Counted from the first letter of the stretch, positions 1 through 45,457 are shown. The stretch: DNA of 45,457 nt from Myxococcota bacterium (GCA_017994695.1 JAGOKF010000023.1:1-45457); one strand, 5' to 3'. Program-made: numbers and translations. The notes: generated from the sequence alone by a model not told the origin.

Positions 1-2
1 GC

Positions 3-80
3 GTCGGGAGGGCCGGGGTCCGAGAGTCGAGCGTCCTGGAGGCCCTGGAGCGGGCGGGGCCCCCGATGCTGCCCCGGGCC
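3..80 (+). pseudogene. Upstream remnant of the sensor-kinase frame, cut by TAG
   Basis: Reading in the same frame as the sensor kinase that follows, these 26 codons are open, almost all end in G or C like the neighbouring real genes, and finish at a TAG at 81-83. Directly after the TAG the frame continues with residues resembling the last part of a family 3 solute-binding domain. The simplest reading is that the kinase once had, or has in other strains, a periplasmic solute-binding sensor domain and that the frame is broken here. A sequencing error or an unrelated upstream gene end cannot be excluded, since the window begins here. Confidence 0.4.
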
Positions 81-89
81 TAGTCCCTG

Positions 90-2327
90 GTGGTCGCGAA
101 GGGGCGGGACGACCTGCGGCAGGCCATCAACCAGACCCTGGCCCGGATGCGGACCGACGGGACCCTGGAGCGGCTCGAGGCCCAGTGGATGACCGACGTG
201 GCCCCCCCGGGGGCCCTGGTGAACTGGTTCCTGCGGAACGGCCTGTGGGCCCTGTCCCTCCTGGTGGGCCTGCTGGTGCTGGCGGTGGTCTGGCTGGCGA
301 TGCTCCGGCGGAAGTTCCGCCACCGGAGCTGGCAGCTGCAGCAGGAATTGGCCGAGCGGATCCGGGTGGAGAACGCCCTCCGGGAGTCCCAGGAGGAGTT
401 CCGCCTGGCCTTCCACCTGAGCCCGGTGGTGCTTGGCATCTCGACCCTGGACGAGGGGCGCTACCTGGACGTCAACGAGGCCTTCGAGGCGATGACGGGG
501 TGGAGCCGGGCCGAGGCCATCGGCAAGACCGCGATGGAACTGGGCCTCTGGGCCGACCCCGAGGAGCGGCGCCGGGCCGTCGAGGCCCTCCAGAGGGACG
601 GCCGCACCTCGGCGGACATTCATCTGCGAAACCGCAGCGGCGAGGTGATGGACGTCCTGTTCCGGGCCGACATCATCCCCTTCCGGGGGACGACCTGCAT
701 CCTGACCAGTGCCACCGACATCTCGGAGCGGAAGGCCTGGGAGCGGAGCCTCCAGGATGCCGAGGAGCGGTGGAAGTTCGCCCTGGAGGGGGCGGGCGAG
801 GGCGTCTGGGACCTGGACGTCGAGACCGGGTATTTCTGGAGTTCCCGGAGGTTCCAGGACATCCTGGGCTACCGGGAGGCGGCGGCGATCCAGGATTTCC
901 CCTCCTTCCTCCAGAAGGTCCATCCCGAGGAACGGGGGCCCTTCGAGGCGACCTGGAAGGACTTCGTGGAGGGGAGGCTGGGGCTGCTCCAGGCCGAGGT
1001 GCGGATCCAGGCCCGGGACGGGTCCTACCGGTGGGTACACCTGCGGGGCATGGTGCTGCGGGCGGGGCCGGAACGGGACAAGGCCCGGGCGATCGGGACG
1101 ATCCAGGACATCACCGAACGGAAGGCCCAGGAGGAGGAGCGGAAGGTCCTGGAGGAGCGCCTGCGGAGGTCCCAGCGACTGGAACTGGTTGGACAACTGG
1201 CCGGGGGCATCGCCCACGACTTCAACAACCACCTGATGGTGATCCGGGGCTACTGCGACCTGCTGGCCGAGGAGGGCCTGGAGGGGAGGGCCCAGGGGCT
1301 CCTGGCCGAGATCATCCAGTCCACCGAGCGGGCCGCGGCCCTGACCAAGCGACTGCTCGCCTTCGGGCGAAAGCAGGTCAGCCGGCCCCAGGTCCTGCAG
1401 CCGAACCAGGTCCTGCGGGAGATGGAAGGGGCCCTGCGGATCATGACCGGGGAGGGGATCTCCATCGAGTGGGACCTGGCCGGCAACCTGGGGCACATCC
1501 GGATGGACCGGGAGCAGCTGGAACAGGTGATCGTGAACCTGGTCGTCAACGCCCGGGACGCGATGCCCGGCGGCGGGCGCCTGATGCTGCGGACCCGGAA
1601 CATCGCCCTGGACCGGGAGTACGTGCGGATGCATCCCGACGGCGCCGAGGGGCCCCACGTGATGCTGGTGGTCCAGGACACGGGCATCGGGATGAACGAC
1701 CACGTGATGTCCCACATCTTCGAGCCGTTCTTCACGACGAAGCCCGAGGGCAAGGGCACCGGCCAGGGACTCAGCATCGTGTACGGGGCGGTGCGCCAGG
1801 CCGGAGGGCACATCACGGTGGACAGCACCCCGGGAAGGGGCACGACCTTCCGGATCCTGCTGCCCCGGTGCGAGGGGGTCCCGGCGGCCGACCATTCCCC
1901 GGAGACCAGGGCCCTCGTGGAGGAATCCAGGGCCACCATCCTGTTCGTCGAGGACGACCCCCACCTGTTCGAACTGCTCCGGGGGGTGCTGGAGCAGGCG
2001 GGGTACGAGGTGCTGGCCTCCCCGGTACCCGAGGAGGCGGTGGAGATGGCCGAGAACCGGGAAGGGCCGATCCACCTGCTGGTCAGCGACGTGATGATGC
2101 CGGGCCTGAAGGGGCCCGACGTGCTGGAACTGGTCCGCCGGAAGCGGCCCGGCATCCCGGTGCTCTTCATCTCGGGGTATCCGAAGGAGATGCTCGAGCG
2201 GTCCACGACGCTTCCGCCGGACCTCCGCCTGCTCGGGAAGCCCTTCTCGTCCCGGCACTTCCTGTCGTTGATCCGGGAGATCCTGGCCGAGACGGCGGGC
2301 GGGTCCGGGGCCGACGCCTCCTCGTGA
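90..2327 (+). CDS. Hybrid sensor histidine kinase with PAS domains and receiver
   Basis: 745 aa from a GTG start. Residues 1-35 look like the tail of a family 3 periplasmic solute-binding domain, followed by one membrane helix (about 53-71), two PAS domains (about 100-215 and 220-345), a dimerisation region with phosphoacceptor His376 in HDFNN, an ATP-binding domain (N box around Asn487, G1 DTGIG 530-534, G2 GTGQGLS 556-562) and a C-terminal receiver with acceptor Asp667. The G2 box has Gln where Leu is usual. The family autophosphorylates on His and passes phosphate to the fused receiver. No output domain and no response regulator gene are visible beside it. An in-frame TAG at 81-83 precedes the GTG, so the true N-terminus may be lost or lie upstream; the GTG start is provisional. 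Confidence 0.85.
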   Translation: MVAKGRDDLRQAINQTLARMRTDGTLERLEAQWMTDVAPPGALVNWFLRNGLWALSLLVGLLVLAVVWLAMLRRKFRHRSWQLQQELAERIRVENALRESQEEFRLAFHLSPVVLGISTLDEGRYLDVNEAFEAMTGWSRAEAIGKTAMELGLWADPEERRRAVEALQRDGRTSADIHLRNRSGEVMDVLFRADIIPFRGTTCILTSATDISERKAWERSLQDAEERWKFALEGAGEGVWDLDVETGYFWSSRRFQDILGYREAAAIQDFPSFLQKVHPEERGPFEATWKDFVEGRLGLLQAEVRIQARDGSYRWVHLRGMVLRAGPERDKARAIGTIQDITERKAQEEERKVLEERLRRSQRLELVGQLAGGIAHDFNNHLMVIRGYCDLLAEEGLEGRAQGLLAEIIQSTERAAALTKRLLAFGRKQVSRPQVLQPNQVLREMEGALRIMTGEGISIEWDLAGNLGHIRMDREQLEQVIVNLVVNARDAMPGGGRLMLRTRNIALDREYVRMHPDGAEGPHVMLVVQDTGIGMNDHVMSHIFEPFFTTKPEGKGTGQGLSIVYGAVRQAGGHITVDSTPGRGTTFRILLPRCEGVPAADHSPETRALVEESRATILFVEDDPHLFELLRGVLEQAGYEVLASPVPEEAVEMAENREGPIHLLVSDVMMPGLKGPDVLELVRRKRPGIPVLFISGYPKEMLERSTTLPPDLRLLGKPFSSRHFLSLIREILAETAGGSGADASS

Positions 2328-2343
2328 CCCCCGGACGCCGCGG

Positions 2344-3078
2344 TCAGAAGGCGTAGCCGACGCCCAGGCAGAGTCGGAACTCCCAGGTGTCCTGGAGGTG
2401 CAGCGTGAAGCCCCGGGTCAGGTCCCGGACTCCCGAGGCGCGTTCGTGGACCGTGACCCGCCCCTCGTAGTCCCCGGGCTGGGTGAGGTTGTAGGAGGCC
2501 CGGAGGTCGATGGGGATCGTCCAGTGGCCCAGGATCACGGGCGTGATCTGGAGGCCCATCGTCAGCATCGTGGAAACCGTCCCGTCCACCCGGAAATCGT
2601 AGTTCTGCCAGAGGGGCGGCGGATTGGACTGGAGGGCCTCGGTCTTCAGGGGGATCACGAACTCGGGCCCCAGGGAGACCCCCAGGCGCACCCCGGGAAG
2701 GGGCAGGATTCCCTGGACCAGGACCGGGATTCGGAGGTTCAGGGCCCTTGCGGTCAGCAGCCACGCCTGGCCCTCCAGGGGAGTCTCCTGGAGCCGGGAC
2801 TGGTCCACCAGGAAGTCCACCTTCAGGCCCAGGGCCTTCCAGAGGCGCACCTGGGCGTAGATCCCGGCCCCGGCGGCCCAGCCGGCCCGGGTGTTGTCGA
2901 AGGCCCAGTCCTGGTTCCCCAGGTAGGCCGGGAGGTCCGTCGGCGCGGTCCAGAGGTTCGCCTGGCCCATCGCCTTGGCCCCGATCTCCAGGTCCACGAT
3001 GCCCCAGCCGGCCCGGACCGGAAGCGCCGGCAGCATCCCGGCCACCACCAAGATCCATCCGAGGAGTCGTCTCTTCAT
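2344..3078 (-). CDS. Outer-membrane beta-barrel protein
   Basis: 244 aa. A cleavable signal peptide (Lys-Arg-Arg, hydrophobic stretch, Ala-Arg-Ala near residue 23) is followed by alternating polar/hydrophobic strands and a terminal Phe in GVGYAF, the usual C-terminal signature recognised by the outer-membrane assembly machinery. Length suggests a small 8- to 10-stranded barrel. I do not recognise a specific substrate. It lies 91 bp downstream of the SGNH/MBOAT pair on the same strand and converges with the sensor kinase. A TATCAT -10-like box lies at 3104-3109 on the minus strand but without a good -35, so co-transcription with the upstream pair remains possible. Confidence 0.7.
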   Translation of the reverse strand: MKRRLLGWILVVAGMLPALPVRAGWGIVDLEIGAKAMGQANLWTAPTDLPAYLGNQDWAFDNTRAGWAAGAGIYAQVRLWKALGLKVDFLVDQSRLQETPLEGQAWLLTARALNLRIPVLVQGILPLPGVRLGVSLGPEFVIPLKTEALQSNPPPLWQNYDFRVDGTVSTMLTMGLQITPVILGHWTIPIDLRASYNLTQPGDYEGRVTVHERASGVRDLTRGFTLHLQDTWEFRLCLGVGYAF

Positions 3079-3169
3079 CGCGCGTCCTCGTGGCAGACGG
3101 CCGATGATACGTTGATGCCCCCGGCGCGTGCCAGTCCCGGGGGCCGGTCCCTGGAGATCGCCCGCCGGG

Positions 3170-4273
3170 TCAGGGTCCGGGAGACCGGATCCAGGTCACG
3201 ATCCGCTCGGCCAGCCGGCGCCCTCCCGTGTCCGTCAGGTGCACGCCGTCCTCGGTCCGGACCCGGACCATGTGCCCCCGGGCGTCGGGTAGGAAGGCCG
3301 CGAAGTTCCCGTCGGGACCGGCCACGAAGGGCGTGGACTCCAGGAAGGCGACCCTGGGAATCGTCGCCACCTCCTGCCGGACCAGGTCGTTCAGGTGCCG
3401 CATCCGGGCCGCGAAATCCGGCGAGCGCATCACCGGGAGCCCGACCCACAGGACCTGGGCGTCGTCGGACGCCAGCAGGGTGGCGAAGGCGCGGACGCGA
3501 CGGCGGTACAGGTCGTCCCACTCCCGGGTTCCGTAGGCGAGGACCTTGCCCTCGAAGCGGACGTTCTGGGCGTCGTTGCCCCCCATCGCGCAGACCACGA
3601 GGTCAGGCCGGCTCTGGGCGGCGACCTCTCGCCAGGTCGCGGTCCAGTCATAGACGTCGGGCCGGGAGAGGCCCGTCGCGGACTTGTGGGCCCGGAACAC
3701 CCGGAGGCCCGGGTCCTTCTCCAGCATCCGGACCAGGTTCGGGGCCAGTCCCACGGCCATCATCGAGTCCCCCACCAGGACGACGTTCCGAACGGCACCC
3801 CCAGGCTGCGGGGAGGACCCGTGCCGTGCCTCGTCCTCGGCTGGGGTTGCCTGAGTCACGAGGGCGCCTCCGGCCGGAGTCGCCTGCTCCGACCGGGACG
3901 GAAGCGGGGCATCGGGCCGATCCTCCCTGGCCTCCCGGGCCAGTTCGTCCATGTCGAGGTCCGGGGTCCCGGCGGCCATCGCGTCCGCCGGCGACAGGCG
4001 GGTGGCCGCCTGGATCCTCTCGGAGGCCGCGATCAGCAGGCGCCGGGGTGCGGTCAGGCCCGCCCGGTCCAGGGCCGGCCGGATCGCGCCCAGTCTTTCG
4101 GTCCAGCGGTCCTGGGCCGTTCCCACGGGCATTCGGGAGGCCCATCCCAGCAGGCCGTCGATTTCCAGCAGCAGCGAGACCGCGACGAATACCAGCAGGA
4201 GGAAGGCCAGGTCCCGGACCCGGTACCGGCGGGGGTCGGGACATTTCGCAACGCGCGACCGGCGGATCGTCAT
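3170..4273 (-). CDS. SGNH/DUF459-type esterase, membrane-anchored, partner of MBOAT
   Basis: 367 aa. One N-terminal membrane helix (about 22-38), a Pro/Ala/Glu-rich linker (about 115-160), then an SGNH hydrolase fold: block I GDS with nucleophile Ser170, block III GGND (231-234), and DGVH with Asp342/His345 as catalytic pair. It resembles the DUF459 group, which is often encoded beside AlgI-like MBOAT proteins. In such pairs the membrane acyltransferase passes acyl groups across the membrane and the SGNH protein transfers them to, or removes them from, an exported polymer. The ATG is 14 nt after the MBOAT stop with a strong AGGAGG between them, so the two are one transcript. The acceptor polymer cannot be told from the sequence. 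Confidence 0.8.
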   Translation of the reverse strand: MTIRRSRVAKCPDPRRYRVRDLAFLLLVFVAVSLLLEIDGLLGWASRMPVGTAQDRWTERLGAIRPALDRAGLTAPRRLLIAASERIQAATRLSPADAMAAGTPDLDMDELAREAREDRPDAPLPSRSEQATPAGGALVTQATPAEDEARHGSSPQPGGAVRNVVLVGDSMMAVGLAPNLVRMLEKDPGLRVFRAHKSATGLSRPDVYDWTATWREVAAQSRPDLVVCAMGGNDAQNVRFEGKVLAYGTREWDDLYRRRVRAFATLLASDDAQVLWVGLPVMRSPDFAARMRHLNDLVRQEVATIPRVAFLESTPFVAGPDGNFAAFLPDARGHMVRVRTEDGVHLTDTGGRRLAERIVTWIRSPGP

Positions 4274-4287
4274 CAAAGCGCCTCCTG

Positions 4288-5712
4288 CTAGAACTGGAAG
4301 TAGATGAACGGCGCGATCCCCGAGGGTCCCAGGGCGTCGATGACCAGCACCGCGGCGGCGGCCAGGGCGCCCTGGAAGGCCAGCGGCATCCGGGAGATCC
4401 GGCAGCGGAGCCCGTCGCTCCACCCCGGCGGAAGGGCCTGGCCGAAGATGCCCAGGGCGAGGGCCGCCAGCAGCCCGAGGCTGAACCAGGGCCCGAGGGT
4501 CCACGGATTCGCCAGGGACCGGATCACCGAGGCGGCCATCCCGAAGGAGGGCGCCCGGAAGAAGACCCATCCTAGGCAGACGAAGTGGAACAGCAGCACC
4601 CGGGCGACCAGGGGCCAGGCCCGGCTGCCCCGGAGCCGGTCGGCCCAGGGGGGATGCCACCGGGACCAGAGGCGGTGCACCACCAGCCCGAGCCCGTGGA
4701 GGGCTCCCCAGGCCACGAAGGTCCATGCCGCCCCATGCCACAGACCCCCGAGCAGCATCGTCAGCACCAGGTTCCGGTAGGTGCGCCCCTCGCCTCCCCG
4801 GTTGCCTCCCAGGGGGACGTACAGGTAGTCCCGTAGCCAGGACGAGAGCGAGATGTGCCAGCGCCGCCAGAAGTCCTGGGGACTGGTCGCCACGTAGGGG
4901 GAATCGAAGTTCTGCATGAACCGGTAGCCCATCAGCAGGGCGCACCCGATGGCCATGTCCGTGTAGCCCGAGAAGTCGCAGTAGATCTGGGCCGCGTATC
5001 CGTAGACTCCCAGGAGGACCTCCAGGCCCGACCGGCCGGCCGGGGTCTCGAACACCCGGTCCACGATGCCGGTCCCCAGGGAGTTCGCGATCAGGACCTT
5101 CTTCCCCAGTCCCAGCAGGATCAGCCACAGGCCCCGGGACACGTCGATGTCGCCGGGATCCCTCGGCTCCTGCAACTGGGGCAGGAAATCCCGGGCCCGG
5201 AGGATCGGCCCCGCCACCAGTTGGGGGAAGAAGGCGATGAACAGCAGGGAATCCAGCAGGCCGGGAGCCCGGGCCGGGGTTCCCCGCCAGGTGTCCACCA
5301 TCAGGGAGATGCCCTGGAACACGAAGAAGGAGATGCCGACCGGCAGCGCGATTTCCGGCAACTGGGGCAGGAACCGGAACCCGAGGGCGTGGAAGACGTC
5401 CGCCAGCGTGCTGGCCAGGAAGCCGAGGTACTTGAAGAAGGCCAGCACGCCGAGGCAGAGGGACACGCCGATGCCCAGGCGCACGCGGCGGACGGCCAGG
5501 GGGACCTCGGGGTGCAGGCCCCGGGCCGTGACCCACGACACCAGGGACACCCCCGCCAGCAGGGGCATGAAGCGCCAGTCCCAGTAGCCATAGAAGAAGT
5601 AGCTGGCGACGAGCAGCAGGACCTTGTGGAGCCGCAGGTACCGGTGGGTCGTCCAGGCCAGGCCCAGGACCGCGAGGAAGAACACCGCGAAATCGACCGT
5701 CGGGAACAGCAT
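4288..5712 (-). CDS. AlgI-like MBOAT O-acyltransferase
   Basis: 474 aa polytopic membrane protein of the normal AlgI length. Diagnostic stretches include SYFFYGYWDW near residue 37, the FWRRWHISLS block with His286, and GGLWHGA with His326, the histidine expected to be catalytic in this family. Members move an acetyl or other acyl group from a cytoplasmic donor across the inner membrane for modification of exocellular polysaccharide or peptidoglycan. The immediate downstream SGNH gene completes the usual two-component arrangement. No alginate or cellulose synthesis genes are in the window, so calling it alginate-specific would be unfounded. Confidence 0.88.
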   Translation of the reverse strand: MLFPTVDFAVFFLAVLGLAWTTHRYLRLHKVLLLVASYFFYGYWDWRFMPLLAGVSLVSWVTARGLHPEVPLAVRRVRLGIGVSLCLGVLAFFKYLGFLASTLADVFHALGFRFLPQLPEIALPVGISFFVFQGISLMVDTWRGTPARAPGLLDSLLFIAFFPQLVAGPILRARDFLPQLQEPRDPGDIDVSRGLWLILLGLGKKVLIANSLGTGIVDRVFETPAGRSGLEVLLGVYGYAAQIYCDFSGYTDMAIGCALLMGYRFMQNFDSPYVATSPQDFWRRWHISLSSWLRDYLYVPLGGNRGGEGRTYRNLVLTMLLGGLWHGAAWTFVAWGALHGLGLVVHRLWSRWHPPWADRLRGSRAWPLVARVLLFHFVCLGWVFFRAPSFGMAASVIRSLANPWTLGPWFSLGLLAALALGIFGQALPPGWSDGLRCRISRMPLAFQGALAAAAVLVIDALGPSGIAPFIYFQF

Positions 5713-5744
5713 GGTGGATTCCGTGCGGAAGGGCCGATTCCCCG

Positions 5745-5772
5745 GTTATCACGGTTCCCGGCGGACTGCCAA
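5745..5772 (-). promoter_or_regulatory. Candidate promoter of the MBOAT-SGNH pair
   Basis: On the minus strand TTGGCA (5772-5767) is separated by 16 nt from GATAAC (5750-5745), about 33 nt before the MBOAT ATG. Match to the housekeeping consensus is fair; no experimental support. Confidence 0.35.
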
Positions 5773-5897
5773 GAAGACGGCATCGACCGTCCGCGGAGGG
5801 CGTCCTGGAGCCGCATTCCCGGTTGCCGATCCCCGCGAGGACGGCGGCATCGGGGGTTTGGCGATACACTGCTTCGCGGGGATATCGGGGACGCGCC

Positions 5898-7031
5898 ATG
5901 GTTCGGTGGGACTCCCGGGGGCCGGGGGCGTCGGGCAGGGCACCGGGGCTGTGGGTGGTGGTCGCGTGCCTGCTGGCGGCGACGCCCAGCCTGGGGCAGG
6001 CCCAGGAAGACCCGGCCGTTTCGTCGATGCGCCAGCGCCACCGCCACGGCGGGGTGCGGGTCACCGCCGCCGGGGAGGGGGCCGATCGCTTCTACCTGTT
6101 CGAGCCCGCGGACCCGGTTCCGGAGAGGGCGCCGGTGGTCTTCTTCCACCACGGCTGGCGGGGGATCAACCCCCTGAACTTCGGGTCCTGGATCGACCAC
6201 CTGGTGCGCCGGGGGGTCGTGGTGGTGTTCCCGGTGTACCAGGACCCGGACCGGACCTCTCCCCGGGAGGCCTTGCGACGGGCCCTCCAGGCGGATCGGG
6301 CGGCGTTCCGCCTGCTGTCGGGGAAGGGGCACGTCCGTCCCGATGACCGGAGGGTGCTGTCCTTCGGTTTTTCCATGGGCGCCAGCATCTCAGTCGGCCT
6401 GGCTGCCGGGGCGGCCCGCCTGGGGCTCCCGGCCATCCGGGGACTGCTGCTGCTGCACCCCGGGGATGCCCGGCACGTCGCCTCTGGAACGGAGGCGAGG
6501 AGCATCCTCCGGGACATCGGGAAAGTGCCCCGGGAGACCCGGGTGGTGGTGCTCACCGGGGACGAGGACCGGCTGGTGGGGGACCAGACCGCCAAGGACA
6601 TCCTGGAACGGCTGTGCCACCTGCCCCCGGACCGGCGCACCTGGTGGAGGCTCCGTTCGGGCCGGCAGGGGGATCTCCATGCGGTGGCGGGTCACGGCGC
6701 CCCGGGGGCCCCGGATCCCCGCTACGACTTCGGGGCCGACGGGTCCGCCTGGCCCCGACGGATCCCGGAGGGCGAGTGGCCCTCCCCTTCGAAATCCCTG
6801 AATCTCCTGGACCTCTACGGCTACTGGAGGTGGGGGGATGCCCTGGTGGACGAGGTGATGGCGGGCCTTCCCGGCGCCCCGGCGCTGGGGCCCCCGCCGG
6901 ACCCGGCGTCGATGGGCCGGTGGCCCGACGGCACCCCCTTTCCCGCCGCCGAGGCCCCCCCCGACGTCTGCCGGAACACGGCCGGAAAGGGGCGTCAGGG
7001 CCGGCGCCTGGAGCCCCCGGATCGCCGTTGA
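5898..7031 (+). CDS. Secreted alpha/beta-hydrolase
   Basis: 377 aa. The ATG at 5898 is chosen because it begins a signal peptide (hydrophobic core about 19-29, Gly-Gln-Ala cleavage region near 35); the frame is open further upstream but without a signal. The hydrolase core shows an oxyanion-type HHGWRG (84-89), nucleophile elbow GFSMG with Ser159 and a GDEDRLVGD segment around 221-229 that can supply the acid; His261 or His266 is the likely catalytic histidine. The family covers esterases, lipases and polymer depolymerases, and the substrate is unknown. It is transcribed away from the MBOAT pair across a 185 bp divergent gap; TACACT at 5865-5870 is a possible -10 box but lacks a clear -35. 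Confidence 0.72.
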   Translation: MVRWDSRGPGASGRAPGLWVVVACLLAATPSLGQAQEDPAVSSMRQRHRHGGVRVTAAGEGADRFYLFEPADPVPERAPVVFFHHGWRGINPLNFGSWIDHLVRRGVVVVFPVYQDPDRTSPREALRRALQADRAAFRLLSGKGHVRPDDRRVLSFGFSMGASISVGLAAGAARLGLPAIRGLLLLHPGDARHVASGTEARSILRDIGKVPRETRVVVLTGDEDRLVGDQTAKDILERLCHLPPDRRTWWRLRSGRQGDLHAVAGHGAPGAPDPRYDFGADGSAWPRRIPEGEWPSPSKSLNLLDLYGYWRWGDALVDEVMAGLPGAPALGPPPDPASMGRWPDGTPFPAAEAPPDVCRNTAGKGRQGRRLEPPDRR

Positions 7032-7036
7032 TCCCT

Positions 7037-7070
7037 TGCCGTCGGTCAAGGGGGGGGCGCCGGGACGGCA
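7037..7070. terminator. Weak inverted repeat between convergent genes
   Basis: TGCCGTC (7037-7043) and GACGGCA (7064-7070) form a 7 bp stem with a 20 nt G-rich loop between the ends of the hydrolase and the Crp/Fnr gene. There is no T tract, so this is only a possible bidirectional end signal. Confidence 0.2.
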
Positions 7071-7074
7071 GGCC

Positions 7075-7728
7075 CTACTCCGCCGCGAGAGAGGCCAGGG
7101 CATCGCGGTCCCGGAGGGTAATCCGCCCCCTTCCCAGCGCGACCCAGCCCTGGCACTCCCACTGGCGGGTGATCCGGATCGCGGTCTCGACGGTGGTTCC
7201 GACCAAATCCGCCAGTTCCCTTCGGGTCAGCCGGATCTCCGGGCCCCGGACGGCCAGTTCCAGCAGTCTCGCAGCGATGCGGTTCGGGACGGGGGCCATC
7301 GTGTTGTCGTGACCCACCGCGATGAGGTGGCGGATGCGGCCCCCGAAGGTCCGGAGGGCCTCCAGGGCAAGGTTTGGGTCTTTCCGGAGGGCCTCCAGGA
7401 ATCTCCCGGCACACACCCGGCTAAAGCGGCCGCCGCTCAGCGCTTCGACCGACGCCGGATAGGGGGCCCGATCCAGGGCCGGGATGACCCCGAAGGCCTC
7501 TCCGGGCAGGGCGAGGTGCAGCGTCAGGTCCCGCCCGTCCGCTCCCAGGCGGGCGATCCGGACCTGTCCTTCCAGGACCACGCCCAGGAAGTCCGGGGGG
7601 GAACCCTCCTCCACGAGCCTCTCGCCCCGGTGAAAGGGCCGTTCCTCGCCCAGGTCCAGCATCAGTCGTTGCAGGGCGGGACTGGTCAGATGGCCGCAGG
7701 GGAGACAGGAACGGGAAGGGGCTGCCAT
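7075..7728 (-). CDS. Crp/Fnr-family transcriptional regulator
   Basis: 217 aa. An N-terminal cyclic-nucleotide-type beta-roll sensor domain (about 15-120) is followed by a dimer helix and a winged helix-turn-helix with LTRRELADLVGTTVETAIR (about 160-180). The N-terminus carries CLPC (Cys8, Cys11), but I do not see the full four-cysteine set of a classical oxygen-sensing Fnr, so the signal could be haem, NO, a nucleotide or a different iron-sulfur arrangement. ATG 7728 is preferred over the upstream GTG at 7734 because GGAGGT lies 7 nt before the ATG and too close to the GTG. It follows the octaheme cytochrome gene by 68 bp on the same strand and is a plausible regulator of it. Confidence 0.85.
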   Translation of the reverse strand: MAAPSRSCLPCGHLTSPALQRLMLDLGEERPFHRGERLVEEGSPPDFLGVVLEGQVRIARLGADGRDLTLHLALPGEAFGVIPALDRAPYPASVEALSGGRFSRVCAGRFLEALRKDPNLALEALRTFGGRIRHLIAVGHDNTMAPVPNRIAARLLELAVRGPEIRLTRRELADLVGTTVETAIRITRQWECQGWVALGRGRITLRDRDALASLAAE

Positions 7729-7796
7729 CGGCACGACCTCCGGATCCGGCCGGGTACCTGCCGCCCGATCCTACCGCAGGCGTGCCGGGAGGGGGA

Positions 7797-9056
7797 CTAT
7801 TTCCTGACACCTCGGGCGGCGCCCTGCCGGTGCTCGGCCCGGAGTCTTGCGGCCTCGGCCTCGATCCGGGCGGCGGTCTCCACCAGCGGCGCCCAGCCGT
7901 ACCAGTGGCTGTAGTCGGGGTTGTTGTGGAAGGCCCCCTGGAAGGCCCGCATGCGGTATTCCATCAGCATCTTGTACAGGTCCTGCTCCACAGGGGTCTT
8001 CGCGTCGTAGAACTGCAGCAGGTCCGGAGCCACGGTCCATCCCTCGGGGGTCTTCAGGATGCCGTCCGCGTAGAGGGCCCTGACGGTCCGGATCGCCTTC
8101 GCGAAGACCCGATCGGCCTCCCGGATCATCTGGTCCCCGGCGGCCAGCTGGTCCCGGACATAGGAGGCGGAGTGGCACTGGGCGCACGTCTGCTGCATCC
8201 TCTGCCGCTGGGCGTCGAATTCCTCCCGGGACAGGCGGGCCACCTTCCCGGCCTTCACGACCTCGAGGCGCCCCGTGGGGTTGCCCGCCGCGTCCAGCAC
8301 TCCGAGGGCCTTCAGGATTTCCACGCGGTCCCCCAGCCACTCGGGGTCCTCTTCGGGGAGCCGGAGGGCCAGGAATCCCCAGGCGGTCATCACGCCGTGG
8401 TCCCCCTGCTGCATGTGGCAGGTGGTGCAGGTGGGAGCCCGGCCGCTGTCCCCCTCGATCTGCCAGATCACCCCGTGCTTCGACGTGCTGTACATCTCCC
8501 AGTGAGGGTGATCGAATCCCATGTGGCAGGTGGCGCAGGCCCGGGGGTCCTTGGCCTCCTTCTTGCTAAAGACGTGTCGAGTGTGGCACGAATCGCAGGC
8601 GCCCGTTCCGTAGTGCAGGCCGGCCTTGGTGCCGTCCTTGTCCCCGACCTTGTGGCAGCCGCTGCACCCCTTCATGCCGGCCCCCTTCATCGGGGTCGGC
8701 TGGTGCTGCAGGCCGGGCATCGCCTCCATGGCCACCCAGGCCAGGGAGTGCTTGCCGTTCTGGTACTGGGTCACCTGTTCCTGGTGGCACCGGGCGCAGG
8801 TGGCCGGGGTGGGGATCCGGGCCTTTCGGGCATCCTCCATGGCCTGATGATCGGCGCCGTGGCAGTCGGCGCAGTCGGCCTCGCCCGTCTGGTAATGGCG
8901 GCTGGCCTTGTGCTGCTGCACGATCCCCGGCGTCACCTGCTGGTGGCACTGGACGCAGGGCGAATCCTTCGATGCGGCGGGGGCCTTCGGGCCGGCGGCG
9001 GCGAAGGGGGAGACCCCGATCAGGAGCAGGAAGCACCACCCATGGGGACGAATCAT
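7797..9056 (-). CDS. Octaheme c-type cytochrome, hydroxylamine oxidoreductase family
   Basis: 419 aa with an N-terminal signal peptide (to about residue 21) and eight CxxCH haem sites at Cys34, 62, 87, 131, 154, 174, 210 and 291. The segments CHMGFDHPHWEMY (177-189), TSKHG, CTTCHMQQGDH (210-220) and NPDYSHWYG near 379-387 are typical of the HAO family. Family members act in the periplasm on hydroxylamine or nitrite; enzymes of anaerobes mostly run reductively and release ammonium, whereas nitrifier HAO is oxidative and longer. A Crp/Fnr gene follows and glutamine synthetase precedes, which fits reductive ammonium formation, but direction is inferred. No separate NrfH/CycB-type quinol partner is adjacent. 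GGAGGTG sits just upstream of this ATG, supporting it over a start 33 codons earlier. Confidence 0.85.
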   Translation of the reverse strand: MIRPHGWCFLLLIGVSPFAAAGPKAPAASKDSPCVQCHQQVTPGIVQQHKASRHYQTGEADCADCHGADHQAMEDARKARIPTPATCARCHQEQVTQYQNGKHSLAWVAMEAMPGLQHQPTPMKGAGMKGCSGCHKVGDKDGTKAGLHYGTGACDSCHTRHVFSKKEAKDPRACATCHMGFDHPHWEMYSTSKHGVIWQIEGDSGRAPTCTTCHMQQGDHGVMTAWGFLALRLPEEDPEWLGDRVEILKALGVLDAAGNPTGRLEVVKAGKVARLSREEFDAQRQRMQQTCAQCHSASYVRDQLAAGDQMIREADRVFAKAIRTVRALYADGILKTPEGWTVAPDLLQFYDAKTPVEQDLYKMLMEYRMRAFQGAFHNNPDYSHWYGWAPLVETAARIEAEAARLRAEHRQGAARGVRK

Positions 9057-9082
9057 CGGACACCTCCAGCAACAGCCTTTCG

Positions 9083-9102
9083 ACCGGCCTCCGGAGGCCG
9101 GT
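9083..9102. promoter_or_regulatory. Perfect 20-bp palindrome in front of the octaheme cytochrome
   Basis: The half-site ACCGGCCTCC (9083-9092) is followed immediately by its exact reverse complement. It lies 27-46 nt upstream of the cytochrome ATG. It could be an operator for a dimeric regulator or a leader hairpin. It does not match the Fnr box TTGAT-N4-ATCAA. Confidence 0.4.
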
Positions 9103-9207
9103 TCCCTGCCCGTTCCTACCAGGGGACGGAGCGGGGGGTGTATGACGGAGATCATGGAGCCGCCCGGACGGTCCGGACGGGGCTGATCGGCGAACGGGGC
9201 TCGGGGA

Positions 9208-10554
9208 TCAGTGGCGGGAGAGGTAGCGGTCCAGTTCCCAGGGGTGCACCGCGGCGATGTAGTCCTGCCACTCGGCGGTCTTGGCCTCCAGGAACTGCCG
9301 GTAGAGGTGGTCCCCCAGGGCGTCCCGGATCACCGGGTCCTTCTTCAGTTCCTTCAGGGCCTCGGAAAGGTCCGCCGGCAGGTCCTCGATGCGCAGGCGG
9401 CGCCGCTCCCGCTGGGACATCTCGAAGATGTTCTTGTTCACGGGCGGCCCCGGGTCGATGCGGTTGCGGATGCCGTCCAGCCCCGCGGCCAGCATCACCG
9501 CGAAGGCCAGGTAGGGGTTGCAGGACGGGTCGGGCATCCGGATCTCGACCCGGGTCCCCGGGCCCCGCCGGTCGGGGACCCGGGCCATGGGGCTGCGGTT
9601 CCGCTCGGACCAGACGATCGCCGTGGGGGCCTCGTAGCCCGGCACCAGGCGCTTGTAGGAGTTCACCGTGGGGTTGGTCACCGCGGCGATGGCCTTCGCG
9701 TGGTGCAGGATGCCGCCGATGTAGTGCAGGGCCGTCTCCGACAGCTGCCAGGGGCGGTCCGGGTCGTAGAAGGCGTTCTGGCCGTCCCGGAACAGGGACT
9801 GGTGGACGTGCATCCCGGAGCCGTTGACCCCCTGGATGGGCTTCGGCATGAAGGTCGCGTGGAGGCCGAAGTCCAGGGCGACCTTGCGCACCACGAACCG
9901 GAACGTGGCCAGTTTGTCCGCCGTCTCGACGACCTCGTCGTAGCGGAAGTCGATCTCGTGCTGGCCCGGGGCCACCTCGTGGTGGGCCGCCTCGACCTCG
10001 AAACTCATCGCCTCCAGGGACGCCACGATGGCCCGGCGGCACTCCTCGCCCTTGTCGATCGGGGCCAGGTCGAAATAGGACCCCGAGTCGTGGGTGATCG
10101 TCGTCGGGCTGCCGTCCTCGCAGCGCTGGAAGAGGAAGAATTCCGCCTCGGGTCCCATCATCGACGACAGTCCCATCGCGGCCGCCTGGGCCGCCACCCG
10201 CTTCAGGGCCGACCGGGGACAGCCGGCGAAGGGGGAGCCGTCGGGCTGCACCACATCGCAGATCACCCGGGCCACGGCACCCCGGGGATCCCGCCAGGGG
10301 AAGATCCGGAAGGACTGGAGGTCCGGCCGCAGGAGCATGTCCGATTCCTCGATCCGGACGAAGCCCTGGATCGAGGACCCGTCGAACATCACCTCGCCGT
10401 TCAGGGCCTTCTCGAACTGGGACTCGGGGACCTCGACGTTCTTGTTGATGCCGAGGATGTCGGTGAACTGGAGGCGCAGGAAGCGCACCTCCTCGTCCCG
10501 GCAGATCTTCAGGATCCGTTCCACGTTCAGGGGTCGGTGGGGGTTGGTCTTCAT
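9208..10554 (-). CDS. glnA: Glutamine synthetase type I (alpha subgroup)
   Basis: 448 aa, ATP-dependent condensation of ammonium with glutamate in the cytoplasm. The beta-grasp N-terminal part with MFDGSSIQGF (56-65) and the catalytic domain with the metal-binding GPEAEFF and NGSGMHVHQS blocks are intact. Length and the segment NKNIFEMSQRER (from 373) match the short GSI-alpha subgroup; the tyrosine that is adenylylated in enterobacterial GSI-beta is absent (Phe377 region), so control is expected at transcription or by feedback rather than by GlnE. A clear promoter and a dyad element lie upstream. It is flanked by the octaheme cytochrome and kdd on the same strand. Confidence 0.96.
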   Translation of the reverse strand: MKTNPHRPLNVERILKICRDEEVRFLRLQFTDILGINKNVEVPESQFEKALNGEVMFDGSSIQGFVRIEESDMLLRPDLQSFRIFPWRDPRGAVARVICDVVQPDGSPFAGCPRSALKRVAAQAAAMGLSSMMGPEAEFFLFQRCEDGSPTTITHDSGSYFDLAPIDKGEECRRAIVASLEAMSFEVEAAHHEVAPGQHEIDFRYDEVVETADKLATFRFVVRKVALDFGLHATFMPKPIQGVNGSGMHVHQSLFRDGQNAFYDPDRPWQLSETALHYIGGILHHAKAIAAVTNPTVNSYKRLVPGYEAPTAIVWSERNRSPMARVPDRRGPGTRVEIRMPDPSCNPYLAFAVMLAAGLDGIRNRIDPGPPVNKNIFEMSQRERRRLRIEDLPADLSEALKELKKDPVIRDALGDHLYRQFLEAKTAEWQDYIAAVHPWELDRYLSRH

Positions 10555-10609
10555 GTCTCCTCTCTGTGATGGGCCAAGAAAACCGCCTGGATGTCAGGGG
10601 AACGACGCC

Positions 10610-10638
10610 ACCCTAGCACGATCGGGTGCCCCTGGCAA
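10610..10638 (-). promoter_or_regulatory. Promoter of glnA
   Basis: On the minus strand TTGCCA (10638-10633) and TAGGGT (10615-10610) are 17 nt apart, placing the transcript start about 50 nt before the glnA ATG. No sigma-54 type TGGCAC-N5-TTGC element was found in this gap. Confidence 0.5.
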
Positions 10639-10649
10639 CAGGGTGACAC

Positions 10650-10677
10650 GAAATTCTTGCATGAATTGCAAAATTTC
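10650..10677. promoter_or_regulatory. AT-rich dyad upstream of the glnA promoter
   Basis: A 28-bp near-perfect inverted repeat: outer arms GAAATT/AATTTC and inner arms TTGCA/TGCAA around a 5-nt centre, with one unpaired base. It is the most AT-rich spot in this GC-rich neighbourhood and is centred about 60 bp upstream of the predicted glnA start point, the usual place for a dimeric activator. It resembles but does not match the NtrC consensus (spacing differs). Confidence 0.5.
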
Positions 10678-10792
10678 ATCGACAGTGCGCGTTGCAGTGC
10701 CGGTATGGATGGCTTGGTGATGCGTTCTGATGGCAGAAGATGCACGTTTGATGGGTCAACCTGGCTTGGGAGGCTGCGGGGGTCAGCGGGGC

Positions 10793-11839
10793 TCAGGATC
10801 CGAACTTCTCGTCGAACCACTTCCGGACGGCCGGGGACCGGCGATAGACGTCCAGCGTGAACTCCGCGTGGCGGGGGGCGTAGCCGTTGCCGATGATCAT
10901 CTCGACGTCCATGCCGACGCCCTCGGCGCCCAGGGCCGCTTTCTGGAAGTTGGTGGCCATGTTGAAGAAGTAGACCTTGCCGCCCTGCTTGCAGGCCAGC
11001 ACGGACGCCAGTTCGGTCCCTTCCACGTTGGCGGTGTTGATCACCAGGTCGGCCATCGATCCCCCGGTGACCCGGGCGACCTGGTCCATCGTCTCGCCGG
11101 GGTTCAGTGCGTTCGCGGTGAAGAGGTCGTCCGCCAGCCCCAGTTCCCGGAAGGCGTCGATGCTGGACTGGCGGGTCGCCGACACCAGGATCCGGCAGTC
11201 CTGGCCGAGTTTCTGCCGGATCGCGGCGGCGCAGAGGATGCCCGACTTGCCGGCGCCGATGATGTAGATCGTCTGGCCCTTCTGGGCCAGCCGGTGGGCC
11301 TGGGGCGGCGCGCCGGCGACGTCCAGCAGGGCCAGGCAGGTCTTCACTTCCATGTCGTCGGGGATCTTCGCCAGCACGCCCGAATCGAAGAGCACCGCCT
11401 TGCCCTCGATGTCGATCTGCTCCGAGTCGTGGACCTCCCGGATCCGGTGGATGACCAGGGGGGTCAGGGTCAGGGAGACCAGCGTGCAGACCCGGTCGCC
11501 GATCTTCACCCCGGCGGGGTTGGAGTAGCGGGGGCCGAGGTCCTCGACCGTGCCCAGCAGCATGCCTCCGGACCCGGTGACGGGGTTCTGCTGCTTGCCC
11601 ATCGTGGCGACGTTTTTCAGGACCTGGGCCGCGATGCCCTGGGGGTCGCCCCCGGCGGCGGTGCGCATCTGCCGGAACGACGCCGAGTCGATGTTCAGGG
11701 TCTGGACGTCGATCAGGATCTCGTTGTCCCAGATGGGCAGGGAGTTGTCCAGGCGCGTGGCGGCCTGGGGCAGCGCCCCCTCGGGGGCCAGCACGCGGTG
11801 GCGCCCGAACCGGTCGCCGCCGTTCCTGTGTTGCGACAT
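10793..11839 (-). CDS. kdd: L-erythro-3,5-diaminohexanoate dehydrogenase
   Basis: 348 aa. The protein has a medium-chain dehydrogenase architecture with a Rossmann motif GAGKSGILCAAA (about 195-206) and the family-typical C-terminal NGYAPRHAEFTLDVYRR. Kdd deaminates L-erythro-3,5-diaminohexanoate with NAD+ to 5-amino-3-oxohexanoate and ammonia in lysine fermentation. The other pathway genes (kamA, kamDE, kce, kal) are not in this window, so either they lie elsewhere or the enzyme serves another route. A strong AAGGAGG precedes the ATG and a TTGACA promoter lies upstream. It is the first gene of the minus-strand run kdd, glnA, octaheme cytochrome, regulator. Confidence 0.85.
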   Translation of the reverse strand: MSQHRNGGDRFGRHRVLAPEGALPQAATRLDNSLPIWDNEILIDVQTLNIDSASFRQMRTAAGGDPQGIAAQVLKNVATMGKQQNPVTGSGGMLLGTVEDLGPRYSNPAGVKIGDRVCTLVSLTLTPLVIHRIREVHDSEQIDIEGKAVLFDSGVLAKIPDDMEVKTCLALLDVAGAPPQAHRLAQKGQTIYIIGAGKSGILCAAAIRQKLGQDCRILVSATRQSSIDAFRELGLADDLFTANALNPGETMDQVARVTGGSMADLVINTANVEGTELASVLACKQGGKVYFFNMATNFQKAALGAEGVGMDVEMIIGNGYAPRHAEFTLDVYRRSPAVRKWFDEKFGS

Positions 11840-11888
11840 GGGAACCTCCTTGTGATTCGCCTTGGGCCAGGGACCGAAACGCGCCGCG

Positions 11889-11918
11889 ATGGTAGTCAGG
11901 GGCCTCCGGCGTTGTCAA
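11889..11918 (-). promoter_or_regulatory. Promoter of kdd
   Basis: Minus-strand TTGACA (11918-11913), 18 nt spacer, TACCAT (11894-11889), about 50 nt before the kdd ATG. The best -35 box in this part of the window. Confidence 0.55.
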
Positions 11919-12025
11919 TGAAGCCTCGGAGTCCGGGATCTGGCCTCCGGGGCGGCGTTCCTCTAGACTCGCCTCGCCGTCCGGGCATCGCGGCCGGGGC
12001 GGGAGGACGATTCGGGAGGGGAGGC

Positions 12026-12862
12026 ATGAACACGATCGTCGAGGGGTTCGGGCGGCTGGCGGCGGACCTGGCAGAGCGGGTCCGGGCGGTCGCGCCCCTG
12101 GTGCACCAGATCACCAACTTCGTCGTGATGAACGACACGGCGAACCTGACCCTGGCCATCGGGGCGCTCCCGGTGATGGCCCATGCCCGGGAGGAGGTGG
12201 CCGACATGGTCGCTGCGGCGGGCGCCCTGGTGCTGAACCCCGGCACCCTGGAACCCGACTGGATCGACGCGATGGTCCTCGCAGGACGCCGGGCGAACGA
12301 ACTGGGCGTCCCGGTGGTCTTCGACCCGGTCGGGGTCGGTGCGACTCCGTACCGGGACCAGGCGGCGGCGCGGATCCTCCGGGAGATCCGGGTGGCGGTG
12401 ATCCGCGGCAACTCCGGCGAGGTCGGGGCCCTGGCCGGGGCCGGCGGCGAGGTCCGGGGGGTCGAGTCGGTGTCGGGGGTCGGGGACCCCGCCCGGGTGG
12501 TGCGGGACCTCTCGGCCCGGACGGGGGCGGTGGTGGCCATCACGGGCCCCCGGGACTTCGTGTCCGACGGGACCCGGGTGCTGGGGGTGGACAACGGCCA
12601 CCCGATGATGCGAAACGTCACCGGGACCGGCTGCATGGCGACGGCGATGATCGGGGCCTTCGTGGGCGTCCTGGAGGATCGTTCCCGCACGGCGGATCGC
12701 CTGGCGGCGACGGCGGCGGCCCTGGCCTGCTACGGCCTGGCGGGGGAGATCGCGGCCTCCAGGGCCCGGGGCCCCGGGTCCTTCCGGGTGGAACTGATGG
12801 ATGCCCTCCACGGCCTCGACCGGGCCGCCATCGAGTCGGGGGCGAGGGTCGTCGAGGCATGA
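12026..12862 (+). CDS. thiM: Hydroxyethylthiazole kinase
   Basis: 278 aa, full length for ThiM. It phosphorylates hydroxyethylthiazole with ATP in thiamine salvage. HQITNFVVMNDTAN (about 29-42) and the GTGC phosphate-binding/catalytic block in VTGTGCMATAM near residue 200 are intact. The ATG follows GGGAGGGGAGG. It heads the thi operon; thiE starts inside its stop codon (ATGA at 12859-12862). TAGACT at 11964-11969 may be the -10 box, but no good -35 precedes it. No TPP riboswitch could be recognised in the 186 bp divergent leader. Confidence 0.95.
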   Translation: MNTIVEGFGRLAADLAERVRAVAPLVHQITNFVVMNDTANLTLAIGALPVMAHAREEVADMVAAAGALVLNPGTLEPDWIDAMVLAGRRANELGVPVVFDPVGVGATPYRDQAAARILREIRVAVIRGNSGEVGALAGAGGEVRGVESVSGVGDPARVVRDLSARTGAVVAITGPRDFVSDGTRVLGVDNGHPMMRNVTGTGCMATAMIGAFVGVLEDRSRTADRLAATAAALACYGLAGEIAASRARGPGSFRVELMDALHGLDRAAIESGARVVEA

Positions 12863-13512
12863 CGATGGACCGGAAGCCCGTGGACTGGTCGCTGTACCTC
12901 GTCACCGACCGGGGCCTGGCCCGGGGGCGGCCGCTGGCGCAGGTGGTCGAGGCGGCCATCCGGGGAGGCGTCACGGTGGTCCAGTACCGGGACAAGCAGG
13001 GCTGCACCGGGGAGATGATCCGGGAGGCCGGGGACATCCTGGAGGTCTGCCGGAGCATGGGGGCCACCTTCCTGGTCAACGACCGCCTGGACGTCGCGCT
13101 GGCCGTGGGGGCCGACGGCCTTCACGTCGGACAACAGGACCTGCCCCCGGCCCTGGCCCGATCCCTGCTGGGGCCCGAGGCGATCCTGGGCGTCTCGGCG
13201 GGAAGCGTTCCCGAGGCCCGGGAGGCCGAGGCCGCCGGGGCCGACTACCTCGGGGCCAGCCCGGTCTTCGCGACCCCCACCAAGACCGATGCCGGCCCGG
13301 CCCTGGGTCTCCAGGGACTGTCGGAGATGGTCGCGGCCACCTCGATCCCGGTGGTCGCCATCGGCGGGATCCACGCGGCCAACGCCCGACCGGTGATCGA
13401 GGCGGGGGCGGCCGGGATCGCCGTCGTGTCGGCGATCATGGCCGCCGACGACGTGGAGGGGGCGGCCCGGCAACTGCGGGGGGTCGTGGACCGGGCCCGG
13501 AGGCGGAGATGA
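12859..13512 (+). CDS. thiE: Thiamine phosphate synthase
   Basis: 217 aa TIM-barrel enzyme that joins hydroxymethylpyrimidine diphosphate to thiazole phosphate. Recognisable blocks are YLVTDR near the start, VVQYRDK (diphosphate binding), FLVNDRLDVALAVGADGLH, GQQDL and the C-terminal AIGGIHAANA loop. It overlaps thiM by ATGA at its start and thiL by ATGA at its end, so expression is translationally coupled. Together with thiM upstream and thiL downstream it covers thiazole salvage through to the diphosphate; pyrimidine synthesis genes are not in the window. Confidence 0.96.
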   Translation: MTMDRKPVDWSLYLVTDRGLARGRPLAQVVEAAIRGGVTVVQYRDKQGCTGEMIREAGDILEVCRSMGATFLVNDRLDVALAVGADGLHVGQQDLPPALARSLLGPEAILGVSAGSVPEAREAEAAGADYLGASPVFATPTKTDAGPALGLQGLSEMVAATSIPVVAIGGIHAANARPVIEAGAAGIAVVSAIMAADDVEGAARQLRGVVDRARRRR

Positions 13513-14588
13513 AGGTCGGGGACATCGGGGAGTTCGCCCTCATCGACGTGCTGAAGTCCCTGCTGCCACCGGGAGGCCCTGGGGTCCGGGTCGGGATCGG
13601 GGACGACGTGGCGGTGCTGGAGGGTGCCGGCGGCGACGGCGGGACGGTCTGGCTCGCGACCTGCGACGTGCAGGTGGAGGGCACCCACTTCCTGCGGGAT
13701 GCCGTCGCGCCCCGGGACCTGGGTCGGAAGGTGCTCGCCGTGAACCTCAGCGACATCGCCGCCACGGGGGGCATTCCCAGGTTCGCGCTGGTGTCGCTGG
13801 GTCTGCCGAAGGACCTGGACGTGGCCTTCGTGGAGGAACTCTACCGGGGACTGGGGGACGAGGCCGCGCGGTTCGGGGTGGACGTGGTGGGGGGAAACGT
13901 CTCCCGGGTGCGCCGGGAACTGTTCATCGACCTGTTCCTGCTGGGCGAGGCGCCCCGGGACGAGGTCCTGCTGCGATCCGGGGCCCGTCCGGGGGACCGC
14001 ATCCTGGTGACGGGCTCCCTGGGCGACGCTGCCGCGGGCGTGGCGCTGTTGCTGGCCGGGCACGGGAACCTTCCGGGACTCCCGGAGGGATATGCCCGGC
14101 ACGCGACCCGGCGGCGGGATCGGCCGGAGCCCCGGGTCCGGGAGGGGCGGCAGATCGGGTCCTCCCGGATGGCCACGGCGATGATCGACGTGTCGGACGG
14201 CCTGGCCGGCGACCTGGGACATCTGGCGGCCCGGAGCGGGGTCGGCGTGCGGATCCTCGCCGAACGCCTGCCGGTCGCCCCCGAGAACCGGGATCTGTCC
14301 CGGGCGATCCACGGGGACGAGTGGCACCTCGCGTTGCGGGGTGGCGAGGACTACGAGTTGCTGTTCACCTGTCCTCCCGAGTTCTCCCGGGAACTGTCCG
14401 ATCGGGTCCGGGAGGAGACCGGGATCCCGGTGACGGACATCGGCGAGGTGCTGGCGACCCGGGGACTCGTGGAACTCGTGCTGCCCGACGGGACGGTCGC
14501 CGATGTCCGGGGCGGGGGCTTCGACCACTTCGGTCAAGACGCGGGAGGGAGCCCGGTCCTTCCCGTCGTCGCGGAGGAGACGCGATGA
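13509..14588 (+). CDS. thiL: Thiamine monophosphate kinase
   Basis: 359 aa, slightly longer than the common 310-340. ThiL phosphorylates thiamine phosphate to the active diphosphate. The N-terminal IGDD metal-binding block (about 33-36), CDVQVEGTHF, the AIM-synthase-like domain with NLSDIAATGG and the second-half DVSDGLAGDL are all present. The extra length sits in an Arg-rich insert around residues 197-217. Its start overlaps thiE and its stop overlaps the next small gene. Confidence 0.95.
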   Translation: MKVGDIGEFALIDVLKSLLPPGGPGVRVGIGDDVAVLEGAGGDGGTVWLATCDVQVEGTHFLRDAVAPRDLGRKVLAVNLSDIAATGGIPRFALVSLGLPKDLDVAFVEELYRGLGDEAARFGVDVVGGNVSRVRRELFIDLFLLGEAPRDEVLLRSGARPGDRILVTGSLGDAAAGVALLLAGHGNLPGLPEGYARHATRRRDRPEPRVREGRQIGSSRMATAMIDVSDGLAGDLGHLAARSGVGVRILAERLPVAPENRDLSRAIHGDEWHLALRGGEDYELLFTCPPEFSRELSDRVREETGIPVTDIGEVLATRGLVELVLPDGTVADVRGGGFDHFGQDAGGSPVLPVVAEETR

Positions 14589-14791
14589 AGGAATGCACGG
14601 CTGCCCGGAACGCGAAGACCTGCACCTGCTCCTACTCCCCCTGTCCCCGGAAGGGGGTCTGCTGCGAGTGCCTCGCCTACCACTGGAGCCGCCACGAGGT
14701 CCCGGGGTGCATGTTCCCCCCCGAGGTGGAGCGGACCTGGGACCGGTCCCTGTCCCGGTTCCTCGAGGCCTGGAGGCAGAAGGGCTACTGA
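14585..14791 (+). CDS. Small cysteine-rich DUF6485 protein coupled to thiL
   Basis: 68 aa. Seven cysteines lie in the first 42 residues in the order CTAARNAKTCTC, CPRKGVCCEC and PGCMFP, followed by a helical tail ending EAWRQKGY. This matches the DUF6485 family of small proteins with an invariant Cys pattern suggestive of a metal or iron-sulfur site; no function is established that I know of. The ATG overlaps the thiL stop as ATGA, so it is translated with the thiamine genes. Its 3' end overlaps by 7 nt the convergent membrane-protein gene. A link to thiamine metabolism is inference from position only. Confidence 0.8.
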   Translation: MKECTAARNAKTCTCSYSPCPRKGVCCECLAYHWSRHEVPGCMFPPEVERTWDRSLSRFLEAWRQKGY

Positions 14792-16260
14792 GGGGCCTCC
14801 GGCGGGGGACGCAGCCGGACGCATCGCCAGGGTTCGGGGAACGGGACGGGACAGGGCGGAAGGCCTCCCAGGCCCGACACGGCCAGGAAGGTCGGGTCGT
14901 CGCCGCCGTCGGTCACCGCCAGGGTCGCGATCGTCGATCCCTCGGCCACGTACCGGCGGACGTCCCGCAGGGCCAGGTCGGCCAACTCCGCGGGCCCGGG
15001 CCGCAGGCGCACCGGCGAGTCGCCGTGGGTGAACGGGGCCAGCGTGGTCCCGATCCCCTCCGCCTGGTACAGGAAGGGCAGGTGCAGTCCCGGGTAGGTC
15101 CGCATCCACGACCCGGCAGGGGGGCGATGCAATGTCACGCCCAGGACGGTCTCGTGCGGGGGCAGGGACCGGATCGCCTCCGCGGCCGGCCGCACCAGGG
15201 CGCTTTCGTGCCATCCGATCATCCAGGTCCATCCCGCCAGGACTCCGAGTACGAGCACCGTCGCCAGGCGGTGGGGAAGGCGCACCGCGGTCCTCGGAAG
15301 GGCAGCGACGGCCAGCGCGCCGGCGAAGGGGGCCAGGCGAAGCCAGGGGTGGACGATCCGGGGCTGTTCCAGGAAGTCGGGCAGCGTCGCCGCGCCCAGC
15401 AGGAAGACCAGGAACAGGAGGACCGCTCCCCGGCCCTCCGGACGGGACTGGCGCCAGGATCGCAGGTGTTTCGGAAGCACCGCCGCCAGCCAGAGGCCGG
15501 GCAGCCACCAGGGGCCCGGCCTGGCCGGCGGACCGAGGAACCTCCACAGGCGCAGGACGCGGTCCGGCAGGTCCAGGGGGTCCGGGGGCCACAGGATGCC
15601 TCCGGGACCGGACCGGGTGGCCCACCAGCACAGCAGCGGCACCGGCACGGCCGCCAGGGCGGCCAGCCGGCGGCGACGGTCGGGAGCCAGGAAGCCGAGG
15701 CCCATCCACAGGGCCGGCAGGGCCAGGGCGTGCAGCGCCCAGATGGCCGCCGAGGCCCCGAGGGCCCAGGCCGCCGTGCCGGGCCAGGTCCTCCGGCGCA
15801 GGATCGGCGGCAGCAGGCACAGCGTCGCCCCGAGGGCCACCTGGAAGGGGAGGAATCCCAGGAAGGCCAGGTGCCCGAGTCCCAGCAGGGCTCCGCCCCA
15901 CGCCGCCAGGTCCTCGTCCCCGTCCAGGTGCCGGGCCAGCCGCGAGGTTCCCAGGGGGAGCAGCAGCATCGCCAGCATCGCCAGCACCCTTGCCGCGACG
16001 AGTCCCCCGACGGCCCGGGCAAGGAGGCCCCCGATGCCGTAGAAGGCGGTCGAGTGGCCCAGCAGGGAACCCGTCGTCCAGAGGGGGGCTTGGCCGTTCG
16101 CGGCTGCCTGGAGCAGCGCGGCCTGGGCGGGGAGGTCCTGGCACGGCGGGACCGGGAGCAGCATCACCGCCGGGACCGGCAGGACCGGCAGCCAGCGCAC
16201 CAGGAGGCGTGGCCAGGTCGCCGGGGCCGGGCCCCGGACCGTGCCGGCGGGGCCGGTCAT
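14785..16260 (-). CDS. Polytopic membrane protein with periplasmic C-terminal domain
   Basis: 491 aa with roughly ten predicted membrane helices up to about residue 370 and a soluble C-terminal region of about 120 residues. The first loop (PPCQDLPAQAALL) and the helix-loop layout recall GT-C membrane glycosyltransferases, but no diagnostic catalytic pair is certain, so no function is assigned. Its ATG overlaps the stop of the upstream transporter gene (ATGA at 16260-16257), so the two are translationally coupled. It converges on and overlaps the DUF6485 gene by 7 nt. Confidence 0.75.
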   Translation of the reverse strand: MTGPAGTVRGPAPATWPRLLVRWLPVLPVPAVMLLPVPPCQDLPAQAALLQAAANGQAPLWTTGSLLGHSTAFYGIGGLLARAVGGLVAARVLAMLAMLLLPLGTSRLARHLDGDEDLAAWGGALLGLGHLAFLGFLPFQVALGATLCLLPPILRRRTWPGTAAWALGASAAIWALHALALPALWMGLGFLAPDRRRRLAALAAVPVPLLCWWATRSGPGGILWPPDPLDLPDRVLRLWRFLGPPARPGPWWLPGLWLAAVLPKHLRSWRQSRPEGRGAVLLFLVFLLGAATLPDFLEQPRIVHPWLRLAPFAGALAVAALPRTAVRLPHRLATVLVLGVLAGWTWMIGWHESALVRPAAEAIRSLPPHETVLGVTLHRPPAGSWMRTYPGLHLPFLYQAEGIGTTLAPFTHGDSPVRLRPGPAELADLALRDVRRYVAEGSTIATLAVTDGGDDPTFLAVSGLGGLPPCPVPFPEPWRCVRLRPPPEAPQ

Positions 16261-17630
16261 GGACGGCCCCGGGTGCGGGCCCGCTCCACCTGCCGCCAGA
16301 CCGTCAGCGGCAGCAGCACCGACAGGACCGAGGCCCCGATCCAGAACCCGAAGGTCGGACCGAAGTCCGTCGCGGCCACCCCGTCGGGGCCGACCACCCG
16401 CCCCAGGTCGATCAGGCGACCGCTGACCGTGTCCTGGATCGAGGCCCCGATGTAGGACAGGAGTCCCACCAGGCCCGAGGCCGCCCCGGCGGCCCGGGGG
16501 GACACGATGTCGATCGCCATCAACCCCCCCAGGAAGGAAACCAGGATGCCCATCGCGAACCCGAAGACCGTCAGCGCTACGGCGTCGAGCCACAGGTTGC
16601 CCGGGGGAATGAGGGCCAGGGAGGCCAGCGACACCACCTGGGTCAGCCCCGCCAGGAAACAGGGCAGGCTGCGCCGGGACTGGAAGAAACGGTCGCTCAG
16701 GATGCCCGACAGGAAGGAACCCGCCAGCCCGGCGAAGGAGTAGATCCCCATCACCGTGCCGGAATCCATCAGCGAGTGCCCCTTCGATTCCTGGAGGAAC
16801 AGGGGTCCCCAGTGGTTCACCCCGTACCGGGACACGTACATCATGGCGCTCGCGAGCCCGAGGACCCAGACCGCGGGGTTCGCCAGGACCTCCCGCTGCA
16901 CCGCGCCGACCGATTCCCCATGGCGCTCGGTGGGCGCCGGATCGTCGCGGAAGACCGTCACCGGAGGCAGGCCCTCGGCCTCGGGGCGGTCGATCAGGAA
17001 CCGCGCCAGCAGCAGTCCTCCGGCGGCGCAGATCAGGGCCGGTCCCCAGAAGCCCATCCGCCATCCCCAGACCGACACCATCGCCGAGGTGACCAGGAAG
17101 GTCAACACCTCGCCGAGGTTGTGGCTGATGCACCAGATGCCGTAGCGGGTGCCCCGTTCCCCGGGGCTGAACCACCGGGACAGGGACACGATGCTGGAGG
17201 GCGCCCCGACGGACTGGAACCAGCCGTTCATGGCCCAGAGGCCCAGGAAGGCCAGGAAGCCCGGCTGGAATCCCAGCACGGCGTTCACCACGGCGATGCC
17301 CAGCAGTCCGGCGGACATGAAGCGCCGGACGTTGGACCGGTCGGCCAGAAAGCCGTTGACGAACTTCCCGACGGCGTAGGCGATCAGCAGCGCCGACCCG
17401 ATCATGCCCATCTCGGTGGCGTTCAGGACCCCCTCGTCCAGCATCGGTTTCTTCGCGACGCTGAAGTTGATGCGCCCGACGTAGAAGATGCCGTAGCCCA
17501 GCGTCACCGACAGGAAGGAACTCCAGCGGTACCGGTGGTAGCGCCTGCGGATTTCCTCCGGATCCTCCAGGGGCGGGGCATCGGGGGAGATCCGGAACGG
17601 GTGGTGCAGGCGAAGGATCCAGTCCGGCAT
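16257..17630 (-). CDS. MFS transporter, organophosphate:phosphate antiporter (OPA) type
   Basis: 457 aa with twelve predicted helices. YGIFYVGRINFSVAKKPM near residue 45, the GFLADRSNVRR loop between helices 2 and 3, and GTRYGIWCISHNLGE match GlpT/UhpT/UhpC-type OPA proteins. Such proteins exchange phosphate esters for phosphate or act as sugar-phosphate sensors; the substrate cannot be fixed from this sequence. ATG 17630 is preferred over an upstream TTG at 17672 because a TATGCT -10-like box at 17666-17661 would lie between them. Coupled to the following membrane-protein gene by an ATGA overlap. Confidence 0.85.
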   Translation of the reverse strand: MPDWILRLHHPFRISPDAPPLEDPEEIRRRYHRYRWSSFLSVTLGYGIFYVGRINFSVAKKPMLDEGVLNATEMGMIGSALLIAYAVGKFVNGFLADRSNVRRFMSAGLLGIAVVNAVLGFQPGFLAFLGLWAMNGWFQSVGAPSSIVSLSRWFSPGERGTRYGIWCISHNLGEVLTFLVTSAMVSVWGWRMGFWGPALICAAGGLLLARFLIDRPEAEGLPPVTVFRDDPAPTERHGESVGAVQREVLANPAVWVLGLASAMMYVSRYGVNHWGPLFLQESKGHSLMDSGTVMGIYSFAGLAGSFLSGILSDRFFQSRRSLPCFLAGLTQVVSLASLALIPPGNLWLDAVALTVFGFAMGILVSFLGGLMAIDIVSPRAAGAASGLVGLLSYIGASIQDTVSGRLIDLGRVVGPDGVAATDFGPTFGFWIGASVLSVLLPLTVWRQVERARTRGRP

Positions 17631-17705
17631 GGCAGGGTCCCCGTCACGTCCCGGGGAGGGAGCATAGCGCAACCGGAGGCGGGCCGGAATCGCGGGCCGG
17701 CCCCA

Positions 17706-19292
17706 TCAGCGGTCCCGGACGCAGACCGGGTAGGCCAGGTCGGCGTCGTGGTACTTGACCTCGACGGCGCCGTTGCGGAAGTCGATGCGGCAGACCTGGG
17801 CCTCCGGCCGGTCGGTGTAGTACTGGCAGCGGGATCCGGACCACAGGTACATGCTCCAGGACATGTAGGCGAACTCGAACTGGAACTCCGGGCGGATGTA
17901 GGCCCCCTTCTTCGGGTCGGACACCAGGAGGGTGGGGCCCTTCCACTGGTCGCAGCCCCAGCAGTCGCCTTCCCAGCAGTCCTCCCGGCAGGCGTCGGTG
18001 TAGGCGCAACTGCCGCCGGTCATCGTGCCGGGGCAGCCCCGGACCAGCGTGCGCAGTTCGGAGATCGTCGGCAGGCGCCAGTCGTCCCGCGGGGGATCCC
18101 CCCAGACCAGGCCGTCGCAGTAGGCCTTGGCGTCCAGCCAGTTCGCGAAGTGCTCCTCGTGGTCCGGGAAGACCGGTCGCTGCCACTCGATGCCCGTGTC
18201 CGGGTCCACCCAGGTGAGCCCCCCGTCGTGGAGGCACCGGCCCGTGAACTCGGCCCGTTGCGTTTCGCAGTGCATGTCCTGGTACCTGGCGCAGTCGTCC
18301 TGCAACTGCCAGTCGATGCCGCCGGTGACGCACTTCAGGGCCCGGGACCTCCAGCAGCGGCGTTCGCCGACCTGTTCGGCCGTGCAGTCGGGGTACTCGA
18401 CGCACCCCGGCTGGCCGTAGGAGGTGGTCCCGCAGGTGTGCCAGAACTCCCAGCAGTCCTCCTCGAGTTCCCAGTCCTGGTTCGTTCCGCACCGGTAGAG
18501 CCGGTCGTCCTCGCACTTCTTCTGGTCTTCCGAACAGGGACCGGAGGGGATCGTGTCCACGGTCGCCAGGTCCGATCCGCCGGGGTCCGAGGACCCGGGA
18601 TCCGAGGTGACGAAGTCCACCGGGACAGGGTCCGGCGAACCCGGGTCCACCGGGACCAGATCGGGAGGGACCCCGTTGTCCGGGGCGTCCTCCTCCTCGG
18701 CATCCGGCAGGTCCTCGATCGCGTCGGGCAGGTCCTCCTCGACGGGCATCGGGCGCACGCACCGCACGGGCATCGTCGCGCCGGTCGGGGAGTGGGTCAC
18801 CTGGGCCGTGACGAACGAGACGATCCACGCGGCATCCGGGAGATCCGGGGGGCGCGTCGAGGACCAATGACCGGTGCAGGGGCCGTTCAGGGCCTGGGGC
18901 CAGTAGCAGCCGCCGCTGCCCTGGTCGGGACCTTCCCCGGCGGGACAGCCGGCGCAGGACTCCGAGGCGCAACGCCCGTCCAGGCAGTCGCCGCCCGGCC
19001 TGCCGGGTTCGCAGGAACCCCCCGTGCCCGTCGCGGGGCATCGTTCGACCAGCGTGCGCAGTTCCAGCAGGGTCGGCAGGCGCCAGTTGGTGTGCCCGTT
19101 CCAGATCAGGTCCTCGCAGTAGCGGACCGCCTGCTGCCATTCGGCTGGGGTTCCCGAGTGGGGATCCTGCCAGCACAGCAGCGTGGCGGAATCGCACCAC
19201 TCGGCCTCCTCCGGGGCACCGGGGTCCTTTTCGCAGGAAACGGTCGCCATCAGGATGGCCCACGCCACCGGGAGAAACCGCTCTGTCCTCAT
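17706..19292 (-). CDS. Lipoprotein with two DUF1566 domains and an acidic linker
   Basis: 528 aa. Signal peptide with Cys20 as probable lipidation site. Two copies of a DUF1566 (Lcl C-terminal) module flank the middle: the first has NWRLPTLLELRTLVERCP and a TGGSC block, the second has DWRLPTISELRTLVRGCP and again TGGSC, so they arose by internal duplication. Between them lies a linker rich in Asp, Pro, Gly, Val and Ser (about 185-250) and a Cys-rich segment with paired-cysteine repeats (about 255-370). The modules are common in surface or secreted proteins of deltaproteobacterial lineages; function is unknown. GGAGG precedes the ATG. Confidence 0.8.
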   Translation of the reverse strand: MRTERFLPVAWAILMATVSCEKDPGAPEEAEWCDSATLLCWQDPHSGTPAEWQQAVRYCEDLIWNGHTNWRLPTLLELRTLVERCPATGTGGSCEPGRPGGDCLDGRCASESCAGCPAGEGPDQGSGGCYWPQALNGPCTGHWSSTRPPDLPDAAWIVSFVTAQVTHSPTGATMPVRCVRPMPVEEDLPDAIEDLPDAEEEDAPDNGVPPDLVPVDPGSPDPVPVDFVTSDPGSSDPGGSDLATVDTIPSGPCSEDQKKCEDDRLYRCGTNQDWELEEDCWEFWHTCGTTSYGQPGCVEYPDCTAEQVGERRCWRSRALKCVTGGIDWQLQDDCARYQDMHCETQRAEFTGRCLHDGGLTWVDPDTGIEWQRPVFPDHEEHFANWLDAKAYCDGLVWGDPPRDDWRLPTISELRTLVRGCPGTMTGGSCAYTDACREDCWEGDCWGCDQWKGPTLLVSDPKKGAYIRPEFQFEFAYMSWSMYLWSGSRCQYYTDRPEAQVCRIDFRNGAVEVKYHDADLAYPVCVRDR

Positions 19293-19324
19293 CGTCGCCT
19301 CCGCTTGCAGGGGAACACGGAGGA

Positions 19325-19354
19325 AGGCTATCCGAGCCGGAAGCCTCCTGTCAA
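19325..19354 (-). promoter_or_regulatory. Promoter of the DUF1566 lipoprotein
   Basis: Minus-strand TTGACA (19354-19349) followed after 16-18 nt by GATAGCCT (19332-19325). Back to back with the plus-strand promoter at 19390-19419. Confidence 0.4.
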
Positions 19355-19389
19355 AGCCCCGTGTCTCGGGACCTCTGGCGCGCGGTTTC

Positions 19390-19419
19390 TTGACGGGAAG
19401 GCGACCGGAACGGGACAAT
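19390..19419 (+). promoter_or_regulatory. Promoter of the DPG-rich lipoprotein
   Basis: TTGACG (19390-19395), 18 nt spacer, GACAAT (19414-19419); the predicted start point is about 60 nt before the ATG at 19488. Confidence 0.5.
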
Positions 19420-19487
19420 TCACCGACCCTGGATCGACGAGGCACGGATTCCAGAAGGTGGATCTCCCGGACGACGAGGAGGGGCAC

Positions 19488-21125
19488 ATGGACCGACCGC
19501 GTGGCCGAACAAGGATCATCGCCTGGACGCTGCTGGCAGCCGGTTCTTTCATCGCCTGCGGGGGCGCGACGGGAGGCGGTGATCCCGGGGGGATGCAGGA
19601 TCCGGGAATCGCGGACGCGGCCCAGGGCGACCCGGGGTCGCCGCCGGCCGATGCCCCCGGCGCCGACCCGGGCGGTGTGACGGACCCCGGGGGGGCCGAC
19701 CCGGGAAGCGGCCAGGACGGGACGTCGTTGGATCCGGGAGGCGATGAAGCGGCGGCAGGGGACCTCGGATCCCCGGACCCGGGCGCCGGGGACCCCGGGT
19801 GTCTTCCGGCCCGGGGCACGGACGGGCGGGTCGTCGTCGGGATCGAGGGGGAACCGATCCTGTTGCGGGAGGTCGCTTCCAATGCCCAGAACACGATGGA
19901 CACCTGGGCGAGCCCGGTGCCGGCCCGGCGCCTGCACGCCCTGGCCGCCGGAACCTGCGGCAAGGCCGGGGTCCTCTGGCTGGAAGTGGCCGGCGATCCC
20001 GACGCGAAGGGCACGATCCGCTACCAGCAGATCGCGCCCTCCGTCGAGCCTCCCGAGGGCGTCGTCGAGGGGGTCCCGGCCGGAGGCCACGACGCGAGCC
20101 TGTTCTTCCTGGAGGACCCCTGCGTGCCGATCGTGATGAAGCCCGAGCCGGACGGCTATGCCGAGCATCGGCGGGAGTCGGACGGGACCTGGACCCGGGT
20201 TCCCCCCGATGCCCCGACGGAAGGGTTCGTGACCCGCCTGTCCGCGATGGCCGCCTGGACCGGGTCCGACGGGACGATGAACGTGCTGGGGAGGGCTGAG
20301 GTCGCGGGCGCCTGGACCGGGTGGCTGGGGCGCAGGGCCCCGACCGGGGCGGCCCCCTGGACCTGGGCCAGGGTGGACCTGCCCGACCGGCCCGAACTGC
20401 TGGCGGTTCGCGTGGGGGAGGATGGCACGGTCCATGCCCTCTACCGGAAGACCGAGTTCCCCTGCGACCCCTGCGACATGGCCCTCTATTACGGCCGCCG
20501 GGATCCGGGCGGCGACTTCATCGAGGAGGTGGTCCAGGATTCGAAGTGGGGTGCCCCGGACGACGAGTTCGCGGCGGACCCGGACCTCGCCCTGGATGCC
20601 GGGGGCAACCCGGTCGTGGCCGCCGCATACCAGCGCAGGGTGGTGACGGGGTCCCTGAAGTCGTCGGAACTGCGGGTGTACGGGCGAGGGGACGGCTCCT
20701 GGTGCCACGAGGTCGTCGCGACCACGGTGGACGGCTACCAGGGCTCCGACGGGAACCGGATGACCGGGGCGACGCCGGGCCTGGTGCTGGACCCGTCGGG
20801 ACGGATCCACGTGGTGTTCCAGGACCTGTCCCAGTGGCACGACGGCAACGGGTGGGCGAACGGCATCGCGGGGCAGGTCCGCCACGCCGTGCGATCCGGC
20901 CGCGCCTGGACCCTGACCACGCTGGTGAACCAGCGGGGGCAGGCCGCGCAACCGAGACCCCTGCAGGGGTTCCTGCCGGTCCAGTTGGCGGTGGCCCCCG
21001 ACGGGAACCGGGCCTGGATCGCCGGGGCCGCCTTCTCCTGGGACACGGACAGCATCTACAACATGCAGGCGGTGCCGATCACCTTCCAGGGCCTGGCGAC
21101 GGAGGTTCGCTTCCCGTGGCCCTAG
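19488..21125 (+). CDS. Lipoprotein with Asp-Pro-Gly-rich linker and propeller-like C-terminal region
   Basis: 545 aa. Signal peptide with lipobox FIAC (Cys24), then about 85 residues dominated by Asp, Pro, Gly and Ala, which probably act as a flexible spacer from the membrane. The remaining 430 residues show repeating strand-turn units such as DGTMNVLGRAEVAG, DGTVHALYRK, AGGNPVVAAAY and SGRIHVVFQD, the look of a beta-propeller of the sialidase/exo-alpha type, but no catalytic signature is evident. AGGAGG lies 6 nt before the chosen ATG. Function unknown; likely exposed at the cell envelope. Confidence 0.75.
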   Translation: MDRPRGRTRIIAWTLLAAGSFIACGGATGGGDPGGMQDPGIADAAQGDPGSPPADAPGADPGGVTDPGGADPGSGQDGTSLDPGGDEAAAGDLGSPDPGAGDPGCLPARGTDGRVVVGIEGEPILLREVASNAQNTMDTWASPVPARRLHALAAGTCGKAGVLWLEVAGDPDAKGTIRYQQIAPSVEPPEGVVEGVPAGGHDASLFFLEDPCVPIVMKPEPDGYAEHRRESDGTWTRVPPDAPTEGFVTRLSAMAAWTGSDGTMNVLGRAEVAGAWTGWLGRRAPTGAAPWTWARVDLPDRPELLAVRVGEDGTVHALYRKTEFPCDPCDMALYYGRRDPGGDFIEEVVQDSKWGAPDDEFAADPDLALDAGGNPVVAAAYQRRVVTGSLKSSELRVYGRGDGSWCHEVVATTVDGYQGSDGNRMTGATPGLVLDPSGRIHVVFQDLSQWHDGNGWANGIAGQVRHAVRSGRAWTLTTLVNQRGQAAQPRPLQGFLPVQLAVAPDGNRAWIAGAAFSWDTDSIYNMQAVPITFQGLATEVRFPWP

Positions 21126-21201
21126 GAGGACCGGCCCGCATCGCCGCGGTTCCGGGACCCCGTTGCAAGGAGACAGCCTGGTCCCTGGCCATTCGAGGCC
21201 T

Positions 21202-21218
21202 GCGGGGGATCTCCCCGC
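21202..21218 (+). terminator. Possible terminator hairpin between convergent genes
   Basis: GCGGGG and CCCCGC flank a GATCT loop, 77 nt after the lipoprotein stop. No T tract follows. The rest of the 194 bp gap shows nothing recognisable. Confidence 0.25.
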
Positions 21219-21319
21219 CGGACTCGCGATGGCACGGGGGTTCGAGGCGCCGCCGACGGGGTCAGGTCGTCCGAGTCGTGCAGCCTGGAGGGGGGCTTCC
21301 GGGCATGGCCTCCGCGCGG

Positions 21320-21985
21320 TCAGCCGATCTCGGCCAGCACCGCGAACCAGTGGCAGATGCTGCCGGCCAGCACGAACAGGTGCCAGATCCCGTGCATGAA
21401 CCTCCGGTGCCCCATCCGGTAGAACAGTGTCCCCGCGGTGTAGGCGATCCCGCCGGCCACCAGCCAGGCCAGGCCTGCCGGGGTCATCGCCCGCACCAGG
21501 GGGACGATGGCCGCCACGACCGCCCACCCCATGGCCAGGTAGAAGGCCAGGGACAGCCGCGGAAAGCGGTCCAGGAAGACCACCTCCAGCACCGCGCCGG
21601 CGATCCCCAGGCCCCAGATCACGCCGAACAGCGTCCAGCCCCATGGTCCCCGGATCGTCACCAGCGTGAAGGGGGTGTAGGTGCCGGCGATCAGCAGGAA
21701 GATCCCCGCATGGTCGAAGGCCTGGAAGACGCGCTTGACGCGTTGCCCCCGGAAGGCGTGATACAGCGTCGAGGACAGGTACAGCAGCACCAGGGTCGAG
21801 CCGTAGATCGACGAGGCGACGACCTGCCAGGCATCCCCGTGAAGGGCAGCCAGGACCACCAGCACCACGAGGCCGGCGACGCCCAGCAGGGCTCCCAGTC
21901 CGTGACTGATCGCGTTCACCAGTTCTTCGGGACCGCTCTGCGGACGGTCGGCCGTTCCCTCGGGAACCCTCTCGACGTACGACAT
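21320..21985 (-). CDS. Hemolysin III / PAQR-family membrane protein
   Basis: 221 aa with seven predicted helices. The family metal-site pattern is present: SSTLYHAF with an early His, FDHAGIF with Asp and His, and the final HGIWHLFVLAGSICHWF with two more His. Bacterial members (YqfA/hemolysin III type) are inner-membrane proteins tied to membrane fluidity or hydrolase-like activity; haemolysis is shown for only few. ATG 21985 is preferred over an earlier start because AAGGAG precedes it at workable distance. It diverges from the PIG-L gene. Confidence 0.88.
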   Translation of the reverse strand: MSYVERVPEGTADRPQSGPEELVNAISHGLGALLGVAGLVVLVVLAALHGDAWQVVASSIYGSTLVLLYLSSTLYHAFRGQRVKRVFQAFDHAGIFLLIAGTYTPFTLVTIRGPWGWTLFGVIWGLGIAGAVLEVVFLDRFPRLSLAFYLAMGWAVVAAIVPLVRAMTPAGLAWLVAGGIAYTAGTLFYRMGHRRFMHGIWHLFVLAGSICHWFAVLAEIG

Positions 21986-22109
21986 CTCTCGGAACTCCTT
22001 TGCCCCGGGGTTCGGGCGGTCTTCGAAGGACCATCCCCCGCTGCCGGGGCGCAAGGTGCCACGGAGCCGGATCGGCGGTCAAGGGTCCGGGCGTCGCCGG
22101 GCCCGGACG

Positions 22110-22118
22110 TGATAGCAT
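22110..22118 (+). promoter_or_regulatory. Possible extended -10 of the PIG-L gene
   Basis: TGATAGCAT reads as TGn plus TAGCAT, 33 nt before the ATG. A near copy, TGATAGGAT, lies 33 nt before the start of the gene at 28715. No -35 box is evident at either. Confidence 0.25.
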
Positions 22119-22150
22119 CCTGCACCGGGGGTCCTTGCGGGGAGGTCGGA

Positions 22151-22930
22151 ATGGGGAAGACGGCGCTGGTGCTGTGCGCCCACGCGGACGACACGGAGTT
22201 CTTCGCGGGGGGGACCGTGGCCCGGATGATCGCCGAGGGCTGGACGGTCCACGAGGTCATCGCGACGGACAACGGGAAGGGGTCCTTCGAACTGCCCTCG
22301 GCGGAGCTGGTGGCCCGGAGCCGGGACCAGGAGGCCCGGGCGGTGGCCGAGTTCCTGGGGAAGGCCTCGGTGGAGTTCCTGGGCCATCCCGACGGGGACC
22401 TGGGGGCGGTGCCGGTGCTGGAACTGCGGGGGCGCTTCATGGAGGCCATCCGCCGCCATCGCCCCGACCGGCTGATGACATTCGACGCCTTCGCCCCCTT
22501 CGAGCCCCACCCGGACCACCGGGCGGTGGCCTGGGCGGCCCTGGAGGCCGTGTCCTTCAGCCACTTCCCCCTCTACCACCCGGAACAACTGGAACGGGGC
22601 CTGGAGCCCCACCTGGTGCCCGAGCGCCTCTACTTCGCGAAGTCCCCGATCCACTTCGACCACTTCGTGGACATCTCGGGGTTCGTCGAAAGGAAGGTGG
22701 ACGCCCTGTGCCTGCACGATTCCCAGATGCGCCTGACGGTGCAGGACCTGCGGATGGGACTCGTCGCCGCCGGGGGGAACCCGGAACTGCTGCCGCTGCT
22801 GGACCCGGATGACTACCGTCCGGCCATCGGCTTCCTGGTCCGGGAGTGGGCCCGGCGGATCGGGGAGCGGTGCGGTTGCGAGGCGGCCGAGGGCTTCCGC
22901 CGGGAGACGACCGCCGACATCCTCGGCTAG
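22151..22930 (+). CDS. PIG-L family deacetylase
   Basis: 259 aa, cytoplasmic (no signal). The zinc site is recognisable: AHADDTE (10-16), in which Ala replaces the usual Pro of AHPDD, and HPDH within EPHPDHRAV. The liganding His and Asp residues are kept, so the enzyme is probably active. PIG-L enzymes remove N-acetyl groups from amino-sugar conjugates, as in bacillithiol, mycothiol or glycolipid pathways; the substrate here is unknown. Its TAG stop shares the CTAG sequence 22927-22930 with the stop of the convergent prmA gene. Confidence 0.87.
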   Translation: MGKTALVLCAHADDTEFFAGGTVARMIAEGWTVHEVIATDNGKGSFELPSAELVARSRDQEARAVAEFLGKASVEFLGHPDGDLGAVPVLELRGRFMEAIRRHRPDRLMTFDAFAPFEPHPDHRAVAWAALEAVSFSHFPLYHPEQLERGLEPHLVPERLYFAKSPIHFDHFVDISGFVERKVDALCLHDSQMRLTVQDLRMGLVAAGGNPELLPLLDPDDYRPAIGFLVREWARRIGERCGCEAAEGFRRETTADILG

Positions 22931-23877
22931 CGCGAGGAGCCCGGCCGGGTCCAGAGGGCGGTGACCCAGCCCTCCCGGTACCGCTCGGCTCCGGGAAGAA
23001 GCCCCTGGCGGACCAGGGACGCCCGGACCTCGGCCTGCTGGTCCTCGAGCACCCCGGAGGTCACCAGGAACCCCCCGGGGGCGGTCACCCGGGCGAGCGG
23101 CGCCGCCAGCGAGACCAGGACCGGCGCCAGCAGGTTCGCCAGGACCAGCGGAAAGGTCCCCTCGTCCCCGGCGAGGGGCCGGGCCGACAGCCGGAGGCGA
23201 TCCTCCATCCCGTTGCGACGGGCATTTCGCCGGGCCTCCTCGAGGGCGTCGGGGTCCAGGTCGATCCCCAGGGCCCGCCGGGCCCCCAGTCCCAGGGCCG
23301 CCAGGGCCAGCACGCCGCTGCCCGTCCCGACGTCCAGCACGTCGATCCCCGGAAAAGACGCCAGCACCTCCTGCACGAACTCCAGGCAGGCGGCCGTCGT
23401 GACGTGGGTGCCGGTGCCGAAGGCCATGCCCGGGTCCAGGCGCAGCGTCACGCCGTCCCCGACCTCCGGCCCGTCGATCCAGGTCGGGACGATCCGCACC
23501 CTTCCGATCGTCACGGGCTTCCAGGAGGCCTTCCACTCGGCGTTCCAGTCCCGGTCCTCCAGCCAGGCGGCCTGGGGGACCCGGCCGCCGACCGGATCCA
23601 TGCCCCACCGGGCCAGCACGCCTCCCAGGGCCAGGGCCTCGCCCTCGGGAGTGGCCGGTTCCTCGAACCAGGCCGTCAGCGTGACCTCCGGATCGGGGTT
23701 GGGGAGCGGGGATCCGGCCCACTCGGCGGGATTCCCCGACACGACGGGCCCGTCGGCGGGCACCAGGCCCCGGTGCTCCTCCTGGACTCCCAGGGCGCCC
23801 CGGTCCATCCACCAGTCCGTCAGGCGGGTCCGGAGGGCCTCGGGGATCCGGACTCGGACCTGGACATAGCGCTTCAT
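22927..23877 (-). CDS. prmA: Ribosomal protein L11 methyltransferase
   Basis: 316 aa. N-terminal substrate domain, then a SAM-binding Rossmann fold with the PrmA signature DPGMAFGTGTHVTT (about 155-168), motif I DVGTGSGVLALAALG and the NLLAPVL block. It methylates ribosomal protein L11. Its ATG overlaps the stop of the ADP-dependent kinase gene, so it is coupled to a sugar-metabolism operon rather than to translation genes. The N-terminal half before residue 110 is more variable than usual, so a related protein lysine methyltransferase is an alternative. Confidence 0.85.
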   Translation of the reverse strand: MKRYVQVRVRIPEALRTRLTDWWMDRGALGVQEEHRGLVPADGPVVSGNPAEWAGSPLPNPDPEVTLTAWFEEPATPEGEALALGGVLARWGMDPVGGRVPQAAWLEDRDWNAEWKASWKPVTIGRVRIVPTWIDGPEVGDGVTLRLDPGMAFGTGTHVTTAACLEFVQEVLASFPGIDVLDVGTGSGVLALAALGLGARRALGIDLDPDALEEARRNARRNGMEDRLRLSARPLAGDEGTFPLVLANLLAPVLVSLAAPLARVTAPGGFLVTSGVLEDQQAEVRASLVRQGLLPGAERYREGWVTALWTRPGSSR

Positions 23878-25310
23878 CGGACGGTCTTTCCCGCTGCCAG
23901 GGCTCCCACCAGGGAGATGCTGCTGATGGTGTCCCCCATGCCGACGAGGGACACGGGCCGCTCGACCAGGACGGTGGGGACCGCCACGACGTCGAACTCG
24001 TCTCCCCGTTGGATGCCCGATTCCAGGAACTCCCGTGCCGGGATGCCTTCGAGGCCCAGGGCCCCGGCCAGCGAGGCCATCTCCCGGATTCCGACGTCGG
24101 ACGGACCCCGTCCTCGGACGTAGTCCAGGGCCTCGGGATGCTCCAGGGATCCCGTCGCGGCCTTGCCGGCCGCCAGGGCCGCCGCCGCCAGCATTCCCAG
24201 GCGGTTCGCCTCGGGGGAGCAGCGGAAGGATCGGGCCTGGAGGGTCGCGTAGCACCCGAAGAAGTGCAGTTGGATCCGGGGGACCCCGGTGTGGCGGTGC
24301 AGCGCCCGAAGGCCCTCGAAGAGGGTCGCCCCGTGGGGATCGGCATCGCACCGGGCCGCCAGGGCCGGATCGCACACCTCCAGCAGGTCGATCAGTTCGC
24401 GCTCGTTCAGGCCGAGGCTGTCCACCCGGGGAACCACCTCGGCCAGCACCTGTTCCCGGACCCGGCGGTCCTGGGTCGAGGCGGCCTCCAGGTGCACCAG
24501 GACCCCGGGTCGAACCCTTCGAACCTCCTCGAACACCCGGATCGAGGCCGCGATGGCCTCCCGGGCCGGCCGGCCGCCGGGCAGGGGGTCCTGGAGGAGG
24601 TGGTATCCCGACAGGAAGACCAGTTCCAGGGGGATGGCCGCGGCGGCCTCCGCCAGGCGGGGATCCAGGCGCATCTCCAGGTTGAACGGGTCGAAGGTGG
24701 CGATGAACCGGTTCGACTTGGGGCAGACAATCCGGTTTCCCGGCAGGGGAAGAACATCCCCGGAGTCGAACTCGAGGATGCGGTGCACCATTGGCGGGTC
24801 GTCCCGGACGACCGTCCGGGCCGGCCGGAGGCGGCCTTCGGCGTCCGGGGCCAGCAGGCCGGGCAGGTCCAGCAGCAAGGACGCCTGGACTTCCGGCAGG
24901 GCGGCGCAGTGGACCAGCACCCGCTGGACGCCCAGGAAGGCCAGGGCGTTGGCGACGATCCCCGCCTGTCCGCCCATCTGGAGCCGTCCCTCGCCGAAGG
25001 CCTCCCCGGCCCAGCGGGACACCTCCCCCCGCTGCACGATCCACTCCTCGGCGATGCCTCCGGCGAAGCAGCGCACCAGACCCCGGACCAGGTCCCGGGG
25101 CGTCTCGATGCGGCGGGGCCCCTCTGCGGTGATCTCCCCCGGATCCATCCCGAGGTCCCGGGCGACCTCCGCGATGCGGTCGCCCCGGACCTTCACCACC
25201 GCGTCGATGTTGGTGTTGAATGCCGACAGCACCCCCTCGATCTCCCGGAACCGGGGCAGCAGGAGGGGCACCTGTTGATAGAGATCCAGCCAGCAGGATT
25301 CCGCGGACAT
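23874..25310 (-). CDS. ADP-dependent phosphofructokinase/glucokinase
   Basis: 478 aa of the ribokinase-like ADP-PFK/GK family. FNTNIDAVVKV (31-41) is the sugar-binding start of the fold, GGQAGIVANALAFLG is the substrate loop, and GMGDTIS (457-463) provides the catalytic base Asp460. The family uses ADP rather than ATP as phosphoryl donor and is best known from archaeal modified glycolysis and animals; bacterial members exist but are few. Whether it acts on glucose or fructose-6-phosphate cannot be read reliably. GH31 glucosidase lies 4 nt upstream, which favours glucose as substrate. GAGGT precedes the ATG; the next gene overlaps as ATGA. Confidence 0.88.
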   Translation of the reverse strand: MSAESCWLDLYQQVPLLLPRFREIEGVLSAFNTNIDAVVKVRGDRIAEVARDLGMDPGEITAEGPRRIETPRDLVRGLVRCFAGGIAEEWIVQRGEVSRWAGEAFGEGRLQMGGQAGIVANALAFLGVQRVLVHCAALPEVQASLLLDLPGLLAPDAEGRLRPARTVVRDDPPMVHRILEFDSGDVLPLPGNRIVCPKSNRFIATFDPFNLEMRLDPRLAEAAAAIPLELVFLSGYHLLQDPLPGGRPAREAIAASIRVFEEVRRVRPGVLVHLEAASTQDRRVREQVLAEVVPRVDSLGLNERELIDLLEVCDPALAARCDADPHGATLFEGLRALHRHTGVPRIQLHFFGCYATLQARSFRCSPEANRLGMLAAAALAAGKAATGSLEHPEALDYVRGRGPSDVGIREMASLAGALGLEGIPAREFLESGIQRGDEFDVVAVPTVLVERPVSLVGMGDTISSISLVGALAAGKTVR

Positions 25311-25314
25311 GGGA

Positions 25315-27723
25315 CTACCTCGCTTCGGTGGCTGCTTCGGGGACCAGGCGCAGCCGCACCTCCCGGAAACCGGCCGGCAGGGCGAAGGGGCCCGGTCCCG
25401 CCAGGACCGCCCCGTCCACCTGGGCCTCGCGGACCATGCCGCCCGCCACCCGGAGGGACAGAGGCTCCGGCGGCCGGTCGCCCTCCCGGTCGGTCCGCAG
25501 GACGACCTCGTCCGGTGCGTCGGCATCGACCCGGTAGCGCTCCAGACAGAAGGGGCCATATCCATCCCCGTCGTCCTGGTACAGGGACCCTCCCGGGCAG
25601 GAATCCCCGGCGGGAAGGGCCAGTTGCAGGACCGTGCCTCCTTCCTCGGCCAGGGGGAACACGGAACCGCAGCGCTGGAAGACCGGGACCCGGTCCAGGG
25701 GCGCCGCGACGACGTGCCATCGTCCGCCGGCCAGAATCCCCTGGTCGCCCGACAGGTCCAGGAAGGCGCCTCGGGGCAGGCGCACCCGGCGCACCGTCGC
25801 TCCCGGTTCCAGCACCGGGGCCACCAGCAATGCGTCCCCCACCAGGAAGGCGTCGTCCACCTGTCCGACCTCGGGGTCTTCCGGGTCGATCCAGAACAGG
25901 GGCCGGACGGGCGGGTGCCCCTGGCGGTGGGCAGTCGCCGCGAGGGTGTACCAGTAGGGCAGCAGGCGGTAGCGTTCCCTCAGCAGGCCCCGGACGATGG
26001 CCAGCACCTCGGGCCCGAAGCACCAGGGCTCCCGGCGGGGTGTGAAGAAGGCCGAGTGGACCCGGAAGAACGGCAGGAAGGCCTGGGCCTGGAACCAGCG
26101 CACGAAGAGTTCCGGGTCCGGGTGTCCTCCGAAGCCCCCAATGTCCGAACCGGTCCAGGGGATTCCCGACAGGCCCAGGTTCATCACGATGCGCAGGGTC
26201 TGCCGCAGGGTCCACCAGTTGCTTTCGCTGTCGCCGGTCCAGTGCCAGGCGTAGCGGGCCAGCCCGACCCATCCGGAACGGGACAGGATCCACGGCCGCC
26301 GGTTCGGTCGCAGGCGCCGCATGGCCTCGTAGGCAGCCCGGTCCTCCAGGAAGCCGTAGAGGTTGTGGGCCTCCAGGTGGTTGCCGCCGCGTCCTTCCAT
26401 CGCGTGGCGCACCGGAAGCGGCAGCGTGCAGGATCCCCAGGCGGCGAAGGCCGCCGGCTCGTTCATGTCGTGCCAGACCCCCGCGACTCCCTGGTCCAGC
26501 AGGCGCGGGTAGAAGTCGCCCCACCACCGGCGGGTCTCCGGGTCCGTGAAGTCCGGGAAGACGCAGGTCCCGGGCCAGACCTCCGCCAGGGCCGGCCGTC
26601 CGTCGGGCAGCGTGCAGAAGGCTCCCCGGGCCATCCCCGAATCGTACACGTCGAATCCCGGCTCGGCCTTCACGCCGGGGTCCAGGATGGTCACCAGCCG
26701 GACCCCCTCGGTTTCCAGGTCCCGGCAGAGGGCCTTCAGGTCCGGGAACCGATCCGGGTCCACCGTGAAGACCCGGTGTCCCTGCATGTAGTGGATGTCC
26801 AGGTGGACCGCCGACCAGGGCAGGTCGTGTTCCCGGAACTTCCGGGCCAGTTCCCGGACCTCCTCCTCGTTCATGTAGGACCAGCGGGCCTGGTGGAACC
26901 CCAGAGCCCACCGGGGCGGCATGGCGGGCCGCCCGGTGAGCTCGGTGAAGCGTTCCATTGCCCGGGGAATGGGCCCGGGGATGACGTAGTAGCGCAGCGC
27001 CCCTCCCTCGAAACGGACCTCCTGGCGGTCGTGGGCCAGCGAGATGCGTCCGCGGTGGCTGTTCTCGAAGAAGGTCAGGGCGCAGCGGGGGCCCCGGCGG
27101 GTCACCAGGACCGGCAGGCAGACGTAGAGGGGATCGTCCCCCTCGGCGTAGGCCCCCTTCGGTTCGCTGTTCCAGAACTCCCAGGACCGCCCCCGGAGGT
27201 CCAGGCCGCCGGTCCGGAAGCCCAGGCCGTGGACCGCCTCGTCGGTGGCCAGTTCCCCCGACAGGTGCCAGCCTTCGCCGCTGCGGATCGGCGGCCCGTC
27301 CCGGCGCAGGGTCCCCTGTCCCGGGGCCTCCACCGTGACCGATCCGTCCTGGTTCACCAGGACCTCCAGGTCCCCGGCGGCCATCCGGGCCTGTCCCGGG
27401 ACCCGGCTCCAGGAGGTCTCCACCGGTTCCCAGTCCTCCCGGGCGATGGCGTAGGGCACGGGCAGCGCGCCGGGCTCCCAGGTCATCCGGACCAGGTCCT
27501 TCGCCAGGAACCGGACCTCCAGCGTTGCGTGCTCGAAGCGGAAGCGGCCGCCGTCGGCCGTGGGGATCGCCTCGACCAGGGCGCCGACCCCCTGCTCGCC
27601 CTGGCGACGGCCCTTTTGGAAACGCCGGTTCCAGGCGTCCCGCCGGAACCCGTACAGGAAGGACCGCCCCAGGGTTCCCCATCCCAGGTACGACAGTCCC
27701 TTGATCTTGGTCAGGACGTCCAT
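25315..27723 (-). CDS. GH31 alpha-glucosidase-type hydrolase
   Basis: 802 aa without a signal peptide, so cytoplasmic. The N-terminal beta-sandwich (about 40-265) precedes the catalytic barrel with HLDIHYM (308-314), nucleophile Asp419 in VWHDMNEP and acid/base Asp498 in HWTGDSESNW, then C-terminal sandwich domains. GH31 enzymes release alpha-linked glucose or xylose from oligosaccharide ends; the conserved DMNEP favours alpha-glucosidase. GGAGG lies 6 nt before the ATG. Its TAG stop is 4 nt before the ADP-dependent kinase start, so glucose release and phosphorylation are encoded on one transcript. Confidence 0.92.
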   Translation of the reverse strand: MDVLTKIKGLSYLGWGTLGRSFLYGFRRDAWNRRFQKGRRQGEQGVGALVEAIPTADGGRFRFEHATLEVRFLAKDLVRMTWEPGALPVPYAIAREDWEPVETSWSRVPGQARMAAGDLEVLVNQDGSVTVEAPGQGTLRRDGPPIRSGEGWHLSGELATDEAVHGLGFRTGGLDLRGRSWEFWNSEPKGAYAEGDDPLYVCLPVLVTRRGPRCALTFFENSHRGRISLAHDRQEVRFEGGALRYYVIPGPIPRAMERFTELTGRPAMPPRWALGFHQARWSYMNEEEVRELARKFREHDLPWSAVHLDIHYMQGHRVFTVDPDRFPDLKALCRDLETEGVRLVTILDPGVKAEPGFDVYDSGMARGAFCTLPDGRPALAEVWPGTCVFPDFTDPETRRWWGDFYPRLLDQGVAGVWHDMNEPAAFAAWGSCTLPLPVRHAMEGRGGNHLEAHNLYGFLEDRAAYEAMRRLRPNRRPWILSRSGWVGLARYAWHWTGDSESNWWTLRQTLRIVMNLGLSGIPWTGSDIGGFGGHPDPELFVRWFQAQAFLPFFRVHSAFFTPRREPWCFGPEVLAIVRGLLRERYRLLPYWYTLAATAHRQGHPPVRPLFWIDPEDPEVGQVDDAFLVGDALLVAPVLEPGATVRRVRLPRGAFLDLSGDQGILAGGRWHVVAAPLDRVPVFQRCGSVFPLAEEGGTVLQLALPAGDSCPGGSLYQDDGDGYGPFCLERYRVDADAPDEVVLRTDREGDRPPEPLSLRVAGGMVREAQVDGAVLAGPGPFALPAGFREVRLRLVPEAATEAR

Positions 27724-27823
27724 GTCGATCCTCCGTGACACCGCGGTCGGGCTTCCGCTTCGCCTTGCGTCCGGGCTCCCGTCCGCCCGGACCCTTCGGA
27801 GCCGGAACAGCGGCATTCTCCAC

Positions 27824-28552
27824 TCATCCCGGAAGCCTCGCCCTGGCATTTGCATGGAGTTCGCGGATGGCGGCCTCGGCCTGGGCGGTGAGCCGGTCCC
27901 GGTCCCCGTAGCCGAGCCCCTCGGTGGGGATGGGCCGGCCGACTCCGACCACCACGGTGCCGGGCCTGGGCGCCAGGGACCCCTTCGGCAGCAGGTCGAA
28001 GGTCCCGGCCACCGCGACGGGCAGGATCGGGACCCGGGCCTCGATGGCCAGCAGGGCTCCTCCCTTCTTGAAGGGGAGGAAGACGTCGGCCGGGGACCGG
28101 GTCCCTTCGGGAAAGGTCAGCACCCGGCGGCCCGCCCGGACCCGGTCGGCGGCCCGGCGCATGCCCGCCAGGGAGTCCCGGCGATCCCCCCGGTCGATGG
28201 CCACGTAGCCGGCCCTCGTGACGGCCCAGCCCCAGAGGGGGATCCGGGCGAGGGACTTCTTGATGACGAAGGAGACCGGAAAGGGGAGGGTGCAGAGGAT
28301 CACCGGCCCGTCCAGGTGGCTGCGGTGGTTGCAGAGGATCACGCAGGGGCCCACGTCCCGGGCGTGTTCCAGGCCGAAGGCCTCGATCCGGATCCCCGCG
28401 GCCCGGAGCAGGGCCCAGGACCAGAACCGGATCAGCCGGTCCGCCGCGTCGATGCGTCCCGCCAGGCCCAGGGCCGAGATGGGGATCACCAGCAGGACCG
28501 TCAGCAGCAAGATGGTGGCATGGACCCTTGCCGCTCCCAGGAGGCGTTTCAT
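27824..28552 (-). CDS. plsC: 1-acyl-sn-glycerol-3-phosphate acyltransferase
   Basis: 242 aa. N-terminal membrane helix, then the acyltransferase motifs: NHRSHLD containing HX4D (His76, Asp81), FVIKKSLARIPLWGW, and FPEGTRS near residue 148. PlsC acylates lysophosphatidate to phosphatidate at the inner membrane. It lies 100 bp upstream of the GH31 gene on the same strand, so may share the transcript. TACAAT at 28592-28587 on the minus strand is a good -10 box with a poor -35. Confidence 0.92.
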   Translation of the reverse strand: MKRLLGAARVHATILLLTVLLVIPISALGLAGRIDAADRLIRFWSWALLRAAGIRIEAFGLEHARDVGPCVILCNHRSHLDGPVILCTLPFPVSFVIKKSLARIPLWGWAVTRAGYVAIDRGDRRDSLAGMRRAADRVRAGRRVLTFPEGTRSPADVFLPFKKGGALLAIEARVPILPVAVAGTFDLLPKGSLAPRPGTVVVGVGRPIPTEGLGYGDRDRLTAQAEAAIRELHANARARLPG

Positions 28553-28586
28553 GCCGGGCGGATCTCCCCGTGGGCGTCCCCGGCGG

Positions 28587-28592
28587 ATTGTA
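28587..28592 (-). promoter_or_regulatory. -10 box of plsC
   Basis: TACAAT on the minus strand, 35 nt before the plsC ATG; no recognisable TTGACA at the proper distance. Confidence 0.3.
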
Positions 28593-28714
28593 GCGCACCC
28601 CGGGCCGGAAGCGCTCCCGTGCCTTCTTCTTGCGCGTTCCCGGGTCCGTGCCTGCGGTCGTGCCCACCCGTTGTGATAGGATGCCGCCGGCTGGGATGGA
28701 AGGCGGTACCGCCC

Positions 28715-29341
28715 ATGAAACGACTCCGATGGGTGATCGGGCTGGCCTCGACGATGATCGCGTGCAGCAGCAGCCTCGGGAGCGCCGGCGAGGATCTGCC
28801 GGCCGAAGGCGTCACGGTCCAGGTCCCCTGCGCTGATCCCGACGACGTCCGCCCCGTGGATCGCTGTCCCGATTTGGAAACGGTCCCGTCGCTGACGGCC
28901 TGCAACGTCGCCGACACCCTTCGTCCCGTTGCCCGGGCGATCCAGGGGACCGGATCCCGGTGGACGGGGCGGATCGGCGGCCGGCAGATCGCCGCGAACG
29001 GCCGGCCGTCCTCCCTGGCCGGCAGCGGGTGGATCACCGCCTTCTGCCAGGGGGACGACGTGCTGTGGTTCGACGTGACCCTCGGGGAGTGCCGCCTCCG
29101 GAACCTCTGCGCCTGCCGGACCGCGGGCACCTGCGGGGGCCTCGCCTGTGACGGCGGGGCGGAACCCCCTCCGCCTTCCGTGGACTCGGACCGGGCGATC
29201 CGGGCCGCCTTCCCCGGCGACGGAGCCACCGGCACCTACGACCTGGACTACGACGCCGGGACCGGTCGCTGGACCGTGACCCGGAAGGCCGACGGATCGA
29301 GGGTCCAGGTGGACGGGGCCACCGGTTCCGTCGTTCCCTGA
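28715..29341 (+). CDS. Secreted or lipoprotein of unknown function
   Basis: 208 aa. Signal peptide with a possible lipobox MIAC (Cys17), or cleavage after LGSAG. The mature part carries eight cysteines, several in close pairs (CRLRNLCACRTAGTCGGLAC), a proline-rich hinge (PPPPS) and a C-terminal strand-rich end resembling a PepSY-like repeat (RWTVTRKADGSRVQVDGATG). I do not recognise the family. Transcribed away from plsC across a 162 bp gap. Confidence 0.65.
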   Translation: MKRLRWVIGLASTMIACSSSLGSAGEDLPAEGVTVQVPCADPDDVRPVDRCPDLETVPSLTACNVADTLRPVARAIQGTGSRWTGRIGGRQIAANGRPSSLAGSGWITAFCQGDDVLWFDVTLGECRLRNLCACRTAGTCGGLACDGGAEPPPPSVDSDRAIRAAFPGDGATGTYDLDYDAGTGRWTVTRKADGSRVQVDGATGSVVP

Positions 29342-29368
29342 CCGTGGACGTGCCCGGGTCCTCCCCGA

Positions 29369-29935
29369 TCAGCCCTGGCCCAGGTGCTCCGCCAGGATGC
29401 GGATGCCGATCGCCCAGAGGATCAGCCCTCCGACGATCGCCATCCGGTGTCCGAAGGCCGATCCGAGGAAGGTCCCCAGGCGCAGTCCCAGCAGCGTGAA
29501 TCCCGCGGCCACCAGCCCGATCACCGCCGCCGGGTACCAGATGGAGACCCCGATCAGCGCCAGGGACAGGCCCACGGCCAGGGCATCGATGCTGGTGGCC
29601 ACCGACAGCACCATCAGCGACCGCCCTCGGGTCGGGTCCTGCGGAGTGCCTCCCGGCTCCGGTCCACGCCAGCCCTCCTGGATCATCCGGCTTCCCACCA
29701 CCGCCAGCAGCCCGAAGGCCACCCAGTGGTCCACCTCCCGGATCCACTGCACGATGGTGCTGCCGGCCCAGAAGCCCACCAGCGGCATCAGGAACTGGAA
29801 CAGGCCGAAGTGGAAGGACAGCCGGAAGGCCTGGCGCCGGGTGACGGTTCCCAGGGAGAGGGCGGCGCCGACGGACACCGCGAAGGCGTCCATCGCCAGG
29901 GCCACCGCCAGGCCCAGCACCTCCAGCAGGGTCAT
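29369..29935 (-). CDS. mntP: Manganese efflux pump
   Basis: 188 aa, six membrane helices. The two MntP half-site motifs AMDAFAVSVGAA and SIDALAVGLSLAL carry the conserved acidic residues expected to bind manganese on its way out of the cell. ATG 29935 is preferred over GTG 29959, because the predicted promoter places the transcript start downstream of that GTG. No yybP-ykoY manganese riboswitch fits in the very short leader. Confidence 0.93.
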   Translation of the reverse strand: MTLLEVLGLAVALAMDAFAVSVGAALSLGTVTRRQAFRLSFHFGLFQFLMPLVGFWAGSTIVQWIREVDHWVAFGLLAVVGSRMIQEGWRGPEPGGTPQDPTRGRSLMVLSVATSIDALAVGLSLALIGVSIWYPAAVIGLVAAGFTLLGLRLGTFLGSAFGHRMAIVGGLILWAIGIRILAEHLGQG

Positions 29936-29959
29936 TCCCGCCGCTCCGTTCCCCGCCAC

Positions 29960-29989
29960 ACCCTAGCGGCCCGGTCCGTCCCCCGTCAA
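29960..29989 (-). promoter_or_regulatory. Promoter of mntP
   Basis: Minus-strand TTGACG (29989-29984), 18 nt spacer, TAGGGT (29965-29960). The -10 box is identical to that of glnA. The leader would be only about 18 nt. Confidence 0.5.
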
Positions 29990-30174
29990 GTCGGTCTCCG
30001 GGAACCGCCACCGATGAATCCGGTTCTTGTACCCCAGCAGGCGCGGGACCACGATCCGCCCCGGGAATCCGTGGGAACGTCGTTCCGAATCCAACGGAGG
30101 CCACCCCGCCCATCCCGTTCCTCGATGGCCGTTTCCGGGTCAAGGCGTCTTGGGCTCCGTTCCAACCCGATGAC

Positions 30175-30203
30175 TTGACGGGAGAATCCCGCTGCTCCAG
30201 ACT
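30175..30203 (+). promoter_or_regulatory. Promoter of the lipoprotein gene at 30236
   Basis: TTGACG (30175-30180), 17 nt spacer, CAGACT (30198-30203). The same -10 box occurs in front of the M2 peptidase gene. Confidence 0.4.
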
Positions 30204-30235
30204 GGAGCCGAAGTCCGCAGGCGCCGGGAGGGGGC

Positions 30236-31156
30236 ATGGGAAGCATCCGTCGGATCGCCGTTTCGATGATGGTCCTGGCAACGACGGGGATCGGGTGCGG
30301 TGGCGGGGGAGGTCCCGGGGATCCGGGACCCGGTGCCGGGGACGTCCCTCCGGAGGCCACCCCCGACTTGTCGTCGCCGAACGATGTCCCGGAGGTTTCG
30401 CCAGCGGACCTGCCTCCGGGGCCGGACGTCCCGGCGGACCCCTCCGCGGAACCCGCTTCCGATGTCCCGGTGGCGCCGGACCCGGGAGGCCAGGACACGC
30501 CGCAGGAACCCTGCCCCCAGGACTTCCACGGGGCCGACGGGACCCCCTGCCCCGAGGAGGACCGGGTCTGCGGGGGTCCCTGCACCGATCGCTGCCAGTT
30601 CTGCAGCGTGCTCCGGTGCGAAGGGGGATTCTGGACCTGGATCGAGGTGTTTCCGGACCCGAACTGCGGCGATGCGGCACCCGGAGAGGACGGGACCGCC
30701 GACGCGGCCGAGCCCGGGACGCCTTCGTACCGCATCAGCGGCTGCGGAGGCTTCGGTGCGCCCGATGGCGGGCGAAGCGCTGCGGGCTACTGCGACGCCG
30801 AGGTGCTGTCCTGGCTGTGGGATCCGGTCACGGGGTCCCTGGTGATCCAGGATCGGCGGGTGCTGCTGAACTGCTGCGGCGACCGGTCCATGAGGGCCCG
30901 CTGGTCCGGGGACACCCTGGTGCTGGAGGAGACCGATGCCCCTCCGCAGGAGGGGCGGTGCCGGTGCCTCTGCGTCTTCGACTTCGAGGCGACGGTGCCC
31001 GGCGTCCAGGCGGCGACGGTGCCGGTCCGGCTGGTCCGGGAGGTCACCGACTCGGGCGAAGGTCCCAGGGTGCTGTGGGAGGCCATGCTGGACGCCGGCA
31101 GCCCGGGGGCGGTGGTGCTGGACCCCGTCCCCGTCGGCTACGGCTGCGTGGAATAG
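30236..31156 (+). CDS. Lipoprotein with Pro/Asp-rich linker, function unknown
   Basis: 306 aa. Signal peptide ending in GIGC (Cys21) followed by a run of glycines and about 65 residues of Pro/Asp/Val/Gly linker, then a C-terminal domain of about 220 residues with at least fourteen cysteines, including CGGPCTDRCQFC and CRCLC. The design (lipid anchor, acidic spacer, disulfide-rich head) matches the two other lipoproteins in the window. GGGAGG precedes the ATG. No family recognised. Confidence 0.7.
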   Translation: MGSIRRIAVSMMVLATTGIGCGGGGGPGDPGPGAGDVPPEATPDLSSPNDVPEVSPADLPPGPDVPADPSAEPASDVPVAPDPGGQDTPQEPCPQDFHGADGTPCPEEDRVCGGPCTDRCQFCSVLRCEGGFWTWIEVFPDPNCGDAAPGEDGTADAAEPGTPSYRISGCGGFGAPDGGRSAAGYCDAEVLSWLWDPVTGSLVIQDRRVLLNCCGDRSMRARWSGDTLVLEETDAPPQEGRCRCLCVFDFEATVPGVQAATVPVRLVREVTDSGEGPRVLWEAMLDAGSPGAVVLDPVPVGYGCVE

Positions 31157-31225
31157 AGGGCCCGTCATCCCTCCCAGGCCCGGCCCCGCCGTCGCGGCCG
31201 TTCCGACCCGCTGGACCCGTTGGCG

Positions 31226-34200
31226 TCACGGGGACAGGTGGAAGCGGACGGTGCTGCCGCCGGAACCGGGCAGGACCTCCAGGCGATCGGGGCAGAGGGC
31301 CTTCAGGTCCTCCATGTGGGAGATGATGCCCACCAGGCGACCGCCCTGGCCCGACAGGGCGGCGAGATGGTTCCACGCCTCCTCCCGGGCCTCGGCATCG
31401 AGGTTCCCGAAGCCCTCGTCCAGGAACAGGGTCTCCAGGCGGATGCCCCCGGCCCGCTGCTGCACCACGTCGGCCAGCCCCAGGGCCAGCGACAGGGCCG
31501 CCTGGAAGGACTCGCCGCCCGACAGGGTCTGGACCGCCCTGCGGCCTCCCGTGTAGGCGTCCTCGACGTCCAGTTCCAGGCCTTCCCGGCTCCGGCGGTC
31601 GAGGGGGGCCTGGCGACGATGCAACTGGAACCGTCCCCGGCTCATCGTCCGGAGGCGCAGGTTGGCCGCCTCCAGGACCTGGTCCAGCAGCAGTCCCAGC
31701 ACGAAGTCGTGGAAGGACTGCCGCCTCGCGTTCCGGCCCTCGGCGACTTCCGAGAGGGCTTCCATCCGGCGATGGCGGTCCTCGAGGGCGGCCATTTCCG
31801 TCCCATTCTCCCGCAGTCGATTCCGCAGGTCCCGGTCCCGCTCCAGGTCGGACTCGACCTGGGCCGCCTGCCTCTGGCCCGCCTCCAGCAACGAGGAGGC
31901 CTCGGCCTCGGCGCTCTCCAGGGCGGCGAGGTCGGGGTCCGCCAGGTTCCCGGTCGCCCTGCGGCATCGATCCACCTCGTGTTCGGCCTGCCGGACGGCC
32001 CGTTCCCAGGCATCGACCCGCGCCTGCCACGCATTCGTCTGTTCGGCCGGCAGCCGCGCCGAGGACCAGTCCTCGATGGTCTCGAAGCCCTGTTCCCGGA
32101 GCCTCTCCCGGAACCGACCCTCTGCCTGTTCCAGGTCCGACGAGGCCCTTCGCGCCTCCTCCTCGGCCTGCGCTCGCCGGGTCTCGGCGGCGGTGCATGC
32201 CTGGGACGCGGCCCGGAGGGACTCCTCGGCATCCTCCAGGGCCTTTCGCATGGCCGCGACGGTTCCCTGGAGGGCCTCGGTCTGTTCCTGCCACGAGGAT
32301 CGGTCCATCCCCTCCGGCAGACCGTTGCGCCGCTCCTCCCATTGGGCAAGGGCCTTGTCCCACGCCGTCCGGGCCTCCTGGAATCCCGTCCCCATCCCCT
32401 CCAGGATCTCCCGCGCCTGCCTGGCCAGCCCGTCGACCTCCTGGCGCCGGGTCCGGGTTCCCGCCAGTTCCTCGACGGCGCCGGCCGCCTCCCGGACTTC
32501 CTTCTCGGCCGCCCTTCCCTGGCCTTCGATGTCTTCCAGGGAATCGCCTGCGGCCTCCCCGAGTTCCAGCAGGAGATCCCCGATCCGCTGGGCCAGGGCC
32601 GACTGCTGCTCCCGGTGCCGGAGGACCTCGTCCGAGGCGGACTTCCAGGCCGAGGCCGCCTCGTCGACCTCCCGTTGCATCTCCTCCAGCATTGCCGGCT
32701 CCGGCAGGTCCTCCCGGACCGGTGCGGGCGCCGGGTGGTCCATCGACCCGCAGACGGGGCAGGGGGTTCCGGGAACCAGGCGGGCGGCCAGCAGCGAGGC
32801 CATCCCGTGCCGGTACCTCGTCATGGCCTCCTCGTGCTTTTGTCGCGCATTCCGGAGGGCGGCCTCCGCCAACCCTTCCCGGGAGACCAGGACCCCCAGT
32901 TCCGATTCCTGCCGGATCCGCTGCGCCTCCAGTTCCGCCAGCCGTTTCCGGAGGACACGGAGCCGGGACACCCGTTCCAGCCGCATCCTCCGGCGCGGCA
33001 GGTCCTCGGCGATTGGCAGGAGGGCCTCGATCCGTCCCTCCAGGTCCCGCTGTTCCCGCTCCAGGGCGGCCAGCCGGTCCCGGGCGCGTCGCTGCTCCTC
33101 CTCGATCCCGGCGAGCCTCCCGCGGGCTTCCCGGGCCTCCCGTTCGGCCTGTTCCATCAAGTCGATGCGCGGTCCCAGTTCCGACAGGACGACCAGCCTC
33201 CGCTCGATTTCCTCCCGTTCCGGCACCTTTCCCCGCTGACGTTCCAGGGCGTCCCGGGCCAGATCCCGGCGAAGCCGGGCGGCCTCCAGGTCCCGCGCCG
33301 CCTGCTCCAGGTCCCGGCTGCGCCGCAGGGCCTCGCGCTGCCGCTCCTTCACCCCCTCGGCCAGGTCGGCCAGGGACTCGGCCTTTCGCGCCGCCTCCAG
33401 GGCCGCCCGCAGGCCCGCGACGTCCTCCTGCTGCCGTTGGAGCTCCTCGAGGCGCATCGACGCCAGGCGGTGCTCCTCGAACAGCGCCCGGATCCGCCGC
33501 CCTTCCTCGCAGGCCCGCCGCGCCTCGTCGAGCCGCTTCCGGAACCCGTCCAGCGCCTCCCGGAGGGCCTCCAGTTCCGCGCCCCGCTGTTCGATCCTCC
33601 GGTCCAGGTCGGCCAGGGAGGGGACGTTTCCGGCATCCAGCAGCGTCTTCTGGCGCTCCTCCAGGACCCGGTACTCGGAACGCCATTGCGCTGCCAGGTT
33701 CTTCAGGTCCTCCTGGATCCGCCGGTAGATCGCCGTGTCGAACAGGTTGCCGAGGATTCCCTCCCGCTCCCTGGCGTCGGCCACCAGCAGGCTCCGGAAC
33801 CGGCCCTGGGGAATCAGGATCACCTGCCGGAACTCCGCCGCCGTGAATCCCATCGTCCGCTGGACGGCCTCGGTGACCTTGCGGTCCCCGGTGGCCATGA
33901 CGGCCCACGCGTCGTTCCCGGACGCCGCCCGCCGGTGCATCGTGGCCTCCGCGGGCAGGGCCCTCCGGGTGCCCCGGCGCCCGGGGCCCTCCCAGGCCGG
34001 CGACCGCCAGACCCGGTACTGCCAGTCGCCCAGGGCGAACTGGAATTCCACCTCGGTCCGGAGGTCCGGGGGAGCCAGCTGGCTGCGCATCTGGCGGTCG
34101 GTCCGTTCCGCGCCCGAGGACTCGCCGTAGAGGGCGTAGCAGATCGCGTCGAACACCGTGGTCTTTCCCGCGCCCGTGGGGCCGTGGATCAGGAACAGCC

Positions 34201-34285
34201 CGGATCTGCGCAGGGGCCGGAGATCCAGTTCCTGGCGGGCGACGTAGGGACCGAAGGCCTGCATCGACAGTTGCAGCGGGATCAT
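31226..34285 (-). CDS. sbcC: Nuclease SbcCD subunit C (ATPase)
   Basis: 1019 aa Rad50-like SMC ATPase. N-terminal half of the ATPase with Walker A GPTGAGKTT (35-43), two long coiled coils separated by the zinc-hook motif CPVC (Cys509, Cys512) almost exactly mid-protein, and a C-terminal half with signature LSGGESF and Walker B ETLFLDEGFGNLD. With SbcD it opens hairpins and protein-blocked DNA ends. Its ATG overlaps the sbcD stop (ATGA at 34285-34282). Full length and intact. Confidence 0.95.
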   Translation of the reverse strand: MIPLQLSMQAFGPYVARQELDLRPLRRSGLFLIHGPTGAGKTTVFDAICYALYGESSGAERTDRQMRSQLAPPDLRTEVEFQFALGDWQYRVWRSPAWEGPGRRGTRRALPAEATMHRRAASGNDAWAVMATGDRKVTEAVQRTMGFTAAEFRQVILIPQGRFRSLLVADAREREGILGNLFDTAIYRRIQEDLKNLAAQWRSEYRVLEERQKTLLDAGNVPSLADLDRRIEQRGAELEALREALDGFRKRLDEARRACEEGRRIRALFEEHRLASMRLEELQRQQEDVAGLRAALEAARKAESLADLAEGVKERQREALRRSRDLEQAARDLEAARLRRDLARDALERQRGKVPEREEIERRLVVLSELGPRIDLMEQAEREAREARGRLAGIEEEQRRARDRLAALEREQRDLEGRIEALLPIAEDLPRRRMRLERVSRLRVLRKRLAELEAQRIRQESELGVLVSREGLAEAALRNARQKHEEAMTRYRHGMASLLAARLVPGTPCPVCGSMDHPAPAPVREDLPEPAMLEEMQREVDEAASAWKSASDEVLRHREQQSALAQRIGDLLLELGEAAGDSLEDIEGQGRAAEKEVREAAGAVEELAGTRTRRQEVDGLARQAREILEGMGTGFQEARTAWDKALAQWEERRNGLPEGMDRSSWQEQTEALQGTVAAMRKALEDAEESLRAASQACTAAETRRAQAEEEARRASSDLEQAEGRFRERLREQGFETIEDWSSARLPAEQTNAWQARVDAWERAVRQAEHEVDRCRRATGNLADPDLAALESAEAEASSLLEAGQRQAAQVESDLERDRDLRNRLRENGTEMAALEDRHRRMEALSEVAEGRNARRQSFHDFVLGLLLDQVLEAANLRLRTMSRGRFQLHRRQAPLDRRSREGLELDVEDAYTGGRRAVQTLSGGESFQAALSLALGLADVVQQRAGGIRLETLFLDEGFGNLDAEAREEAWNHLAALSGQGGRLVGIISHMEDLKALCPDRLEVLPGSGGSTVRFHLSP

Positions 34286-35430
34286 CGGGCATCCTCCCGG
34301 GCTGCGACGGCCCTCTCCACGACGGGGATCAGCAGGGCCTCCGAGGCGTCGTCGATCGGGAGCCCGGTCGCCTCCTCGTGGAATCGCCGGAACAGCGACA
34401 GGGGGTCCAGGCGCAGCACCTCCCGGGAGACGGTGCCTTCCCCGACGGGTCGTTCCATCGAGGTCCACTCCAGGTGCAGCGTGTTCGGGTAGTGCTGCCG
34501 GATCCGACCGATCGCGTCGGGGATTGGCGTCACGTCGGCCAGCACCGCCACGATCAGGTCCTCTCGATCCGGGTCCGCCGCCGCGCGATCCATCACCTCC
34601 TGGAACGTCCCCTGGACCCGTCGCAGCCGCCGACGGGGGCGAAGGGGGACCCGCTCGACCGACGGGGGGCCCGAGGCCGGGATCTCGACCCACAGGAAAC
34701 CCTTCTCGTGGTCCGACTCGGAGATCGAGTAGGCGAGCAGGGACCCGGCGTAGTGGATCCGGGGACCGGGGGACTGGGGACGGTGCAGGTGGCCCAGGGC
34801 CACGTGGTCGAAGCCGTCGAAGAGGGATATGTCCACGGCCCCGCTGCCCCCCACGGTCAGGATCCGTTCCGACTCGCTGGCAGTCCCCCCCTGGACGAAG
34901 GCGTGCCCGGCCAGGACCGTCCGGACCCCGGGGACCTGCCGTTCGCGGATCCCTTCCAGCACGATCTCCATGGCCGCCTGGTGGCCCCGCAGATCGTCCC
35001 GGCCGAGGCCCTCGCGAACCCGCTCGGGGTCCAGGTAGGGCAGGGCGAACAGGTGCACCGGGCCGTGCCCGTCGTCCAGGACGACCGGATCCCGGGCCCG
35101 GCCCGGGTCCCCCGCGATGCGCAGACCCTGGCGTGTCAGGATCCCCGAGCAGAAGGACAGGCGCTCGGGGCTGTCATGGTTGCCGGCCAGCAGCACCACG
35201 GCCAGCTGCAGGTCCAGCACCAGCCGGGACAGCACCTCGTCCAGCAGTTCCACCGCGGCCGCCGGCGGGTCCGCCCGGTCGTAGATGTCCCCCGTGACCA
35301 GGACCAGGTCGGGCCGCCGCTGCTCCGCGTGCGCCACCAGCTGTTCCAGCACGAACCGCTGGTCTTCCAGCAGGTCCAGGCCGCCCAATCGTCTTCCCAG
35401 GTGCCAGTCGCCCGTCTGGAGGATCCGCAT
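34282..35430 (-). CDS. sbcD: Nuclease SbcCD subunit D (phosphoesterase)
   Basis: 382 aa Mre11-like metallophosphoesterase. Metal-binding motifs in order: GDWHLGR (Asp8, His10), GDIYDR, GNHDSPERL, GHAF and GHLHRPQ. The C-terminal capping domain is present. Forms the SbcCD nuclease with the overlapping downstream gene. The ATG follows a purine-rich AAGGAA. Confidence 0.95.
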   Translation of the reverse strand: MRILQTGDWHLGRRLGGLDLLEDQRFVLEQLVAHAEQRRPDLVLVTGDIYDRADPPAAAVELLDEVLSRLVLDLQLAVVLLAGNHDSPERLSFCSGILTRQGLRIAGDPGRARDPVVLDDGHGPVHLFALPYLDPERVREGLGRDDLRGHQAAMEIVLEGIRERQVPGVRTVLAGHAFVQGGTASESERILTVGGSGAVDISLFDGFDHVALGHLHRPQSPGPRIHYAGSLLAYSISESDHEKGFLWVEIPASGPPSVERVPLRPRRRLRRVQGTFQEVMDRAAADPDREDLIVAVLADVTPIPDAIGRIRQHYPNTLHLEWTSMERPVGEGTVSREVLRLDPLSLFRRFHEEATGLPIDDASEALLIPVVERAVAAREDAR

Positions 35431-35666
35431 TTCCTTCCCCTTCCTGGAACCGGCCAGATTGTCGCACGAGGGTGGGACGACGGCAGCACGGGACGGTCGC
35501 TACCCGGGGATCGCCATCGCGGGTCGGCGATTCCCTCGGCGGGCCCGGGGACGCGGCCGGGCCGCGACCCGGCAATCCTCCGGGGAGGCGTCGGGATGTC
35601 TTCGGCAATGGAACCGGGCGCCCGGGTGTGGTACATCGGGGATGGTCCCCTTTCCGGGCAAGGCGC

Positions 35667-36566
35667 ATGGATCGCAGGACGTTCTTGCAGAAGGCGGTGA
35701 TCGCCGGGCTGTGGCCGATGGCGGCGTTCTCCAGTTGTGCCGGGGCATCCCGGCGGAAGGGGGGGACCCTCGGGGAACCCGCCCTGGACGAGGTGCTGGC
35801 CGCCGGCGCCCGGACCATGTGGGTCGCGGCCCATCCCGACGACGAGTGCTTCCCGGGGGGGCTCCTGGCGCGGTCCTCGATCCATTACGGCAATCCCCTG
35901 GCCTTCGTCGTGATGACCCGCGGCGACGGCGGCGAGTGCTGCCGGCCCGAGGGGTGCGAGCCGGACCTCGCGACCGTCCGGGGGCAGGAAATGGCCCGGG
36001 TCGCCCGGATGTACCGCGCCCGCCTGTACCATCACCGCTACTGGAACGCCCCCCTTCCCGTGTCGTCCTTCCCGCCCCGCCGGGAGATCCTGGCCCGGTG
36101 GAGGGCCCAGGGCGATCCCCTCCGGGACATCGTCACCGCCATCCGGGACTTCCGTCCCGACCTGCTGGTCACCTTCGACCCCTTCGTCGGGGCCACCGGG
36201 CACCCCGAGCACCAACTGACCGCCCGCCTGGCCGTCCTGGCGGTCCGCCAGGCCTCCGATCCGGCCGTCGAGACCCCGGGCCTCGCCCCCCACCGGGTCG
36301 CCCGGACGCTGTTGCAGCAGAACCGCTTCTGGGTCTTCCGGCTCGGCGGCGGAGGGGACCCCGGGCCGGTCACGGACACCTTCGACGCCTCGCTCCCTGC
36401 CGCCCCGGGTCTCTCCTGCGCGGACTTCATGGCCGAGGCGACGCGCCTGCACCGGACCCAGGAAAACGACATGGCCATGGTCCGGCGGGTGAAGTCCGCG
36501 GGCTTCCTGACGCTTCACTTCCGGCGGGTGGACCCCTGGAGGGACTTCTTCGACCCCGAGGAGTGA
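35667..36566 (+). CDS. Tat-exported PIG-L family deacetylase, probable lipoprotein
   Basis: 299 aa. The N-terminus MDRRTFLQKAVIAGLW is a twin-arginine export signal, followed by a likely lipidation cysteine in FSSC (about residue 24). ATG 35667 is chosen for this reason, though the frame is open for 65 further codons upstream. The enzyme core has AHPDDE and GHPEHQ, the zinc site of PIG-L deacetylases, so unlike its paralogue at 22151 it acts outside the cytoplasm. After the first motif comes GGECCRPEGCEPD, an unusual cysteine cluster. Substrate unknown; exported carbohydrate is plausible. Confidence 0.85.
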   Translation: MDRRTFLQKAVIAGLWPMAAFSSCAGASRRKGGTLGEPALDEVLAAGARTMWVAAHPDDECFPGGLLARSSIHYGNPLAFVVMTRGDGGECCRPEGCEPDLATVRGQEMARVARMYRARLYHHRYWNAPLPVSSFPPRREILARWRAQGDPLRDIVTAIRDFRPDLLVTFDPFVGATGHPEHQLTARLAVLAVRQASDPAVETPGLAPHRVARTLLQQNRFWVFRLGGGGDPGPVTDTFDASLPAAPGLSCADFMAEATRLHRTQENDMAMVRRVKSAGFLTLHFRRVDPWRDFFDPEE

Positions 36567-36572
36567 GCGGGG

Positions 36573-38285
36573 TCAGCGGACCTCTGCGACGAAGGCCTCG
36601 GGGCCCAGGGGCCGGCCCGTCGCCCGGCGGACGAAGTCGGGCCACTCCCAGCGCATGCCCGGCCGGAAGACCTCGTCGGCGAAGAACTTCCCGAAGTCCT
36701 TGCGGCCCCGGAACGACAGGGTCGCCGAGGGACCCCGGTGGCCCGAAATCTCCACCAGCCGGGCCCGCAGTTGCGCCGCGAACAGTTCCCCCAGCAGGTA
36801 GTTGTGGTAGTACACCGGGGCGATCGTGAAGTGGGGCTTCGCCGCCCAGTCCGGCAGGTCCCGGCCCGCGGGGCGACGCAGGTGCTGGAGCCGCTCGACC
36901 AGGTCGTACCAGAGCCGGTTCAGGTCCCGGCCCGGGTCCTCGTAGAGGGCCTTTTCGAACCGGAACATCACCATGTCCCACCGGGCGAACAGCAGTTGTT
37001 CCCGCTTCCGCTGTTCGTACAGCGCCTCGGCCGCCGCCTCGGCCCGGGCCCGGTCCACCCCCGCGTAGTCCACCATCCAGGTCGGGTTCTGGCCCAGGGC
37101 CCCGAACAGCATCGCCACCCCCTCGGTGGTCAGGATGTGGGCCGAGTCCCGGAGCACCCAGGGCAGGGAGGGGTCGTTGTAGGCCGCGTACACCGCGTGC
37201 CCCGCCTCGTGGAGCATCGTGTCCATCCAGTCGGCGGTCGGTCGGATGTTCAGCAGCATCCGGACGTCCCCGGCGCGGTCGATGTCCGTGCAGAAGGCGT
37301 GCTGGTCCTTGCCCTCCCGCTCGTAGTAGTCCGACCGGGCGATGATGGAATCCATCGGCAGGCCGATGTCGGTGTAGAACCGCTGGGCGATGGCGACGAT
37401 GTCCTCCCGGCGCCGGTTCGCATAGAACTCGTCGGGGTCCACCCGGGCCGAGGGCGGCGCCGCCTGGAAGAAGGGGTTGTCGTAGTGCCAGGGCATCAGG
37501 GCCTCGACGGGCACCTTCAGGCGCGCGGCGACCTCGGCGTCCAGCCTCGCCTTCATCTCCGTGAAGGGGGTTTCCGTCTCCCGTTCCAGGCGGTCGAAGA
37601 TCGCCAGGAGCATCGCCGGGTCGTGCTCCTGCATCCGGATCCGCATCTCCCAGTAGTTCGGGTATCCCAGCATCCCCGCCGCCCGGTTGCGCACCCGGGC
37701 CAGTTCCAGCAGCATCGGACCCACCTTCGCCCCGACCCCCTTCAGGGCCTCCCAGATCGCCTGCCGCCGGGCCGAGTCGGTGGCCTTCTGCAGCAGTTCC
37801 AGCAGTTCGTTGTTGGACCAGGTCCGGCCGTCCAGCGTCGCCCGGTAGGTGTTGAAGGTCTGCTCGATCTCCGACGATCGCCGGACCAGTTCCTCCAGCA
37901 TTTCCGGCGGCAACTGGTTTTCCTGGTAGGCCAGTTTCACGACCTGCAGGGACCGCCGGGTCACCGGGTCGAACCCCTCAGCGGCGGCCAGCAGGCGCAC
38001 CACCGTCCGGTAGGCCTCCCGGTCGCTGTGGAACTTCCGGGTGGCCAGGTCGGCGTCGGCAAAGGCCTCGAAGTCCTCCTTCCGCCCGGTGTTGGCCGCC
38101 TGCCAGTAGGCTTCGGCCGCCTTCTTCTCCAGCACCGCCCGCCGAGCGTTGTAGTCGTCCAGGAAGGCCTTGGCCTCGGCGGCGAGGGCACCCTGCCTCC
38201 CGTCCTCTCGCGCCACCGTCCCCTCCTTCGCGCAGCCCGCCAGCAACGTCGCCACGGCCGCCAGGCCCCACATCGCGGTCTTCAT
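36573..38285 (-). CDS. M2 (ACE-like) zinc dipeptidyl carboxypeptidase, lipoprotein
   Basis: 570 aa. Signal peptide with a textbook lipobox LAGC (Cys18). The mostly helical body carries MLHEAGHAVY with zinc ligands His359 and His363 and catalytic Glu360, and the third ligand Glu388 in LTTEGVA. The sequence around 60-290 (AYWQAANTG, EIEQTFNTYRAT, PWHYDNPFF) matches bacterial peptidase M2/M3-like enzymes. It probably trims dipeptides from peptides in the periplasm. GGAGGAGG precedes the ATG. M3 family is the alternative label. Confidence 0.87.
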   Translation of the reverse strand: MKTAMWGLAAVATLLAGCAKEGTVAREDGRQGALAAEAKAFLDDYNARRAVLEKKAAEAYWQAANTGRKEDFEAFADADLATRKFHSDREAYRTVVRLLAAAEGFDPVTRRSLQVVKLAYQENQLPPEMLEELVRRSSEIEQTFNTYRATLDGRTWSNNELLELLQKATDSARRQAIWEALKGVGAKVGPMLLELARVRNRAAGMLGYPNYWEMRIRMQEHDPAMLLAIFDRLERETETPFTEMKARLDAEVAARLKVPVEALMPWHYDNPFFQAAPPSARVDPDEFYANRRREDIVAIAQRFYTDIGLPMDSIIARSDYYEREGKDQHAFCTDIDRAGDVRMLLNIRPTADWMDTMLHEAGHAVYAAYNDPSLPWVLRDSAHILTTEGVAMLFGALGQNPTWMVDYAGVDRARAEAAAEALYEQRKREQLLFARWDMVMFRFEKALYEDPGRDLNRLWYDLVERLQHLRRPAGRDLPDWAAKPHFTIAPVYYHNYLLGELFAAQLRARLVEISGHRGPSATLSFRGRKDFGKFFADEVFRPGMRWEWPDFVRRATGRPLGPEAFVAEVR

Positions 38286-38375
38286 GGTCTCCCTCCTCCG
38301 CGGACATCGACGATGCCCGTGCCACCACGGCGCCATCCCCTGGGGAACACCGCCCGGGACCGGGCCGCCGGGCCG

Positions 38376-38404
38376 AGTCTGAATCGGGCGGGGAGGGGTG
38401 TCAA
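38376..38404 (-). promoter_or_regulatory. Promoter of the M2 peptidase gene
   Basis: Minus-strand TTGACA (38404-38399), 17 nt spacer, CAGACT (38381-38376), about 90 nt before the ATG. Confidence 0.45.
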
Positions 38405-38492
38405 CCGAAGCCCCGGCCCGGCGCCGCTGCCTGGTCCTTCGAGGTTCCGGAAGGGAAGGCGTAGCCGCGGGTCCGGCAGGATTCCGGAGGCG

Positions 38493-40682
38493 TCACTTCG
38501 CGGGCTCGGCCAGGGGGATCGTGCGGATCGGGTGGGCCAGGTCGGCCAGGGAGGCCACCTGGAGCTTCACCGGCGCGATGCTATAGACGAAGTCCTCCAT
38601 GAAGACGCTGCGCTTCACCTGGGTGTTGCTCTGGGTCCACCAGACCCCGCAGGCGCTCCAGTAGTCGTCGCCGTGGACCGGTTCCGCGAAGGGGATCCCG
38701 CCCAGCAACTCGAAGCCCTGGTCCAGGGTGACCCGCCAGACCTGCAGGCCGTTGAAGGTCATCGTGGTGCCGTAGTTCCCGTCGTCGCCTCCCTCGCAGA
38801 CGATGATGGGCAGGGCCAGGAGGTTCCTCGACGGGAAGTAGTTGAAGGCCAGGTGGTCCAGCGCCGCGTCGGACGAACTGCCCCGGGTCCCGATCACCTG
38901 CCTGTGCACCAGGCTCGGTCGGGTCAGGTCGGTCACGTCAAAGACCTGGAGCATCAGCCCGTCGAAATACGCGAAGTCCCCGTGGTCGTCGGCGTCGAAG
39001 CCGATGCTGAGCAGGTGGCCGTCGTCCAGGAAGTGCATGTAGGTCGAGTAGCCGGGGATCTTCAGTTCGCCCAGGATGCGGGGATTTCCGGGGTCCGACA
39101 GGTCGAAGGCGAAGAGGGGGTCGGTCTTCTTGAACGTCACCAGGAAGCCCTTGTCGCCCTCGAACCGGGCCGACCGGATGTCCTCGGTCGGGGCGATGTG
39201 ATCCACCATGCCGACCACGACCAGTTCGCCGTCCTTCTCCCTCAGCACGGACAGCGTGCTGTGGACGTTCGGGTCGGGGACGTGTCCCAGCGTGGTGGCG
39301 ATCCGCAGGTCGCCCCGGTGCTCGTCCATCGAGAACTGGTTCAGCACCCGGCCCTTCACGGCGCCGCTGCCCCGGTAGGTGGTCCTGGCGCCCCCGTCCC
39401 CGAAGGCGAACTTGTGGACCGTGGTGGCCTCGAAGGCCCCCTCTCCCTCGTCGAAGTACCAGGGCCCCATCTCCTGCCGGTAGTGCCGCTCGGCGACGTA
39501 GAGGGCCTCGGAACTGCCATAGACCGCCCCGGGACGACCGACGATGGTCGAGGCGGCGATGGAGCCCAGTTCGTCCGTCCGGAACGACACCACGGACAGG
39601 AACGACCTCCCGTCCCCGGCCTGGCTCAGGTAGAAGCCCTGGCACCCCGACAGGAGGCCCGACTCGGTGACCGGGCCGTCCGGGGTGTGGCGGGTGTCCT
39701 CGATGCCCGGCAGGTAGTCGGTGATGTCCGACTCCTCGATCTTCTTCCGGTTTTCCTCCTTCAGTCCGTCGAACATCGCCCGGATCTGGTCCTCGGTGTA
39801 GGGGATGGGGTCCGCCCCGCAGAAGTTCCAGAGGTCCTTCAGTTCCTCCGGCCAGTAGGAGGTGCCCGGCACGGCGACCTCCGGGAAGACCAGGACCGTG
39901 TGCACCGCCTCGGCGATGCGCCGGGAATTCAGGTAGGACCCGCTGAAGCGAATCTCCCGGAGCAGCCGCCAGTCCTTCCGGTCCCGGGAGGCCTTCAGCA
40001 CGGTGATCTTCAGCCGCTGGTGGTCGCCGGTGAACTCGCAGTCGTACCCGTAGGTGCAGACGCTCGCGCCCTGGTAGGGCATGCCGAGAAATCCACCCAT
40101 CCCGCCCCAGGGGTCCTCGCCCCCCTGGGTCACCGGTCCCAGCCCCGAATAGACCACCGCGATGTCCCCGGCCACATAGAGCCGGGTCGGGGTGCCCTCG
40201 ATGGGCACCTCTGCGACCTTGCGGGTCTCGGCGGCGGGCCAGGCGTCGATCACCTGGAGCCTCCCGTCGGCCAGGATGTAGAGGAACTGGCTGTCGTTCT
40301 TGACGAAGTCCGCCTCGTCGACCCCTTCTTCCTGGGTGTTCGTCGTCGAGTAGTCCTTCGCCCCCTCTCCTGGGTCGTTGCCCCCGGCGGAAGGGGGCAT
40401 CCCCCCGTCCTCCGCGTACCAGCAGAAGCCGTATCCCTGCGTCAGCCACTCGAGGACCATGTCCCGGTTCCGGTCCACGGCCTTCTCCATCGCCGCCATG
40501 GTCTGCCGTCGCAGCAGGTCCAGCACCTCGTCGCACCCCTCGGCCGTCCGGAGCGCCGCGAGGCTTTGCCCCGTGACCGGCGGGTCCGTGACCTCCGGGC
40601 CGTTCCCCGGTGCGGGATCGCACCCCAGGGCCAGCAGCAACACCCACGACCAGCGTGACCGCCTCGCCAGGCATCCGTTCAT
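38493..40682 (-). CDS. Beta-propeller domain lipoprotein
   Basis: 729 aa. Signal peptide with lipobox LALGC (Cys21). The segment YSTTNTQEEGVDEADFVKN (about 111-129) is the hallmark of the secreted beta-propeller domain family found in archaea and bacteria (Beta_propel, PF09826). Blade-like repeats continue through FLYILADGRLQVID, FAFDLSDPGNPRILGELK and LQVFDVTDLTRPSLV. The function of the family is not known. GGAGGAG precedes the ATG. It lies 188 bp downstream of the redox operon on the same strand, separated by a perfect palindrome. Confidence 0.85.
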   Translation of the reverse strand: MNGCLARRSRWSWVLLLALGCDPAPGNGPEVTDPPVTGQSLAALRTAEGCDEVLDLLRRQTMAAMEKAVDRNRDMVLEWLTQGYGFCWYAEDGGMPPSAGGNDPGEGAKDYSTTNTQEEGVDEADFVKNDSQFLYILADGRLQVIDAWPAAETRKVAEVPIEGTPTRLYVAGDIAVVYSGLGPVTQGGEDPWGGMGGFLGMPYQGASVCTYGYDCEFTGDHQRLKITVLKASRDRKDWRLLREIRFSGSYLNSRRIAEAVHTVLVFPEVAVPGTSYWPEELKDLWNFCGADPIPYTEDQIRAMFDGLKEENRKKIEESDITDYLPGIEDTRHTPDGPVTESGLLSGCQGFYLSQAGDGRSFLSVVSFRTDELGSIAASTIVGRPGAVYGSSEALYVAERHYRQEMGPWYFDEGEGAFEATTVHKFAFGDGGARTTYRGSGAVKGRVLNQFSMDEHRGDLRIATTLGHVPDPNVHSTLSVLREKDGELVVVGMVDHIAPTEDIRSARFEGDKGFLVTFKKTDPLFAFDLSDPGNPRILGELKIPGYSTYMHFLDDGHLLSIGFDADDHGDFAYFDGLMLQVFDVTDLTRPSLVHRQVIGTRGSSSDAALDHLAFNYFPSRNLLALPIIVCEGGDDGNYGTTMTFNGLQVWRVTLDQGFELLGGIPFAEPVHGDDYWSACGVWWTQSNTQVKRSVFMEDFVYSIAPVKLQVASLADLAHPIRTIPLAEPAK

Positions 40683-40843
40683 GACGTCTCCTCCCGTTCT
40701 TCCCGGACCGTTTCCGGATCCCCCTCCAGGCCATCGCCGTGCCGGCGGGGCCCATGCCGGCAGGTCTGCAAGGGGGGTGCCACCGCGAAACTCCCGCCAA
40801 TCCGGGTGGTTGTCGATCTCCGGGCCGGTCTCCCCCGGATCGG

Positions 40844-40865
40844 CCCATGACAGGCCTGTCATGGG
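40844..40865. repeat. Perfect 22-bp palindrome after the redox operon
   Basis: CCCATGACAGG (40844-40854) is followed at once by its exact reverse complement CCTGTCATGGG. As RNA it would fold into a 9-bp stem with a GGCC loop just 5 nt after the NrfD-cytochrome stop; as DNA it is an ideal dimer operator about 160 bp before the beta-propeller gene. There is no T tract. Confidence 0.5.
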
Positions 40866-40870
40866 GTGAT

Positions 40871-42703
40871 TCAGGGGGAATTCCGGAGCCGCTGGTCCGG
40901 GCGGAGGGGGTCGAAGGGCTGGACCACGCCCGAGTGGCAGGTGTTGCAGCGGGACAGCACGGGGGCGTCGCCGGCGTGGCCGCCGTCCTGTTCCTGGTGG
41001 CACTTTAGGCAGAGGCCGTGCATCGCGTCCATGTACCCCACCGCCAGCCCGATGTTGGGTGCCCCGGCGGGCTGGAACGCCGCCCCCTCGGGGATCATCG
41101 TCCGGTGGCAGTCCAGGCAGGGCCGGGAGTGTTCCAGGTCCTTGGGCCGGGAGGTGTCCTCGTGGCAGGTCAGGCAGCCCGGTCCCTTGGCCAGGGCATC
41201 CTGGTGCAGGCGGTGGTTGAAGATGCTGACGGGCAGGTGCTCGTCCGAGTGGCACTGGCTGCAGCCGGTGGCGTGGGCCCCGGGCTTCACCATGTGGTGG
41301 CAGTAGGCGCACTTGTCCTTCGTGTCCACGACGTCCAGGTGCATCTTGTGGTCGAACCGAACGCCCTTGTCGTTCCGGTTGCCGTCGATGATCATCACGT
41401 CGTTGTAGCCGGGCCCGTGGACCGCCTGGGCGACCACGGGCCACCCGTTCAGCGCCGACGACGGCAGCATCATCACCGCCAGGGCCGCCCCGGCCACGAA
41501 CATCATCGCGCCCCGGTTCAGCACGGGACGGAACTCCCCGACGCTCGGCAGGCGCTCCCGGGCGTGGCTCATCGGTCCCGCGGGCAGCAGGTGGAACCGC
41601 TCGGCGATGAAGAAGAAGACCAGCGCGGCGCCGGCCACGATGCCCAGGGAGGCGATGAACTCGGTCCACGCCGGGATGTACCGGGTGCCGGTCGTCTCGA
41701 TCATCGCGAGTCCCCCGGCATTGATCCGGTTGAAGACGAACCCGACCACCGTCATGCCCGCGGCGACGGCCAGCCCCTTCATCGATCGACGGCAGGCCGG
41801 GATCGACAGCAGCACCGCGGGGATGATCACGGCGATCAGCATCTCGGCGATGAACAGTTTCGGCCCCAGGCCCGGGTCCAGCACATGGCCCAGGGACCCC
41901 CGCCACGCCAGGTCGCCGATCCGCACCGCGCCGTAGAGCCACAGCACCGGGGCGGCGACCTTCGCCAGGCCCTGCAGCAGGTCCAGTTCGTAGTGCTGCT
42001 CGTAGACCCAGGCCGAGAAGAGGGACTCGGTGGTCACCATCATCAGCCCGAGCCCGACGGCGGACAGGAAGAAGAGGATCGGCAGGATCGGCGAGTACCA
42101 GAGGGGGTCGATCCGGTGGGGCATGATCAGCAGCAGGGATCCCAGGGAGGACTGGTGCAGCGTCGAGAGCATGATCCCGAGGATCACCAGGGGGACCGTC
42201 GCCTTCTTCAGCACGTGGTAGATCCGGGACAGCACCGGGTGCTTCGCCAGTTCCAGCACCACCGGCAGGAACTCCAGCAGCAGCACCGTCAGGTAGAGCA
42301 TCACGCACCAGCCCACCTCGAACAGCGGGGACCTGGGGTTCCAGAAGATGATCAGGTGCCAGATGTGCCAGGGGAGGCCCAGGTCGAAGAGCAGGCCGAC
42401 CACCACCGCCAGGTAGCCCAGGAAGGCCGTCAGCACCGCGGGACGGAGGATGGGACGGTACTGCTCCAGGTGGAAGACGTAGACCGTGGCCGCGATCACG
42501 AAGCCGCCGGCGGCCAGGGCGACCCCGCCCATCACGTCGAAGCCGATCCAGAAGCCCCAGGGCGTCAGGTCCGTCAGGTTCGTGGTGGCGCCCATGCCCC
42601 GCCAGAACCGGAACAGGGCGAAGGAGGCCGCCATTCCGACCAGGAACCACAGCAGCGCCTTCACGTTCTTCAGGCGCCGGGTCTGCAGGGGAGTGTTCGT
42701 CAT
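40871..42703 (-). CDS. NrfD-like quinone subunit fused to a hexaheme cytochrome c
   Basis: 610 aa. Residues about 15-370 form an NrfD/HybB/HmcC-type membrane domain with about ten helices (PWGFWIGFDVMGG near 48, LLEFLPVVLELAK near 142). A further helix (about 398-416) leads to a C-terminal domain with six CxxCH sites at Cys465, 481, 510, 529, 565 and 586 plus spare His for bis-His ligation. Haem attachment needs the periplasm, so the C-terminus is outside. NrfD proteins bind menaquinone and normally hand electrons to a separate cytochrome; here both are one chain. The start is 4 nt after the stop of the ferredoxin gene. No frameshift or stop marks the junction, so it is a true fusion. Confidence 0.9.
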   Translation of the reverse strand: MTNTPLQTRRLKNVKALLWFLVGMAASFALFRFWRGMGATTNLTDLTPWGFWIGFDVMGGVALAAGGFVIAATVYVFHLEQYRPILRPAVLTAFLGYLAVVVGLLFDLGLPWHIWHLIIFWNPRSPLFEVGWCVMLYLTVLLLEFLPVVLELAKHPVLSRIYHVLKKATVPLVILGIMLSTLHQSSLGSLLLIMPHRIDPLWYSPILPILFFLSAVGLGLMMVTTESLFSAWVYEQHYELDLLQGLAKVAAPVLWLYGAVRIGDLAWRGSLGHVLDPGLGPKLFIAEMLIAVIIPAVLLSIPACRRSMKGLAVAAGMTVVGFVFNRINAGGLAMIETTGTRYIPAWTEFIASLGIVAGAALVFFFIAERFHLLPAGPMSHARERLPSVGEFRPVLNRGAMMFVAGAALAVMMLPSSALNGWPVVAQAVHGPGYNDVMIIDGNRNDKGVRFDHKMHLDVVDTKDKCAYCHHMVKPGAHATGCSQCHSDEHLPVSIFNHRLHQDALAKGPGCLTCHEDTSRPKDLEHSRPCLDCHRTMIPEGAAFQPAGAPNIGLAVGYMDAMHGLCLKCHQEQDGGHAGDAPVLSRCNTCHSGVVQPFDPLRPDQRLRNSP

Positions 42704-42706
42704 CGC

Positions 42707-43513
42707 TCAGTCCTCCCGTCCGTCGTGGGGGGATTCCGATCCCGGTCGCCCGGCCTCGGGTTTCCTGGCGGCTTCCTCTTCCTTCTGGCGCTGCATCCGC
42801 CGGTCGATCACCCACCAGATGCCGGTCATCACCGCACCCATCGTCAGGAACACCGGCGGCACCGCGGTCATCGCGTAGAGCGTCCTCTGCGGCATCGGGC
42901 GGTCGTCAAGCCGGTTGCCGAGGGTCAGCATCTCCAGTTCGAAGGGCGCCAGGTAGAGCACGCAGGTTCCCCCGACCTCGGTCTCCCCGAAGACCTTGCC
43001 CTGGTAGCGATCCGGGTTCTCCCGGATGCGGCGATGGGCCTCGGCCAGGAGTTCGTCCCGTTCGCCGAAGATGGTGGCCTGGACCGGACAGGCGGCGGTG
43101 CAGCCCGGCTGCTGGCCCTGGGAGACCCGCTTCTGGAAGCACATCTGGCACTTGCGGACCAGGGGCACCGGCGACTCCCAGGAGTAGCGCGGGATGCCGA
43201 AGGGGCAGGCCATCATGCAGTACCGGCAGCCGAGGCACTTCCTGTCGTCGTAGATGACCGGCCCTTCGGAGGTCTTCTGGAGGGCGCCGACCGGGCAGGC
43301 GGAGGCGCAGGCGGGCTGGATGCAGTGCATGCACTGCCGCCGCACGAAGTGGTCCTCCTTCCGGACCACGCTGCACCAGCGTTCCGACGAGAGCCCGTCG
43401 TTCAGCAGCCACCGGAAGGGCAGTTGGGGCCCCAGGTCGTTGGCCATGCGGCAGGCGTCCACGCAGCGTTCACACCCGATGCACAGCGTCACGTCGGTCA
43501 GGATCGCCTTCAT
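42707..43513 (-). CDS. Ferredoxin-type [4Fe-4S] subunit with C-terminal membrane helix
   Basis: 268 aa. Sixteen cysteines in four cluster sets: 11/14/17/21, 61/64/69/73, 93/96/99/103 and 122/125/138/142, as in HmcB, HybA and DmsB. A membrane helix spans about 213-236, then an Arg/Lys-rich tail (RRMQRQK) that by the positive-inside rule should stay in the cytoplasm, which would put the clusters outside. Yet the chain starts directly with MKAILTDVTLCIGCERC and has no Tat or Sec signal. The role is electron transfer between the membrane subunits. The ATG overlaps the stop of the preceding gene as ATGA. Confidence 0.9.
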   Translation of the reverse strand: MKAILTDVTLCIGCERCVDACRMANDLGPQLPFRWLLNDGLSSERWCSVVRKEDHFVRRQCMHCIQPACASACPVGALQKTSEGPVIYDDRKCLGCRYCMMACPFGIPRYSWESPVPLVRKCQMCFQKRVSQGQQPGCTAACPVQATIFGERDELLAEAHRRIRENPDRYQGKVFGETEVGGTCVLYLAPFELEMLTLGNRLDDRPMPQRTLYAMTAVPPVFLTMGAVMTGIWWVIDRRMQRQKEEEAARKPEAGRPGSESPHDGRED

Positions 43514-44151
43514 CGCGTCACCTCCTGGGTCCGGGGGGCCGTCCCGGGGCAGGGCGGAGGCATCAGCACGCACCGGGACACCCGGGTGAAGGGAAGCAGC
43601 ACCAGCAGCAGGTCGGCCGAGAGGAAGTGCAGCAGGGCCGTCGTGTCCGGGGCCAGGGGGCTGCGGCCCGGGTGGGCGACCAGGTAGCCCGTGACGAAGG
43701 CCGTCCAGGCCAGCACGAGAGGCGCCCAGTCCACCAGGGACCAGGACCGGCGCACGGACCGGTCCAGCAGGCGCGCGACCAGCAGGGCACCCAGCGTCAC
43801 CATCGTGATCCGGGTCAGCAGGTCGGTCCACGCCGCCGGGACCGAGGGCCACAGCAGTCCGAGCGACCGGCCCCAGAGGCGGGCATGTCCCAGGTAGAAG
43901 AGGGGTACCACGACGACACCGGCCAGGGACGCCCAGACCAGCACCTCGACCCACCAGGGATTGCGCCCCGCACGCGTGACGGGGTCCAGCCAGCGCCGCA
44001 GGCCCTGGCCCAGGGCCCGGAAGGGCTTTCTCGGGTCCGCGGCGACGAGGATCATGGCGTTCTGCAGGAACTGGGAGAGGACGCCCAGGATCGCCACCGC
44101 CAGGCAGAACCGGAACACCGGTCCCGACAGGAAGGAGAGGAATCCGTCCAT
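43510..44151 (-). CDS. NarI/HmcE-like membrane cytochrome b subunit
   Basis: 213 aa with about five helices. The layout and the segments LFYLGHARLWG (His89) and LLHFLSADLLLVLLPFTR (His175) resemble the NarI-like subunits of Hmc, Tmc and DsrM, which carry haem b and oxidise quinol. The last segment reads PFTRVSR where I would expect a further His after PF, so the haem b set may be incomplete. GGAGG lies 7 nt before the ATG. First gene of the redox operon and coupled by ATGA to the ferredoxin gene. Confidence 0.72.
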   Translation of the reverse strand: MDGFLSFLSGPVFRFCLAVAILGVLSQFLQNAMILVAADPRKPFRALGQGLRRWLDPVTRAGRNPWWVEVLVWASLAGVVVVPLFYLGHARLWGRSLGLLWPSVPAAWTDLLTRITMVTLGALLVARLLDRSVRRSWSLVDWAPLVLAWTAFVTGYLVAHPGRSPLAPDTTALLHFLSADLLLVLLPFTRVSRCVLMPPPCPGTAPRTQEVTR

Positions 44152-44212
44152 CCGCACGCCTCCGCGCAAGTGGGGATCCGCCCGGCGGGACCGGCCGGAC
44201 CCGACGGACGGC

Positions 44213-44241
44213 AACGTAAACAAGACAACTCCGGCCGTCAA
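44213..44241 (-). promoter_or_regulatory. Promoter of the redox operon
   Basis: In an AT-rich island (about 44211-44280), minus-strand TTGACG (44241-44236) and TACGTT (44218-44213) are 17 nt apart, giving a leader of about 55 nt. No Fnr-type box was recognised. Confidence 0.45.
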
Positions 44242-44323
44242 TAGAAAAGTAATGATTCCAACAGGATGAAAATGGTCCGAGAAATTCCGGCAGCGCGGTG
44301 CCTGGCGTGGTTCCGAAGGGCCG

Positions 44324-45427
44324 TCAGTTGACGATGGATTCCATCAGGGCGGTGCCCTCCGTCAGGGGGACCTCGGTGCCGTCCTCCAGGACCAGCACCA
44401 GGTCGGGCGTGCCTTCCTGGCGGTAGATGACGGGATTCCCGGCCACGGCCTGGGCGATGGTGCGCTGGGCCCAGGGCAGGCGCTCCAGCACCGCGTCCCG
44501 CTCGTGGACCCTCCGGCCGGTGAAGGTCCCCTGGATGGTTCCCCTGGGGAATTTCGCCTCGATGCGGTAGCGCGTGGCGTAGGAGTGCCCCTTCTTCGAG
44601 GGGTCCCGGGCCTCCTGGTCCGTCTCCAGCGTGAACCGGTCCGTCAGGGCCAGGACCCGGTTCCTGTCGGTGACCAGCAGCCTCAGGATGGGGGCGGACC
44701 CGTAGTCCTTCCGCGGGCGGAAGGCCAGCAGGGCGACGGTGTGGTCCTTGTGAAAATAGCGCACGGTCCACCAGTGGGAGGACCACTTGCTGCTCATCTC
44801 GGTGTTCACCATGTGGTCCAGGTAGCCGGCTCCCTTCAGGCGCACCCGCTGGCCCCCGACCGACAGGTCCCCTTCGAAGTCCCCCCGAGGCACGTGGAAG
44901 AAGGACTGCACGAAGTCCTCGCAGCCGTCGTCCAGGCAGATCCGGCCGCCGTGGAACTTCACCCCGTCGGTCCATCCTCGGAGCCTGCCGTGGAGGCGGA
45001 GTTCCGACCCCTCGACCCGGAAGGTGGCGGTCCGGCCCTGGAGGGACAGGGAATGGGGCCCGATGGCCAGGGAGTTCCCGTCGAAATCCTCCCGGTAGTC
45101 CTTCTGGTCGTATTCCCATCCGTAGGGTTTTCCCTGGCCTCCGGGCATCGTCAGGTTCACGCTGACGGCGCTGCGGCCGGAGGTCACCCCGATGTTGCTG
45201 TACATGAAGTTGACGTAGAGGACGTGCCCCTCGTCGGACTGGAGGATCATGGTCCAGGACTCGGTGTAGTACTTGGAGTCGTGGGGATGGCGCAGGAAGT
45301 CGGTTCGCCCGGTGGGCTGGACCGCGGCCCCGGTCGCTTCGGTCTTCATCCGGGCCCAGCCCGGGGAGGAAAGGACGCAGAGGGCCAGCATGGCCGCGCC
45401 GGCGATTCTTGAAACGGGTCGGTTCAT
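44324..45427 (-). CDS. Secreted Svf1/AttH-like (CrtC-type lipocalin) protein
   Basis: 367 aa with a signal peptide (hydrophobic core about 9-22, cleavage near GWA). The N-terminal part YTESWTMILQSDEGHVLYVNFMYS and the later GYLDHMVNTEMSSKWSSHWWTVRYF follow the pattern of the Svf1/AttH/CrtC superfamily of paired lipocalin-like domains, some of which are hydratases of carotenoids or oxidative-stress proteins. Function here is unassigned. Two starts are possible; ATG 45427 has GGGAG at the right distance, ATG 45433 is too close to it. It precedes the redox operon on the same strand, but that operon has its own promoter. Confidence 0.7.
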   Translation of the reverse strand: MNRPVSRIAGAAMLALCVLSSPGWARMKTEATGAAVQPTGRTDFLRHPHDSKYYTESWTMILQSDEGHVLYVNFMYSNIGVTSGRSAVSVNLTMPGGQGKPYGWEYDQKDYREDFDGNSLAIGPHSLSLQGRTATFRVEGSELRLHGRLRGWTDGVKFHGGRICLDDGCEDFVQSFFHVPRGDFEGDLSVGGQRVRLKGAGYLDHMVNTEMSSKWSSHWWTVRYFHKDHTVALLAFRPRKDYGSAPILRLLVTDRNRVLALTDRFTLETDQEARDPSKKGHSYATRYRIEAKFPRGTIQGTFTGRRVHERDAVLERLPWAQRTIAQAVAGNPVIYRQEGTPDLVLVLEDGTEVPLTEGTALMESIVN

Positions 45428-45457
45428 CGTCATGCTCCCGAAACAAGGGGGGTCAGG

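Follow-up and report, generated by a model that had tools for sequence, protein, structure and literature searches.

The locus and its three genes

The window, a stretch of 45,457 nucleotides from a Myxococcota bacterium (GCA_017994695.1 JAGOKF010000023.1:1-45457), carries three minus-strand genes that run head to tail and tightly packed from position 44151 to 40871 (Table 1). The stop codon of the NarI-like gene overlaps the start codon of the ferredoxin gene in ATGA, and the NrfD-cytochrome frame begins three bases past the ferredoxin and contains no internal stops. There is no room between the three genes for an HmcD-like small hydrophobic gene. The operon contains no periplasmic dehydrogenase or hydrogenase gene, no QrcB-like gene adjoins the locus, and the next gene upstream encodes a lipocalin-like protein. 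The first-pass annotation, made from the sequence alone, gave the coordinates and the description of the three coupled genes correctly, including the presence of NrfD and six CxxCH motifs in a single uninterrupted frame.

Table 1. Genes, domains and neighbouring spacer of the operon, in positions of the window
Feature	Position	Strand	Remarks
NarI-like (HmcE/TmcC-like) membrane cytochrome b subunit	43510..44151	minus	213 aa, ATG start
HmcB/HybA-like four-cluster ferredoxin	42707..43513	minus	268 aa, C-terminal membrane anchor followed by positive residues
NrfD (HmcC/HybB/QrcD-type)::hexahaem class III cytochrome	40871..42703	minus	610 aa
NrfD domain, residues 1-372	41588..42703	minus	ten predicted transmembrane helices
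Eleventh helix, residues 388-412	41468..41542	minus	AlphaFold2 helix and junction alignment
Hexahaem domain, residues 450-595	40919..41356	minus	six CxxCH and six further conserved His
Upstream spacer without gene	44152..44323	no strand	place of the DsrK/HmcF-like gene in most relatives

The NrfD-hexahaem protein

Two Pfam domains are recognised in the same frame of the fused protein: NrfD (PF03916) at residues 44-327, with 66.9 bits against a gathering score of 25.8, and class III cytochrome (PF02085) at residues 444-533, with 41 bits. Against NCBIfam models the NrfD part scores 288 bits for HmcC, 269 for HybB and 115 for QrcD, and reaches the equivalog cut-off of neither HmcC (550) nor QrcD (570). 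An AlphaFold2 model built from 82 sequences (pLDDT 80.9, pTM 0.76) contains eleven long helices, ten in NrfD and one leading to the cytochrome. The closest solved folds of the NrfD part are ActC and PsrC (Foldseek; 6btm_C, E 6.9e-10, and 2vpw_C, E 2.9e-4), and the closest solved relative of the cytochrome part is the 16-haem HmcA (1z1n, E 1.1e-21). The attachment of c-type haem is a periplasmic process. Because of this, and because of the ten-plus-one arrangement of the helices, the chain would start in the cytoplasm and return there after helix 10, and the quinone pocket would lie on the periplasmic side; helix 11 places the cytochrome outside the inner membrane, on its periplasmic side.

The CxxCH motifs of the hexahaem domain are at residues 465, 481, 510, 529, 565 and 586, and each haem column is conserved in 81 or 82 of the 82 aligned sequences. 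Histidines 452, 455, 470, 497, 500 and 562, which lie outside these motifs, are conserved in 77-82 of the 82, and their number is what six bis-histidine haems require. The combination of six CxxCH motifs with six extra histidines suggests an electron wire without an open catalytic site. In QrcD, quinone is handled by D120 and E142 and the proton path consists of D70, Y110, Y150, E157, E164 and H199 (PMC6303296). Their equivalents here, matched by a constant offset and by motif rather than by an alignment with QrcD, are D107 and E129 for the quinone and D56, Y97, Y137, E144, E151 and H183 for the N-side proton path, both sets being conserved in 80-82 of 82 sequences. S125, the equivalent of a conserved serine of NrfD proteins (PMC8076601), is invariant or nearly so. 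From these residues we infer that the NrfD domain has a menaquinone pocket close to its periplasmic face, the species of quinone being assumed.

Compared with a copy from the same genus, Ka/Ks is 0.07 for NrfD, 0.21 for the junction and 0.04 for the cytochrome; compared with other genera, it is 0.25-0.30 for both domains. Both halves of the fusion are under purifying selection, and the protein is maintained. These ratios rule out a pseudogene. A frame-joining or sequencing error is ruled out because at least 80 other loci, from independent genomes, have this frame too, and chance CxxCH motifs are ruled out by their conservation across the aligned relatives.

A widespread fused family

Relatives were sought with each species represented by one genome, and the best 80 of many more loci were analysed. 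Their matches cover 555-607 of the protein's 610 residues, with identities of 42-75%. NrfD and cytochrome share one uninterrupted frame in all 80; six CxxCH motifs are present in 78 loci, and the other 2 have five. Among these best 80 loci, the full-length fusion is found in at least 15 phyla. The loci belong to Acidobacteriota (17), Zixibacteria (12), Bacteroidota (10), Ignavibacteriota (6), Myxococcota (5), Planctomycetota (3), Calditrichota (3), Chloroflexota (2) and Gemmatimonadota (2), with one locus each in Bdellovibrionota, Pseudomonadota, Electryoneota, LCP-89, Armatimonadota, Fibrobacterota and Kryptoniota, and 13 of the 80 carry no phylum name. Most loci come from metagenome bins, and phyla represented by a single locus are to be taken cautiously. 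The window genome groups with Myxococcota, and a near copy of its locus, L049, is labelled Myxococcales. The fusion is a widespread family of at least 80 loci rather than a local oddity.

In a tree of NrfD domains that included E. coli HybB, with the position relative to HmcC and QrcD taken from profile scores, the main fused set forms one clade (44 sampled rows, SH-aLRT 99); HybB and the unfused NrfD proteins from the same phylum fall outside it. The fusion constitutes an old family, which forms a clade of its own rather than falling inside a characterised fused family, and which has no characterised member among the references compared. A second Myxococcota fusion group (L038 and L176-L179, with 3 or 6 haems) lies outside the main clade, and the tree is compatible with either one or two origins of the fusion. 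At one locus, L183, both parts are present as separate genes, and the hexahaem gene has a signal-like N-terminus.

In characterised NrfD complexes the cytochromes are separate chains, as the first-pass annotation had stated (PMC8076601, PMC6303296, PMC9386147, PMC3534657, PMC10924467, PMC13047784). A description of an NrfD-multihaem fusion was not found in the full texts searched, which include few subscription papers; searches within PMC8076601 and PMC6303296 showed no mention of an NrfD-hexahaem fusion, and for Mros1571/1572 of Melioribacter roseus the description is of an NrfD-like protein that supplies multihaem cytochromes as a separate chain.

The parent operon and the paired loss

Most relatives share the gene order DsrK/HmcF-like, NarI-like, signal-less ferredoxin, NrfD::hexahaem. 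The gene before the NarI-like gene in these relatives codes for an iron-sulphur protein that has a CCG domain and scores best for DsrK (276-287 bits, cut-off 400) and then for HmcF (199-207, cut-off 750) and TmcB. Downstream in relatives are a PAS histidine kinase and response regulators, and a sigma-54 activator is often found upstream. At the window locus the DsrK-like gene is absent, and the window genome (G000) has no cognate protein, yielding weak partial matches whose identity reaches 28% at most. The picture looks alike in two further genera of the taxonomic family, but another of its members, G012, encodes a DsrK-like protein of 74% identity. The presence of a cognate DsrK-like gene in most relatives indicates that the usual complex is Hmc/Dsr-like, with a cytoplasmic end, and that its absence in the window lineage is a derived loss. 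The earlier statement that an HmcF-like gene is absent thus applies to the window locus and does not extend to most relatives, which have a DsrK/HmcF/TmcB-like gene directly upstream.

The NarI-like subunit scores 79 bits for TmcC and 69 bits for HmcE (cut-off 275), both below the NCBIfam cut-offs. A four-sequence alignment retrieved no solved relative, and a larger one retrieved E. coli NarI. Four conserved histidine columns (window positions 76, 89, 175 and 193) correspond to NarI H56, H66, H187 and H205, H66 being matched by its neighbourhood across an alignment gap. In NarI, H56 and H205 ligate the cytoplasm-side haem, and H66 and H187 ligate the periplasm-side haem. The window protein keeps H89 and H175, has L76 and R193 in place of the cytoplasm-side pair, and is without the C-terminal tail. 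Both H76 and H193 are present in 73 of 73 loci that have a cognate DsrK-like gene. The window and five related genomes, none of which has the DsrK-like gene, carry L, V or I at 76 and R at 193, with 89 and 175 kept. Two Bryobacteraceae loci, L064 and L083, also without the DsrK-like gene, keep H76 and have D or R at 193; their genomes encode DsrK-like paralogues of only 33-36% identity. The genomes of L111 and L053 encode a cognate DsrK-like protein. Because the tree separates L064 from the window lineage and groups it with acidobacterial and other sequences, the DsrK-like subunit and a ligand of the cytoplasm-side haem b have been lost jointly in at least two lineages. This pairing is a strong lead and not a proof of causation, as it comprises two events, one of which was spotted while the pattern was being viewed.

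Location of the ferredoxin

The 16 cluster cysteines noted in the window's ferredoxin are conserved among its relatives, and the protein scores 237 bits for HmcB (cut-off 420) and 205 for HybA (NCBIfam). A twin-arginine motif is lacking in the window's ferredoxin and in 73 of 75 ferredoxins, the remaining two showing weak, unconvincing matches, and the N-terminus has a median of 11 residues ahead of the first CxxC. More K/R residues follow the C-terminal anchor helix than precede it in 66 of 71 relatives, as expected if the cluster domain lies outside. The putative periplasmic placement of the ferredoxin rests on this C-tail charge and on homology, since HybA and HmcB homologues are periplasmic and tail-anchored (PMC10924467). 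The same survey of Tat-dependent tail-anchored proteins found that HmcB-type ferredoxins pair with HybB-like quinol oxidases, and that one signal-less ferredoxin type probably travels together with a Tat-exported FeFe hydrogenase (PMC10924467). TatC is encoded in the window genome, and no partner with a Tat signal was recognised in these operons. Either an unlinked partner carries the ferredoxin out, or its location differs from what homology suggests.

Proposed working of the complex

We propose, with a probability of roughly 0.7, that the operon encodes an Hmc-like quinone:periplasmic-cytochrome oxidoreductase, in which an HmcC-like protein and an HmcA-like cytochrome with six haems are joined in one chain, and which is reduced in the window lineage to its periplasmic-side module. 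The Hmc-like character claimed at the outset is upheld. Menaquinone would bind the NrfD domain close to the periplasmic face, and electrons would pass from the quinol through the four ferredoxin clusters and the six bis-His haems to soluble or outer-membrane acceptors; the same path reversed would reduce quinone. Since known NrfD subunits carry no redox cofactor (PMC8076601), the link between quinone and haems is presumably still provided by the ferredoxin as a chain of its own, and the original proposal that electron entry and exit are built into one protein does not stand. In the ancestral complex, a cytoplasmic DsrK/HmcF-like iron-sulphur subunit would have been in electronic contact with both b haems in the NarI-like protein, and the complex of the window lineage would exchange electrons between quinone and periplasm only. 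Turnover is probably electrogenic, because the N-side proton-path residues of QrcD are conserved.

Most likely, the complex serves to exchange electrons between menaquinone and cytochromes of the periplasm. A menaquinone:cytochrome oxidoreductase, as first annotated, remains the likely function, but the direction implied by menaquinol oxidation is not fixed by sequence, and QrcD, the nearest relative that has been characterised, acts as a quinone reductase (PMC6303296). Quinol oxidation to external or periplasmic acceptors would fit the dehydrogenase-free operon, and quinone reduction would fit the kinship to QrcD. The latter direction, a Qrc-like enzyme supplied by periplasmic cytochromes, is a serious contender at somewhat below even odds. 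The NrfD part groups with HmcC, HybB and QrcD, the last of which reduces menaquinone electrogenically (PMC6303296), and the proton-path residues of all three are kept, but identical residues would serve the reverse reaction, and the operon contains neither a periplasmic dehydrogenase nor a hydrogenase.

A second alternative puts the ferredoxin in the cytoplasm, from where it would pass electrons via the NarI-like haem to the hexahaem domain, leaving NrfD as an anchor or a separate quinone valve. The lack of Tat signals and of a recognised Tat partner speaks for this reading, but we regard it as unlikely: the positive residues past the C-tail helix predict an N-out topology, the HybA and HmcB homologues are periplasmic, the haem-fixed topology sets the quinone pocket of NrfD on the periplasmic side, and the N-side haem b that the route requires is missing in the window lineage.

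Somewhat less probable still is that the fused protein is a polyprotein from which signal peptidase, cleaving after helix 11, releases the hexahaem cytochrome. The fbcH precursor of cytochromes b and c1 in Bradyrhizobium offers an analogue. Helix 11 resembles a signal peptide in its conserved Arg and an uncharged run with a median of 18 residues, small residues occupy AxA-like positions in 65 of 82 sequences, and the separate hexahaem gene of L183 begins with a signal-like sequence of its own. AxA-like matches are, however, frequent by chance, and the site shifts between alignment columns; AlphaFold2 models helix 11 as an ordinary 25-residue helix, and the junction is just moderately less constrained by Ka/Ks in the window pairs. 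That the complex of the window lineage is a decaying relic after the loss of the DsrK-like protein, as the missing subunit, haem ligands and NarI-like tail could suggest, is very improbable given that it is intact in six genomes of three genera, with Ka/Ks of 0.07 and 0.04.

The oxidoreductase reading can be extended to the whole family, and here we see the chances as evenly balanced: the DsrK-like/NarI-like/signal-less ferredoxin/NrfD::hexahaem complexes may constitute a pan-bacterial class, not found described, which on two or more occasions lost its cytoplasmic subunit together with ligands of the cytoplasm-side haem b and so became a quinone-periplasm module, and in which the ferredoxin reaches the periplasmic face by a route new for such proteins.

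Significance

NrfD proteins are regarded as energy-conserving subunits of many respirations, and how they are oriented and how electrons run through their complexes is for the most part inferred. In the present protein, covalent c-haems mark the membrane side within the NrfD chain itself, making the side of the quinone site testable in one protein, and the fusion sets the ratio of NrfD to cytochrome at 1:1. The paired losses constitute a natural experiment, since complexes that have the cytoplasmic subunit and its haem exist alongside others that lack both. Many anaerobes that are not in culture have the family (Acidobacteriota, Zixibacteria, Ignavibacteria, Myxococcota and others), and in them NrfD::hexahaem may be a main link from the quinone pool to periplasmic or extracellular acceptors.

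Comparison with known systems

Alternative complex III contributes the best solved fold of the NrfD part, ActC (6btm_C, 6f0k_C), but the identity is 16-17%, its cytochromes are separate subunits, and ActB and ActF have no counterpart here. DsrMKJOP resembles the parent operon in combining DsrK-like (276 bits, cut-off 400), DsrM/NarI-type, ferredoxin, NrfD and multihaem c proteins, whereas its trihaem DsrJ is apart from DsrP and the ferredoxin and NrfD of the present operon score far nearer to Hmc. Hydrogenase-2 shares a tail-anchored ferredoxin (HybA) and a ten-helix HybB-type quinone subunit; unlike the present complex it includes a hydrogenase, HybA has a Tat signal, and HybB is haem-free. 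Qrc (QrcABCD) has matching quinone and proton-path positions in NrfD and a hexahaem cytochrome partner, but QrcA is a chain of its own, the molybdoenzyme-type QrcB-like subunit is missing here, and the QrcD score is 115 against 570. In Hmc of Desulfovibrio (HmcA-F), HmcA is separate and carries 16 haems, whereas here six haems lie in the NrfD chain; the ferredoxin here is signal-less, no HmcD lies between the genes, the window lineage has no HmcF-like gene, and the scores stay below the equivalog cut-offs of HmcC, HmcB and HmcE. The likeness to Hmc consists in HmcB-, HmcC- and HmcE-like genes standing together, in a cytochrome part nearest to HmcA and, in relatives, in the additional presence of an HmcF/DsrK-like gene.

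Variation in operon composition and in NrfD-cytochrome architecture

The locus L066 has the ferredoxin and the fused protein, without a NarI-like gene and without an adjacent DsrK-like gene, and is an even smaller version of the complex. In the window, the position that the DsrK-like gene holds in relatives is occupied by an Svf1-like lipocalin gene, and a gene of similar size is found at this position in same-genus and g2 genomes.

Other genes of the window

The octahaem cytochrome, which shares the contig with the NrfD-hexahaem complex, may be a redox partner of it. The DUF459/SGNH and MBOAT gene pair likely functions in polysaccharide O-acylation.

Features of the window outside the three-gene operon
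Feature	Position	Strand	Remarks
DUF459/SGNH + MBOAT gene pair	3170-5712	-	
Crp/Fnr-type regulator	7075-7662		adjoins octahaem cytochrome gene
Octahaem cytochrome	7797-9056	-	419 aa, 8 CxxCH; multihaem/hydroxylamine oxidoreductase-hydrazine dehydrogenase kind
L-erythro-3,5-diaminohexanoate dehydrogenase (lysine fermentation)	10793-11839	-	score above NCBIfam cut-off
Protein with two Lcl_C domains	17706-19268	-	520 aa, 35 cysteines
Svf1-like lipocalin	44324-45433	-	immediately upstream of operon

Other fused and unfused NrfD proteins

Further NrfD-cytochrome fusions, with 3 or 6 haems, are encoded at five Myxococcota loci (L176, L177, L178, L179 and L038); their spacing differs, and they fall outside the main clade of fused proteins. 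A five-haem NrfD fusion is encoded at L180, a short distance after the genes for a 16-haem cytochrome and a ferredoxin. At L039, L042 and L048, relatives from the same class, NrfD is unfused and is accompanied by a signal-less ferredoxin and an 11-16-haem cytochrome that is probably a lipoprotein.
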